64,000 nt of DNA, from positions 206,378,715 to 206,442,714 of the forward strand of contig CM037877.1 of assembly GCA_021292165.1 (NCBI GenBank), given 5' to 3'. The notes below the pieces were generated by a model. It saw only the letters and a program-made list of their open reading frames with translations, ran no database searches and was not told the origin of the DNA. Source of the stretch: Shinisaurus crocodilurus. Lineage: Eukaryota; Chordata; Lepidosauria; Squamata; Shinisauridae. Positions 1 to 64,000 of this stretch are shown one piece after another (the first letter of the stretch is position 1; each line of letters opens with the position of its first letter). The position numbers and the translations under genes are program-made.

Positions 1-500
1 GCGTTCTCTGCATTTATGGGCTAAAGGTTTAGGTTGGGAACAGTGGTCAGAAGAGGGGCATTAACTAGGCCTACCTGGTTTTTAAAGTAGGCCCCAGCTC
101 ACAAGACCTCGTGGAGATCAGTGTCTTTAATGCTTGGATATCTACCAGGCTGGAATTCTCTTAGTAACTCTATGAAGTCTTGTTTATGATAATTTGGTAT
201 CAAGTTTATGTATGACAACCTTTTGCCAGGACCTACGATGCTGAAAGGACTTTAGCTTAAGAATGTCTTTCCTGAGTCAAGTTGAGGAACCCTTCCAGTG
301 AAGAAGCCAACCGTTTGTGGTGGTGAGTTGAAGTGCTGCAAGCTATTTCACAAGTCTTTGGAGTGCGCATATGTGTAACCTGTTCTAAGAAAATAAAAGC
401 CTGAATACAAAAAGGTAGCCTAGCTGCCACAGTCGGAGCCATAGAATTGATCTGTAAATTGAGCTATTGAGACATTGCAGCCCAAAACTGGGCTTAACTC
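1..500. other. Unassigned sequence
   Basis: I see no recognisable gene, repeat end or RNA here. Short open frames of about 60 codons exist but have no family resemblance and are the size expected by chance. Confidence 0.4.
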
Positions 501-502
501 TA

Positions 503-670
503 GAAAACCCAAGTTCAGGTTACACCACTGCTATGGGCCCATTGTGTGCCCTTGGTCATGTCATGGCCTATCTAGTCTGAACCTCAATTCCTCACTGATA
601 AAATTGGAATAAGGGAGACCTATCACACACAGTTATTGTGAGGAAGAAATGAAACAAATGCAATTTAAAG
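503..670 (+). mobile_element. MIR-like (CORE-SINE) relic
   Basis: The stretch has the order typical of old MIR copies: a tRNA-like part with a degenerate box-B motif (CAGGTTACACCA), a middle with 'cccttggtcatgtc', then 'cctcaattcctcac', 'aaaattggaataa', and a right part with 'gttattgtgaggaagaaatga'. It is highly diverged, so boundaries are approximate. It is a retrotransposed fossil with no function visible in the sequence. Confidence 0.6.
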
Positions 671-1890
671 AGAAAGGGAAAGGAGTCAGTGGGCTTTGAA
701 TAAACACAAAAAGAGTGTGATTGGGTTTATTGAGCCAAAATATTTAGTAGATATATGGCTCTTCGTACAAAATTTCCCCTGCCCATCCTGTCTCTTTCAC
801 TTTCTTCCCAAATAGAAATTTTTCCATATTGGGTTCCTGTTGCTGTTTCAAGTGCAGTTTGAGCTTCCAAGATCAGATCTATATCTAAATTCCATTTACA
901 ATTTTTTGTCCTAAGCCTGGAGGATTACATTAGGAGCAATCACGATATTTGTCAGAAGCTCTGAACTTTTCTCCACATTTGATTTCTTCCACCTCTGTCT
1001 GCTATTATAAAAAAAAAAAGTCGGCTTGACTCTCAACAAACAGTAGGGGCACGTTGAAACCACAGGCTCTCATGTTCCTCTTCTGGTGTTCTAGCAAACA
1101 CCTGCTGATGCAAGAAATAGTCCCGGGGGGAACCTTTTCTACAGGGATACCCCATGCAGGGCTCACTCTGAGAACAGAAGCCAGCCATGTGGACACCTCA
1201 TGCTGTCTTGGTCAACTTTGTAGAAAGATGAGGGACGAGCATGAACCAAACCACCTTGCATTCCATAACAGGGAAAACGTATTCCAGTGCCTGGTCAGAA
1301 CCACTGGCAGATACATTGCTTTTCTGGGTGTTTTCCCTGGCTGATCTGGAGTTGCACTGAGCCCCTTATGGAGGTTTGTATTTAAGCAGGAATAGCCCAG
1401 GCTGTGGTTATCCATTGCTTCTCCATGGGATGTGGCTGCCACTGGTTGTTGTCAATGAAAGGATATTGTAGTAAACTCGTCTGTACTCTGGTTCAATCTG
1501 GCACTTTCCTTGCACTTACAGCAATCATTGCTTTCAACCTCATAGGCTATTTCTAGCTACATTTTTTTTAAAAAAAAACATCAATCAAACGTGACTTTTC
1601 TTTCTTCCTTGCAAAAACCTTCTTCATCCTGCTTCCTGTCTGGCCGTGTACCAAACTGGCACATGCTGTGGAGTGCAGTGGAACAGCTTCCAAGAAAGCC
1701 CAGTCACCTGACTCTCGGTTCTCATCTAAAAGTGGCCCCCACCAGTTGCCTTTTCTTTGCAGAAATGGTTTCCTCCCCTTTAACAAGCTGAAAATTTAAA
1801 GGGCAGGGAAACACATGGCACAGAAATGAGCCAAGCCAAAAGAAAAACAAATCCGTGGGAGATGAGGACTTTTGTTTAATCATCGGGTTG
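671..1890. other. Unassigned sequence
   Basis: Single-copy-looking DNA with an A-run near 1010 and another near 1570. No convincing exon: open frames of 60-96 codons overlap on both strands and none has recognisable domain composition. Confidence 0.4.
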
Positions 1891-1894
1891 TGCT

Positions 1895-2145
1895 GTGCTG
1901 CCTCTGCGAAGCGGAGCCGGTGAAGGGACAGGGGGCAAGCAGAGAGGGCTGCAGTCTATTAAACTCCCTTTGAGAGCCCGCCAGACTGACAACAGCTGGA
2001 AGAAATTAACATTTCAGATCCGTCAGCCTACTTGCTGCTTTTCCCTCCAGAAAACAAATGGCTTGACGGCTGTAGTCTCGGCAGCTTCACCTTGTCCCGC
2101 TCACTTCAGACAATTGCTGGCTTGATTTTGCATGTGTCGGACTTT
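1895..2145. other. Candidate conserved non-coding block
   Basis: A non-repetitive block of balanced composition between simple repeats. It contains short motifs typical of vertebrate enhancers (e.g. an E-box-like CAGCTG, and TTAAC). This is a judgement from texture only; I could not compare species. Confidence 0.2.
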
Positions 2146-2148
2146 TAC

Positions 2149-2168
2149 ACACACACACACACACACAT
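2149..2168. repeat. (CA)n microsatellite
   Basis: About ten uninterrupted CA units. Confidence 0.9.
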
Positions 2169-2589
2169 CCCAACCTGCGAAGCGAATAAATACCCAGCAA
2201 AGTAAAGAACATGCTGGAAAGATTGTGCTGCGTGTAGAAAAAGTGATTATAGTTAGGAGGCATTCCTGAATAACCCAACTGACAAGGCCAAAAAATGGGG
2301 GGGAAAACAAAATATAACTGCTTCAATACACCAAAGTCCACTGAAATATCAACGCCATTGGGTGCGTTTGCATGTCATGGTAACCTACCCTGGTAAAAAG
2401 CCACTATGGGTTGGTTGTCATGCGAAGAACCCACGGAGATCCCCGGCAGATGATCAGGCTCACCGTGGGTCTTTGGCCCCCTCCTCTTCACCTTGGTCCT
2501 CCCACAGGTATCCCAGGGGCACCTCAGGAGGAATGTCTTTCCAGCTCCTTCCTGCCACTGCCGCGAGCCGAGCCGTTTCGGGCTCACTG

Positions 2590-3145
2590 TGGCTTCTTTT
2601 CCTTTTAAACTTTTTTTGGGGGGTGGGGGGGAAGCTGGCTGTCAAGCTGGCTCTCGCGATCCTCTTTTTGACAGCTACGAGCAGTTCCTTCAAAATGCCC
2701 CGGCAGCACACTGGAGGGGCTGCCCGTGGACTGCCCAGCATTTCTTTAAATTTGGGGGCGGGGGGGGGGTTGCAATCTTTCACAGTAGTGGGACTCCAGG
2801 AATGTGAAGCCTCAGCTGGGGCAATGTTTGGGGGGGGGCGGGTGCTGCTGCCAAGGGGCAGCCGGTGCCCACCCTGGACATTGCCCCAGCCGAGGCTCCA
2901 AATCCATCCCCCCCCCCTTTGGTTCCTCTTAACAGCTCACAGAAGGCAAGGTGTCAAGAGAAACCAGAGGCGCGAGGGATCTTTCGCTGAGAAGGGGGTG
3001 TTTTGGGTGATTCACGCCCCCTTTGCAGCAAAATGATCATCTCCCCCCCCCCCCCCCAGTTCCCATCAGGGCGCACATTTTGCATGTCGCCGGGAGCCTC
3101 TAGGGGCTCTGGGAAAGTGCAGAAGTGCACTCCCCCCTTTTTTTT
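2590..3145. repeat. GC-rich tract with clustered poly-G and poly-C runs
   Basis: Several homopurine or homopyrimidine runs lie within about 550 bp: G runs near 2617-2632, 2753-2770 and 2830-2838, and C runs near 2909-2917 and 3043-3058. The G-rich strand alternates between plus (before about 2,850) and minus (after about 2,900). A 224-codon plus-strand open frame crosses this tract, but its translation is biased, glycine- and proline-rich, and resembles no family. Confidence 0.6.
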
Positions 3146-3208
3146 CAAGGGAAATGGAGTTTTGACAGCTAGTTGTCTGGGTCACTTTAAAGGGTTTTTT
3201 TGAGTGGG

Positions 3209-3285
3209 AACTGTCCCGTTTATGAAGAAATTTGCAAATTTTGGTAAGTTCTTACCAAAAACCAAACTAAACAAAATTCTCACCC
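3209..3285 (+). repeat. Direct repeat unit, copy 1
   Basis: Starts with 'gtcccgtttatgaagaaat' and ends in 'aaaattctcaccc'. A diverged second copy in the same orientation lies at 3548-3625. The shared core includes 'tttatgaagaaatttg' and 'aagttctta'. This is either a local duplication or two pieces of an unrecognised interspersed repeat. Confidence 0.55.
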
Positions 3286-3547
3286 ATCTGCACTGGCCAA
3301 ATTCAATATGTACAGCTGTGCCCAGCATGGAGAGGCCCATGTTGTACCTGCTATGTAGAAGAGCTTCTCAGGAAAAAAGAGGTGGCAACCCTAATTCATC
3401 ACCACAGACATGGCTGAATACACAGGGATTCAAAGCCAGACTTTTAAGAGCTAAGCACTCAAAGCTGCTGTCTGCCTGCCTGGACAGATGAATCTGTCAG
3501 TTTTGCTTCCTCCTTCATTCAATTTTTTACCATCTCAAGTTCTTTTT

Positions 3548-3625
3548 GTCCTGTTTATGAAGAAATTTGTGAATTTTAGCAAGTTCTTATTTTAAAAAAT
3601 GAACCAAATGAAATGCTCACCCCAT
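3548..3625 (+). repeat. Direct repeat unit, copy 2
   Basis: Partner of 3209-3285, about 340 bp downstream, starting with 'gtcctgtttatgaagaaat'. It differs from copy 1 by many substitutions and a small indel in the A-rich middle. Confidence 0.55.
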
Positions 3626-4124
3626 CCCTGGTCTCTGGTCACTGCCCGCCTTACTTCAGATGGTAGGGGAACTCAGACCAGAGCCCCAGAGACCAATTTG
3701 AATGGTGAGGCAGGCTCATGTGGGAGCACTCTGGTCCCAAGCCATTTAGGACTTTATAGGTTAACGACAGCAAGAAGAATGGAAAATATCCATGCCACTC
3801 TCAGTTACTATTTCAGATTTCACCTGGAGGCTATACAAGAAGCCACCCCATCTGTTTAACAACCACGGGGTTAGCAACTGGTAGCTACCAGGCCACATCT
3901 GGCCATTTGGCCCACCACCAACCTGAGTCCCTTGTCCTCATCTCCTTCAAGAAACAAATATTCCAGGACAGAGGGAGAGAGAAAAAACAGTGAATGAGTA
4001 GATGCAAAGTTGGGAGGGGCTGGCCCAGCACTCCTTAAATGGCTCCTGCAGCAAAACTACCTGCTGACTAAGGATGCGTTTCTTTATTAACTCTGCGTAT
4101 ATCCCACATGTTCTCTAAGAAGTT

Positions 4125-4280
4125 GAAGGTGGTGTTTGAATCTCACAACAACCCCATGAGGCAGCTTAAGCTGAGAGATAGTGTGACTTGCCCAAGCCCA
4201 CCCAGTGAACGTCACAGTTGAACCTAGATTTCTAACATCAAGTACCTGCATCCCAGTGGCTGGACCACACTGGCTATCAT
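4125..4280 (-). mobile_element. Old SINE-like relic, minus strand
   Basis: 'tctcacaacaaccccatgag' and 'gtgacttgcccaagcccacc' are the reverse-complement hallmarks of MIR/tRNA-SINE bodies (ttgttgtgagga; gggcaagtcac). Heavily diverged. Confidence 0.5.
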
Positions 4281-4301
4281 CAGTGCCATTTGCAGTAAAG
4301 A

Positions 4302-4450
4302 GGTGTGGTCGAACAAGCTGGAATGGGATCTCGGTTCAAATTCCGCCTCTGCCATGGATATACTCTGCAGCCATGAATGAATCACTCTCACCCTCAATTC
4401 CCCATCTATTTTTAAATGGGAATGGTAATCTGACTCATAAAGTTTGTGCT
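4302..4450 (+). mobile_element. MIR-like (CORE-SINE) relic
   Basis: Contains 'ggttcaaattccgcctctgcc' (box-B-like, then the 'ctctgcca' of MIR), followed by 'cctcaattccccatctattt' and 'aaatgggaatggtaat', in the same order as a MIR consensus. Plus orientation, opposite to the relic immediately upstream. Confidence 0.65.
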
Positions 4451-4559
4451 GTTAAATGCTGTGTTGTTGGGGTTTTTTTTTAAACATGAGTAAAATACAT
4501 TAAAAAGATGTGCTGTTTACCTTTCCAAAATGTTAGAGAAAGACAATATAATGTCACAT

Positions 4560-4920
4560 TTACCCTGCATTGCATTTATCTCCAGACCAGACAGTTCCCA
4601 GACACAAGACCTTTGCTCTATCTTGAAACTGTTTGCCTAGTTGCTTAGGAGTGGAAAAGCCAGGTCTGATCTGCGTGCTATCATGTAATGTCTTGTGGGA
4701 ACAGAAGCATTCTGGATCCTGCAATACTGGAAACAAGGCCAAATTGGCAGAGCTGGGCCTTCTGTGTGCCAAACTGCAATCTGTCTGGGAACTCTGACTT
4801 TTCCAACACGGTCTCGAGTGAGCACAAGCCATATTTCTGTAAGTTCTGTATCGCTACCAGGTTGGAGGAGAAAAGGTGCAATTCGGTCAGAGTTACCTAT
4901 GGTGGCTGAGGAGGAAAGGA
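4560..4920. other. Unassigned sequence
   Basis: Between the MIR relic and the CR1 3' end. Overlapping open frames of 60-90 codons run on both strands in several frames. Nothing in them is recognisable. Confidence 0.35.
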
Positions 4921-5008
4921 TTTAAATCATAGAATCATAGAAAAGTAGAGTTGGAAGGGGCCTACAAGGCCATCGAGTCCAACCCCCTGCTCAATGCAGG
5001 AATCTAGG

Positions 5009-5604
5009 TCAAAGCATCTCTGACAGATGTCTGTCCAGCTGCACCTTGAATGCCTCCAGAGTGGGAGAGCCCACAACCTCCCTAGGTAGTTGATTCCATT
5101 GTCTTATTGCTCTGACAGTCAGGAAATTTTTCCTGATGTTTAGGTGGAATCTAGGTTCCTGTAACTTGAACCCATTATTCCGTGTCCTGCAAACTGGGAT
5201 GATCGAGAAGAGATCTTTGCCCTCCTCTGTGTGACATCCCTTCAAATACTGGAAGAGTACGATCATATCTCCCCTCAGTCTCCTCTTCCGAAGGCTAAAC
5301 ATGCCCAGTTCTTTCAGTCTCTCCTCATAGGGCCTTGTTTCCAGTCCCTTTATCATCCTTGTTGCCCTCCTCTGAACCCTCTCCAGTTTGTCTATGTCCT
5401 TCTTAAAGTGAGGTGCCCAGAACTGGACGCAGTACTCAAGATGAGGCCTAACCAGTGCCGAGTAAAGGGGAATTATCACTTCCCGCGATTTGGAAGCTAT
5501 ACTTCTATTAATACAGCCCAAAATTGCATTTGCCTTCTTTGCAGCCACATCGCATTGCTGGCTCATATTCAGTTTGTGATCTACCACAATGTCTTTATCT
5601 AGTG
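5009..5604 (-). pseudogene. CR1 reverse transcriptase C-terminal fragment
   Basis: Roughly 200 codons without a stop correspond to the thumb and C-terminal region of the CR1 ORF2 protein. The catalytic FADD box and endonuclease are upstream in an intact element and are absent here because of 5' truncation. Recognised by 'NAILGCINR', 'RPHLEYCVQFW' and 'LERVQRRATRM'. The protein start seen in the longest open frame is inside the inserted MITE and is not a real start. Confidence 0.85.
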
Positions 5605-5739
5605 CAGTGTTCTCCAACCTTGGATCCCCAGATGTTTTTGGCCTACAACTCCCAGCATGCCCCAGCCAGCAATGCTGACTGGGACATGCTGGGAGTTGTA
5701 GGCCAAAAACATCTGGGGACCCAAGGTTGAAGAACACTG
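5605..5739. mobile_element. Fold-back hAT MITE, copy 1 (TSD ATCTAGTG)
   Basis: A near-perfect palindrome starting 'cagtgttctccaacc' and ending 'agaacactg', flanked on both sides by ATCTAGTG (5597-5604 and 5740-5747). An 8-bp duplication plus CAGTG ends is the signature of hAT transposition. It carries no coding capacity, so it must have been moved in trans by a hAT transposase. Inserted into CR1, so younger than that CR1 copy. The centre contains a second short palindrome around 'gccagcaatgctgac'. Confidence 0.93.
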
Positions 5740-6033
5740 ATCTAGTGATACCAACGCATGTGGGGATCTTTCTTCAAAATCATATGTGAGAACTTATTCT
5801 TGCTCCAGAGATGCCCTAGCGACTAAGCTGATTTTTTCTTGGACACAGTGTTCTTCTTACCAGTTGCAAATTGGCAAACGAAGCAATGCTATATAGATCA
5901 GAAGTGCTAGGTAGAGCACTTACACTCATGCAGCCAACTCTCAGCATCCAAAGGAGAAAGTTGGATTTTCCCAAGAGTTTAGCTCCTCTGTCTCCATAAT
6001 TCTGAGCTCCACTGAAAATCTGGCCCCAGCTGA

Positions 6034-6080
6034 TATAAGACCAGCTGTTCACCAGAATATAAGACCAGCTGTTCACCAGA
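6034..6080 (+). repeat. Two-unit ~24-bp tandem duplication
   Basis: 'ataagaccagctgttcacca' occurs twice in immediate succession. Confidence 0.85.
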
Positions 6081-6151
6081 AACCCATATGCTTGGACATT
6101 TGGTCCAGAGGGACTGGCAAGAGTAGAGAGAACACTGCCAGGCGACAGATA

Positions 6152-7352
6152 GGCCGGGTTTGCACATCACTTTAAGCTCACATAGGCTCTGGGGCTGTCA
6201 GAGGCTCATTACCTTCGCTCAGCCTTACTGCTACTCAGCTGAATTGCTGGCCCGCCGAGCAAGGGCAACAAGTCCCATGGCGCTGTGTTTCCTCAAGAGG
6301 AATTGGAGAGCCACGGGGCTCGTCCCTGGCCCTTTCTCGGCGTGGCCACCACTCAGCTCAGCAGTGCCTGCACCAAGAAACGTTGCTCCCCCCAGCTCGC
6401 CCCCCTGCACTCACTTGTTGCAGTGCCCGCGGGTGCTGAAACAAGCAGGGACGGGGGGGTCAGCCGGGCGGCGGAGAGGGGGATTGGGTGTGCGCTGTCT
6501 TGGAAAGACAGTGTGCGGTCAACGCCACTTGCCGCTGCCGCAGCAGCACAAAAGTCAATCCTCCCGCCCTCTAGGACTAGCGAGGCCACTCGCTAGTCCT
6601 GGAGGGCACAGGGACTGATTCTCCCCACCTTTGCTGGGTGTGGCACCCATGGGCACCCCACCCAGCGAGAAAAGGGGGGGCAAGCAGGGGTCTGCCACGT
6701 GCATCCCCTCCCCAATCCCTGAGCAGGGATTGGGGAGAAGGCGGCGCTGCTGCCCTTTTGCCCAAAAGGACAGTGGCGGCAGCGGGATCCAGCCATCCAT
6801 GCCTCACATGGGCGCAAGAAAGGGCAGGCGGCATTGGGGGATCTGGGTGCCCAACCTCGTTTGCTCTTGAGAGCAAGCGAGGCCAGGGGCCTGGATTCTC
6901 CGCTGCAGTCCTTTGGGGCTTCCCCCCACTCCACACTCTGGCTGGCGCTGGGAGAGCGGGATTGCTAGCGAGCAATCCCACTCTCCCGGCATCTGCAAGA
7001 TTGCAGGGGGAAGCTGATGACACTGACAGCTGCACCAAGTGCCGCTTGGGCACTTGGACAGCTGTCATTGGCCAGAGCCCCTTGGTTAGTGCGGCAGCCC
7101 TTTTTTGCCGCTCTTGCCAAGGGGCTCTGTGCCTTTTTCGGCTTGTAAGTGAGTTAGCATGTCGTCCAAGTTCGGACAACATGCTAACCCTACTAGGGTT
7201 TTCTTAACCCTAAAACAAGCCATGGCTTAGCAGGGTGCTTAAGGAGACTCTCCTTAACTACCCTAACTAACCCTTCCCGGGTTCGGACAACATGGTAAGC
7301 CTCAGTAGGTTTATTCCTAAAGTGGCCTAGCGTGTTGTTTAAACCCAGTCAA
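6152..7352. mobile_element. Probable large fold-back element built of serial hairpins
   Basis: The left part begins 'gccgggtttgcacatcac' and the right end, reverse-complemented, begins 'gactgggtttaaacaacac', which looks like a degenerate terminal inverted repeat. The interior is GC-rich and holds a chain of short inverted repeats with small loops: 6566-6584/6589-6607, 6634-6667, 6710-6737, 6746-6778, 6854-6882, 6945-6985, 7027-7070, 7075-7130 and 7150-7185. The long open frames here (up to 201 codons, both strands) are artefacts of the composition. The end motif resembles other fold-back elements in this window (9853, 58620). No clean target duplication was found, so the limits and class are inferred. 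Confidence 0.5.
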
Positions 7353-7814
7353 AGACTGACAACCCGTCCTAGGCCATTAAAGAGTGCCAACCAAATCACA
7401 ATACAAATGATGACATTTCAACACAGAGGTCACACCTGTGTAAGGATTTTGCATGATTCCCTCAAAAAGCATGCACATATGATGTCAATGTCATGTGTCA
7501 TGATACTGCACACAAGTAATTAATTACATGCGTGTGTGGGAAGTCACTTTGGTTCTGGCTTCCCAAGACACGTACATTACATTGTGTAGAGTAAGTTACA
7601 TCTTTGTAGAATTGTGACACATTCTACAAAGATCTGCTCAGGAATGGTGCAGAAATGAATTCCATGTGGGAAATTCATCATGTGTGGGGTGATTCTGAGA
7701 GAGGTTGCGTGTGCAGCAATGCACTGATGGCCTAGGGCCCATTAACATGCCTGTTGTTGGTTTTCAGACTTTTGTGGAATGCGATTGCCCAGGACTGGCT
7801 TCGAGCATCTAAAC

Positions 7815-7917
7815 CAGTGTTCTCCAACCTTGGGTCCCCAGATGCTTTTGGCCTGGCTGGGGAATGCTGGGAGTTGTAGGCCAAAAACATCTGGGGACCC
7901 AAGGTTGGAGAACACTG
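7815..7917. mobile_element. Fold-back hAT MITE, copy 2 (TSD RTCTAAAC)
   Basis: Same termini as the copy at 5605. Flanks are ATCTAAAC (7807-7814) and GTCTAAAC (7918-7925), 7 of 8 identical. The central palindrome is shorter and partly one-sided, leaving 103 bp. Confidence 0.92.
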
Positions 7918-8019
7918 GTCTAAACAAACAAAGGACACCAGTGAGGGAAATGTTATCATCTTCATTTCCCAGGCAGGCCGGTGAGATTGCAGACAGTCTT
8001 GTTTAAATAATGACTGTGC

Positions 8020-9690
8020 TCCCGTATAAAAAACAATGATAATAAATGATACCTCCTCTTTACCCACTCTCACCCCTCCCCTGCCCCCCAAAACCTTGGG
8101 TGGCTACCCTACTTCAGTTTCATTTACATCAATTCTCACAGAAGTGCTGTCCAACCTTTGCGGTGTCTGGAGCTGGTTTTCTTTTTCACACCAAATGGGC
8201 AGCATCAGTTTACTGGTCTGAAAGCTGGCACTGCCACTGCGAAATGGCTGGCAGGTCTTTCCTACCTTTAATCCTTGAGTATGCTCAATCTCCCAATCTA
8301 CAGACATGTGCATGAACGCGCATGCATCTATCTATATATTGGAGGCCAATAGCACCATTTCATGAATTAAAAGCTAGCTAGTTTGCTCACATTTCCAAAG
8401 GAGCTGTAAGAACCCCAATGGCCTTGACTTCATTAAATTCCACCCCTGCCATTGCCATAGTCAAACTCCATCACTGGATGCCCAGCTGGACCCAGCTGCA
8501 TGGGTATGGGTGAACACACAGCCTCTGTATTGGCAGTGATGTGCCAACCTAGAATTCCAGACCTGCCTGGATAATATAGCAGTTGGTGGCTCTAATGTTT
8601 TCCCCTTGGAACCTGTAATGCACTGCAGGGAATAGTATGGCGCCCGGGCAGGAGGAGATGAAGTTGACATACCCTCCAACTGTACCAATTTCATCGAGGC
8701 TTGAAAATTACCAATTTGCCTAGTTGCCAATGGCAAGTAAGAAAGAGGCTGATTTCACACAGGCATTTTCAGTGATCACATGGGGTTCAGCTTCTTCCCC
8801 TGCTTCCTCCCATGCACAACGTGTGCGTCTGGCCCTGTACAGGATGCCTGAGCACAGGCCTTTTTCGCCCTTAGGGCAATGATGTAGCACAGCCAGAGCT
8901 CCCAGGGCAGAGCCCCTGCACTTTTTCATTAGCAGGGATGCTGATGTCATCTGTCTCCCCTACCCCCAGAGACTTCCAGGTTCCCTCTGAGCTTAGTTAC
9001 AATCTTCACAGTATCTGGGGGCGGGGGGGGGGGAGAATGAATTTCCCCAGCAACAATATTCTGTTCCCTCTTGTAATGCAAAGTATTTTGGGGTGGCTTG
9101 GTCTTGATGAGCATTTAATAAGATCCATTCGCTTTACAAAAGGCCTGCGCCTGGTGGAGAGAAAACTACTAGAACTGGTTTGTTGATACTGAATCAACAC
9201 AGCTGCCTGAATGTTTGGACTCTCCTTGGGCGTGGCTATGAGAACTGTCAGGAGCAGTGTCTGCACTTCAAAATTTACCACCTTAGGAAATGCTGTAGGC
9301 GACTGAGGAGTTCGTTCTGAGGAGTTTGGGGGAGAGCCTGAGGAGATTCTGAGTGACCAGAGTTAAAGACTGGAGAGAGGACAGAGAGACAGAGATTACA
9401 GATAGGAAGGGAGTGAAAAGGAACCATTCCAGAGAAAATGGTGGTGGAGAGAGCCATCGCCACCCAACTTCTGCCCTCACGCAGCAATTCCACCACCAGG
9501 GTGCATGACAAAGCTTCATCTGTTCTACTACACTTTGAACCTAGTTCCTATAGTTCCCTCCAAGACAGGAGGTTGCTGGTAGGGAAAGCTGGATTGCATG
9601 TTTTTTTAAAAAAATATCGCCACACTCCCTCTGGTTGGTGTGGGGGAAGGAGTTCCCACATGTTCCTACCCTGGATGTTAGCCCATGTTG
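8020..9690. other. Unassigned sequence
   Basis: No family could be assigned over about 1.7 kb. A G-run lies at 9018-9031. Open frames of 60-90 codons occur on both strands with no domain resemblance. Confidence 0.4.
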
Positions 9691-9704
9691 CCCTTCAACT
9701 AGAC

Positions 9705-9800
9705 CAGTGTTCTCCAACCTTGGGTCCCCAGTTGTTTTTGGCCTACAACTCCCAGCATGTAGGCCAAAAACATCTGGGGACCCAAGGTTAGAGAACACTG
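9705..9800. mobile_element. Fold-back hAT MITE, copy 3 (perfect TSD AACTAGAC)
   Basis: Ends 'cagtgttctccaacc' and 'gagaacactg', with identical AACTAGAC on both sides (9697-9704, 9801-9808). At 96 bp the centre is reduced to 'cccagcatg'. Confidence 0.94.
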
Positions 9801-9852
9801 AACTAGACTCACAGATGCCATTCCATCATAACAAGGCTGGCAATCTGACTAT

Positions 9853-10149
9853 GGCTGAGTTCACACATAACACAACAAGCCACAATATGGGTTGAATTTG
9901 GGTTGTCATTGAAGCATGGGTTGTTGTGTTGTGTGAACCCAGCTGTGCTAACAAACCATGGATTGTTAACTGAATAACCCACAAAGAGAACCCATGGTTT
10001 GTTGTTGGGTTGTGAGCTTTGCGTTGTTTGTGGTTAACAAACCATGGTTTGATGGCGCAGCTGGATTCACACAACATAACAACCGATGGTTCAACGACAA
10101 CCCACATTCAACCCATACTCTGGCTTGTCACATTGTATGAACCTGGTCA
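9853..10149. mobile_element. Long fold-back MITE with ~130-bp arms
   Basis: The left arm starts 'ggctgagttcacacataac' and the right arm, reverse-complemented, starts 'gaccaggttcatacaatg'. The arms stay alignable to the centre, sharing 'tatgggttgaat', 'gggttgtc', 'gttgtgtgaa', 'ccagctg' and 'aaaccatgg'. Each arm itself carries smaller inverted motifs (accatggttt). No coding region. The palindromic design is typical of non-autonomous DNA transposons. I could not settle a target duplication. Confidence 0.75.
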
Positions 10150-10825
10150 GTGTTTAAACCCCCCTTTCTGCTTTATTTGCCATTCCACTCCTATTCTCCC
10201 CCACCCCCCTGGGGTTTCTGATGGAATTGACAAGGTTGTGAGGAAAGCCTGTCAGCTTCACCAGAATAAGTTGTTCCTTTAAAAGGGTATGCCTAGACAC
10301 CAGTGCTGGTGTATATACATAGTAATGTTTTTAAATAATAATTTAAAACCTTTCACTAGAGAAAGTGGAAGGATGAAAAAGATTACCATGCTGCTATGTC
10401 ACTTCAGACAGAAGCATCTCATCACAGGGGACTGGGGGAAAAAAAAGAGAGGGGGCATTTGAAATGTGATTTTAAATACACCGTCCTACATAGCTAGTAT
10501 CAATCAATTAGGGCCAAACTAAACATGATAAATGTATCTTTGCATCTAATGTGCAGGTATTTAAACATGCAAATTGTATCAGCTGGTGGGCAGGGCTGAT
10601 AATTAACAGGATCAGAGCAGGTGTGGAGATGGAATTGGTGCCAATGTTTCATTCTCCCCCAGCAAATACCCAGCTTCAAAAGGGGGATTTTCCTCAGGAC
10701 AACAGCAGGTTAGGAAAGGGTTAAATTCCCTCTCCGCACGGGCTTGGGTTCATTATCAGCTCCCCCAACTCAGCAGATACAATTTTCAGTTTTAAAAACG
10801 TGCACCTTAGATGCAAAGACACATT
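10150..10825. other. Unassigned sequence
   Basis: Mostly AT-rich, with a short A-run near 10440. No repeat end or exon recognised. Confidence 0.35.
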
Positions 10826-10827
10826 TA

Positions 10828-10925
10828 GGCTACAATCCTGTACACACTTACCTAGGACTAGGAGTAAGCCCACTTGAGAATAATGGGACTTACTTGTGAG
10901 TAGACCTGTATAATCCGATTGCACT
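10828..10925. repeat. Short interspersed repeat, 'caatcctgtacacacttac' type
   Basis: A squamate-style unit with 'acaatcctgtacacactta', 'ggagtaagcccacttgag' and 'aatgggacttactt'. It is self-complementary in part (aagccc/gggactt). Related pieces in this window lie at 24389, 36078, 46752, 50320, 52109, 56959 and 62552. Probably a MITE; class not proven. Confidence 0.6.
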
Positions 10926-11204
10926 GATTATGTCAAGCATAGTTTGGCCCCTAGAAAACCTGATAAAAGTACCTTTAAACCTGCGCACCAGCAACGGGAG
11001 AGGGATGCTCAGAAGCTCATATGAATTTGGTCTTACTCTCGGGCAACCAGAGAATGGAACTTTGTTTGCAGAAGCTGGATCTCTCCACCCCAACCCCACT
11101 TCCTTTTAGACCACACATGACAAGTATAGGTATATAGAAACAGGTAGGCTAGTAAAGTTTTTTATGAGGTAATAGGCTTTTGTGGACCTATTTATTTGTA
11201 AGTC

Positions 11205-11435
11205 CGATTTAGTGTTCTTTCAGAGGAGGCTTTTATTGTGCAATCGCTCTGCCTCATTCACAAAATTTTACAGGGGGCGAAACAACTTCATCTTCCATTT
11301 GTAAACCTCCGGTGTTTTCCCACCTCTTCTTCCTTCGTTTTTCTTTCCACAAAAATTCTGTTAAGGAGGAAAAGGTGGAATAGGTGCACAAATGTCCTAT
11401 TGGTTGTCATAGGAGCCCTTAGCTGGTACACGAGT
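11205..11435. mobile_element. Harbinger-like MITE, decayed copy
   Basis: Shares with 15412, 26090, 41457 and 50706 the order 'gaggcttttattgtgcaatcg', 'cacaaaattttacaggggg', 'tcttccatttgtaa', 'ggtgttttcccacc', 'ttaaggaggaaaaggtggaa' and 'ttggttgtcataggagccct'. Left terminal sequence is degenerate. Confidence 0.65.
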
Positions 11436-11878
11436 GAATTTTACTGGATTCCTAAATTGCTATGATTTGTATCAAATTTTCCCCTTGGCTGCTGTAGTTC
11501 AATAAGGAGATTGGTTACAAACCTCTAATTGGCCAGAAATATGTGGCTTGAAATTAACTTGCTAATTAACCTACCAGCCTCCATTCCAGCAGGCTGCAGA
11601 GCTGAAGGAGAGCAGAGAAGCAGGGCTATTCTATTGCCTCTGCTGAGAGACCAGCTGCCTCTGACGCTCGCTGACCTGCAGCACCTAGTGCAGTGCTGGC
11701 TCCAGGTTTCTGAGAGCCCTTGGGCAAGAAGACACCCTCAACTGGCCCCTCCCAGGATGTCTACTTTGCTTTCTCACCGCCATTGTCACCATCTGCTATT
11801 GCTCCTCATCCTCTTTCTCAGCATTGCTGCCACTTGCTTGCTTGAGAGCGCAAGTAGAGAGCCAGTGAGCAAGTCGGC

Positions 11879-12046
11879 CTGTGGCTCACGCTGGCTCAGC
11901 TGGTCTGAGCATGGAAAGCTAAGCAGGGTCAGGCCTGGTTATTACTTGGATGGGAGACCCCTCCTCTAGTTTCCTGCATTGAGCAGGGGGTTGGACTCGA
12001 TAGCCTTGTAGGCCCCTTCCAACTCTATCATCTATGAAACCTATGA
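11879..12046 (+). mobile_element. 5S rRNA-derived SINE with a CR1-type tail, copy 1
   Basis: The head matches the 3' two-thirds of vertebrate 5S rRNA, including the internal pol III promoter: 'ggaaagctaagcagggtcag' (A-box region), then 'cctggttattacttggatgg' and 'gagacc' (C-box region). Directly after 'gggagacc' it changes to 'cctcctctagtttcctgcat' and then to the sense 3' end of CR1 ('gggttggactcgatagcctt', 'ccccttccaactctat'), finishing in 'tctatgaaacctatgag'. This is the SINE3-like design: transcription from the 5S promoter and a tail recognised by a CR1 reverse transcriptase. The same junction recurs at 55507. Confidence 0.88.
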
Positions 12047-12207
12047 GATCTCCTGCTCCTCCTCACCGCCACCGTTGTCTGGGCCAGAGAGGCAGGTGAA
12101 CAAGCAGGCTGCACTGGTGAAAAGGAGGAGTAAGTTCAAGGGGCTTTTGTCAGTGGGACCCTGCTGGATTGTGGGTCCTCAGCAGTTGCCCAACCATGCC
12201 TACCAGG

Positions 12208-12407
12208 GGAGACTGGTGACTCCTATGTCAGTGGGGCTCCTCATCCATTACAGCTTTTATTCTGAGCTTTATAGGAGCTATCTATGGTGCTCCATGGTGG
12301 TGAACCTTTGGGGGGATGGAGTACAGCACCATGGATAGCTCCTATAAAGCTCAGAATAAAAGCTGCAATGGATGAGGAGCCCCACTGACACAAGAGTCAC
12401 CAGCCTC
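12208..12407. mobile_element. Fold-back element with ~85-bp arms
   Basis: The left arm (12208-12291, 'ggagactggtgactcc') and right arm (12323-12407) are inverted copies at roughly 94% identity by eye, with a ~31-bp loop. 'cagcttttattctgagcttt' and its reverse complement are intact in both. No coding capacity. Confidence 0.8.
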
Positions 12408-12524
12408 CACTGCCTACCCTTGGTGAAGGCCCAAACCTAGCAGCAGCCATTCCAACAGGCTACCCGAAGTGTTTCCATCCCAGCTAGTCATTATAAAGAA
12501 CTGTAACTTCAAGAACAAGTGCCA

Positions 12525-12652
12525 GGGTTTTCTCTTCCCCCCCCCTCCTCCCCCTTTCCTTGTGTGTCATGTCTTTTAGATTGTAATCCTGAGGGCAGGG
12601 ACTACTGATATTTGGCTAAATGGCAGGGTAAAAATGTTTTAAATGATAAATA
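12525..12652 (+). mobile_element. LINE/SINE 3' tail (L2-like)
   Basis: 'cttgtgtgtcatgtctttta' then 'gattgtaatcctgagggcag' followed by a degraded tail matches the 3' end also seen at 22280-22433, where it ends in (AAAT)n. This is a 3'-end-only retroposed fragment. Confidence 0.55.
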
Positions 12653-12754
12653 CTGTTCACTAAGAAAGAAAGTGGATAACCTCCTTCTCGTGTGTTTCGT
12701 GCTGTTGTGATATGGGCAAGGCAAGCTATCCCTGCTGAATTGTATTCAATAGAG

Positions 12755-12838
12755 CAGTGTTCTCCAACCTTGGGTTCCCAGCGTAGCTGGGAGTTGTAGG
12801 CCAAAAAACATCTGGGGACCCAAGGTTGGAGAACACTG
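12755..12838. mobile_element. Fold-back hAT MITE, copy 4 (perfect TSD CAATAGAG)
   Basis: The shortest family member at 84 bp, with identical flanks CAATAGAG at 12747-12754 and 12839-12846. The left arm has lost the 'gatgtttttggcctacaa' segment, which the right arm keeps, so the hairpin is asymmetric. Confidence 0.93.
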
Positions 12839-13479
12839 CAATAGAGCATAGCATAGCACCCTCCGAACTCTTTTAGGGATGGCACCTCCTCCCATTCATG
12901 ACTGGCTCAAAGACAGTATTTGGGACTTTGGCTTTGGGTGTCCAGTGTCCATTTGTCTGTACATTCCTGGTCCAGTAGCAAGCTGTTCCTTCGTTGGGGC
13001 TATTTCTCTTCTTTTGCTTAGCACCATGAACCATTTGTCTGAGTGAAGTGTGTGTGGAGGGAGGGTAATTTTTAAACGAAAGGTCTCATATTATTACTGG
13101 CTGGGTAAACCAAGTGTTGTGTTTTCCTTTGTTTGGAACATTGGAGCAAAACATGTTTTTCCGCCTCAGGCTTCTACCATGGCGTGTTTACACAGACACA
13201 CTGTTCTGCATTTGGACTATATTTTGGGCCTCCCTGTTTTTATACCCCAGGTTTCTGGTCACTGGTTCTGCAGTTAGCAAGGGCCTCCTTTCCCCATCAA
13301 TTCCTTTTTCCAGTCATGGCCAAGCCTAACAAGGGAGTAGAGCGGAGGGTCTCTTATTCCGGAGAGCGCCACATTCCAGGCCCACCACCATGAGCCTTTT
13401 CCAGGAGGCATTGCGATGGTGGGGAGCAAAGGGGTTTGCGCTGGCTGTGGGATACTAACTCTGTAAATCTAGCAAAGGC

Positions 13480-13765
13480 TTTTCAGCGAGGGCTGTCAGG
13501 AAGAGGTACCTCATAAAGCCAAATAGTGATTTCCTGCTGCAGCCAGCAGGAGTTGTTTTCTTTACAACACGCAGCTGAAATCGGAGAGGAGATGGTGTTT
13601 AAATATCTCAGTCCTGGAGGAGTTGCAGCCAAAGTGCACAAGGAAAGGATAGATGCCAACATTTGAAAGCCATTAACCGAGAATATTTTCGGAGGATAAT
13701 TAAGGGACATACCTTTAACCCACTTCGAAATACACTGAATGGGCTTATGTCTCTGTGAGTTATGG
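13480..13765. other. Candidate conserved non-coding block
   Basis: TE-free, balanced composition with 'ataattaagg' and 'gccattaaccgag' motifs. A 124-codon minus-strand open frame overlaps but runs into the CTCCCT simple repeat and has no family resemblance. Enhancer status is inference only. Confidence 0.25.
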
Positions 13766-13814
13766 AGTGAAAATATGGCAACTTTTTTTTTTTTTGCCTT
13801 TAAAAGAAAAAGAA

Positions 13815-13858
13815 TGGTCTCCCTCCCTCTCTCCCTCCCTCCCTCTCTCACACACACC
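13815..13858. repeat. CTCCCT/CACA simple repeat
   Basis: Pyrimidine-rich run of CTCCCT-type units followed by CACACACA. Confidence 0.8.
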
Positions 13859-13929
13859 TCTGAAGTAGTTAATTTCTAAAAAGTTTGAGGTTCTGGGTCT
13901 CATGGCCTAGCTAGAAGCCATGCTGTTGG

Positions 13930-14003
13930 ATTTGGCTGGCTGGGGCATGCTGGGAGTTATAGGATTTTTTTTTCTGTCTAAACATGCATAGGATTGTGCC
14001 CTA
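13930..14003. repeat. MITE fragments side by side
   Basis: 'ggctggctggggcatgctgg' + 'gagttatagg' is the right half of the fold-back hAT type. It is followed by 'aaacatgcataggattgtgc', an end of the 'caatcctatgca' repeat type. Confidence 0.5.
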
Positions 14004-14504
14004 AGTCCAGGGTCTAAAATTACCTAGTTGCACCATCGATCCCAGCTATGTGCAGAAGTGCTGTGGTGAAAGAAATTTACTGTGTATGTGCCCAGAGATC
14101 TACTCAAAGCTTTATTATTAATGTCACATATTGCATGACCGAGGCTTGCCTGGTGTTGAAAACAAGGCTGAGCCCCAGTAATGAGCCCTGACTCATTATA
14201 TACATGCCCTCTGTTCTCATAATGGAACCATTTTCTACTGGCCGTTGTGTCTGTACTCAGCTTTACATGAACTCTCTTGTGGTGGTGATTCATAAGTGGC
14301 CACACTAAGAAGAAGCCAAATGATTGGTGGGACCCACTGGCTACCTGTTGAACAGGGTCACCTGCAATACCTAGCATTGGCTAATTAATCCAGACTGCAA
14401 ATCTCCATTTCGAGACTTGGTCTATCTATACTGCAGACCTCATGGCCATAACACCTGGCCAATTTTTTGAACATTGTTTCTTCCCCTATCTCCTGCTTTT
14501 TTGC

Positions 14505-14585
14505 CCGATGAAGAGTTCTGGGGAACTCAAAAGCTTGCATGATTTTGTGGAATGTTGGTTGATCCTAATAAAGGTATTGCCCAAC
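14505..14585 (+). mobile_element. Retroelement 3' end fragment (class uncertain)
   Basis: 'gatgaagagttctggggaac', 'tcaaaagcttgcatg' and 'cctaataaaggtattgccca' form a 3' end common in reptile genomes. Related but different ends occur at 24935, 45195 and 59457. Possibly Penelope-like or LINE; I cannot decide. Confidence 0.5.
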
Positions 14586-14589
14586 TGAA

Positions 14590-15405
14590 GGTCACCATAA
14601 TGCCTGAAAGTACCCTCCCCCATGGATGCTGAAGTCAACTAGAAATTTTTGATCAGAGAGGGGAGTTCTCAGATCTCGGGGGTGGGGGGTGTAGTAGCAG
14701 AGAGAAGCTCAGATGTGGTCTGAAATCCTGCCAGGCAACTGAGCCTGGGGAGTGTTTGCTTGCAATTGGATGGCCAACCAGAAGCTGTTTTCGCTGTCTA
14801 AATAATTGATTGCTCTCCTTATCTCTTCAGTTAACATTTGTCAATGGGATTGCTCTGAAAAGCTGGATTATTTACAAACCACCCCCTGCCCAAGGATGGA
14901 TTTTAAACACCACCCCAGACACAGATCATATCCCAGCACAAACACACCATCAGATTATCTTCTTCACATGCCATGCTGGCCCTGACCCAGTGGAAGGTGA
15001 GTTTTATTGCAGCAGAAAGATTTAATGTAGCAGTTTTATAGCTGGCTTACTCCTGCGCATGCTGGCACTGGTGGTGCTTGATAGGATTCAGATCCCAGTT
15101 ATGACATGAGGCCACATCAGTTTCACAGGTGCTTGAAGTTTCCCGGGAGCCAGTGTGGTGGGGCAGCCAGGGGTTTCACACAATTTCTGGGACACACTGG
15201 AAACACTAGAATAATTACATCTCTTATGACTTGTCAAAAATCACCAACTACTCAAAAGTGAAATAGAAAATAAGCAGGCTTAAATCCACTTTGCTTTGAT
15301 TAAACAACATGATCATAAAACTAAAAACAGGGGAGATTTTAGGCTTTCCCCAACTTGAGCTTGCGAGATCAAAACATAGTATTTTGCAACATACATTCCC
15401 TGCTT
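14590..15405. other. Unassigned sequence
   Basis: No recognisable gene or repeat, apart from a short G-run near 14680. Confidence 0.35.
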
Positions 15406-15411
15406 AATCTT

Positions 15412-15650
15412 ATGGTGCTCCCAGACAAGACTTTTATCCTGCAATTGGCCTGCCTCAAACACTGAATTTTACGGGGGCTCCAGTCCAGACATCATCGTCT
15501 TCTATTCATAACCCTCCGGTGTTTTCCTGCCACTACTTCTGTCTTTTTCTTAAAGACAGGTAAGGTGAGTGAAGGGGAGAAAGATGGAATAGGTTTGCAA
15601 TGCCTTTTTGATTGGTAGTGCTAGGAGCCCTCCATCTGGAGGCATCCTTA
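15412..15650. mobile_element. Harbinger-like MITE (TSD TTA)
   Basis: The left end reads 'ggtgctcccagacaagac'. The right end 'ccatctggaggcatcc', reverse-complemented, gives the matching 'ggatgcctccagatgg'. TTA flanks both sides, the 3-bp TWA duplication expected of PIF/Harbinger elements. The body matches the family at 26090 and 41457. Confidence 0.7.
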
Positions 15651-15839
15651 ATTTCTCCAGCCCAGGCATAGATTTTTGCCTTCTGGAAGCTTTGTAGCTT
15701 CCCTTTCAATCACGCCCTCTAATAGTGAACTCTGGTGGTGTGGGCTAACAGAAATGAAGCCAAACTGGAGCAACTGATAAACAAGAGGGGGTATTAGCAT
15801 CCTCAGAGAACCCCAAGGTCTGCAGAAGTACCTACCACA

Positions 15840-15857
15840 GACACACACACACACACC
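15840..15857. repeat. (CA)n microsatellite
   Basis: Nine or so CA units after 'cctaccacaga'. Confidence 0.85.
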
Positions 15858-15969
15858 CCTACCTGAGGGGGCAAAAAAGCAGCTCAGTGGCTATGGGATG
15901 TTGAAAAGACTATGGGATGTTAAGGAAAAGAAAGATTAGATTGGTGGTGATGTGTGGGGAATGGCTGGC

Positions 15970-16592
15970 TAGCTGGACCTAAAAGGGGATATTGTAGAGT
16001 TAGAAAAAGTACAGAAAAGGGCAACAAAAATGATCAAGGGGCTGGAGCAATGGAGCAATGCCCTCATGAGGAAAGGTTACAATGTCTGGGACTGTTTAGC
16101 TTACAAAAAGGTAAGGAGAGACACGGTCGAGGTGTACAAAATTAAGCATGGTGTGGAGAAAGTGGATCAGGAAACATTTTTCTCCCTCTCCCATAATACT
16201 AGAACAAACCTGGGGTCATCCCACGAAGCTGGATGTTGGGAGATTCAGGACAGATCTTCAGACAGATCATAGTTAAACTATGGAATTCCCTTCCACAAGA
16301 TGCAGTGATGGCCACCAATTTGGACAGCTATAAAAGGGCATTGGACAAATGCATGGAGGAGAAGGCTATCAATGCCTACTAGTCCATGGCTATATGGCTA
16401 TATGCTACCTGCGGTATCAGAGGCAGTATGCCTATGCACACCAGTTGCTGGGGAACACAAGCAGGAGGGTGCGTGCTATTGCACTCATGTCCTGCTTGTG
16501 GGTTTCCCACAGGCACCTAGCTGGCCACTGTGTCAATAGGATACTGGGCTAGATGGACCCTTGGTGTGATACAGCATGGCTCTTCTTATCCC
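15970..16592 (+). mobile_element. CR1/L3-type LINE 3' fragment, plus strand
   Basis: The translation contains 'ELEKVQKRATKMIKG', a run with 'LAYKKVRRDTVEVYKI' and 'ETFFSLSHNTRTNLGSS', the C-terminal end of CR1-group reverse transcriptase, with frameshifts. The 3' UTR ends 'gggctagatggacccttggt' and 'gcatggctcttctta', the standard L3/CR1 tail in sauropsids. The reading frame is broken and the element is inactive. Confidence 0.82.
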
Positions 16593-16610
16593 TAAGCAGA
16601 AGCACTCGTT

Positions 16611-16835
16611 TTAGGAGGTGAGGATACACTGCAACATTTTGTTGCAGGTCCAGCTTGTTCTTTCAACTTTGTCGATGACCTTTGTGAATGTTGGCACCCA
16701 GAAATCAGTAGTGTATGAGGTCTTACCTGTCCTGTGTGGATTGGTACTGTAAACAACCTCAGTCATGGAAACAGTATCCCTGTTGAGAAGACCGAAGACA
16801 TCATTGGTCTTTTGAACCATAGCATCATGTTGTTG
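16611..16835 (-). mobile_element. Old CR1 fragment, minus strand
   Basis: A 69-codon minus-strand frame keeps 'FWVPTFTKVIDKVER', matching the 'FWAPxxxKDIDKLERVQ' region of CR1, with 'VFGLLNRDT' corresponding to the 'ILGCINR' block upstream of it. Much more diverged than the copies at 4926 and 15970. Confidence 0.6.
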
Positions 16836-16884
16836 ACTTGTGTAAACATTTGTGTCTACTGTGAGCCTAAATCATGATCAGTGG

Positions 16885-16945
16885 CTGTGCTGGCTGGGGA
16901 TGATGGGAGTTGTAGTCCAACACATCTGGCAGGCACATTTACCCA
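16885..16945. mobile_element. hAT MITE right-half fragment
   Basis: 'ctggctggggatgatgggag' then 'ttgtagtccaacacatctgg' is the right arm of the fold-back family seen complete at 23268. Confidence 0.6.
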
Positions 16946-16949
16946 ATAA

Positions 16950-17735
16950 AATATTTCATGGGTGCCCCTTGCTGACCAATCTTTTTTTTCTTGTGAGCTC
17001 AAATATATGACTCTATAGAATTCTCTTATGGCAATTTCAACTTGGATTTTGGAAGTTTTTGAACCAGGACTATTTAAAAGAGCCTCAGTGTTAGAGACTT
17101 TGTGAATTCCGCCCTGCCCTAGAAAGAACTGTGATGCTGGGATTGAATGCAGGCAGGGTTTGCTGGGAGAGGAAGGACACTGAGGAGTGAGTGTGTGTAT
17201 TCAGCTGCTGAGGTCTGGATGGGTTTTGTAATTAACTTGGGCTGTATCTTGCTTATTTAAGGCAGCTGGCCAAATCCTGAATTTAATTGCTTTGTTTCAA
17301 CCACAGAGACTCAAAAAGGGCTTGCATGGGTATAACTGAGGGCAAAAGTTGGCCTGCTGTGTGGTATTTATACCTGCAGCCAGCTATTTTGTGAGGCTCT
17401 TTTAATAATGTTTTCATCTGTCTTGAATGCCTGTTTTCTTGACACCACAATACACTGGCTAGCAAGTGTGCGTACCAGAGAGACACACCACTGCCCTCTG
17501 CTGGAGGGAATGAAAAGATGGCGGCGAGAGAAACTCGGAAAAGAAAAAGCCTCTAAAAGAAACTTCAGAAATCCCATTTCTTTCAAGCCTTGCGAAAGGA
17601 TCTTTGATGTCTCAGTTCATATATCTGTAAAACAAAAATACAGTAACAGCATTTCTGCTCCTTGGCACACAGCTAGGAGTCTGAATTCATTCAGACTGAA
17701 AGGTAATGGAATCTCCCACTCCAGAAGCCTGCAGA
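16950..17735. other. Unassigned sequence
   Basis: TE-poor. 17,210-17,420 is AT-rich with 'gtaattaac' and 'tttaattgctttg' motifs and could be regulatory. A 128-codon plus-strand frame starting at 17408 has no recognisable domain. Confidence 0.3.
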
Positions 17736-17739
17736 AAAT

Positions 17740-17900
17740 CCATACCCTCCAACATTTCACAGATAAAAATAGGGACACGACTGTGAATTTGTAAGAGGTA
17801 TGGTTAAGCAACATGAAGGTATGATCAAGAGGGCGTGGCCAGGCAACATGAGGGCGTGGCCAAGGGTATGGCCTGGCAACCAAAGGACATGGTCAGGTAC
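17740..17900. repeat. Short MITE end plus ~20-bp variable tandem units
   Basis: 'accctccaacatttcacaga' is a typical MITE-like start. It is followed by three imperfect units around 'gagggcgtggccaggcaaca' (about 17830-17885). Confidence 0.55.
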
Positions 17901-18440
17901 AAAAGTTATTAGAGGAAACACACAAAATCTTATATATTAGAATTATTACATTATATATTATTACATAATATTTTATAAGTGGCTTTTGTATTTTATTTTT
18001 TTTACCTTACCTAAACCCTTAATTGTTGATATCTGGTGTTTTTCATTGGGGGGGGGGTGTCAGTGCTTGCAGGGAAATCCCTTTCTTTTTGTTTTAAAAT
18101 TGTCAGGATTGGCACAAATTCAACAGGTGAAGCTTACCCACCCACCCCACACCCCCAAACATGGAGCTTCAGAGAGAAGGAAGTTTCTTGTGTTTCCTTC
18201 TGACACTGTAAACTCACCTGTTAGAGGCAAAGAGTCAGCTCTAATCTTTGGCAATATAAAGATAGGAATCATGTGATAAATTCCCTCATTCACCTCTCCG
18301 TCAGTTCAGGCTTTCACTCAGCTAATCCCTTTCCCACAGCAACGTGCAGCAGATAGAGCATGCCTTGCCTGGCCCTCCCAGATTAGCATCTGTTCTCTCC
18401 CTGCTTCCTGCGGCTGTTCGAGCCTAAGCAGAGCTATCTT

Positions 18441-18514
18441 ATAGGGGCCATGGGCAAAATTGCAGCTAAGCTAACACTGCAAGCTTAGCTGCAATTTTGC
18501 CCATGACCCCTTTA
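18441..18514. repeat. Perfect-type hairpin, 29-bp arms
   Basis: Left arm 18444-18472 and right arm 18482-18510 differ at one position. The core 'ggcaaaattgcagctaagct' reads back as its reverse complement with a 9-nt loop. This is a probable tiny fold-back element. Confidence 0.85.
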
Positions 18515-18519
18515 TGTAG

Positions 18520-19265
18520 GAGGGGAGGCAGGGGAATTCAGGACTCTGCATGACAAACTGAGAAGCCGTGATGGCTTAAGGGTTTTTGTGATGGTCCCGG
18601 CATTTTCAGGGCAATTAGAAACTATTAAATATTTCCTTATTTTTTGTTTATTTGCTATTCATAGTCACGTTTATTTATTTATCACATTCACTCATGTGAT
18701 TCTCTAGAGGGCAGGACTTTGGGGCAGAGGTCCAGGGCCCCACTGAACAGAATGAGCAGGAGGGCTGCCAAATGCTGTAGGGCTAGTTTTTCACATTTTG
18801 AAGTAGGTGAAGTAACACGCATCACTATTTAAAGAGGGGGCCCTCCATAGGTCCATTAAGTCCAGAATTACCTAACTGCACCACCTGAATTGAAAATTCT
18901 GAAATTCACATTGAACTTGAAGATACTTAGTATTGGAAGAATGAACTAGCCACAAATGTTGGTATTTTCAAAATCTTCATATTCAAAATTTCAGAGGAAT
19001 CATTTTTGAAGGCCAGTTTTGAGTTTGCTATTTCAAATTAGCTGTCTTTTTGTTTGTTTGTTTGTTTGCTAATTATAATAGCAGCACTGCCAGTGTTTTT
19101 GTACAAAATCTGAGTGTGATGCACTATGATTCTCCTGCCAAAGAGACTAGTGTCTTTTTGGCACTATGATTCTCCTGGCTAAAGAGACTAGTGTTTTAGA
19201 TCAAGGAGCTGCAAACTGCAATCCCACTGACTAGTCCCCTCAAAGTTCTACATGAAGAACTCCAT
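18520..19265. other. Unassigned AT-rich sequence
   Basis: Contains a (GTTT)n run near 19053-19068. The phrase 'gcactatgattctcctg' is duplicated (19119-19135 and 19160-19176), indicating a small local duplication. No exon seen. Confidence 0.4.
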
Positions 19266-19270
19266 GTTAA

Positions 19271-20180
19271 TTAATTAATTAATTAATTAAATGTTTATCC
19301 CACCCTTCATCACAAAATGATCCCAGCGTAGGTCACAATACACAATATGTCATTAAAACCAAGCAGCCAATAAAAATGTTAAACTGCTCAGTATCTAAAA
19401 CTCCATAGATGCCACCCGTCAACTAACTCACTCTAATATGCCCAACCATCTAATCAAAAGGTCTGTTAAAAAAGGGTTGTTTTCACCTGTTGCTGAAAGC
19501 TAACCAAGGTTGTTGCCACTGCCAGTCTAATTTCCAGGGGGAGAGCATTTCACAGCCAGGGTGCCACCACTAAGAAGTCCCTATTACAAGTTTCAGAAGT
19601 CTGGACTTCATTAGGAAAAGGAGCTCCCTGGCAGATAACCTCACAGGCAGGATGATATAGGGAGAGATGTTTTTTTTAGTAGCCAGCTCCTAAGCTGTTT
19701 CGGACTGTATACATCAAAAACAGCCCCTTGAACTGGACTCAGTCAGCTACAAACTGACAGCCAGTGCAATGCTTTAAGGACCAGTATTCTATGGTCTCAC
19801 ATAGCCAAATCTGTCAGCACCCTCTCGGCATTTTGCACAAGTTGCATTCTCTGGACTGTCTTCAAGCGCAGCCCCATGTGCAGCACATTTGCATTACAAC
19901 AGTCTAACTGGAAGGTTACCAGGGGATGAATTACTGTGGCCAGGTTATCCATGTCCAGGAACTGCTGTAGCTGATGAACCAGTCATAGCTCAAAAAAGCA
20001 CTGCACACCATTGCAGCCACTTGGGCCTCCAGTGACAAGGTGGAATCAAGGAATGCCCCCAGACTATGCTCCTTGAAAGGGAATGCAATCCCACCCAGAG
20101 GAGGCCATTCTGCTAATTCCTGGATCCAAAAACCAGCAATCCACAGCACCCCCATCATGTTGCGATTCAGCTTCAGTTGA
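19271..20180 (-). mobile_element. LINE 3' region, minus strand (L2-like)
   Basis: The left edge is a (TTAA)n tail followed by 'atttatcccacccttcatca', the reverse complement of a LINE 3' end of a family frequent in squamates. Inside, phrases such as 'gacagccagtgcaatgcttt' and 'cctctcggcattttgcacaa' are typical of its long body. No frame is open for more than about 75 codons, so it is old. Exact clade not determined. Confidence 0.6.
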
Positions 20181-20814
20181 ATGCGCTGAATGTCATTTTC
20201 TCCTTAGCCAGAGACTGTCAACACTTTCTTAATGCTACAGTTCCTGCTTTCAGGATGAATCTGGATTTCATTTGCTATCTTCTTGGATTCATGCATATGA
20301 TGGGAGGGATTGCTCTCTTGGGACTGAGAAATGTTCCCGTTGTTTCTGCCCTGAGGGATGGATTTCCCAAGACCAGGATGAGGCCTATTGTGTTGAACAG
20401 AATTAAAGTGTCCTCAACTTCTTGTAACAGTGCAATTGTTGTTAATTGATTCCCTATGGTGCTTTCTTTTATGAAAAAAGACAGCACTTCATGTTAGCAG
20501 TCTTGTCACTGTGGGGCAGTTCACATCAGTTTGTGGAGGGCCACAGAACTGTTCCACTCGACCACTTTATACTGTACAGTTTTCAGTGCACACCTAAGAC
20601 ATTTTAAATGTACACACCTAAGGGTGTGGATGTGCTGAACATGTGTCATCTATCAAACAAGTACACTCGTCATCAGGGAGCTTGGATTGGCTGCATTTCT
20701 CTGCTGACTGTACCTTTGGCATGCCCAGGTCAGCCCCAGAATAATGTTCCCTCTTCTACACACAACTGTTAAATGTATGGGATGCCTCATTTTCTGCTGT
20801 ACCAGTTCAGCCTG

Positions 20815-20930
20815 CAGCAGGGATAGGCAACCTTTTTGGATTGTGGGCACATTTGGCAATTTGAGAAACTGTCCTGGGCACCACCACAAAATGGCTGCCA
20901 TGGGAGGCATGGCAAAGGACCTGCCCCAAA
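20815..20930. mobile_element. hAT-type 5' end fragment
   Basis: 'cagcagggataggcaacctt' followed by 'gggcacatttggcaattt' and 'gggcaccaccacaaaatggc' resembles the first ~100 bp of a non-autonomous hAT element, cut off at the adjacent CA repeat. Confidence 0.5.
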
Positions 20931-20939
20931 GTCTGATAC

Positions 20940-20940
<1 letters not shown>

Positions 20941-20970
<30 letters not shown>
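20941..20970. repeat. (CA)n microsatellite
   Basis: About 14 CA units. Confidence 0.9.
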
Positions 20971-20973
<3 letters not shown>

Positions 20974-21119
20974 CAATTCCTTTGAACCCACAGTTTTCAG
21001 CACCAACAGAAACCTATCTCACAGCAATTGCAGCTGCTGGTAAGAAGTGGCTTGAGGGTTGAAGTGGGTCGAGTCGTTGAGCCATGGGTTGTTGTTGAAA
21101 CGTTTAAAGATAAAGGAGA

Positions 21120-21410
21120 GTAAGGGCGCAATCCTAAAAAGCCAGCAAAAGATCGCCTTTGTGTGTGCGGATCGGGCCAAATGGAAGATGTGGTGCATTA
21201 CGTTCTATACTGCCCATTATATAATTCACCTAAGGTTAAGTTTATTCTCCCTTTGCAGACCTGGATAGAAGGTCTATCTGATGGATCTAAGATAAGATGG
21301 CTGCTGGCAGACACCCCTGGTATGATCAGACCAAAGCAAATTCTGAAGCGGTACAAAACAAAAGATTCAGAAATACACAGGAGTTGCCCAGCCAACACTG
21401 TAATGAACTA
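21120..21410 (+). mobile_element. LINE ORF2 C-terminal fragment (zinc-knuckle region)
   Basis: The frame from about 21151 reads 'CVCGSGQMEDVVHYVLYCPL', a C-x-C-(x)n-H-(x)4-C cysteine/histidine motif typical of the end of many LINE reverse transcriptase proteins, followed by 'RWLLADTPGMIRPKQILKR'. It begins with a short 'gggcgcaatcctaaaaagcc' phrase. Only about 85 codons remain. Clade uncertain. Confidence 0.5.
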
Positions 21411-21894
21411 CATATGAACTGGAGCAAGACACAGGGACAGTTATTCAGCTGGTGTAAAATTGGTGTCGCTCTGGTACAGTCTTGTTATTTCACACTAACA
21501 GATTTGAGTCACAATACAACATCTATTCTCATTACATGATGAGAGACAGCCCAGAAAAACAATACATTCTTGATGCAGCCTGAGACACAGTTCTCACAAA
21601 CAGTAAATGAGGTGGCAAACCTGTACCTGTGTTGAAGCCAGGATACCTCCAGGACTGCCTGCTTCCATATGGGTCAGTCTGCACTTTGTATTTGTAGCTT
21701 GGGGCCCTAGTCTACTTCTCACCACCAAGTCAGGTTAGGTTGGTGGGAACACAAAGCAGGGCTTTTTCTGGGGTGGTTCCCCACTTATGGAAATCTCCTC
21801 CCAGAGGGATTAGATTTGCTCCTTCACTGCTTGTCTGTTGTGAATAGTGAAGACGTTCTTATTTGACTCAGCTTTTCATGACTGTTAGAATTAG

Positions 21895-23155
21895 GGGTGT
21901 GCACCAACCACAAGGTTTGGGTTGGACCCCAATTTGGTGATTCAAAAAACAGCCTGGTTTGTCTCCAAGCAATCTGGAGGCCCCCTGATTTGACTTGGGA
22001 GGGGCAAATCTGAGTATCGACTGGAAATTGGAAGGCTCATGCCTCCCCCTGACTATCATTGGAAATCAACAAATGTCTACAACTTTTTTACTGTTTGACA
22101 GAATTAGTTGAAATTTCAGGCATTGTATCCACTTGTGAGGGAATGACACCTGCCAAATGTCAGACAAATGTCACCACCAGCAGCCATTCCAGCAGGCTGA
22201 GAGGAGGAGGAGGGAGAAGAGAGGGAGCGCAGGGCCATTCCATCCAGCCTCTGCCAGGAGTATTCATTAATATTCCCCCTTCTTCCCTCCCCATTCCTTT
22301 TTCCTTGTGTGTCGTGTCTTTTTAGATTGTAAGCCTGCGGGCAGGGACTGTCTTGTTAATTGCTGTAAACTGCCCAGAGAGCTTCAGCTATTGGGCGGTA
22401 TAAAAATGAAATAAATAAATAAATAAATAAATAGGGGCAGGGCTTTTTTTGTGTGCGCTAGATTCTTTTAACTTTTGGGTTGTTTTTTTTTTTAGGTGGA
22501 CTGTCTGAAACCTTTTTTTTTTTTTAATTTCTGGGCAGAATTTAATGCCATTTGCAGAAATAATTCCACTTCTATGGGGATTGAGCTTGCCAAGTTTCAG
22601 ACGAATAGGTGTAGGTGTTTTTGTGCAAGAGCAGCCTTTACACTGTGGAGGATTGAAAAGAAAAAAGGATCTGCTTATGCCCCCCGCCCCAATTCTTTGT
22701 GGGCAATTGTTATAAAAATGGCATACAGCATAGAGGTGGCCCTAGCTAAGAAACCTGCAACATCTTGGAGATGGTGTCCTTCGATATATTACTTCAGCAT
22801 CCCTGCTTCAAAGCAACAGGATTGGAGAGTCCTGTTAAAACCTTCCACTGTGAGTAGAAGCTGAAGCTTTTAGTCACAAAGCAAGACCCCTTAATCCTCT
22901 CCCTCTCCCCTCTCCCCACCCTGGCAGTATCCTTACATGGACACCTTGAAGAGAAACGTATCCATTTTAGTAGACACACTGCCTGGGTCTCTGGGTCCCT
23001 CCAAATCCAAATTACTAATGAAGCTTCAGCAAGGTTCGGAATTGGATTTGATCTGCTTTTATGAGCCCCGCTTTGATTCAGACATCTCTCAAATCTTTCG
23101 GAGTCAACCATATTCAGTTCGGAATTTGTGATTCGGCCAAATCCGATGCACACCC
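21895..23155. mobile_element. 1.26-kb DNA element with GGGTGTGCA termini (TSD ATTAG)
   Basis: It begins 'gggtgtgcaccaaccac' and ends 'aatccgatgcacaccc', which are inverted copies. ATTAG flanks both sides (21890-21894 and 23156-23160). The inner terminal parts share a 'ggcc/aaat/ccga' theme. No transposase frame is visible. The middle holds an L2-type tail at 22275-22433 and T-rich stretches, so part of the length is due to later insertions. Superfamily not assigned; a 5-bp duplication is unlike the hAT copies nearby. Confidence 0.62.
22275..22433 (+). mobile_element. L2-like 3' tail ending in (AAAT)n
   Basis: 'gattgtaagcctgcgggcag', 'ctgtaaactgcccagagagc' and 'ttgggcggtataaaaatg', then seven or so AAAT units. 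This is the classical 3' end of L2-type LINEs and their SINEs. Nested in the element at 21895. Confidence 0.8.
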
Positions 23156-23267
23156 ATTAGTGAGAACGTTGCTATGTACTGTACTCTTCTGTTTTAAGTT
23201 TTACACATTTTGTGGGGGTTTACAAGCATTTTAAAAATGTATTGTACACCTCCATGAGAGTCTATTG

Positions 23268-23403
23268 CAAGAATAGGCAACCCGGCACCATCCAAATGTT
23301 TTGGACTACAACTCCCATAATCCCTTACCATTGGCCATGGTGACTGGGGCTGCTGGGAATTGTAGTCCAAAGCATCTGGAAGGCACTAGGTTACCTACAC
23401 CTG
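23268..23403. mobile_element. Fold-back hAT MITE, 'ctacaactccc' family (TSD GTCTRTTG)
   Basis: The left end 'caagaataggcaacccggca' and right end 'aggttacctacacctg' are inverted. Flanks are GTCTATTG (23260-23267) and GTCTGTTG (23404-23411), 7 of 8 identical. The arms hold 'ttggactacaactcccat' and its complement 'gctgggaattgtagtccaaa'. This is a second MITE family, distinct in termini from the copy at 5605. Confidence 0.85.
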
Positions 23404-23426
23404 GTCTGTTGACTGAAAAGTGGTAT

Positions 23427-23812
23427 TTTATTTATTTTTATTTATTTAATCATTTATTCATTCATTTTCTATACCACCCAATAGCTGAAGCTCTCTGGGC
23501 AGTGTACAACAGTAAAAAACAACAACAGTAAAATACAGTTAAAAATATAAATAATAAAACATGAAATTTTAAAAACCAATTTTAAAATATCTCTAAAGCA
23601 AGTTAATAAAACATGACTGCAAAAATAGTTTACCACCCACCATATACCACTTAATTACTAAAAGCCTCAACGTAGAGGGCAGTCTTAACCTGTTGCCGAA
23701 AAGATAATAGAGTTGGCGCCAGGCGGGCCTCGGGGGGAGCTTGTTCCATAATTGGGGGGCTACCACAGAAAAGGCCCTCCCCCTTGTCACTGCCCTCTGA
23801 GCCTCACGTGGA
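23427..23812 (-). mobile_element. L2-like LINE 3' fragment, minus strand
   Basis: The left edge is an (ATTT)n tail then 'ctataccacccaatagctga' and 'agctctctgggcagtgtaca', the reverse complement of the 3' end seen at 22275. Further right the minus strand encodes 'GRAFSVVAPQLWNKLP', the conserved C-terminal block of L2-group ORF2. The frame is decayed outside that block. Confidence 0.8.
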
Positions 23813-24070
23813 AATAATAAATAATAAAGAACAATACTACATTAGTCCTCCTGCTCCTTACAGTGGCATGGGAATAGAAGCAGGAAGCTGGGAATCCTGG
23901 GATGCTTTTGCCCTCCCTTATCTCTTCCAGTTCTGGCTCCCTTATGAACACACCCATATTGCACATGTGTTTGTGCAGATCCATGTCTATCACATTCTTG
24001 GCACAAACTTTACATGTTTGGATACACATGTTTAAATGTGCACCTAAAATTTTTGATGTATGGAAACAGG

Positions 24071-24308
24071 CTTATTTATTTATTTACATTTATATCCCAC
24101 CTTTTTTCCTCTTGCAAGGAGCCCAAATTGGCTTACATGGCCCTCCTCCTCTCCATTTTATCCTCACAACAACCCTGTGAGGTAGGTTAGGCTGAGAGTC
24201 AGTGACTGGCTCAAAGTCACCCAGTGAGCTTCATGGCCGAGCGGGGACTAGAACCTGGGTCTTCCTGGTCCTAGTCCAACAGTCTAACTGCTACACTGGT
24301 TCTCTATG
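24071..24308 (-). mobile_element. tRNA-derived SINE, minus strand
   Basis: Reading the minus strand: a tRNA-like head with box-A-type 'tgtagcagttagactgttgg', box-B 'ggttctagtcccc', then 'ctcggccatgaagctcac', a body with 'tgactctcagcctaacctac', 'cacagggttgttgtgaggat', and a (AAAT)n tail at the left edge. The same family is present in plus orientation at 27355 and 55635. Confidence 0.88.
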
Positions 24309-24388
24309 GCAGTGAATCATTGACTGCTTTCGCTGGGGTAGTCACTTTGGTGTCAGTTGAAAAGTTGTATAATTTGGGGACTCTAACC

Positions 24389-24476
24389 ATGCAATCCTAT
24401 GCCCGCTGACTCAGAAGTAAATCCCAACAAGTTCAATGAAGCTTACTGCCATGTAGGTGGGTATAGGATTGCAGCT
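24389..24476. repeat. 'caatcctatgca' interspersed repeat
   Basis: 'gcaatcctatgcccgctgac', 'tcagaagtaaatccc', and inverted 'gtataggattgcagc' at the right end, giving a weak hairpin. Confidence 0.6.
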
Positions 24477-24934
24477 ATCAAAGATCTTAAGCCCAACTAT
24501 TGTAGGCATGATTGTGTACCTGTAAACAAGAATAAGAGAGTCTTGTTCCCAATTAACAGCCTGCATTGAAAGATATAGGAAAGCATTGTGAAAGGGAGTG
24601 TTGCTGCTCCCACATTTCAGATGCTGTGTCTGTCTGTGGCGATGCATTCCTGAGAAGCTGCTTAGCAAGCACACAATTTAGCTTTCAGCATGCCACTGCT
24701 AACTTTCATTTTGGGTAGTTTAGGATGGTGTGGGGGCAACACTGAATCATGCACACGCCAGCAGGCTGACGCAACCACTTCACCATGTGCCGATGTGACT
24801 GTAAGTACAGGGTGGCTTTCTCCTATGGCTTCCAGGGACTGAATGGTCAGGAGAATAGGCCCTGAGACATACAAAACCTCTTCATATTTGATGAGGTTGC
24901 CTCCGTCTTGCCAATTAAAGCTCATGCCTGCAAT

Positions 24935-25000
24935 ACATTTGTTAAGGTGCCACAGGAATGTTGTTTTTGTTGCAATAGACTAACATGGCTATTCTTATGG
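24935..25000 (+). mobile_element. Retroelement 3' end fragment
   Basis: 'ttaaggtgccacaggaatgt' and 'gcaatagactaacatggcta' match the 3' end also present at 45195. Short and diverged. Confidence 0.5.
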
Positions 25001-25149
25001 AACAAAGCACCTGCATGACTTGTGCCAGGCATGCACTGTAGAATAAAAAAATTGGAACCAAGTTTCCCAAGCAAAATCTAGTGCTATCATGCTTTCATCC
25101 ATGATTTTTGCAGGGTTGGTGGGTTTTGTTTTGTTTTTTTGTTGTTTTT

Positions 25150-25232
25150 TTACTACACAGACGTACTATGTACTAAATGTACCATGTACTGAATGGACAT
25201 AGTACTAATGTACTATGTAATACATGTTGCAA
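25150..25232. repeat. Imperfect TGTACTA-type repeats
   Basis: 'acgtactatgtactaaatgt', 'accatgtactgaatgg' and 'gtactaatgtactatgtaat' are irregular reiterations of a ~10-bp motif that can also pair with itself. Confidence 0.6.
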
Positions 25233-25239
25233 TCACTTT

Positions 25240-26085
25240 AGTGTCCTTGGTATGCTAGGACATGAATGGCTCATCGTGGTTTTTCCAAGATTATGCAAAT
25301 ATGGAAGGGAAGGGTGCAGATGCAAGGAGAGAAGTGGAAACAAAACTAAGGAATCCTTGTTCCACAGTTCCCTTATCATTCTGTTGAGCCAGGGTTAACT
25401 GGAAGCGGTGGGGTAGGTGGCCCCTTCAATTGTCTCATCCAAGGGATGGGTTTTAGAGAGCCAGCGAACTAAGCTCTCACTCGGTTTGTGCCCACGAGCC
25501 GTGCAAAATGAAGAGAGAGCAAGGTTCCGTTTGGAAGAGGCTTCACAAAAACTCAGTGAATTGTTAAGATCATCTGTGCTCACCTTTCCCAATAGCTGTT
25601 TCAGAACATTTACTGCTTTGTGTGCCGCATTAAAGAGGCATCTGCTGCGGAAATCCCATCAGCCTGCACTTGACTTTCAGCAACAGTTAATGACCAAACT
25701 TCAAGAAGAGAAGTACCTGAAACTTCACACTGCCGGCTAAGCCAGACCTCCACTCTAGTCTCACTGTGGAGCGAATCACTCTGTCGTGGGCTGCTGTGTC
25801 ACTCTGCACTCGTAGGGCAAAGAGGCCCTTCACATCTGAAGGCACATAGCCTCAGTGAATCAAAGCAAAGTCCCCTGCAGATTAATTAAATGGAAACTTG
25901 TCGTGTTTTTAAGGCAAGAAATTGTTGCATTGCAATGGACCCAAATACAGCTTGAAAGCAGTTAGTCTAGTTCTTAATCTGAACTGATGCACACTAGAAA
26001 TGGCCCTTGGAATGAGTTTCAGAGGTAATATCAAGTCTAGAAATCAGAATCTCCCAGTTTATGTATTTAGAATTACTTTGTACCT
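25240..26085. other. Unassigned sequence
   Basis: A 107-codon plus-strand frame at 25417-25740 contains 'ARFRLEEASQKLSELLRSS', which looks helix-prone but which I cannot place. 25,840-25,960 has 'gattaattaaatgg' and could be conserved non-coding. Confidence 0.3.
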
Positions 26086-26089
26086 GTAG

Positions 26090-26330
26090 TGCTGCCAGGT
26101 GAGCAATCGCCCTGCCTGATTCACAGAATGTTATGGGGTAGGTGGGTGTTTTTCTAAATGATGTTGTCTTCAGTTTGTGATCTACCAGTGTTTTCCCACA
26201 GCTTCCTCCATCTTTTTTTCTTTCCATTTAAAAAAAAATCCATTAAAGAGGAAAAGGCGGAATAGCTGCACAATGTCTTTTAATTGATAGCACTAGCAGC
26301 CCTCTGTCTGGAAGTACTCCTGGACAGAAT
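26090..26330. mobile_element. Harbinger-like MITE
   Basis: Body blocks are 'gcaatcgccctgcctgattc', 'gatctaccagtgttttccca', 'cattaaagaggaaaaggcgg' and 'gatagcactagcagccctc', with the right end 'tgtctggaagtactcc'. The left end is lost. Confidence 0.65.
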
Positions 26331-26339
26331 CTCTGAGAA

Positions 26340-27045
26340 CGTGGGCTGCGTTATCTGGCCTCCTAACTGAGTGCCCCAAATTGTTTCAGAGTTCAGGCAG
26401 GCTGGGGGCCCAACTTCTTTACTTTTTTCTTTTTCACAAATTAAACTCTGAGATAATCTGTGGCAATGCCTCATGTTGACAAAGCCATGCCTTCTCAGAT
26501 AAATCGTTCTTACATTGGTACCTTAGGAACCAGGAAAATGTTGTGTGTTTTTTAAACAATGAGATATTTTGCAGCTGAAGAAATAGAGAAATGGACTGAT
26601 ATGCCTTGATCTGCCCATATTTGTACATTCCTACTGAGTTGAGTTGCAGCCAAATATTTGAAGCAGTCTGAATATTTCCAGATATTTTTGGAATTTCATT
26701 TGCAAATGTGGATCTCGTTCATAAAGTTAAATATATATATATATATATTTGGCAACAGGATTGTTGATTCCCCCACCACAACCATTTTAATCAATATTCA
26801 TTTATCACATATTTTATATTTAAAATTAATGTAGCCCACCAGCCCAGCTATAGCTCAAGCACAGAAAGAATGTTTTAACTCTCTTGTGGGTTTTAAATGG
26901 ATCATCATGCCTGCTTTCGCTGTCTATATTTTTAGATTACTGGCCTATTGTTATAGGCCACAAACTATCACAGAGTTAACCATGTTTCAAAGGCCATTGA
27001 AATCAGTGGGTTTAAGCACATTTAGTTGTTATGGTCTTGGTATAT
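26340..27045. other. Unassigned AT-rich sequence
   Basis: Includes an (AT)n run at 26730-26748. No gene or repeat recognised. Confidence 0.35.
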
Positions 27046-27055
27046 ATCAAAGGTG

Positions 27056-27345
27056 TTGAACCTCTCTCAGCCTGAGGACCAAATTCCATTCCAGAGAAGC
27101 TCTCGGGGGCCGCATTCCAGTGATGGACAGGGCTGAAGGCAAAGGGCCAGGGTCAAGATACCAAGAATAGCAACATATTTTAGTTTAAAGGTCTTATTGC
27201 CAGTAACTAAGTCTTAGGAGAGCCAGGACACCGCCAAACGACTGGTAGTTGGGGGAAAGGTGGTGGCACCAGGGGAAGGGGGCATGGATTCTGGAGGGCT
27301 GGATTGAGACCCCAGGTGGGACAGATTTGGCCTTAAACCAATGAA
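27056..27345 (+). mobile_element. Non-autonomous DNA element, copy 1
   Basis: Starts with 'ttgaacctctctcagcctga' and shares 'ccaaattccattccagagaa', 'cagggctgaaggcaaa', 'ccagtaactaagtcttagga' and 'ctggtagttgggggaaag' with the copy at 45428. Its end 'ccaggtgggacagatttggc' is inverted relative to the 'ccaaattcc' start, as in hAT elements. No coding region. Confidence 0.65.
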
Positions 27346-27354
27346 ACCAATAAT

Positions 27355-27575
27355 ACCAGTGTGGCATAGTGGTGAGAGTGTTGGACCAGGACTCAAGAGA
27401 TTCGGGTTCTAGTCCCCACTCGGCCATGAAGCTCACTTGGGTGACTTTGGGCCAGTCACTGACTCTCATCCTAACCTACTTCACAGGGTTGTTGTGAGGA
27501 TAAAATGGGGAGGAGGAGGATTATGTAAGCAGCCTTGGGTTCCTTGCAGGAAAAAAGGTGGGATATAAACATACA
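27355..27575 (+). mobile_element. tRNA-derived SINE, plus strand
   Basis: 'accagtgtggcatagtggtg' (box A region), 'gggttctagtccccactcgg' (box B), then 'gaagctcacttgggtgactt', 'tgggccagtcactgactctc', 'cagggttgttgtgaggataa', and a tail running into the ATAC/ATTT repeats. Sits immediately after the DNA element at 27056. Confidence 0.88.
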
Positions 27576-27625
27576 TACATACGTATTATTTATTTATACA
27601 TACATACATACATACATACATAAAA
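27570..27625. repeat. (ATAC)n microsatellite
   Basis: Two blocks of four to seven ATAC units split by 'gtattatttattta', grown from the SINE tail. Confidence 0.85.
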
Positions 27626-28139
27626 TACTGTCGCTTAGGAATGGCTGGTTGTTGTCGCATGCTATGGGCCATGCAAGGATGAAGGAACTGTGACAGCTGC
27701 TTTGCTGTGTGAGGAATTTGCTTTCCCATAGTTTCCCCCCCAGGAGGGTTTTTAGCTGGGCATTTCCTACAGAGCTGCAGACGACAGCCATTACAGGGAA
27801 CAGCGTGCCAAATGGGTACAGGTGATGTTTTGTGCTTTGCTGCTTGCGGAGCATTGTCTTTGGGACAGCATTGCCAGTGTGTTCAAGGGCCAAAGGAAAT
27901 CACACAGGTAGTCCTACCCCCTAAAAAGGGGAGAAAGCCTCCTTGAACACCCAGCTCTGTTGACTGGCCACCTGGAATATAGAAGTCTTTATAGAACCCA
28001 ACTTTCCCAGGATGTATGCAATTGCAAGTGGGGCATGGGGAAAAGTGGATTGCATGAGGATGGGTCTGTGAAAGGCTGTAAAGAGAAGATAGAAAGCCTA
28101 GCCAGGCCTAGTGTGTGTTGAGGGTCCCAGGGCAGAAGT

Positions 28140-28830
28140 TAGGGTGGCCACTTATGAATCGCCAAAAAAGAGGACACTGATCTGCATATCTTAACTTATA
28201 TGTGCAGATGTAGATTTAGAAATAATTATTAAAATTTCAATGGAGTGCATCTCAGCATAGTGTGGAAGCATATGACCAGGTGACCTGTGTGTCTGCCTGT
28301 TCAGGTGCTAACTCTTGATGGGCAACTATTCTTATCAACATATATGATAGTCTACTGCAGCAGGAATGGTTAAAATATTGCTTTGCAGTATCATAGAGAA
28401 ATAGACCCGTGGCTGGTCAGAGTAGACAACACTGGACTTAAATGCTCCAAGTTTGCATGGGCCCTTAGCATGCCACCACCACCACCACCACCACCCCGCT
28501 CCGCTACGGGTGAGGGTCAGCCCCAGCTCCTCGCTCCCACCCTCCTGCCCCTCCATCCTACACAATTCTACCAGCAGACAGGCATGTAGGGGGCAGAGGA
28601 AGAGGATGTGGTGCTGACGGAGGAAATGGAAGCGGTGTCGCAGCTGTGGGGGAGGCCGGAGGGGGCAGTTCTGAGGAGACAGCACTGGGCCCTCAGTCGC
28701 TGCCCAGTCATGCTTCCTGGTGCTGCCTGCCCGGGACCAGTGGGTTGTATCTTTGAAACAGAGGATGGTCCTCAGGCGGCCCTTCCAATAGCGGGCTGGA
28801 CTGTTTAAAAGAGGACACATTGCCACCCTG
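28140..28830. mobile_element. Non-autonomous DNA element with AGGGTGGC ends, copy 1
   Basis: The left end 'agggtggccacttatgaatc' and right end 'gaggacacattgccaccctg' are inverted. Both ends carry 'agaggacac'. Shared with 34795: 'cagatgtagatttagaaata', 'gaccaggtgacctgt' and 'ggcggcccttccaatagcgg' near the right end. A (CCA)n run at 28470-28493 and a foreign-looking middle suggest an internal insertion. No target duplication is evident. Confidence 0.6.
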
Positions 28831-28867
28831 CTGTTTTGAAACAAGTACCGGGGCCCACCCTGCCATT

Positions 28868-28952
28868 AGGCAGAGTGAGGCAATTGTGGGGTTGCCTCAC
28901 TCTGCCTGATTCCCCACAGAACCCCACAGAGTGATTCTGTGGGGTTGCAGCT
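28868..28952. repeat. Two nested hairpins
   Basis: 'aggcagagtgaggcaa'/'ttgcctcactctgcct' pair perfectly around a short loop. 'ccccacagaaccccacagag' pairs with the following 'attctgtggggtt'. Adjacent to the DNA element above. Confidence 0.75.
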
Positions 28953-29599
28953 CCCCAGAGGTTCTTCTTGGGCCTTCCCCCCCCCCCGTGGTTCCCCTCT
29001 GTTAAAGGACAGGACTGCATGTGCCACGTGGCCTGTCCTACGCCCCCTAAATGATCCTGCTGCTCTCAGGTATGATGGCCCCCTCCATCCCATTGCCAGT
29101 ATTCAAGTAAAATTCAACAGCCTATCAAGTCAGCTCCTGTACATGGAACTGGGGAGAGGTGTGCCATCTTGCTCTTTGCCTCAGGCAGCAAAATGTTTTG
29201 GGCTGGCCCTGACAAGCACAGCTACTCCGATCACTCTTTCTCAGCAGGTCAGTGGTTAAATAGATGTCTACCAAGGTATCATATTCTCTCCTCCAAAGAA
29301 GCTGAAACATCGCACCACGGGGGGGACGGGACGGGGGACGTATAGACAGATAGAAAGTCTAGGCCTCTCTGAAAACCTTTGCAGACAGGCCGCAATGGGA
29401 GTGAGCGACTGGGCGATCAGCACTTTTGAAGCACATAACTTTATAGTAGTATCTAAATGGGAACTAAGTCCTTGAAAACTGATCTTGAGCCCTTTTGAAA
29501 CCCTGTTCCGGAATGCTTGGGGACGAGTCCTGGTCTCTGATTCAAAAAGGCACCCAGAGGAGAGGTTTATATTCCTGAATAGAAGCAGAAGAAAGAGAT

Positions 29600-30105
29600 G
29601 GGGGGGAAAAGCCAGCAGTTAGAATTCTTCTTTTTGCCAGCATTGCTGAGTATGAAAGGAAAACCCATGTCCTTTTGTCCCTACACTCGCCCTCTACAGA
29701 TGCACATGCAAAATCTAATTAAAATTTAGCAGAAGAGGGGGGAAAAAACTGACATGGTTTTTTTAGTTAAAAAAAAAAGAGAGAGAGAGAGCAGTGAACG
29801 AAAGAGAGATCTTTAACAAAGGCCATAATATTAACGGGGCCGATTCGTCAGCCGCTACCTGATAATATAGAGTTGGGAAAGCTTTATTAACGTTGGAAGC
29901 CTGGGTTCTTTGTTAATTACGGGCTTTGCTAATGATTTGGAATATTGGCCAGTTCTGGGGGATGTTGATGAATAGAGACCTCGCTAAGATTTATTCCTAA
30001 TTATCTCATTTGTCTCCCTCCATTACTTTTTATGGCTGAAATTTATGGAGCTATTACTGGGGACATCGCTTCAGCTCAGAGATGATTTGGGAGAAGAGAG
30101 ATATT
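29600..30105. other. Candidate conserved non-coding block
   Basis: AT-rich, TE-free for about 500 bp, with many homeodomain-like cores: 'gttaattacgg', 'aatctaattaaaat', 'tcctaattatctc', 'ggctttgctaatgattt'. The sharp-edged, low-repeat texture is what long-range developmental enhancers look like in vertebrate gene deserts. Conservation could not be tested here. Confidence 0.35.
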
Positions 30106-30106
30106 T

Positions 30107-30143
30107 AATAATAATAACAATAATAATAATAATAATAATAATG
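30107..30143. repeat. (AAT)n microsatellite
   Basis: About twelve AAT/ATA units with one interruption. Confidence 0.9.
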
Positions 30144-30149
30144 CCAGAT

Positions 30150-31850
30150 TAATAGGTAACCGATTACGCTGCGATAGGCAGAAGGGTCTTTCGTCGGCTC
30201 CCTGCCCCCGCATCCTGATCTCCCCCAGCCTCATTGTGCCTTGGCTCCTGTTTAAGAAGAAGTCATGTCCTTGCCAAGAAGGCAGAGGGGATGTTGAAAG
30301 AGCAGTTTGGAAATTCCTTTTGGCACTTGCTCAAGTCCCCTCTATGTCCCTTTGGCTTATTCGTTCCAAAGAAGACAGAGGAAATCCATCATACTTTTAA
30401 TATTTTGCCTCCTCCACCCCCACAGCTGCCCACCTCCTTTATTTATGCTCCCCACCAATCTCATCACTTGGAGGCAGCCTGCTTTTGTACGCTTCTGTTG
30501 GTGGGTCGGATGAACACCTCTATGGGGTGGTGGTGGAAATGCCAGAAATGCCAGGAGAAGAATGCTGTTTAGAACAGAAGCTTTCATTGCCCATTGACGT
30601 CCCTAGAGATATACACTAACTCTCTCCCCCACACACATCATAGGAATAATCATGGAATGGTAGGTTCCTTAAAGTTTGCTTCTCTGCAGTTAACTCATGG
30701 GTAGGGATTTACAAGGATCATCGTCTTAGGAACACCACATGTTGTGAGCAGCCAGTGTGCATACTGGATCAGCTTCAAAAATCAAGTATGTGCAATGCAT
30801 GTTAGCGCAAGGGATTCAGTGTTGAATAAATCACAGAGCCGGAATTTCCATGGGGACTGCACTGCAAGGTGTCAGCAAAAAAGACATCTTGCAGTGGGGA
30901 GACACAGCCATATGAATCCTGCCCAGCGTTAGAGTTGATATTCGTTTGCCGCATTCACCCAGGTTGATGATGCACACTTATCATCTGGCCCTTATGATGC
31001 ATTATTATAATGGAATGCAAGAAGCCTTGAGATGTTAGATATTTTCTGACTGCATCTGTTTAGTCTGCAAATTTATAAAAATGGGATGTTGCTTCCCACA
31101 CATTCCAGGGAACAGCCTCCAGTGGAGGCTAATTCATACAATACCATTAGTATCTCGAGAATGTGAGTCGAGTGGACCTGAGTAAGCTCAGCAGAAACAC
31201 TCGCGCCACTGCTGCAGTTCAAGCCCAGCCTCCACCTCAGCCCAAATGTGCAGTGCCCAGTGCGTTCCACACAGGCCCGCTATCTTTGGGAAGCCTCAGG
31301 GTGCCGAGTTGCAACAACCTGAGCAATTGCTTCACCATATGCTGAAGCGCATGCCCCCAGCACACATTCTCAGCATACCGGCTGGGTTGGGCCTGCCCCT
31401 GCCCCTGGCTCTCATCTTCTCATGAGACATGGGCACTGCCATGTGTGAAACAAACAGAAACAAGCACCTAACAATCCCTTTCTGTCACCGGGCTTCTCTC
31501 TCATTTTGAATGGGCATATTTTCACAATCTCACTTGCCTTTAAGGTTGGGCAGAGTAGAGGGAGATTTTCAAGTCCCCTCCCCTACAACCTTGATGCAGC
31601 TAAAATCGCTGTCCCCAAGCTGCAGCGTGGGGACAGCAGTCTTTTCCCCACCGCCTGGTCTATGGCTGATCAGTTGCACAGCTGGTCAGAACTGGCAGGG
31701 CTCCTGCAGTGAGCTGCACAGAGAGTGCCCTGCAGGTTGCCTGCCTGTGCTGTACGGCCATCACCTAGGGAAGAGATGGAGCAGCCTTGTTGAAGTGGGA
31801 AAAAGACTATTTACTCGAGCTTCCTAATTTCTAATTGCAGTCAGTTCCTC
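30150..31850. other. Unassigned sequence
   Basis: The first 100 bp continue the enhancer-like texture of the preceding block. The rest holds no repeat or exon I recognise. Plus-strand open frames of 112 and 105 codons (30234, 31510) lack any domain resemblance. Confidence 0.35.
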
Positions 31851-31855
31851 TAGCC

Positions 31856-32300
31856 CAGTGATGGCGAACCTTTTTGAGCCCGAGTGCCCAAACTGCAACA
31901 CAAAACCAACTTATTTATTTCAAAGTGCCAACACTGCAATTAAACCTAAATACCGAGGTTTTAGTTTTAGAAAAACAACTCATACAGTTGTCCAAACTAA
32001 TTAACATCTTTTGTCTTTAAAGAAAAACACAATAACAGAGCTTTCAATGATACAAACAGTTTTTTGTTGGAAAAAAAAATCAACCCAAAAAATTATTATA
32101 GTACTACATTGTACACATAGCCTGAAGGGAATTTATACAAACTTTTTAAATAATTAGGCACATGTATTTTTGGATAAGGGATTCTCAACTTGTAATAGGA
32201 TTATATGCCAGACTGAAATTGTATGGGGCAAGCTTTACTCCAGGTCCTTTCCCTGCTTCTACAGGTGTCGGATTAGTAAAAGTAAAAGTCAACCTGTACT
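31856..32300 (+). mobile_element. hAT (Charlie-like) 5' terminal fragment
   Basis: Opens with 'cagtgatggcgaaccttttt' followed by 'gagcccgagtgcccaaactg', the characteristic first 40 bp of a widespread hAT family. The following AT-rich 400 bp resembles internal hAT sequence, but no transposase frame survives and the 3' end was not found. The right boundary is a guess. Confidence 0.65.
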
Positions 32301-33059
32301 AGGATGAGCAAGATAAACAAGAAAACTAAACGTGCTTAACACATTTTAAACACTTTATGTCTTGGACTGCAAACACTGCATTAGGTAAAAGTTTGCATTG
32401 GGCATGCTTTTGCACAATTAATGTGATTTTTGCTATTGCATGCATGCTGATAATTTGTCAAACCTGGGCTCATACTCCGTTAGTTTGAGAGCAACACATG
32501 CAGCACTCGGGTCAACTGTTAGGGCTTTGCATCCAAGCCATGCTCTGTGCATCATTCTTCAAAATCTTTTAAATGTGATAACAATGTAGAAAAGAATTCT
32601 GTAACAGGAATTCTAGAATAAAATCATTCTGTTCCACACTGTGAGAAAGAACAAGATCATTCGTGCTCTAGCCCCATACTTGTCAGATTTCAAGCATCCT
32701 CCGCTCTATTCAATTTCACCCCCACTAAGGGAAATGTCTTACAGCAGGGCTACATGAACACGTATTCCTATGTGGATATTCATGCATCCTATCACTGGGC
32801 TTCCCCATGTGGTGCCCATAGGCACGGCACCAGTGTGCCCACAGACACCTCCCTTGGTGCCCGTCAGGCTTCCTGGCCTCCTGATTTTTATTTTTTATTT
32901 TTTTTTTCATTTAAAACATATTTTTAACCGAGAGGCAGGCATGCTGCAAAGTGAAGCCCCAGCCTCCAGCCCTGGAGACATTCCTAGAAAATAAAAATGG
33001 CAAGTGAACGCAGCCCAGCGCTTCATTTTGAAGCGTGCCCAGCTGCCCAGAAAAAAAGA

Positions 33060-33415
33060 AAAAGCTATGTTTAAAAGTATTTTAAAATAGTTCCAACTAG
33101 TGTGGGATATTGCTTTAAATGATAGATTAACATGTAGTATTAAATGTAAAAAGGACAATTAAAGAAAAATAATTTTAAGGATATATGGGGACCATCTTTA
33201 GATTATGTTTTAGTAAAGGGGAAAGGGAGTAAGCCATGTCAAGATATGATGTATTTTTGGAATATAGATTAATAATGGATTATGTGGATAGAATTATTAT
33301 TTTTGGCCCCGTGGTGACAGGTGCACCTTGTAGTTATATGGATTTGTGAGTTTATTTTCTTTTTGTATGTGTGTTCATTTAAAAATGAATTTAAAAAAAA
33401 TAATTAAAAAATTGT
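33060..33415 (+). mobile_element. L1 LINE 3' fragment, plus strand
   Basis: A decayed sense copy of the end of an L1 ORF2 ('agtgtgggatattgctttaa', 'ggggaaagggagtaagccat', 'gtcaagatatgatgta') plus its 3' UTR. The same segment lies inverted at 35205. Frame broken by several stops. Confidence 0.7.
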
Positions 33416-33726
33416 TCCAACTACTCTGAGCATTGGGAAGGGTAAAGGGTGGGGTGGGGTGTGTTATTTGTCCTTGGCATTATGTAATGAGCACCCACAA
33501 TAGTCAAACCAAACCATAACATGTATTATTGCATTAGTATCTGTGAGGACTAATTTAATTTTTTTTCCAGAGCACAATGAAGTGGTATGAAATCTCCCAG
33601 CAACCATTTGACCAGAGACTACAGCAGGGCATGAGAAATAAAGGCACGAACAACGGTGGCTCTGATTTTCTGAAAAGCCAGTGATCTTCTAATAACACAG
33701 CCTTTTTGGGCCAGCAGCAATTAGAG

Positions 33727-33824
33727 CAGTGGTTTCCAAACTTGTGTCCCCAGATGTTTTTGGCCTACAACTCCCTGGGAGTGTAGGCCAAAAACATCTG
33801 GGGACACAAGTTTGGAAACCACTG
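33727..33824. mobile_element. Fold-back hAT MITE, divergent subfamily
   Basis: Ends 'cagtggtttccaaacttgtg' and 'aagtttggaaaccactg' are perfect inverted repeats. The inner arms share 'gatgtttttggcctacaact' with the copy at 5605. Flanks AATTAGAG and CACTAGAG match 6 of 8. The different first 20 bp suggest a sister subfamily moved by a related but distinct transposase. Confidence 0.85.
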
Positions 33825-34159
33825 CACTAGAGCATTGACGACACACTTTCAGAATCATCACAGATCCAGCTGATAACAGTAGCAATAGGCTCATTCTCTT
33901 CTGCAGGCCGGACATTTTGGGGGAAACAAATACTATTGATTTATTGTATTTATATTCCTTTGCAGAATCTTGGTGGCCTTTTCTTTCAATGACGTCCAAA
34001 TGAAAGGCTAACGAGACCCCTAAGAAAGGACAAAGTGGGGGGGGCATGAAACCATTTTTAAGACTCGGCTCAGGGCCCCTTGTGCAGGGATGGAAGTCCT
34101 TCCTTCTAAGCAGCCAAGCAGCTAACATGGGGGTTCCTATCCCCAGCACTGGAATGGGG

Positions 34160-34660
34160 GATTGGGTTTTTTGCTAATGAAACCTGCCTGGGGTAATTAT
34201 TTTAATCTGGGTTATTGGGATGGAAAGCAGCTCTTTCTGTGTCGGCAAATTTATAATAACATGAGGGGGGGGAGACCCCTCCTCTCCATAAGAGCCTTGC
34301 TTCCTTTGATCCTTTGTGCAATGCCTCTTATCGGCAGGCGAGTAGGTTTACATAGTGAAAGATAGAGGAATAATACTCAGCTGAGATAAGCCGCAGCTCC
34401 GTCTTGCCTTTGTGTAGCAAATTTGATAGCACTGGGAAAATGTTTACTGGGAGACTTTGGGAGGGAATTAGTCCCCAATGCAGCTGAGAAAAATAATTGA
34501 CTTGAATTATAATTAGAAGGGTGTTGGGTGGGGTTTCTGCCACCATCTGTGTGAGCTCCTGTACGCTCATCTTGGCTACCCTTCTTCTGGTTTTCTCAAC
34601 TACCTGATTCTTGACTGCATTTGAAGTGAGGATTCTTATGAGCAACCACCCTAATTTAAG
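34160..34660. other. Candidate conserved non-coding block
   Basis: TE-free with 'gctaatgaaacc', 'ggtaattattttaatc', 'aattataattagaagg' and 'gccgcagctcc'. Composition is like the 29600 and 47480 blocks. An overlapping 105-codon minus-strand frame is not recognisable as protein. Confidence 0.35.
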
Positions 34661-34794
34661 TGTCTTTCAACTGGAGACATTTCTCTTTTTTCCCCTCACA
34701 TCATGCAGCTGATGGCTGCTGATGGCTGGGATTCAAAATAAATAAATAAAGAGGACATCAGTGTTTAGCTTTACTTGGATTCTTTGCTACATAG

Positions 34795-35185
34795 TGGGAG
34801 TGGGACCACATGAATCACCAGAAAAAGAGGACATGCATGATCAAAACAGAGGACACACATTTGCATAAAATTTGCATATACTAATTTATATGGCTAGGTG
34901 CACATTTAGAAATAATAGCTGAAATAGAAATACAGTATATCTTGCCATAGTATGCAAGACTGGACCAGGTGACCTGTATGTCTTGCCCAGTCTGCTGTCC
35001 AGGTGCTGCTGATGGGTGATTTCAAGACCCAGCTCTTCCTTCTTATGGTTCTTTATCATTATACCGGGCTTGGATTGGACAACCTTTTAATTAGAGTCTG
35101 CATTCAAAACAGAGATCAGTCCTCTGGCAGCCCTTCAAATAGAGGACTATTTTCTGTAAAAGAGAAAATATGGCCACCTGAAGTG
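34795..35185. mobile_element. Non-autonomous DNA element, copy 2
   Basis: Shares 'aaaagaggaca', 'tgcacatttagaaataata', 'gaccaggtgacctgtatg', and the right end 'agtcctctggcagcccttca' and 'aaatatggccacct' with the element at 28140. It ends against the L1 fragment at 35205. Confidence 0.65.
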
Positions 35186-35204
35186 GGAATTTCTTTCTAT
35201 ATTT

Positions 35205-35545
35205 TTTTTAAAAATATTTATGTAAACTTTTTCAAACAATATATAAAACAACTAATAAAATAACATACATACAACTTATATAGTGCTCCCATCACCATGG
35301 GACCAAAGGATACTTTCTATCTCTATAATCCATTATTATTCACCATTCAAAAAATATAACATATCTTGACATGGCATGCTCCCTTTCCCCTTATTTAAAA
35401 CAAAATCTAAAAATAATCCCCAAATATCCTTAAAGTTATTTTTCTTAAGTTGTCCCTTTTTACATTTGATACTACAAGTTAATTTGTCATTTAAAGCAAT
35501 ATCCCACACCTCCTTATACCAACCAACCAAAGTGGAAATTTCACC
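35205..35545 (-). mobile_element. L1 LINE 3' fragment, minus strand
   Basis: The minus strand has an open frame of about 60 codons with 'WYKEVWDIALNDKLTCSIK' and 'GLFLDFVLNKGKG', the C-terminal end of L1 ORF2 in squamates as I recognise it. It is followed by a 3' UTR ending toward 35205. The copy is better preserved than the plus-strand one at 33060. Confidence 0.75.
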
Positions 35546-35825
35546 TAAGTATGTACTTTAGGATTTCCAGGGCCAGCTCTACCAAGGTGCGTCTGAAAAA
35601 TTATGAAATACAATAAGGCAGTATTTTTTTTAGAAGAGACTTGCATCACAGGAGCCAAAAGCAGCTTTCAGTTACTAATGAGGCATGTGTCACGAACAGT
35701 CCTTTGAGGATCTAGTGAGTAGTAGTGGATTTCACCCTTTTCTCTCAGCACAAAATTCAACAACTTTTTTAAAAGCTGCAAATGGAGAATATTGGCATTT
35801 CAACTCAGGATGTTAAGCTTTAGTC

Positions 35826-35968
35826 CAGATTTCCCCAACCTGCAGCCCTCCAGATGTGTTGGACTCCAACTCCCATCATCCCAATGGAGCCACTGGTTGC
35901 AGTGTCTGGGAATGATGGGAGTTGCAGGCTGACACATCTGAGAATGCCAGATTGGGGGAAGGCAACTG
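35826..35968. mobile_element. Fold-back hAT MITE, 'tccccaacctg' subtype
   Basis: 'ccccaacctgcagccctcca' on the left pairs with 'gattgggggaaggc' on the right. The inner 'gactccaactcccatcatcc' pairs with 'gaatgatgggagttgca'. Target duplication not resolved. Confidence 0.75.
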
Positions 35969-36077
35969 CATATAGCTAGCCACTTTACTCCAAATTAAAT
36001 TGTGAGGGTTATCATTGTTTTCTCAAGATGCTTCTGAATTTAGGGATCCAGAGGCCCAGCTTTAATGAGGATATTTA

Positions 36078-36126
36078 GGCCGTAGTCCTATATCCACTTA
36101 CCTGGATGGAAGTAAGCCCCATTGAG
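36078..36126. repeat. 'caatcctatgca' interspersed repeat fragment
   Basis: 'gccgtagtcctatatccact' and 'ggaagtaagccccattgag', cut off by the TG repeat. Confidence 0.55.
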
Positions 36127-36133
36127 TGAGTGA

Positions 36134-36173
<40 letters not shown>
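36127..36173. repeat. (GTGA)/(TG)n microsatellite
   Basis: Three GTGA units followed by about 17 TG units. Confidence 0.95.
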
Positions 36174-36175
<2 letters not shown>

Positions 36176-36637
36176 AGCACTGCGCTGTTAGAATCCATCT
36201 GTACATTCAGCAGCCCTTATCAATGGGCCTCAAATGGTTTGTTTGGTGTACATCTTGTGGTCTACCCGCTTGTTCCCCCTCGCCGGATCGTCACCTTGAA
36301 GTGGTGAGTGGGCTTGCGTGTTCTGATGAACCCTGTGAGCAATGCCATCGGGAGCTATGTACTCCCAGTAGGGTCACCCATGGCAGTAAGGTCTGGGGAG
36401 AGGAACCAGACAAAGAACGATCCAAAACATAAAGTCCTCAATGGCAGAACAGGTGGAAGATAATTAAACCTAAATTACAACGGCTGTGAAGGCGGATGAA
36501 GGCTGCAGCAGAGAATGGTTTTCCAGTCGTCAGGGCAACCGTGTCATTGGATCTTTGCCATACTCTGTCAAGTTTGTGTGGTGATTCGTTGTGCACCGAT
36601 CTCCACACATAAAACAGTCTCACGCACAGGCGTCTTT

Positions 36638-36692
36638 CAACCCAACCAACCCAACCCATCCAACCCAACCCAACCTAACCAACCAAACAAAA
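36638..36692 (+). repeat. (CCAAC)n-type minisatellite in the LINE 5' UTR
   Basis: Alternating CCAAC/CCCAACC units, e.g. 'caacccaacccatccaaccc', continue to 'ccaaccaaacaaaaaa'. Lies inside the leader of the LINE starting at 36283. Confidence 0.8.
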
Positions 36693-36991
36693 AAAGTCCC
36701 ATGGCGATTGGCGAATGGCGACGGGGGCAGGACTGTGAATCTGGAAGCCCCTAGTCATGGACCAACACATGGGCAGTGGATGCAGACTCAGTCACCCTGT
36801 TCAAGGAACGAGGTAGTTCGAGCAGCTCGGCAGCTGTATCCATGACTGAGCAGCCCTATTTAGGATCCACTCTGCTCACCCCGTATGAGGAGGGAGCTAG
36901 AAAAGGTGCCCTAAACATAGTCTACCTCTTTCTTCCCTGACTGGATTACCGCGTCCAGTGGGGTCACCACTTTAGCGGTCAAAAAAGACAT

Positions 36992-38615
36992 TTGAATTTT
37001 GGAACATGGAATATACGGACATTGCTGGACAACATAGATAGTGAACGCCCTGAGCGTAGGACTGCTATTATTGCAAGGGAGCTGAAACGGTTTAAAATTG
37101 ACATAGCAGCACTTCAAGAAACTCAAAGGGCAGGAGAGGGACAATTGAAGGAAGAAAAATGGAGGTTATACCTTCTTCTGGAAAGGACTACCTGAGCAGG
37201 ACCGACGAATACATGGAGTAGGCTTTGCCATCAAAAATGAACTAGTGAACTCTTTGTTAGAAGTTCCTACTGGCATCAACGAACGCCTAATAACTCTTCG
37301 ATTAAAGCTCGCCAATAACCAGCAGGTAACCATTTTGAGCACTTATGCGCCAACATTAGATGCTGATGATGACATCAAGGAAAGTTTTTATACCCAGTTG
37401 GACACTCTCCTGTCAGAGATACCTAAGGAGGATAAAATGATCCTCCTGGGCGATTTTAATGCAAGAGTCGGGCGTGAATTTAATTTATGGCCAGAAACTA
37501 TTGGAAAAGACGGAGTTGGTAACAGCAACCCAAACGGACTCTTACTTTTGTCTACATGTGCAGAGCATAATCTCACTATTACAAACACGCTCTTTCGACA
37601 AAAGAATAAGTTTAAAACATCATGGCAGCACCCACGGTCAAAGCACTGGCATCTTCTGGATTATGTAATTGTCCGTGTTAGAGAACGCCGCGATGTACTT
37701 CTTACTAGGGCCATGGTGAGTGCCGACGACTGCTGGACAGACCACCGACTAATCCGGTCCACAATGGTTATCAACATTGCTCCCCAATGTAGGCTTCAAG
37801 GAAGGAAACCAAGGCGTAAAATGAACATCAACGCCCTTCAAGATCCTATTAATCAAACTCGACTTCAATCACTTCTTAAGGAACATCTACCTACAGAACC
37901 TCCTGACAACATTGAGGACCATTGGTCTAAGCTGAAAACCTCCATTACTGTAGCTTGTGAACAAACTATTGGATATGAAACTAAGAAACATCAGGATTGG
38001 TTTGATAAAAATGATAATGAGATTAAATATATAATTGACAAAAAAAGGAAAGCCTTCCAAATATGGCAAAATGATATTAACTGCACTGCCAAGAAAAAAA
38101 TCTACGCTAGCGCAAAGGCTGAGGTCCAAAGAAGAACAAGAGAACTTAAGAACGCTTGGTGGAAAAAGAAAGCTGAAGAAATTCAACAACTTGCAGAATC
38201 TCATGATGCACGGGGCTTTTTTAAGGCCACAAGGGCCATTTATGGACCAAAAACCTATGTTACAAACCCTTTACAATCAAAAGATGGCACCAAACTCTTA
38301 AAAGACAAAGAGTCTATTGCACTGCGTTGGAAAGAGCATTATTATGACCTTTTAAATCGTAAATCTAAGGTGGATAAAGAGATTTTCTCGCAAATCCCAC
38401 AAAAACAAATTAGAGAGGAACTTGCAATACTCCCCAATCTGGATGAAGTAAAAAAAGCCATTAATCAAATGAAGAACAACAAAGCTAGTGGACCAGATGG
38501 GATTCCTGCTGAAATCTTTAAAGAAGGGCCCCCCGAACTTGTACAACATCTTCATAAACTCATCGAAAAAATCTGGATAAGAGAAGAGATCCAGAAGACT
38601 TCAGGGATGCCATAA
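36992..38615 (+). pseudogene. LINE endonuclease and RT N-terminus, frameshifted
   Basis: An initial frame starting at 36992 reads 'FGTWNIRTLLDN', 'RRTAIIARELKRFKIDIAAL' and 'QETQ', the first motifs of AP-endonuclease-like domains (GTWNIRTL, ALQET). After a frameshift near 37160 the frame continues to 38615 with 'LLGDFNARVG' (catalytic D/N region, ~37446), 'HWHLLDYVIV' and 'WTDHRLI' (catalytic DH pair, ~37735). A charged linker follows, then the RT entry motif 'NNKASGPDGIPAEIF' (~38476). Near 38592 one C is missing compared with the frame that resumes downstream, ending this part early. All visible endonuclease motifs are present. Confidence 0.88.
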
Positions 38616-39367
38616 TTATCACCCTCTTTAAGAAGGGTGATAGAACAGACTGTGGAAACTATCGGGGCATTTCTCTCTTAGCTACCGCAGGTAAAATATT
38701 TGCTAGGATTCTCGCAAACCGTCTTCTATCTATTTCAGAAGAGATCCTCCCTGAAACTCAATATGGTTTCCGCCCCTCTAGAGAGACAGTAGACATGATT
38801 TGTACTGCACGTCAGCTCCAAGAAAAATGCCGGGAGCAAAATCAACCCCTTTATATGGCATTTATTGATCTGGCTAAGGTCTTTGATACTGTAGACCGTA
38901 CAGCTCTCTGGACTATCCTTACAAAAATTGGATGCCCCAATAAATTTGTGAATATCCTGCGACTTCTCCATGACAACATGATGGCAACGGTTTTGGACAA
39001 CAACGGCTCTCATGGTGCTCCATTTAAAGTGGGATCAGGTGTTAAACAGGGATGTGTTATCACCCCAACATTATTTGCTATTTTCATCGCCATGATTTTA
39101 CATCTTGTCGAGGGGAAACTTCCCACTGGTGTGGGAATTATATATCGAACTGATGGAAAGCTTTTTAATCTCACCAGGCTGAAAGCAAAAAGTAAGGTAA
39201 TTACAACCTCCGTTGTGGAACTTCAGTATGCTGATGATAATGTGGTCTCCGCACATTCAGAGGATGATCTCCAAACTATCCTAAATGCTTTTGCAGAAGC
39301 ATACGGAAAACTTGGTCTCTCACTTAACATCAAAAACCAAAGTGCTTCATCAGCAAGTGCAAGCTAA
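38593..39367 (+). pseudogene. LINE reverse transcriptase core fragment
   Basis: Contains RT motifs in order: 'FKKGDRTDCGNYRGISLL' (~38625), 'QYGFRPSRETVDMI' (~38760), 'AFIDLAKVFDTVDR' with the first catalytic aspartate (~38860), 'GVKQGCVITPTLFAIF' (~39040) and the catalytic 'YADD' box (39227-39238). The frame is actually open from about 38593; the first methionine at 38795 is not a real start. It stops at 39365 because two A residues are missing from a run (five A's here, seven in the 51033 copy). Confidence 0.88.
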
Positions 39368-40158
39368 CCCTTTGGTGATGCCATCTATCCAGCTTGGCGG
39401 GACAATACTGGAAAATGTCGATCATTTTCTCTATCTTGGCTGCTATCTTTCTGTTACAGCTAACATCGACAGTGAAATCCAGCATCGTTTGAGCTCCACA
39501 ATGAAACATAGAGTGTTTGAGGATCGGGATATTTGTAAGAAGACCAAAACACTGGTTTATGAAGCCATTGTATTACCAACTTTATTGTATGCCTGCGAAA
39601 CATGGACTATCTATAAACGTCACTTCCACCTCCTTGAAAGATTTCATCAATGTTGCCTCCGGAAAATCCTGCAAATTACTTGGGAAGATAGGCAAACAAA
39701 TGTCAGTGTACTGGAAGAAGCAAAGACTACTAGCGTTGAAAAAATGATCCTTCAACGCCAACTTCAGTGGACTGGTCATGTTGTTCGAATGCCTGACTGC
39801 CGTCTCCCAAAGCAGTTATTTTACTCCCAACTCAAGGATGGAAAGCGGAATATCGGTGGTCAATATAAGAGGTTTAAAGATGTTCATAAGGCTAATCTAA
39901 AAAAATGCAATATAAGCATCGAAAACTGGGAAGCTCTGGCACATGAACGATCTAAATGGAGGTTGGCCTTTCACAAAGTTTCCATGGACTTTGAAGAAGC
40001 CCGAGTGCAAGGTGAAAGGGAGAAACGTGCTAAGCGAAAAGCACGTCAAATTGAATCCTTCACAGGACCATCTTCCATCTGGTAACCTGTGTCCTCACTG
40101 TGGGAAGCTGTGTGGATCTAGAATTGGCCTCCACAGTCACTTACGGACCCATCGCTAG
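39340..40158 (+). pseudogene. LINE RT thumb and C-terminal C2H2 finger, frameshifted
   Basis: Continues with 'KVLHQQVQANPLVMPSIQLG', 'YEAIVLPTLLYACETW' and 'QWTGHVVRMPDCRLPKQL', typical of the RT C-terminal domain. Relative to the sister copy it has an in-frame 18-nt loss near 39500 and an extra T near 40048. The extra T moves the C-terminal finger (C-x2-C ... H-x3-H, 'CPHCGKLCGSRIGLHSHLRT', 40089-40158) into another frame. The finger is presumably a nucleic-acid-binding module of the LINE protein. Confidence 0.86.
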
Positions 40159-40828
40159 AGTCTACACAATCTTCCTTTAGAATTTCCTCCTTTTATCCTG
40201 GAAGACAATCTTACTCAGTCACGAGTGATCGCCTGATGATGATGTTCCATTCAAGGGCACTGGCTTTCATTGCTTTATTCCATAACTACGGATTGCAGGT
40301 TTCGTTTCTGCATTTCGTTCCAAATGCAGAAACTGTGAAAATGCGGATTTCGTTTAATAAACAGAAGTGAGGTTACTAACTCATACAGCAGTGAAGAAAC
40401 ATCTGAAAATATGACTGAGAAAGCGCTCACTATCAGAAAATGAAAGGATTTTGTTTTCATTCGTAAGTTATCCCTCAGTATTAGTAATATTAGAAGCTGA
40501 TCATTCCAGTACAACCACTGGCATGACAATGCAATTCCTATCAATACAAACAAGTTGATGGCAGGATTGATTTATTTTTTTTAAGGGAAACTAATTGGTT
40601 CTCTTAATACCAACATTTGTGTACATAATGAATGCATTGCACATATATATGCCATAGAAACAAGTGAACAATCCCAGTGCAACCTGTTATTTAGCAAAAG
40701 GTACTTAGCTGCAAAGAGGTGAAGTTCTAGATGCTGGGGTGGTGTGGGCCATAAAGTAATTTAATAAATAAAATAAAAAGTAATTTTAGACTCTGGATTT
40801 AAAGGTCTTATGGGGGGGAGCTCTCTTT

Positions 40829-40967
40829 CAGGGGGAAGGCAACCTGGTGCCTTCCAGGTATATTGGACTACAGCTCCCATCAGCCCCAGCCAATGTGTTC
40901 AATGGTCAGGGATTATGGGAGTTGTCATCCAAAACATTTGGAGGGCACCAGGCAGCCTACCCCTAAT
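40829..40967. mobile_element. Fold-back hAT MITE
   Basis: 'cagggggaaggcaacctggt' against 'caccaggcagcctacccct' at the right. Inner arms are 'ggactacagctcccatcagc' and 'gggattatgggagttgtcat'. Flanks do not show a clear duplication. Confidence 0.75.
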
Positions 40968-41456
40968 TTACATGGTAATGCGTATTACTTCAATTACTTC
41001 AAAACATGATATGCCAGCCCTGCTATGTCCGGTGTCTGGTTTATTTTTGTACATGCGACTGAGTGTGGCCCTGGATCTCTGCTCCAAGTCCTCCTGTCCT
41101 GAGCGCACCATCACCGAACTGAAGCATACTCATTAGGGATCAATTTCATTGGGCAATATCCAACTGAGTCATTCCGCTAGCGCAAATTATGTTGTGTCAG
41201 CGGAAACGAGGTTCTGAACTATGCGCAAGACGAGAATCCAAGTAAAGTTACACTTGTGCAAGTGGTTGCACAACTGGTTGTACAGTGGAAAGGTTTGATA
41301 GATTTCATAGATCATAGAGGTTCTGCAGAGCTCCGCTAGCACTATTTGAGTTTGCAGAATGACGCCGTTGAATACTGCCCATTGATCTCAGTGAGTCTTG
41401 CTTCACAGTAAACATGTTTAGCATTGCACTGCACATCACGTATATTCTGGAACTAG

Positions 41457-41695
41457 GGGTGCTTCCAGATGACACTTCTATTGTGCAATTGCCCTACCTT
41501 TTTCACAGAATTTTATGGGGGAGGGGGCTTCCAGATAATGTAATCTTCCATCTGTTGCCCTCCTGTGCTTCCCCACCACTTTCTCCATCTTTTTTCTTAC
41601 CACAGAAAAATCTCTGAAATAGGGAAAGGCAGAATAGCTACACAATGTATTTTGATTGGTAGCACTAGGAACTGTCCATGTGGAAGCACCCCAAG
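41457..41695. mobile_element. Harbinger-like MITE with intact ends
   Basis: The best-preserved termini of its family in the window: 'ggggtgcttccagatg' at the left against 'catgtggaagcacccc' at the right. The inverted match even extends into the flanking GAACTNG. The body shares 'gtgcaattgccctacc', 'tctccatctt' and 'ttgattggtagcactaggaa' with the 15412 and 26090 copies. Confidence 0.7.
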
Positions 41696-42124
41696 TTCTA
41701 GTCATCAGCTACATTTTCACCTTTCCAGCTAGTGACGACCTAACAAATATTTCTGCTCAAAGCAAAGCCCAAATACCTCCCCCACATGCTTGAAATGGGA
41801 CATAAATGGTGCACACATACATCACTAGGACCAACACTTTAAATTCTTCCTGTACCATTTAGACAAAAATTCCTGCCTTCATCTATTTCCCTCTCATTGT
41901 GCCGCCCATGCATGGCAGGGTGGGCTCTGTTCCCAGAAAGCTGAATTCAGCTGAAAATCTGGCCATGGGGTCACAATGGGAAGATCTGAGTGCTCAGTCA
42001 TATGGATGAATAATAGAGACGTCTGAGCTTGTGGATTTTTGTTAACAAATTATAATCATCATCATCTAGGTAAACTCCTCTTTCCTCTGGTGCTAAGATC
42101 TTTAGAAAAGTGATACGCCTAAAA

Positions 42125-42260
42125 CAGCCTTTCCCAGTGTAGTATCCTCCAAATGTGTTAAACTACAGCTCCTATCACCCCTGATTATTGGTCATATGCT
42201 GGATGGAGTTGATGGGAGTTGTAGTCCAAAATATTGAGGGCACCGCATTGGGAAAGGCTT
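42125..42260. mobile_element. Fold-back hAT MITE, 'cagcctttccc' subtype
   Basis: 'cagcctttcccagtgtagta' pairs with 'accgcattgggaaaggct'. Inner arms are 'aactacagctcctatcaccc' and 'gttgatgggagttgtagtcc'. The right-hand phrase 'gagggcaccgcattggg' recurs at 44195-44222. Confidence 0.78.
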
Positions 42261-42539
42261 TTTAAAAAATCCATCCTAACCTTAGATGCTGACATGCCAG
42301 CTGTAGGGTATTTGTCCAGTGTCCTATAGGACACCTGAAGAAAGTCAATGTTATGAGTCAAGTGTGCTCTGTGTGTTCTATAGAAGCTCCACAGCCAAAA
42401 GACTGGGTATCTTCTTTTTCACTGCTGTGGAAGGATGCCATTTTACACCAGCTGAAGGTCCAACTCAATGAGCATGCCTGTCAGACAAGGAAAGAAATTC
42501 AAGCCCCAAAGGAGAAATCCCAGATTTCCACCCCTGCCA

Positions 42540-42725
42540 TGGCTCATCAGCACAGATGGCAAAAGCTAAATGTTATGATAAGGTATTTCTCCCAAATTTC
42601 CCTCTTAATAGAATTACCAGACTGTAATTACTCTACAAGCCTGAAAAACGGCCAGAATCCCAATTAGGAATCTGAGGTTATAATTGGCCCCTAATTAGAA
42701 AGATTTGTCAAACGTGAATAATTTC
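42540..42725. other. Candidate conserved non-coding block
   Basis: 'ctgtaattactctac', 'cccaattaggaatc', 'ataattggcccctaattaga' and 'gtgaataatttcc' give four ATTA-type cores in under 200 bp, without repeats. Inferred regulatory. Confidence 0.35.
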
Positions 42726-42932
42726 CTTTGCTCCTTATTTTTGCCCCCCTCCTATTGAAAATCCACATATTTTCTCCACCACCACCACAACCAGCATCCC
42801 CTCATTCCTCGGAAAAGGGGAGCCACTTCTGTCCCAAAGCTGCATTCTTTCAGGCTCTTGTGAAAGCTGGAGTGTATGGTAGGTGTTCAGCCACTGTTAT
42901 TTTTCCTGGAAAATTGTGCTTTAAAGGGGGGG

Positions 42933-42936
<4 letters not shown>

Positions 42937-42981
<45 letters not shown>
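42937..42981. repeat. (GA)n microsatellite preceded by a G run
   Basis: Nine or more G's, then about 22 GA units. Confidence 0.95.
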
Positions 42982-42983
<2 letters not shown>

Positions 42984-43535
42984 TCAAAACCCATGCCTTG
43001 GGGTTTTGACTTTGCAAAGGCACAAGGAATGGTGCTGCAGGACCAGAAGCAGTGAGTGGAAATGAAAGCAACTTAATAAGGGACTACTGAAGCCAGTTCT
43101 TCAGCAGCTAAATGAGGAAGAGGATGTTTCAAAGGCAAAATGAGAGTCTAAAGCAGATCAGAGATGCAGGTAGCAGTGGAGCACTCAGCAACACACAGAT
43201 GTCGTTCTTTGGTGCTCTACTAGCACAGGACTAGATTGAACACATAGGCACATGCATATTAAACAGCGTCAGCAGAACAAAATGAACTTTCAATAAAGAT
43301 TGCCTCACACATTCCAGGAGGCTTTAAATACACTTGTATTTAAAGAAGTGAAAGTATGGCAGGAGCTTTTCCAGTGAACAGAACCTTGACACATGTTCAT
43401 ATCTTTCAAAACATGTGCTTGCCTCCCTCACACGACACTAAAAATGTAAGTTGTGAAGCATCTCTAAAAGGATATTATGCAGCTGGATGCAAGTCTTTCC
43501 TATGCTCTTCTAAAGGCTGTAAGGTGACTATTGTA

Positions 43536-43669
43536 TAGGGCTGGGCAACTTGTAGCCCTCCAGATGTTTTGACCTACAGTTCCCATCATCCCTCACTATT
43601 GGCCACGGTGGCTAGGGCTGATGGATGTTGTAGGCCAAAACATCTGGAGGGCCACAAGTTCCCACACTG
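43536..43669. mobile_element. Fold-back hAT MITE
   Basis: Left 'agggctgggcaacttgtagc' and right 'gccacaagttcccacactg', with inner 'acctacagttcccatcatcc' and 'gctgatggatgttgtaggcc'. No clear target duplication. Confidence 0.78.
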
Positions 43670-43962
43670 GTATAGACTATAGAGAATTATATAAAATGTG
43701 GAACCTTAGCCTGAAAGGGGGTATCAATGGGCATCTATTCTGCTCCCTGCATTAAGGAATACCTGACCAATATTTTTAAGATATAGCCATCCACTCCTTA
43801 AATCCTCTGTTGGAGATCCCACAGCTTCTTGTGTCCTGTTATTGGCCAACAGTTCTTTTATACTCAGAAAATCCTTCCTAATATTTAGTCTGAGCACAAT
43901 CCAGCCAGAATGAAGCACTTCACACACCATCGATTTCAGAAGGAGGGTTAAGGCAATGTTCA

Positions 43963-44160
43963 GGGGAAGGGCCATAGCTCAATGGTAGAGCCCCTGCTTT
44001 GCATGCAGAAGGTCCCAGGTTCAATCCCCGGCATCTCCAGGTAGCGCTAGGAAGGAATGCTGCCTGAAACCCCGGAGAGACAGTGCCAGTCAGTGTTGAC
44101 AATACTGGGTTACATGGACCAATGGTCTGACTTAGTATAAGGCAGCTTCCTATGTCCTAT
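43963..44160 (+). mobile_element. tRNA-derived SINE (second family)
   Basis: The head reads 'ggggaagggccatagctcaa' then 'tggtagagcccctgc' (box A and D-arm region) and 'ggttcaatccc' (box B). This is followed by 'ggcatctccaggtag', a body with 'ctgaaaccccggagagacag', and the 3' part 'ggtctgacttagtataaggc' and 'agcttcctatgtcc'. The tail piece recurs alone at 50117. Different head and tail from the SINE at 24071. The tRNA-like part is followed directly by SINE body, so it is not a tRNA gene. Confidence 0.88.
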
Positions 44161-44184
44161 GTTGTTTAATTTTCTCCTGCTGAG

Positions 44185-44245
44185 ATGAAGTCCAAAATAT
44201 TGAGGGCACCGCATTGGGAAAGGCTTTGGAACACCAGTGATACTC
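44185..44245. mobile_element. hAT MITE right-end fragment
   Basis: 'agtccaaaatattgagggca' + 'ccgcattgggaaaggct' is identical in this stretch to the right end of the 42125 copy. Confidence 0.7.
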
Positions 44246-44520
44246 TGACTGCATCCAGATGGCAGTGGATGTTTCCTCAGTGTCTCTGATGGTAAACTAA
44301 AGTAAGGATGGCAGAAACGATACCTCAGGAAAGAAGAAAGGGAAAGTAGAAGCATAGGAATTAAGAGAAGAGGAAGCCTCAAAAGGTGCATTTAAAATAA
44401 ATGATGTATTAAGGACCACAGCATTTTTAATTGGAAGATTCTTCTTCTTCAGGGGAAACTGAACCAGTTTAATCAAAAGAGCCAAACCAATGTTTATGAT
44501 TACTTTCGCAGATAGCATGC

Positions 44521-44588
44521 AGAATCATAGAAAAGTAGAGTTGGAAGGGGCCTACAAGGCCATCGAGTCCAACCCCCTGCTCAATGCA
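44521..44588 (-). mobile_element. CR1 3' end, 68-bp fragment
   Basis: 'agaatcatagaaaagtagag', 'ttggaaggggcctacaaggc' and 'catcgagtccaaccccctgc' match the left edge of the 4926 CR1 almost letter for letter, so both derive from the same young subfamily. Followed by a small local duplication of 'actgggcctta'. Confidence 0.9.
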
Positions 44589-44654
44589 CTGGGCCTTAAA
44601 ATGTACTGGGCCTTAATCAACTGCTTGCAGCATGCATTTTGAGGATCTCCCTTT

Positions 44655-44860
44655 TCTTCATCCCAGAAAGGATACCTGAGCGAAAGAGGTAACAAGCAGC
44701 ATGAGATTTAGACTGTACAGCTGCCGATTCATCTGTGCCACTTCGCACTCGGGGGTCATCAAAGCTGCTGCGTGGATTGCACCGATACAAGCAGCATAAC
44801 AGCCCTGCACAATATGTTCCATTTCCATTTGGAAGCACCCTTGAATCTGTTCCTTCCGAT
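44655..44860 (-). other. Possible unidentified exon or conserved block
   Basis: The minus strand has a 107-codon open frame (44658-44981) with a non-biased composition, e.g. 'GCFQMEMEHIVQGCYAACIG' and 'AAALMTPECEVAQMNRQLYS'. It reaches 'CTCTTTCGCTCAG|GTATCC', a plausible splice donor at about 44681. A weak acceptor-like AG lies near 44880. A second frame is also open over 73 codons, which lowers the case for coding. I cannot match it to a family. Confidence 0.22.
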
Positions 44861-45194
44861 TTGCCCTAACTTCATTGAAGAATAAATGCCTTCCATATTC
44901 TTTAAGATGTAAGAAAGAACACCTACCACCATTAACTCTTCTGTCCAACATTAAACATACCGGTATGTGGTTCTTTTGCACTGAATTATCCAGAATCTTC
45001 TCTTGGGAACGAAAAGATTCATGCTGTTCTTATCTTGTAACTATTTGGCTCAGTGGATAAATGTGATAGACCTACTGCTAACTCTTATAGTTCATGGCAT
45101 TTTGTCTCCATTGTTTACGGCCTTTCCCCTCTCTGTATTCATGTGAAGTTATCTGCCTCATTGGGGCTAAACAGTTCATGCATCTGGTGGGCGC

Positions 45195-45295
45195 CAGCCC
45201 ATGAAAGTTTATGTCACAATAAAATGGACTTAGTCTTTAAGGTGCCACAGGACTCTGCTACCCTTGCTACAACAGACTAATATGGCCACCCCTTT
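45195..45295 (+). mobile_element. Retroelement 3' end fragment
   Basis: 'gtcacaataaaatggactta', 'gtctttaaggtgccacagga' and 'caacagactaatatggccac' are a 3' end common in reptile genomes. I suspect a Penelope- or LINE-type source. Confidence 0.6.
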
Positions 45296-45427
45296 GAAAT
45301 TCCAAAATTATGCTTGAGATTCACTGGTGTGTTGCCAGGCCGCTGGCAAATAGGTAGGAGGGGCGTCATACAAGAACAAATGCCCTGAACAAAGATCAAA
45401 GTCTACTAGTTGGGTCCGCTGAGGGCA

Positions 45428-45833
45428 GGCATGCAGATTCTCTTTCAGCCCGAGGGCCAAATTCCATTTCAGAGAAGCTTTCGGGGGGGGGGGCACATTC
45501 CAGTGGTGGGCAGGGCTGAAGGCAAAAGGGTAGGGCCAAAAATGCCAGCATATTTTAGCTTAATTAATTAATTCTAATATTTCTTGGCCACCTTTCAGGG
45601 CAGAAGCCCTCCCAAGGTGGCGTATAATAATAAAGCACATATTAAAGATCTTACTACCAGTAACTAAGCCTTAGGAGATGTACTTCAATTTTTTAGTATG
45701 GGGAAAAGACTGAGGAAAAACCACTAATGATCAGTAGTTGGGGGAAAGGGCATGTGACCAGGGAAAGGGGCATAGCCAGACTTGGTCCCCAGAGGGCCAG
45801 ATTTGGTTCCTGGGCCTGAGGTTCTGCACCCCT
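45428..45833 (+). mobile_element. Non-autonomous DNA element, copy 2, with nested tail
   Basis: Sister of 27056, keeping the right end 'gggcctgaggttctgcaccc'. An LINE/SINE 3' tail ('tttcttggccacctttcagg', 'aaggtggcgtataataataa', 45565-45650) is inserted where copy 1 runs straight through, so it post-dates this element. A G-run at 45483-45492. Confidence 0.7.
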
Positions 45834-45839
45834 ACCTTA

Positions 45840-46745
45840 GAGGGTAGGGGAAACAGGTGAGCCATTCTTTCACTGGGAATAGTGGTTTCCTGTTCTACAG
45901 AACTATCAGGCGTCTTGAGTATTGTGTCCCATGGAAACTACAGGATTATAAGAAGGTCTGATTATAGGGGATTGCTCTCACCTACAAAGCAAAATTTATG
46001 GTAATCATAACATGCTAACAGGATCTAACAAATGTGCACACATAGCCCAACCTATACAAAATCCTCCTCACATATGCCAAGTTCAGTGTATAAACTCAAA
46101 CCTCACAGTATAATATATCACCATCAATCAATGGATGAATGACACATCCATCAATCACTATGCTCAGCAGTATAGGGAAGCATAAGGTACGTATCATGCA
46201 CATAAACAGTCACTGTCAGGTCAGATCTGGTCTTTTCACACCTCTAAAAATGTTGTTCCATTAACATATTGGTTTACATGTAGCAATATTCCAGCCCCAG
46301 GATGGAGAAACAAATGGACATTGCACACTTGTTAAAATATGCTGCATGCTGTGCTTTGGGCTAAAGTGCTGGAATGTGTTCATGTGAAATCAGCATTCTT
46401 CAAATAGGAAACAAAAAAGAGGTATGCTAAAATATGGAGAACTATAGGATAGGTAGGTTTACTGAAAATGCCATACTTCTCTTTAAAAAACAACATCCTT
46501 TTGGCCTAACAATCTACCATTTTCTCCCCTCTTAATGTTGACTTTGAAAGTAAATGTGAGTGAGCATTTATTGAAACAATATAATTAGGACTGCTTATAG
46601 GAGAATTTTTGCAGGTGCAGCTTTTCTCTTCTCCGCAACACTATAACACGACAAACAATATTTTCAAAAATTCACTATTCTACGCAACTACAGTAGCCAC
46701 TTGTGCATCTGGTCATCATAGCTACAATGAATTGCTATTGAAGGG
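45840..46745. other. Unassigned AT-rich sequence
   Basis: No open frame above 60 codons and no recognised repeat. Confidence 0.4.
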
Positions 46746-46751
46746 GTTAAA

Positions 46752-46836
46752 GGCTGCAGCCCTGTGCCAATTTACCTGGGAGTAAGCCCTGCTGAACTCA
46801 ATGAGCCATTTAATCCTGATGTCTACGGCTGCACTG
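46752..46836. repeat. 'caatcctatgca' interspersed repeat
   Basis: 'tttacctgggagtaagccct' and 'gaactcaatgagccattta', typical of the family listed at 10828, in a diverged state. Confidence 0.6.
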
Positions 46837-47479
46837 TAAGAAGCTAAACAAGTAAAAGTCCATAGCACACAAGGAGTTAATTGGCATTAAACACACACAT
46901 GGAGGCACCGCACTAAAAACTAAAACATGATCACATATTTATGGTTTAAGTCAAGGGTTTGACTTATCTATGAAAGGAAACAGTTAAACCTACCCCCCTC
47001 CTCCCTCAGATCAGGAGTTTAGGCAAAATGAAAAAAAATGTGGCACATGGTAGGGTTAAACTGCAGGGGTCTGGAAGAGTGATACAGACAGGGTACCATT
47101 GGATTCAGGAGGGGGTAATAAAATGGGGTACTATCTTGGCTGGTTGTAGAACCAGCACAGGAGTGGTTAATTGGCCAGCAGTCCAGATGGCAGGCTTGTG
47201 TTATGCTGCTGAATAATAATCCTGCAATAATTAATTAGCAGCTGGCAAGTGTTACTAGGAGTCTAAGCACCTTCCCTGGTAAGGTGCCACCAATGGGCTC
47301 CGGAGAAGTGGAGTGACTCCTGAGCCCATCCTCCAAGCCTTCAGAGCAACAACAGCAGGGCTGGTGTAGCAATGACTGCGAGAGAGCAATAGCAGCAGCA
47401 ACTCCTTCCTTTCTGTGTGGAGGGATTTACCAGTCCTATTGTTCCGAGAGCCTCTCTTATACAAGAGGCCCTTTAGTTA

Positions 47480-48010
47480 AAAGAGACAACAGGGGGAGGG
47501 GGGAGGGGGGGAAGGCCTGGTTTTCCTAATTAACAATTAGTGCAGAGTGTGCTGCTAATTATGTGGTTCCATGTAATTAAGAAGCTAATTAGTGCGGTGT
47601 CAATTAAGATTTAATTAGTACCCTTGTCAGAAATACTTGAAAGAGCAGTTTATATGCAAGTACTTCAATATGACGACGCAGGGAGGCAATCTGCTTGCCA
47701 GCCTCCGATTTGAGTGTGTGACTGTGAACAGCTCTCCAGAGTTTATTGATATTGTCCTCTAAAACACTGCGGCTTGTATCTCTGTAATAGACACTTTTAT
47801 TGATTCCGCGGGAAGCCGGCTCTCTCTGATGTGCCCAATCTCCTCAGCACAGCTCCATTGGCATCTGTGTTTTTCCCATGACAGATGGAATTACCGTAGT
47901 TTAAAGAGGGCTGCACTTTGTAATTGTCCCGATACCATCTTGGCTTGCAGAACTTGGAGTTGAGGCAGGGGGCTGCCCAAATTTTGCCCCCCTAAGAGCT
48001 TTGGTTGGCA
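47480..48010. other. Candidate conserved non-coding block (strongest)
   Basis: About 500 bp free of repeats and dense in homeodomain-type cores: 'cctaattaacaattagtgc', 'gctaattatgtgg', 'tgtaattaagaagctaatta', 'gtcaattaagatttaattag', later 'gtttattgatattg' and 'ttttattgattcc' (FOX/HOX-like), and 'ggaattaccgtagt'. Eight or so ATTA motifs fall in the first 130 bp. The texture is that of an ultraconserved-type developmental enhancer. Assigning a target gene is not possible from this window. Confidence 0.45.
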
Positions 48011-48214
48011 ACATGCCGAGACAACTGGAGTGATGATGCACACGTCCGACATAAAAAGAGCTTGGCGCTGCCCAGGGATGGCGCTGCCTAAGAAAAGCTG
48101 GGACTACCTTAGGGCATGTGCAACTCCGTGGTGGTGGTGGGGGGCTATGAGGAGGGGAGAGTTATCAATATGTTGGTTCAGCAGGTTCAGATCCATGTCA
48201 TGTGGCACTAAGGG

Positions 48215-48700
48215 CCAATTCCAGAGGTGCTGTTAGGGGGCGGCCCACTAGGACTAGAGCTCCAAATCTTTCCTTTGGAGCCCTGAATCTCAGGGAGGCC
48301 ATCTGCCCCACCACCCTGCCTTCCAAGGGCACTTGCTGAAATAAAGGTACCAGAGCCCTGATGATCTCTGTTGCATCTGATCCCCCTGGATTAGCTGGCT
48401 TTTTGCCCACATGTGCTTCACCTCCTGCTGCTGCCCCCCCCACTTGAATCTTTCTGCCTGAGTTTTTCCTCCTGAAATCAAATGCCCTCCTCTCCCCTGT
48501 CCATACATCCCTTTTTACAATTAGGGGTGTCCTTAGGAGACAGGGTCCTTTAAAGACACACGCATAGGGAGACTTTAGAGCATATGTAAATTAGCACATG
48601 TGCATTTGTGCATCATCATCATCATCATCATTATTATTATTATTTGTCCTGTTTGCCTGAGCCCCAGATCTTTTCAATACCCAGCACCACCTGGCCAATT
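48215..48700. repeat. ~450-bp repeated unit, copy 1
   Basis: Shares with 49595-50050 long matching runs such as 'ccaccaccctgccttccaag', 'gatgatctctgttgcatctg' and 'gattagctggctttttgccc', plus the end 'ccagatctttt'. Copy 1 holds (CAT)n(ATT)n at 48610-48645, where copy 2 holds a T run. The copies are in direct orientation about 1.4 kb apart, with other DNA between them. Ends are weakly inverted ('agcaccacc' versus 'ggtgct'), so it may be a DNA element present twice. Confidence 0.75.
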
Positions 48701-48834
48701 CACTCTCCCTTCTTAAAGAGGGGCTGTGCATATTCAAGTTTCCCTCCAAGTGTTTTGGAATTTAAAAGGAAACAGTTTTCCTGCCCTTTTTTGGTCAGTA
48801 CAGGTGAACATAGGAAAAGGGGCTTGCAGAACTG

Positions 48835-48862
48835 GCTTGCCTCGCCTCGCCTCGCCTCGCAC
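48835..48862. repeat. (CTCGC)n pentamer repeat
   Basis: Five tandem units 'ctcgcctcgcctcgcctcgc' within the run. Confidence 0.9.
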
Positions 48863-49355
48863 CTTGAGCCATAAGAACAGTTGTTGCAAGAGTAATCAAG
48901 AGACTGTTGCCTTTTAAACGTAAAGTACAGTTGTGGATGCTAAGTACAAGTTGGTGAGTCCAACAACGACCGATCCCTACTTTGTGGGGGCCCTGGAAAA
49001 GGGGAGGGGGGGCACAGGAGCTCTCCACAAGTTATAAACCAGAGATCTGGGACCACTGGACTGCAGGCCAAATGTGGCCCAGGGAGGTTTCCTTCTCAAG
49101 CCCTGCTCCGTCCCCAGGCCCTGCCTCTTCTCCACGGGAGCGGAATCTAATAAACATTGGAGATGTTGAGCCAGAATGTGCCTCTTTGGCCACACAAACA
49201 TGGATTTACGGTTATCCTGTATTTGGTATCATATGCGTAACAACATTATGATATTGAATCTTATGGGTCTCGGGTCAGCCATGCCAGCAGGGAAGTGCAA
49301 CACCCCCACATTTTACATGTTAGATTGAACTATGAAGACATCCCACCTTTTAACA

Positions 49356-49476
49356 TAGGGGTGGGCAACTTGTGACCTTCCAGATGTTTTGGTTGACTTA
49401 CTCCCATCATCCCTTACCTTTCGCTATGGGAGTTATAGGCCAAAACATCTGGAGGGCCACAAGTTGCCCACCTCTG
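49356..49476. mobile_element. Fold-back hAT MITE (TSD TTTTAMCA)
   Basis: 'aggggtgggcaacttgtgac' against 'ccacaagttgcccacctctg'. Flanks are TTTTAACA (49348-49355) and TTTTACCA (49477-49484), 7 of 8. The centre has lost most of the loop. It lies between the two copies of the 48215 repeat. Confidence 0.85.
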
Positions 49477-49594
49477 TTTTACCACCTGTCATATAGTATC
49501 ATTCTTTTGAAGTTCCTTTCTACTTAAGTTGGATGATATGAAAAATGTGGCCATCTTTATGCATTGTGAGTTGTTAGATAGGCCATCAGTCACT

Positions 49595-50050
49595 GGTGCT
49601 ACCAGAGGCAGTGTTAGGGGGTGGCCCATTAGAGCTGGAGTCCCAATCTTTCATTTGGAGCTGTGAATCTCTGGGAGGTCATCTCCCCACCACCCTGCCT
49701 TCCAAGGGCACTTGCTGAAAGAAAGTGGGCCTGATGATCTCTGTTGCATCTGATCCCCCTGGATTAGCTGGCTTTTTGCCTACATGTGCTTCACCTCCTG
49801 CTCCCCCCCCCCGAATCTTTCTGCCTGAGGTGTTTTTTTCTGTAATCAAATGCCCTTCTCTCCCGGGTCCATACATCCCTTTTTACAAATAAGAGTGTCC
49901 TTAGGAGACAGGGTCCTTTAAAGACACACACAGAGAGACTTTAGAGCATATGTAAATTAGCATATGCAAATTTGTGCTTTTTTTTTTTTTTTTTTTTGTC
50001 CTGTGGGCCTGAGCGCCAGATCTTTTTAGTACCTAGCACCACCCCTGGGT
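49595..50050. repeat. ~450-bp repeated unit, copy 2
   Basis: Partner of 48215. Divergence is roughly 10% by eye plus indels. A run of about 19 T's at 49979-49997 replaces the trinucleotide repeats of copy 1. The left end 'cactggtgctaccagaggca' and right end 'acctagcaccacccctg' look inverted. Confidence 0.75.
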
Positions 50051-50116
50051 GCTACTTTGTGTTCCCTTTCCTGTTAGCTCAATGGACATAAGTGTCCTTT
50101 CTTTGCTCTCTGACCT

Positions 50117-50143
50117 GATAGAAGGCAGCTTCCTATGTTCCGA
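50117..50143 (+). mobile_element. SINE tail fragment
   Basis: 'gatagaaggcagcttcctat' + 'gttc' equals the 3' end of the SINE at 43963. Confidence 0.6.
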
Positions 50144-50319
50144 TATTTTATTGAGTTCTTTGCAGGAACAAATTATGACAGCACTTTCAAGTTCCCAGGT
50201 AACCTTGAAATAAAGTGGCCAGATCTCAGAGTCAGGAGTGGCTCATGTGGTTTTGACATGGTCTCCATTTACAGTCACGTTGAGCTGGGCTTGTGCTTCT
50301 CCACCAAGATGCTTAATGT

Positions 50320-50382
50320 TACCCAGTAAGCCCCATTGAGCTCAGTGGGACTTCCTTTGAGCAGGCATATTATAAGGATGTG
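50320..50382. repeat. 'caatcctatgca' repeat fragment
   Basis: 'cccagtaagccccattgagc' and 'tcagtgggacttcctttgag' pair as a hairpin. Confidence 0.6.
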
Positions 50383-50705
50383 CTGTAAGAGATCTTCTAA
50401 GATCTGGATAATGCAGCAGCATGACTTCATAACATGAGAGGATGAAACCTGAGTAGGGGGCTGGAAGGCATGTCACGGTTCCTGATCATGAGGAGGTTTG
50501 TAAGCACATTCAGCTGAATGTACTTACAACCGCCCCCCGCCCACCTTAGTGATAAATGCATGAAGATCTTTAGAGAATTTGCGGGTGTGAGGACCTTGGG
50601 GTTGGGGCTTGCATGATGCCCCAACACTTTTAGCCCATGTATAAGCAGGATGAATGCCTGCCCAGGGCTCACATCAGGTACTTATTGACAGAGCCTGATT
50701 TGTTC

Positions 50706-50870
50706 AGTGGGTGCTTCTAGACGAGGCTTTTAATGTGCAATCGTCATGCCTTGTTTACATGATTTCATGGAGGTTCCAGGCAACATCATAATCCATTTGT
50801 AGTCCTCCTGTGTTTTTCCAACACTTCTGTTTTTTTTCTTACCACAGAAAATCCATTAAGGAAGGAAGGA
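50706..50870. mobile_element. Harbinger-like MITE, 3'-truncated
   Basis: The left end 'gggtgcttctagacgaggct' is near-consensus, followed by 'ttaatgtgcaatcgtcatgc' and 'tcctgtgtttttccaacact'. The copy ends after 'aaaatccattaaggaag' instead of continuing to the right terminus. Confidence 0.65.
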
Positions 50871-51032
50871 AAGGGCAGCATTTTGGTGCAAGCTCTGTGC
50901 AGGTATGGATAGGAAAACTGAGGCAAATTGGGAGTTATTGTTCCTGGAGAAGGTGGATAACATCCTGAGTATTCCCCTGCTTTCTCTAGTGCTTGCCACA
51001 TGCCTTTCTGCACCTTAGTTAGCACTTCAGTG

Positions 51033-51890
51033 TCACTTAACATCAAAAAAACCAAAGTGCTTCATCAGCAAGTGCAAGCTAACCCTTTGGTGATGCCATC
51101 TATCCAGCTTGGCGGGACAATACTGGAAAATGTCGATCATTTTCTCTATCTTGGCAGCTATCTTTCTGTTACAGCTAACATCGACAGTGAAATCCAGCAT
51201 CGTCTGAGCTCCGCAAGTGCCGCATTTTCTCGAATGAAACATAGAGTGTTCGAGGATCGGGATATTTGTAAGAAGACCAAAACACTGGTTTATGAAGCCA
51301 TTGTATTACCAACTTTATTGTATGCCTGCGAAACATGGACTATCTATAAACGTCACTTCCACCTCCTTGAAAGGTTTCATCAACGTTGCCTCCGGAAAAT
51401 CCTGCGAATTACTTGGGAAGATAGGCGAACAAATGTCAGTGTACTGGAAGAAGCAAAGACTACTAGCATTGAAAAAATGATCCTTCAACGCTAACTTCAG
51501 TGGACCGGTCATGTTGTTCGAATGCCTGACTGCCGTCTCCCAAAGCAGTTACTTTACTCCCAACTCAAGGATGGAAAGCGGAATATCGGTGGTCAATATA
51601 AGAGGTTTAAAGATGTTCATAAGGCTAATCTAAAAAAATGCAATATAAACATCGAAAACTGGGAAGCTCTGGCCCATGAACGATCTAAATGGAGGTTGGC
51701 CTTTCACAAAGGTTCCATGGACTTTGAAGAAGCCCGAGTGCAAGGTGAAAGGGAAAAACGTGCTAAGCGAAAAGCACGTCAAATGAATCCTTTGCAGGAC
51801 CATCTTCTATCTGGTAACCTGTGTCCTCACTGTGGGAAGCTGTGTGGATCTAGAATTGGCCTCCACAGTCACTTACGGACCCATCGCTAG
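51033..51890 (+). pseudogene. LINE RT C-terminus and C2H2 finger, one stop codon
   Basis: Reads in one frame from the truncation point through 'FSRMKHRVFEDRDICKKTKT' and the shared thumb region. A C-to-T change at 51493 makes a TAA stop in 'LQR*LQWTGH'. After it the same frame continues to the finger 'CPHCGKLCGSRIGLHSHLRT' and a stop at 51890. This copy is free of the indels of the longer one, which shows that the finger truly belongs to the RT reading frame. Confidence 0.88.
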
Positions 51891-51973
51891 AGTCTACACA
51901 ATCTTCTTTAGAATTTCCTCCTTTTATCCCGGAAGACAATCTTACTCGGTCACGAGTGATCGCCTGATGATGC
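51033..51973 (+). mobile_element. 5'-truncated copy of the 36283 LINE
   Basis: Begins abruptly at 'tcacttaacatcaaaaaaac', inside the RT region, and ends in the same '(GAT)n' tail. It differs from the longer copy at only about 22 positions plus a few indels over ~880 bp, many of them C/T or G/A. Such 5' truncation is the usual product of incomplete target-primed reverse transcription. Confidence 0.92.
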
Positions 51974-52108
51974 TAACAAGCAAGCAGGGAATATCAAGTT
52001 GGTAAGTTTTCTAGCCTGGTTCTGAAACTGACTAGATCAGGTTTCTGATTAGATCTGGTTGTGAAATTGACTAAACTGGAGATTAGGCATTCTCAGGTGA
52101 AATGGATG

Positions 52109-52170
52109 GGACTCACACAGCCCAATTTGTAATCATGTTTACTCAGAAGTTAGCTTAGTTGCACCCCTCT
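52109..52170. repeat. 'caatcctatgca' repeat fragment
   Basis: 'cccaatttgtaatcatgttt' then 'actcagaagttagcttag', diverged. Confidence 0.45.
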
Positions 52171-52351
52171 TGCTTTGTGCTCCAGACAAAAAATGCAATT
52201 TAAAAATGCAATTGCAAAAAAACCCACAACCTTGTCACACACACCAGAGTTCTAAAATGGTACTGAGAAACATCCACTGGTTCTGCTTTTTGCTACTCCA
52301 CTATTAAAGATACAGGAGCTTTATACTCTGTTGCATCTGGTTACCCTAATA

Positions 52352-52890
52352 CAGGAGCAGGCAACTTGTGGCCCTCCAGATGTTGTTGGACTGCAACTCC
52401 AATCATTCCTAGCGAGGATAGTCAATGGCAAGGGATGATGGGAGTTGCAGTCCAACCCTGGATGGCTCCGGTCCAGTTTATCTCAAGGAGCGCCTCCAGC
52501 AACATCAAGTAGGCCACTCAACAAGATCTGCCATGGACGGCCTTCTCCCTGTCCCATCAGTCAGAGAAACCAGGCTGGTGGGGACTAGGAGGAGGGCCTT
52601 TTCTGTGGCAGCCCCCAGTTTATGGAACTCTCTCCCCAGTGACGTCCGCCATGCCCCTTCCTTGATTAGCTTCTGCCATGCATTAAAAACGTGACTTTTC
52701 AGGCGGGAATATTGGGTGGGATAGGATTTTTAAGTTTTGTACTGTTTTTAATTGTGTTTTACACTCTGTTTTTTCTTGTATTTTATTGGAATGTACATCG
52801 CTCAGAGTGGCTGGATGACTGGCCAGATGGGTGATTCAAAACTATAATAAACAAACAAACAATTGGAAGGCCATAAGTTGCCCACCCTTG
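52352..52890. mobile_element. Fold-back hAT MITE split by an L2 insertion (perfect TSD CCCTAATA)
   Basis: The MITE's left part is 52352-52460 ('caggagcaggcaacttgtgg') and its right part resumes at about 52858 ('ggaaggccataagttgccca'). CCCTAATA flanks the whole at 52344-52351 and 52891-52898. Between them sits the L2 fragment 52461-52857. The intact outer duplication proves that both halves belong to one insertion. Confidence 0.92.
52461..52857 (+). mobile_element. L2-like LINE 3' fragment nested in a MITE
   Basis: Encodes 'GTRRRAFSVAAPSLWNSLPS' and 'SFCHALKT', the conserved end of L2-group ORF2, then a 3' UTR with 'gtacatcgctcagagtggct' and a (CAAA)n tail ending at the MITE sequence. The frame from 52425 is open only by running in from the MITE. 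Confidence 0.88.
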
Positions 52891-53137
52891 CCCTAATAAA
52901 TCTTGAAGACAGGTACCAAAGTAGGCAGCCGTCCCTCTTTCATTACTGACTTCTGTGCACTAAAAAGCTGCAATATGGTATTCCATTTCCATTCCCTCAA
53001 TTAAGCAACCTGCAGTGCCTCTTTTTCTCCCCTCTAATGCAGAGTCCTCATGCACAGGGAACACTCCAGGAAATGCATGAGAAAGATGACTGTATGATCA
53101 GGTAGGACCAGTTAATGCAAAAATAAATGAATAAAAT

Positions 53138-53395
53138 AAATTGGATTGGATCCAGACTTAGTCACACTTAGAGTAGAACCATTGAAATAAATGGAAATTA
53201 TTGTTTTTAAATGTTGTACATTGAAGAGTTTATGTTTTTATTATGTTGTATTTTGGGTTGTAATTTTTGTAAACCATCCAGAGAAATGAAAGGACACAGA
53301 AATAGAATGAATGAATGGTCATGAATGACTTAAGTTCCATTAATTTCAGCAGGTCTACTCTAAGTATGATTAAGTCTGGATCCAACCACTTAAGA
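53138..53395. mobile_element. 'ttggatccaga' fold-back element split by an L2-type tail
   Basis: The left end 'attggatccagacttagtca' + 'cacttagagtagaacc' and right end 'tctactctaagtatgattaa' + 'gtctggatccaac' are inverted. The insertion 53203-53315 carries 'gtaaaccatccagagaaatg' and '(AATG)n', an L2/SINE 3' tail. Confidence 0.75.
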
Positions 53396-53399
53396 ACAA

Positions 53400-54395
53400 A
53401 ACAATAAGCAGTTCATTAAATACATCAGAAGCACAAAGCCAGTCAGGGAGATCAGAACCCCCCTGTTGTGTGATCATTATCACATTTAAATTGGCCTGCA
53501 GGAAGGCAGCACCCAGCAGAAGAAATCTCTCCCAAAGGGGATGCATAGGTGGTTAGTCAGGGTCAGGCTGAACAGAATCCCATCCATAATAATAAGGTGG
53601 AAGGAACAGTTCTGTCTGTGCTGGCTTTGGTGAAATAAGGCACAGGAAGCGATAGCTTTCACAAGTAACTATAACACCTGTTAGCCAGGAATGTGTCTCT
53701 TGTGAAAGTTGTTAAGGCAGGATAGAAAGCAGAAAAGAACCATTTTAAAACGGTATGTACATTATAGCATTTTCACTTGACATAGATAGAAAACGTAAGA
53801 TGCTGATTAAAGCATCATTTGTGGAAATGGATAAAGGCTACTGTATGAAAACCAGGTCAGAGCAAAGCAGCCAGAGAGTGGAAGGGAAGCATTGCTATCA
53901 CAACTATGGGTTGTGCAGGGTGGGAGTTGGGAGGAGAAAGGAATGCAAAAAGCAGAAGTAGCAAACTTTCTGCCTTTGTTCTAAAAAAAAAATCCTTCTC
54001 ATAGAAATAGATTCTCTCTCTCTCTCTCTGGACTGGATGACCTTTCAGCTTATCTGATCTGTGACTTTTGGTCTTTGTTGTCATGAGACTGGTTCTTCTC
54101 CTGATCTATGGAGTGGAAGAAGGGGGCCAACAGATGTTATGGCATACATTCATAAGGACTCCCATCTTCTGCATAGCCAGGAAACAAATTAGAAGAGAAA
54201 TCGGGAGATTTCCAAGGCTGACTCATTCTGTGGGCCAAGTCCAGAAAACCTTCCGCTTAAGGGGGTAGGAAGGAGCAAGGGCCGGCCGGAGATGCAGAGA
54301 GTAGTACAAGGGATTTGTGTGCCCCCTCCCCATCCTCCCAGTTCCCCCCCCCCCCATGTATGTGACTGAGCCGCCTGTTCTCCCACAACGGCTGC
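53400..54395. other. Unassigned sequence
   Basis: Includes a (TC)n run at 54014-54029. The last 150 bp contain a C run and lead into the conserved-looking block at 54400. Confidence 0.35.
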
Positions 54396-54399
54396 CAAA

Positions 54400-54620
54400 A
54401 TACAGCGAGACAGGGTATAATTACAGACACTTACTGTGGCCATTACACCACCGGCGCGGGCTGCGCAAAGTGACACACGACCCGTCAACTCCTTATTCAC
54501 GCCATTAAGGAGACTCATTAGCATCTTCACTCAGAAGCAAAATTACCCTCACTGCTCATTTCAAGATGTCATAAATTTTAATTTAGGACCCAAAGATAGC
54601 ACAATGGGAGCAAGCAGGCT
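54400..54620. other. Candidate conserved non-coding block
   Basis: 'gggtataattacagac', 'gccattaaggagactcatta', 'tcataaattttaatttagga' and 'caccggcgcgggctgcgcaa', a mix of ATTA cores and a CpG-containing core, with no repeat. A 113-codon minus-strand frame is not recognisable. Confidence 0.35.
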
Positions 54621-54639
54621 CTCTCTGGCACAGCCGTAC

Positions 54640-55460
54640 AGGCAGGGGGGAGGGGGGGAGGCCAGGGGGTGGGGAGGGAAGAAAGGGCTTGCCGGAGGAA
54701 AGATGGTGGGCTTTGTTTTGTAAGAGGGAGAAATGAAGGAAGTGGAGCTCAGGAGAGCCAAGTGGCAGAATGCCAAACCCAACAGGGAGAGTGGCAGAGA
54801 GTGCACTGCTGCCGTGCTCCAGCCAGAGGTCCCCGCGGCATGCGCTTTGCAAGAGGCTCTGTTGTGTGGGTGAGGCTCAAGGTGGTCCTTAAATGTCGGA
54901 CAATTGACACAAGTGACCCCAAAAGGATCTGAGACTGTCTTCAAATGATCTCGGCCTGTTTCTCTCACCTCAAGAGGCACTTTTTGCTGCTGGTATCCAC
55001 CACCACCACCACCACCGCCCCGCCCCCAACCTGAAATTATTTTGGCTTCATTAGTTTCAGTGCAAAAGATTTTCCTCTGAGGAAAAGCACCTACTTCGTG
55101 GACTTTTTTTTTTTTTAAGCATCATATTATAAAAACCTAAAGGTAGTTTTGTGGTCGTGTTTCCATTTTAAATTCACCCCCATTTAAAAAAAAAAAAAAA
55201 AAAAAAAGGAGGCACACACATGCTGATATATGTTTTGGTGGGCAACAGATATTCTTTACTGACCATTTGTTTCACCAGAATTCCTGTTCTCTGTCTGGCC
55301 CAGCCAGGCAAAGGTATCAAATAATGTACATGTCTCCCTGCCATTTTGGTCTCAATCTTGCTCACTTGAGTGAACAAGGAGGCTACCTCTTCTGATGTTG
55401 CTAATAACTCTGCTCAAAGGGCAAGGATAAACAGTAAGACACTGATGGACAAGAAAGGCA
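54640..55460. other. Unassigned sequence with poly-A
   Basis: G-rich near 54646-54675, a (CCA)n run at 55000-55014 and an A run of about 22 at 55185-55207. A 139-codon minus-strand frame (54561-54980) is proline/serine-rich and unrecognised. Confidence 0.35.
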
Positions 55461-55506
55461 GAATCTTTAAGGTGGGGCAGGCAACATGTGGCACTCCAGA
55501 TGTTGA

Positions 55507-55623
55507 CCCTGGTTATTACTTGGATGGGAGACCCCTCCTCTAGTTTCCTGCATTGAGCAGGGGGTTGGACTCAATAGCCTTGTAGGCGGCTCCTTCCAAC
55601 TCTATGGTCTATGAATCTATGAA
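55507..55623 (+). mobile_element. 5S-CR1 chimeric SINE, copy 2 (head-truncated)
   Basis: Starts within the C-box region ('cctggttattacttggatgg') and crosses the same junction as copy 1 ('gggagacc' followed by 'cctcctctagtttcctgcat'), then the CR1-type tail and 'tctatgaatctatga'. The identical junction in two unlinked loci shows this is a replicating family, not an accidental fusion. Confidence 0.9.
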
Positions 55624-55634
55624 CTCCCATCATG

Positions 55635-55880
55635 GAGAGCCAGTGCAGTGTAGTGGTTAGAGAGAGTGTTGGACTGTGATGCAGGACATCTGGGTTCTAA
55701 TCCGCACTCAGCCATGAAACTCACTGGAAGACTTTGGGCCAGTCACTGACTCTCAGCCTAAACTACCTCACAGGGTTGTTGTGAGGATAAAATGGAGAGG
55801 AGGAGGTCTATGTAAGCTGCCTTAGATTCCTTGCAAGAGGGGGAAAGGTGGGGTATAAATGAAATAAATAAATAAATGCC
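55635..55880 (+). mobile_element. tRNA-derived SINE, plus strand
   Basis: 'gagccagtgcagtgtagtgg' + 'ttagagag' (box A region), 'gggttctaatccgcactcag' (box B), 'gccatgaaactcactgg', 'cagggttgttgtgaggataa', 'tgtaagctgccttagattcc', and an (AAAT)n tail. Same family as 24071 and 27355. Confidence 0.9.
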
Positions 55881-55964
55881 TCACTATTGGTTTTGCTGGC
55901 TGGGGCTGATGGGAGTTGTAGGTCATACATCTGGAGGGCCACAAGTTACCCACCCCTGCACTAG

Positions 55965-56385
55965 CGAATAAGGGGATGTGAACCGTGCCTGAGGGCTAAA
56001 CTCGCTTGAGGTTATGTGTTACCATAGGGACACTGTGGCTTATAGAATCACAAAGTACTTTACAATAAGGTGGCCCAGGCAAGAGGCATGAGCTAAGAGG
56101 GCTCATCAGGCAAGATGGATCCAGAGCTTTGCTACTGTTATGCTTAGAGTCCATGGGCCAAATCTGTACAAAACATCATGCACTTGTAAAACACAGATCT
56201 CAAAGCCACTGCAAAGCTCAGCAGCTTAAGGATGCATGTTTAAGATCATTCGAATTAGCTATCTCATCACACCCATTAACTTCCCGGTTGTACTGAACTG
56301 GTTTGCAGGATCACCACAGTGCCTGCAGGCAGTAGTAGTAGACGATTCATGTGCTCCCACTGCAGCATCTCGTGTAATCCGAAGT
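55965..56385. other. Unassigned sequence
   Basis: No repeat end or exon recognised. Confidence 0.35.
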
Positions 56386-56392
56386 GGGAGAC

Positions 56393-56490
56393 GGTGGCTT
56401 GTTGGGGTGCTTAACAAACCACCCCACAACAACCCTTCAACAGGCCATGAGTTTTGGGTGGTTTGTTCACCACCCCAACAAGCCACCCTC
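56393..56490. mobile_element. Fold-back element, ~34-bp arms
   Basis: 'ggtggcttgttggggtgctt' + 'aacaaaccacccc' pairs with 'gggtggtttgttcaccaccc' + 'caacaagccaccc'. Further right 'ggtggttaaccaccctcgtg' is another short palindrome. Related in style to 58620. Confidence 0.7.
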
Positions 56491-56762
56491 ACTAGGTTGG
56501 GACAACAACACAAGAAGCCATGCCCAACAAGGGTAATTAGGGGAATGACTGAGCTGGCACACGCGGGGGTGGTTAACCACCCTCGTGTCATGCGAAACGA
56601 GCCAATGAATAGTTAGAGCACGGAAAAAGAGTGGGGTCTTCATGCCTTTTTAGTGCACACTAAACGATGAAGTGGGGGTCCTCATCATGAGTGCAAGTGC
56701 AGAACCAGCAGCGTGTTTGTGCACTTGGGATAACATGACACCCATAGAGTCCCCTCTCCTGT

Positions 56763-56887
56763 GTCTCCCCAACCTGGTGCCCTCCAGATGTGTTGGACTG
56801 CAAGTCCTGCTGTTCCCAGCCAGCACTGGGGAATGATGGGTGTTTCAGTCCAACACATCTGGAGGGCACCCAGTTGGGGAAGGCAGC
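56763..56887. mobile_element. Fold-back hAT MITE, 'tccccaacctg' subtype
   Basis: 'ctccccaacctggtgccctc' pairs with 'gagggcacccagttggggaa'. Inner arms are 'gttggactgcaagtcctgct' and 'gggtgtttcagtccaac'. Confidence 0.8.
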
Positions 56888-56958
56888 TTTAGACCACAGA
56901 CTGCAGTTTCTGCTCCTATGATCAGATTGCTAGTTGTTGTCTAGGAATACAGACACTA

Positions 56959-57083
56959 AGGGCGCAATCCTATGCAAGTTTAGACAGGAAAGTTGTAGGC
57001 CTTTTTTCCATCTAAACTTGCATAGGATTATACCTTAAGCCCTGCCGAACACTGAATAGGCATGAATAGGATTGCACTGTAAG
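56959..57083. repeat. 'caatcctatgca' hairpin repeat
   Basis: 'caatcctatgcaagtttaga' and 'tctaaacttgcataggatta' pair along 19 bp. A second inverted end 'gaataggattgcact' follows at 57064. Confidence 0.8.
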
Positions 57084-57516
57084 TTCTGAGGCTCACTCTC
57101 CATCCCAAGGAAGGGAGTGTAAGGGGACTGCTACAGGCAACTAGCCACCATCAGGTGCATCCAGTCTAAAAAATAAAATAAAAATGCAACCATGAAAGAA
57201 AGCAGGAGAAGGAACGGAACCGAAAGCGAGGGGGGGATGGAAGTGTGGGGAACAAGGCGAGAGAGAGTGCAAAATCCGTAAAGTAAATCTGAGAGTGTTA
57301 AAAATTGGGGGGAAAGAGGTTTCACAGTAGTTCCTGCCTAAAGCCCAAACAGCTGCCAAATTTTCATCTCCAGACAGCATTTCACATCATCTCTACACCT
57401 GCAAGACCTCCAGCCAGTTCACATTCATGCCCTTTTTAAAAGGGACTCTGCTCCGGCGTCCTGAAACAAATCTTGCCACTGTGTGCTTAAATTGTATACA
57501 AACTGTGTAGAGTCAT

Positions 57517-57901
57517 TGGGTTGGATCCAGATTAACGGCTTCTCTACATGAGGCTTTTAACCCATTTTAACTGACTACTTTACTGAGGCTTCTGCTTCCA
57601 GATTCTTGGCAGGATTAAGATCAGCTCCTTTAAAGTTTTGTTTGTTTTTCCTGGGGGTTTTCTTTCACAAGGTGGCACTGCAGTATAGCAGAACTGTGGA
57701 AATACATGACCCTTTTGTAGTGTTTTGTAACATGCTAGCCCTTTAATAGCTCACGTCATCCTCATGCCTTGTGTAGAGAAGCCCTAAGGCATACTTAGAG
57801 TAGCCCCACTGAAATGGGACCTAAGTTAGTCATGACTGATTTAAGTGCCATTTGTTTCAATGGATCTACTCTAAGTATGACTGAATCTGGATCCAACCCA
57901 T
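57517..57901. mobile_element. 'gttggatccaga' fold-back element
   Basis: The left end 'gggttggatccagat' and right end 'aatctggatccaaccca' are inverted. The right arm alone contains a second palindrome ('acctaagttagtcatgactg'). Split at TAA by the Harbinger-type MITE 57535-57783. Confidence 0.82.
57535..57783. mobile_element. Harbinger-like MITE nested at TAA (TSD TAA)
   Basis: Ends 'cggcttctctacatgaggct' and 'gccttgtgtagagaagccc' are inverted. TAA is present on both sides, and removing the insert joins the host element seamlessly ('gatccagattaaggcata'). This gives a clean empty-site argument for a 3-bp duplication, as in PIF/Harbinger. Confidence 0.85.
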
Positions 57902-58200
57902 ACCTATTTCCCCCCAACATCCTTATTGTAAGGTTGTGGCCTTTTTTGAGCAAAAGGGTGTGCAAGTAAATATTGATAAGGGAGACAAAGTGTATTTTAC
58001 CCCTCCCCAACCCCCAACCCCCAACCCCCCGCCATGTGAGGATTCTTGGAAGAGCACCGGTAGTTAACATACACTTCTTTCTTTTGCAATCTTACACATG
58101 AAAAGTGTTCATGAGAAAATGCTGCTTGAAAATTTCTGTGAACATGTGAGTATGAATAAGGCTTGAGAACACTGTGAAGAAATTATTCAGTGGTTTAGTT

Positions 58201-58325
58201 CAGTGTTCTCCAGCCTTGGGTCCCCAGATGTTTTTGGCCTACAACTCCCAGCATGCCCCAGCAAGTGTAGCATGCTGGGAGTTGTAGGCCAAAAACATCT
58301 GGGGACCCAAGGTTGGAGAACACTG
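58201..58325. mobile_element. Fold-back hAT MITE, copy 5 of the 'cagtgttctcc' family (TSD GTTTAGTY)
   Basis: Starts 'cagtgttctccagccttggg' and ends 'gttggagaacactg'. Flanks are GTTTAGTT (58193-58200) and GTTTAGTC (58326-58333). Both arms are complete up to 'cccagcatgc', making it close to the 5605 copy in length. Confidence 0.92.
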
Positions 58326-58619
58326 GTTTAGTCACTAGGAGGCACTCTTGTTAGACATTGCAGTGTCCGGCCCGGGCTCAGCCAGAGGTTCCTTCCTAAG
58401 GTCCCCATGACAAATATGGAACAGTTTATGAAGAGCCACTATCACCACTGCTAACTCCTAAAACCATGCTTCTTCATCTTATTGAACCTAATGACCCTGG
58501 ATTCCTCCTGCATAAAGACCTTCTTATGCAATTGTATACAGCTGCAAAGTCATGTATAGCACAATTTGGAAATCTCCAAAGTAACCAACTAAACAGCAGT
58601 GGGTTGATAAAATCTGGGA

Positions 58620-58990
58620 GACTATGTCGCGGTTCCCACAATCATGGCGGGGGAAATCATGGCCAAGGTGGCTTATTTCACCCGCCATACATGTCAGTCA
58701 TGGCCTGGGAGGACATGCATAATTACCTTCGCTGGTGCGGCTTGCGGTGTCATGCAAAGCCAGCAAGGGTGCCTTTTGCCATGGCTAACAAGCCACCTCG
58801 GAACCCTAAAACAGCCCATGGGTCCTGTAACCATGGTAACAAGCCACCCTTGCTGGGCTAGCATGACATGGCAAGCTGCACCAGAGCAGGTAATTATGCA
58901 AATCCCCCTGGCATGCAACCATGTGTGGTGGGGGAAATAAGCCACCATGGCTTATTTCCCCCACCGTGATTGTACGGACTGGGTCTGTCT
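58620..58990. mobile_element. Long fold-back element, arms ~170 bp
   Basis: The left arm ('cacaatcatggcgggggaaa' onward) and right arm (reverse complement beginning 'agtccgtacaatcacggtgg') align to the centre, sharing 'gcataattacc', 'ggtgcggcttgc/ggtgcagcttgc', 'gtcatgc' and 'agcaagggtg'. Smaller palindromes (accatggt) lie inside. Open frames of up to 131 codons here arise from the arms and are not genes. Confidence 0.8.
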
Positions 58991-58994
58991 ATGT

Positions 58995-59450
58995 ATAAAC
59001 TGACTCAGCAAATGCAGCCAGCAAGGATCCTAATTCTAAGAAAGATACTATGGCACCATGGTTTCAATTTATTCCTATGTTGAAGCCCTTTAAACTTTTG
59101 ATCAAATTTAAGCCAAGTACAGTTGCCTATATTTTTTCTGACTAATACACACATACACACAAAATAACACACACTCTCACACACTCCTTTTATATGCCAT
59201 ATAACTTGTATTTTTATTCTGTCTTTAGATATTGAGCTCCTACTTAGCCTGTTTTATTGTAGATGTTCCACAACTATATTGGTGATAGACTAAGAATTAT
59301 AATTAGTGAATTTGGTGTTTTTTTTAGTACTCTTGTTATATTATTATTATATATGTTCTTTTTGTTGCCTTTGTGTGTGTTTTTAACCTTACTTCAAAAT
59401 AAAATAAAATTTCATGATGAAAAAAGGGGGGAAATCCATAATCCATATTA
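58995..59450. other. Unassigned AT-rich sequence
   Basis: Ends in 'aataaaataaaatttcatga', possibly a retroelement tail. Short (CA)n-like runs near 59150-59180. Confidence 0.35.
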
Positions 59451-59456
59451 GGGTAA

Positions 59457-59545
59457 TACCTTTTTTGGGCCAACCCAAAGGTCACAAAGCAGCATGCAAG
59501 CTTTTGAATTCTGCAGAACTCTTGATCAGGCTAGATGGTAAATAT
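59457..59545 (-). mobile_element. Retroelement 3' end fragment, minus strand
   Basis: Reverse-complement of the type at 14505: 'tagggtaataccttttttgg', then 'catgcaagcttttgaattct' and 'gcagaactcttgatcag'. Confidence 0.6.
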
Positions 59546-59614
59546 TAACAAAGCAAAAGGGGGTGTGTGAAGGGAAACAAACCGGCTGATACTGAAGCCA
59601 TGGAGTCTGCTTTT

Positions 59615-59989
59615 AGGGTTTCTCTATATGAGGCTTTTAACCGGACACTTTACTGAGGTTTATGCTTCCAGATTCCTTGTGGGATTCCTTTACATGTGTT
59701 TTTCCCCCAGGGTTTTTCTTTCTCTGCCTTTCTATATGTTCCATTACACAACTACAAGGTGGTGCTGCGTTATAGCAGAATTCAGAAAATACACAAGCTT
59801 CTCATTCTGGTTCATTCTGCCATTTCCAGATAATACTACACTTTCCTCAATCAAAAAAAGAAACTGTGGAAATGCTTGGAAAGCACAGCAGAGGCCCTGG
59901 AGGATGACGACATTGTGTAAAGCACCAGCAGACTACTGTGAGTGAGGAATCACAAGCACACAATAAATGCCTTGTGTAGAGAAGCCCTT
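59615..59989. mobile_element. Harbinger-like MITE (TSD TTA)
   Basis: 'gggtttctctatatgaggct' against 'tgccttgtgtagagaagccc', with TTA on both sides. Shares 'ctttactgaggtttatgctt', 'acaaggtggtgctgcgttat' and 'agcagaattcagaaaataca' with 57535, plus about 130 bp of extra interior sequence. Confidence 0.8.
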
Positions 59990-59994
59990 AGTTA

Positions 59995-61128
59995 CAGTCT
60001 TAAGATGGAATGTGGGGGGAGTTTTCAGACATTAAGATTAGGCTCTACTAGGTGTTGTGATGCTATCAGATTGCATGTAGAAATTCCCTAGGACTTGTTG
60101 GGATAAAGAAACAAACAATGGTTGATACCCCGTTTAAATAAATAAATAAATAAATAAATCAACCACAGCTGTTACCTGGATCTGTCTACTTTCTCTCTAC
60201 GTCTGCTTTCTGCCTACCATGGAACCTGTGTGTTTTGGTTAAGGATGAAAACAGCCTGGGTAACAGTTGGATAACAGTTTGTTTGTATTTAACTGAATCA
60301 TGTTATGTTATGCTAAAAAACTCCCGAGTTTTTTTTCTTCGAGCAAGGTCTGTTCGCTGTTCACTCAGCATGATTAAAGATTATTGTGATCTTGACAGCA
60401 GCTCGTTTCCCAACACTCAGAGATGCACTCAGAGATGCGAGCTGTTAAACAGGTTTTACCTGTGTCTTAGCAATTACTATTGAGATGCAGCCAGCACTAG
60501 CTATTGAAGTGCAGAAAAAGCAGTCGTAGCCTTGAAGGAAGAAGAGCCAACATGTTTGCATATGACAGAGAGGTTTTTTACACAGGCTTTCCTCAGTCAG
60601 AGTTGAAGAAATGAATTATAATTTACCACACAACAAATTCTTCCAAATTCTTCTAGGGTTGAAGTAAGATCCAAGTTGGAATCTTGGATCTTGTAGGAAT
60701 GTAGGAATTTCTAAAATGTAGGAATGTAAGTCTATATTTTCAATCTAGCTAGCCTTTCAATCTAGTAGCCAGAGAGGCAGAGGCTGTTAAATTAGCATTA
60801 CAAATCCTGGTTTTGTTAGTAGGATTAGCATAAGTGCATAGAGGTTTTGGTTTTCCTCAGTCGGAGTTAGAAGAAGAAAGTTGATGTAGATGTACCACCA
60901 ATTAAGAAACAAAAGGTTGAGTTTCTGGCAGCTATCTATCAAGCGAGCTTCAAGCAAAGATTTTGCTGTTCGTGACTCAGCGATTCGTGAGCCAGCTACT
61001 GAAGGCTCGCTCACACCACTATAATGCAAAATTAGGAATCAAGCATGGGTTATTTGTTTCTCTACCCCAGCAGTCCTAGGTGCAACCTGATATTGTTGCA
61101 GCTACTACAAAATAACTTGTATTGCATC
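59995..61128. other. Unassigned sequence
   Basis: Contains an (AAAT)n run at 60136-60158. The phrase 'tttcctcagtc[a/g]gagtt' occurs twice (~60588 and ~60853), hinting at a local duplication. Nothing coding recognised. Confidence 0.35.
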
Positions 61129-61136
61129 ACTGAAAG
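61129..61136 (+). repeat. Target-site duplication ACTGAAAG, left
   Basis: Identical to 63922-63929; together they frame the hAT element. Confidence 0.95.
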
Positions 61137-61969
61137 CAGGGCCGGATTAAGATAGGGGCTATTGGAGCTGCAGCTCCAGGCCCCTACCCCAAAATAGGCC
61201 CACAATATAGGGACGCGCGGCGCCGGAGAAATGAGGACGTCACCTCGCTCACCTGCGGGGCGTTGCCGGACACGGCGCCGGTGCAAAGCAGGGTGGCACG
61301 ATGCAGCAGGGCAGCGCCTGAACCGGGGCGACACCACTTCGCCGGCAGAGAGGCCTCGGAGAAGCGGCGCCTGCAGCGGCAGCCCAGAAGGACGCGGGCC
61401 TGCAGGAAGCACCTCCTGCCCTGCCCTGCCCTGCCCTGCCGCCGCCGCCGCCGCCGCGCGCTTGGCCAGGCGGGCCCAGTCCTCAGCGGCTCCTCCGGAG
61501 AATGCCGCCGAGCGCCGCGGAGCCAGGGCGCGATCGAGCAGTCCGGCCCGCCTGGAACTGTGGCGTCGGCGTCCGGGGGGCTCCTTCCTTCCATGCAGAC
61601 CCCTGCAGGGGTGGGCGGGCAGGCGGGCAGCGGCGGCATCAGCCTCCCTGCATCTGGGCGGGGCCCGGCTGGTGGGAGGGCGCCCTTGGAGCAGCCGGCC
61701 ACTCTCCGGGTGGGGAAGCCGGTTCTGCTGCGCAGGCAAGGGAGCCGGCAAGGGAGCCGGGGTGTGTGTGTGCATGTGTGTGTGCGTGTGCACTGGACGC
61801 CCCCGTGGCCCCAGGCATGCTGCTGGTCGCCCGGAGCGGGGCTGACGGTTCTGCAGCGGCGCGGAGGGCCCCACAAGCAGAGGCGGGGGGCTCTTGCCGG
61901 AGCTCTCTCAAGCCAGCGGGAGGCGGCTGGGCTCCCCCTTACCCACTGCCAGCCCCCCCTTACCTTGCC

Positions 61970-62175
61970 TTAGAACTCCCAGAGGCACTCGCGGGTCACC
62001 TCCTTGCTGTCGGCCACGAGGGGCCCCTCCCAGTCCCCACGCAGATAGTTCCCATTGGGGCCCAGGACGGCCAGCAGGTTGTTCCCTCTGATCTCCAGGC
62101 AGAAATTCAAGGCAAACTTGCCCCAGGTCTTGAAGGTCCTCTCGGAAGTCAGAGACCAAAAGCTCTTGCCGCGGC
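61970..62175 (-). pseudogene. FSCN3: Captured terminal exon of fascin-3
   Basis: On the minus strand a pyrimidine-rich tract ends in 'cctccccccag' at 62176, followed by a phase-1 exon of 67 codons and TAA at 61970-61972. The translation includes 'KSFWSLTSERTFKTWGKFAL', 'NFCLEI', 'LLAVLGPNGNYLRGDWEG' and the end 'VTRECLWEF'. This is the last part of a fascin beta-trefoil: FSCN1 ends similarly in '...SLWEY', and the human FSCN3 end that I recall has 'PWGKFALNFC', 'LLTVLAPNGFY' and 'ITRECIWEF', a closer match. The FSCN1 last exon also begins just before the GKYW equivalent, fitting the splice site here. No frameshift or stop is present. Fascins bundle actin; FSCN3 is testis-enriched in mammals. 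Only one exon is here, antisense to the transposase, so it cannot make a fascin. Identification is from memory, not from a search. Confidence 0.85.
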
Positions 62176-62260
62176 CTGGGGGGAGGAAGGAAGGGAGGAA
62201 GGGAGGAGGAAAGAAAAGGAACCCAGCTGGTGGCTGCCCTCTCACCCGTCACCTGGCCTG
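62176..62260 (-). other. Intron piece with acceptor (FSCN3 last intron)
   Basis: Minus strand: 'gccag|gtgacgggtgagag' at about 62260, then a CT-rich tract (TTCCTCCCTTCC units) and AG at 62176. If the GT is used, the intron would be about 85 nt. The frame upstream has the right length to continue the protein, but I see no convincing similarity, so only the acceptor side is supported. Confidence 0.5.
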
Positions 62261-62551
62261 TGGCCGACACTCTGCTCAGGAAGGGACAGCGGCACCCGCG
62301 GGAAACGCCGCGGAGCGGCACGGCGGCGGCGTGGGGGGGATCATCCCAGCCTGGACACCGCGATTCAGAAATCCAGTTTCACTGCCAGGTGATGCCTCTT
62401 CTTCCGATACTGCTCCCCAGTGTGGATATGAAAACCCATAAAAAGCTGCACATCATGGCTCAACACACTGAAGGCGAAGGAAGATTGCTTTGTTCTTCAG
62501 AAATAAAGCCAGTCTGGGCCGATTGTCTCAATTGATATTGACTGAGAGTGC

Positions 62552-62640
62552 AACCCTATACATGCTACTCAGAAGTAAGTCCCATTCAGTTCAGGGAAGC
62601 GTATATAATGTAGGATATGCAGCCTAAAACTCATGTGATT
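62552..62640. repeat. 'caatcctatgca' repeat nested in the hAT element
   Basis: 'gagtgcaaccctatacatgc' followed by 'tactcagaagtaagtcccat' and 'tatgcagcct'. Lies inside the outer target duplication, so it either jumped in later or travelled with the cargo. Confidence 0.7.
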
Positions 62641-62884
62641 ACTCTTATTACATTACAGCAATTTTGTATTGAATGGATGGTCAGCAGACAGACAATCTGC
62701 ATTTTGTGGTTACCTGGATGGTGAAGAGGCAACACCTGCACATTTCCATATGTCCACCATCATGGGGCTGCCTTTGGTTTGGGGGGGGCTGCTCCATCAG
62801 CACTCCCAGGGGTGTCATGCTGCTGCCCCACTTTTGCTTCACTGCCCCATCTGTTTGGGTTATTTATTTATTTATTGTGTTTAT

Positions 62885-63424
62885 ACCAATTCTGACCAAT
62901 TGACAGAATCACTGAGGCACAGGCAAGCAGCATACAATATAATTCAAGAAAGATTTGGATTTCTATCAGAAATATGCACTCTAGCAGCTGATAGTCTACG
63001 TTCCAGAGCCACTACACTAGTGTCAAAATATCCTGAAGATCTTGAACCCCTGTTTGCAGACGAAATTGTACAGTTTTCATCTATTTTCAAAATGTACCAA
63101 TCTTCCACTGCAAATCAAGACATTCATGGGAGTCAAGAAACACAAATGTACAAGTTTATGATTGCACAATCTCTAGTCGGTGCATTTCCAAATACATTTG
63201 TGACCCTCCGCATGTATTTGTGTTTAATGGTCAGCAACTGCAGTGGTGAGCGTTCATTTTCAGCATTAAAACGTGTGAAAAATGAACTAAGGTCTTCCAT
63301 GGGTCAGGAGCGTTTAAATGCGCTCTCTCTGTTGTGCATTGAAAATGGTTTGCTGAACGAGCTTAATCTTGATTCTACAATTGAGGAATTTGCAACTAAA
63401 AAAGCAAGAAAAGTTAATGTGTAA
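62885..63424 (+). pseudogene. hAT transposase C-terminal fragment
   Basis: About 179 codons ending at a stop at 63424. The last half is a hAT C-terminal dimerisation domain: 'CSGERSFSALKRVKNELRSS' then 'MGQERLNALSLLCIENGLL'. The upstream part ('HRQAAYNIIQERFGFLSEI', 'EIVQFSSIFKMY') resembles the region before it in Tip100/ZMYM-type hAT proteins. The frame is open further upstream to 62669, but that segment ('MNGWSADRQSAFCGYLDGEE...') does not look like transposase, and the junction falls near an ATTT run at 62861-62875. Zinc finger and RNase-H catalytic aspartates are missing. The fragment has no stop or frameshift, so it is young. Confidence 0.88.
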
Positions 63425-63575
63425 TTTTATTTTAATCTACCAGCTTGATTCATTTAGTTTAAATGCAGGTTAGAGTTCAGTGAATAACCTGTTTGTGTGT
63501 TTAAAACTAGTGGTTGCTATTTATTTCAAGAGTTACTCTCTGCACCATAATCATAACGCAGGCTGTATTGATTAT

Positions 63576-63622
63576 GATGCAATAATAATAATAATAATAT
63601 ATTATATTATATTATATATTTA
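63576..63622. repeat. (AAT)n / (ATT)n run in the hAT 3' flank
   Basis: Six AAT units followed by ATATT repeats. Confidence 0.85.
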
Positions 63623-63921
63623 AGGAACAAATTTTTATGAGCCAAACATCATACACTTATATTTAAATTGTTTATATGCTTTATGTTTATTTAAAAATGG
63701 TTGTTGTGAATGTTCTATTTATAACGGTTTTATTGAGTTAACAAGCTTATTGTTTACAAAATAAGAAATATTTTCAATATGTTTCTGTTTTGGCACTTTA
63801 ATGGTAATTAAAATATTTAATTTGTTTTAATATAAAATTGCGTCTTCATTTTATTTATTTCCATAAAAAGGCTCACCAAAATCCTCAGCACCAGGCCCAT
63901 AATGCTCTTAATCCGGCCCTG

Positions 63922-63929
63922 ACTGAAAG
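63922..63929 (+). repeat. Target-site duplication ACTGAAAG, right
   Basis: Right-hand partner of 61129-61136. Confidence 0.95.
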
Positions 63930-63956
63930 GAGCCAAATGGTACATATCAGTCATTC

Positions 63957-64000
63957 AGGGTGCTTCTAGGGGCCAACCTACACTAGTGCATTTCCCCTGA
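63957..64000. mobile_element. Possible Harbinger-like MITE start, cut by the window edge
   Basis: 'cagggtgcttctaggggcca' resembles the left terminus seen at 50706. Only 44 bp are visible. Confidence 0.4.

Follow-up and report, generated by a model that had tools for sequence, protein, structure and literature searches.

Gene-capturing Pack-TIR transposons of animals have been surveyed across 100 genomes, 81 of them from vertebrates (Tan et al. 2021, PMC8277862). That survey reported 370 Pack-TIRs in 55 of the 100 species, 208 of them hAT elements, with a median cargo of 224 bp (13.4% exonic), four multicopy cases of any type (three in frog and one in alligator) and a preference for GC in the multicopy cases; the proportion quoted there for rice, in which multicopy Pack cases are commoner than in animals, is 36% (481/1337). 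The closest known systems to the one described below are the western clawed frog Pack-hAT hAT-N8_XT, which carries the 5'UTR of CAPSL in a cargo of 291 bp, and the alligator case (PMC8277862). Plant Pack-TYPE and Pack-MULE elements are also non-autonomous and capture and shuffle host coding DNA, with plants as their hosts (PMC8903248).

We analysed a 64 000-nucleotide stretch of the Shinisaurus crocodilurus genome (hereafter the window) in which a non-autonomous hAT element of 2,785 bp carries a piece of the fascin gene FSCN3. The element is almost certainly a multicopy Pack-hAT that arose by one capture of FSCN3 DNA and then spread. It shares with the frog and alligator Pack-hATs its hAT ends, a host cargo of known donor, copies with different target duplications, a distant donor, GC-richness of the cargo and a short common sequence at a junction (PMC8277862). 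Its cargo of 1,669 bp is much longer than the animal median of 224 bp and the frog cargo (PMC8277862). Further differences are that a terminal coding exon is included whole, together with its splice acceptor, that there are six copies and that full-length parents could be found. Because animal Pack-hATs are already reported in PMC8277862, this is a new case of a known kind, the animal multicopy Pack-TIR, with a long exon-bearing cargo and six copies. The preliminary description of this locus had called Pack-type elements rare in vertebrates; with 208 hAT cases in 100 animal genomes the type is less exotic than that, and the rarity holds for the four multicopy cases (PMC8277862). Among more distant systems, Ssk-FB4 of Drosophila is likewise multicopy, with a common chimeric structure, distinct duplications and a template-switching model, but it took up nearly a whole gene that is expressed and under positive selection, whereas here a single exon without sign of selection was captured (PMC8277862). 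Turmoil-1 of C. elegans is an animal transposon with gene pieces too, captured into its inverted repeats (PMC2572040), and bat Helitrons carry gene pieces as members of another transposon class (PMC4778049). No FSCN3-carrying transposon was among the literature matches listed, from a search with most subscription journals outside its coverage.

Table 1. Features of the element and its target site in window coordinates
Feature	Position	Strand	Basis
Target site duplication, left copy, ACTGAAAG	61129..61136		letters and inverted-pair scan
Left end of parent hAT, 87 bp, including 16-bp TIR 61137-61152	61137..61223	+	98.9% over 87 bp to L010 bases 1-87
Left-junction filler, 46 bp, in all six copies	61224..61269		six-copy alignment; no convincing source match
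Captured FSCN3 piece, from the 3' flank through the last exon into the last intron	61270..62887	-	single blastn alignment with donor L033 3458-5006
Last coding exon of FSCN3, complete, 67 whole codons and stop	61970..62175	-	open frame, protein matches, donor alignment
Splice acceptor CAG, preceded by pyrimidine tract	62176..62178	-	letters
Junction filler AATTC, 5 bp	62888..62892		alignments to parents and donor
Right 1,029 bp of parent hAT	62893..63921	+	98.6-98.7% to six parents; 35 right-end-only matches at 98-99%
hAT transposase fragment, C-terminal and containing the dimerisation region	62894..63424	+	PF05699
Right 16-bp TIR	63906..63921	-	complementary to left TIR
Target site duplication, right copy, ACTGAAAG	63922..63929		letters

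The limits of the element were read from its ends (Table 1). The terminal inverted repeats (TIRs) are complementary at 16 of 16 positions and the same 8-bp sequence stands unchanged directly outside both, as had been claimed for the perfect TIRs and the perfect duplication alike. When inverted pairs of 12-mers up to 8 kb apart were collected over the whole window, with overlapping words counted separately, a perfect 8-bp duplication on the outer sides was found for 1 of 658 pairs, which marks the ends of the element, and a scan with 10-mers, counted in the same way, again returned these ends alone from 1,892 pairs. Since this is the sole inverted pair in the window with a perfect 8-bp duplication, the ends are no chance pairing. 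An imperfect palindrome follows the left TIR in subterminal position. The 8-bp duplication, the short TIRs and a PF05699 fragment restricted to the transposase C-terminus (E = 4.7e-9) are those of the hAT superfamily, and the fragment was correctly described earlier as antisense to the exon. The earlier recognition of a cargo also stood, although the range of 61200-62370 proposed for searches was too short, the insert between the two hAT parts running to 62892.

On the minus strand the cargo contains a terminal coding exon of 206 bp with an open frame ending in TAA, complete from acceptor to stop as first reported. Among 29 full-length protein candidates, 22 matched the exon at E <= 10 and all 22 carried a fascin Pfam domain; their names were fascin-3 (14), 'Fascin' (5) or uncharacterised (3), and they came from squamates, the tuatara, a marsupial and an alligator, with the best matches in Rhineura (87%) and Elgaria (88%). 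The expectation that FSCN3 would outrank FSCN1 and FSCN2 was borne out in that the best matches are fascin-3 and the donor exon lies inside a multi-exon FSCN3 gene; none of the 22 names was fascin-1 or fascin-2, in a candidate set that depended on exact shared 5-residue words, so both may have gone unscored. Fascin chains in the PDB matched the exon weakly (E = 0.0024-0.0029), and the Pfam Fascin profile scored 17.8 bits on it, below the curated cut-off of 23.1 (E = 0.0039). When the 22 fascin proteins were mapped on the window, the exon was found at E = 1.8e-24 or better and the next match at E = 0.24. The window thus holds the last exon of FSCN3 and none of the others, and is not an all-exon copy of the gene.

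Using Elgaria fascin-3 as query against the window's own 2.19-Gb assembly, we located a single multi-exon FSCN3 gene on the minus strand of contig C4 (295,159,621-295,170,034) with its exons in order, which is the one intron-bearing donor locus that the preliminary description had anticipated. The captured piece matches one contiguous stretch there (C4:295158957-295160505; 89.8% identity counting gaps), and its length of 1,618 bp against 1,549 bp in the donor gives a ratio of 1.04, inside the Pack-TIR range of 80-120%. The window copy is 98.1% identical to the donor in the exon and 96.2% in the intron end, and the six copies of the hybrid averaged 95.6% (4.0-5.3% different in aligned columns) in a comparison restricted to 61270-62887, which leaves out the non-homologous left filler. 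A second source for the GC-rich and CpG-rich block at 61224-61960 was considered and rejected from 61270 on, where the block is collinear with the 3' flank of the donor. The block contains neither AATAAA nor ATTAAA, and the first such hexamer of the donor lies 716 bp past the stop, just outside the captured part. No Pfam match was obtained for eight ORFs in the GC-rich part of the element.

The transposon part was traced by a DNA search in which 40 of 3,425 candidates were scored; five matched at full length and 35 at the right end only, one of these starting at 62898 and the others at 62893. We fetched 11 of the 35 right-end loci, and all 11 contained the full length of the parent L010 (3,276 bp, itself included) without the foreign interior, defining a family of about 3.2 kb. 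Perfect 8-bp duplications were present at nine of these 11 parents; of the other two, the first lies next to a GA/TC repeat and the second has no adjacent match. Relative to L010, the Pack element has kept bases 1-87 and everything from base 2251 onward, with the interior replaced. The longest stop-free frames in six parents were 301-415 codons. The transposase alignments of many relatives begin exactly at 62894, though the relatives themselves continue upstream; a splice site at 62893 was weighed as the cause of this sharp start and rejected, as the six parents continue there with the expected coding bases. The mean right-end difference was 0.55% for the six parents and 1.45% among the Pack copies, a comparison that is biased because the parents were drawn from the top of the match list, so that 0.55% may overstate the uniformity of the family. 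These right-end divergences do not show that Pack copies and parents spread simultaneously.

At the right junction, donor sequence ending in TTTATACC is followed by the AATTC filler and then by transposon sequence TGACCAATTG. Donor and transposon both have the bases ACC where the switch occurs, and the direct repeat ACCAATT spans the breakpoint (62885-62891 and 62895-62901). This order fits a switch into the transposon followed by a short false start and re-priming, three shared bases being weak when taken alone. At the left junction the 46-bp filler separates transposon and donor DNA in all six copies; no source for it was found in the six parents, and the 25.5-kb donor region gave only exact words of at most 11 bases (best E = 0.056). 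On its reverse strand the filler looks like the end of an exon with the splice donor CAG/GTGAGC, so that a third gene may have contributed it.

The same outer ends around one donor stretch would equally be expected if two hAT copies had flanked the donor exon and moved together as a composite, without template switching. The surroundings of the donor argue against this: under low-complexity filtering none of the six parents matched within the 25.5 kb that surround it, and the exact 15-base hAT end was absent from the same region. With the filter off, 12 and 54 short matches appeared in two of the three donor pieces, and the six listed for each lay in the parent's simple repeat. The donor of a Pack-TIR should have no transposons flanking it within 100 bp; the search for such flanking elements covered the parent hAT family and exact hAT ends, and neither was matched. 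Moreover, all that is left of the hAT on the left side of the hybrid is 87 bp, after which comes foreign filler. Allowing that an old excision may have cleared the donor, we consider composite transposition improbable.

Full-length copies of the hybrid were found at six loci on five contigs, namely in the window, on C5, twice on C1, on C14 and on C3. They were collected from the DNA search described above and from a protein search in which 32 of 32 candidates were scored, so that six is possibly a lower bound. The genome yielded 16 fascin matches, and all six of the last-exon matches outside the gene itself proved to be full-length hybrids. Both breakpoints are identical in all six copies, which argues for one capture followed by transposition. 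Five of the six have a target duplication of their own, four of them perfect and one at 7/8 (ACTGAAAG; ACAAGGTG; ACTGAGAT/ACTGGGAT, 7/8; CCCCTCTA; CAGCCCTC), and in one of these five, L004, the last right-end bases have changed. Separate duplications (5/6) together with common breakpoints (6/6) are what characterises multicopy Pack-TIRs. The preliminary description had predicted dispersed copies with the same cargo and individual duplications, and had inferred capture by the transposon with subsequent movement as one unit; the copies agree with both.

The sixth copy, on C3 (L034 3491-6235, C3:107012990-107015734), has no adjoining 8-bp duplication; ACCCTCCT follows its right end and ACCCTCCC, a 7/8 match, lies 28 bp outside its left end. 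Such a copy would suit a single hybrid locus that was multiplied by segmental or ectopic duplication instead of transposition, a course made highly improbable by the other five copies, each of which has its own target duplication and lies between unrelated flanks (18-48% identity in 22 columns to either side). Judged from the window alone, with its single fascin exon near the right edge, the real FSCN3 gene might lie here, its last exon flanked by two hAT fragments by chance. That reading is refuted by the multi-exon gene on C4, which has no parent hAT near it, and by the same hybrid at five other loci; mis-assembly at the FSCN3 locus, raised earlier as a possible objection, is excluded because the donor is separate and the copies sit on other contigs. 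A processed, RNA-derived exon inside the transposon, for which no supporting point was found, is refuted as well, since the intron end, acceptor and genomic 3' flank are all kept in collinearity with the donor, so that it is not an intronless retrocopy and the intron end marks a copy made at the DNA level.

For the Pack-hAT reading, the structure matches the template-switch-then-transpose model set out in PMC8277862, and the order of steps may be proposed as follows. In an ancestor of this reptile, parent bases 88-2250 would have been lost from the interior of a hAT copy of about 3.2 kb. DNA synthesis filling the gap would have changed its template to the FSCN3 locus, where it would have copied about 1.6 kb of genomic sequence, including the intron end, before returning to the transposon at a short common sequence. 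Because both transposon ends survived, the hybrid could then have been mobilised in trans by the transposase of its relatives in the parent family, in a burst of which at least six copies remain.

We then compared the copies with each other and with the donor. Outside CpG sites the cargo differs on average by 1.47% between the six copies and by 2.55% from the donor. Of the alignment columns that vary, 112 have a change in a single copy only and 20 are common to two to five copies, a star-like pattern that points to a burst and not to a chain; a further 33 set all six copies apart from the donor alike, and three have changed in all six but differently. The C3 copy has a 10-bp frameshift in the exon. 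In the five in-frame copies, 12 non-synonymous and 9 synonymous steps were counted in the exon, at 154 and 47 sites, respectively. All five depart from the donor at one synonymous position, where the change may have been in the donor; leaving this position out gives 12 to 4, which is near the ratio of sites. Within these small counts the exon has no sign of selection, and it looks like passenger DNA evolving roughly neutrally. Amino-acid decay was tried as a further clue and was uninformative, since the window exon deviates at three near-invariant sites and 23 other FSCN3 sequences deviate at 0 to 5. A38G and Y42N are the donor's own residues, and only R48W (CGG to TGG) and E57K (GAG to AAG after a C) are new in the window copy; both are CpG transitions and private to this copy among the five in frame. 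Of the changes confined to a single copy, CpG transitions account for 58 of 114 in the cargo and, in five copies, for 6 of 34 in the transposon part, an excess in the cargo that would be expected for CpG-rich DNA that became methylated.

Several other sequences were observed in the window. Pfam searches of 20 other ORFs of the window gave matches for two only, both parts of a LINE-like element; this non-LTR retrotransposon fragment (37245-39367) has endonuclease and reverse transcriptase domains in adjacent ORFs. A tRNA-like sequence at 43968-44039 was detected by Rfam (37.6 bits) and not by ARAGORN, and is perhaps the head of a SINE. A short dispersed repeat occurs at 62549-62603, inside the captured FSCN3 intron part, and at 24390-24445 and 10882-10912. 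Several inverted copies of short common words lie within about 7 kb at around 5600-12850, where the 700 bp from 6311 on are rich in GC (0.65). PAX and ARF sequences used as probes on the window gave nothing convincing (best E = 0.063), and megablast against a phage collection gave no match.

On C7 the parent hAT family has a short derivative of 673 bp (L009 1389-2061, C7:4844188-4844860) with a perfect CCTCCTAG duplication. Its interior comprises 563 bp of non-parent DNA at 69% GC, and is partly a dispersed repeat, as diverged relatives of it occur in the flanks of L015 and L004; the derivative is possibly a second capture. That the family is a habitual packer which repeatedly takes up and disperses GC-rich host DNA in this reptile, a vertebrate counterpart of Pack-MULEs with a transposase source perhaps still active, is a tentative idea that we think rather unlikely to hold.

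In automatic annotation, the copies may pass for fascin-3 fragments. With the donor, full-length parents, both breakpoints to the base and six dispersed copies, most of what a study of capture needs is available at these loci. In them the uptake of host DNA by hAT elements, the reason for the GC-richness of the cargo and the possible splicing of a mobile last exon with its acceptor into host genes can be addressed in a vertebrate.
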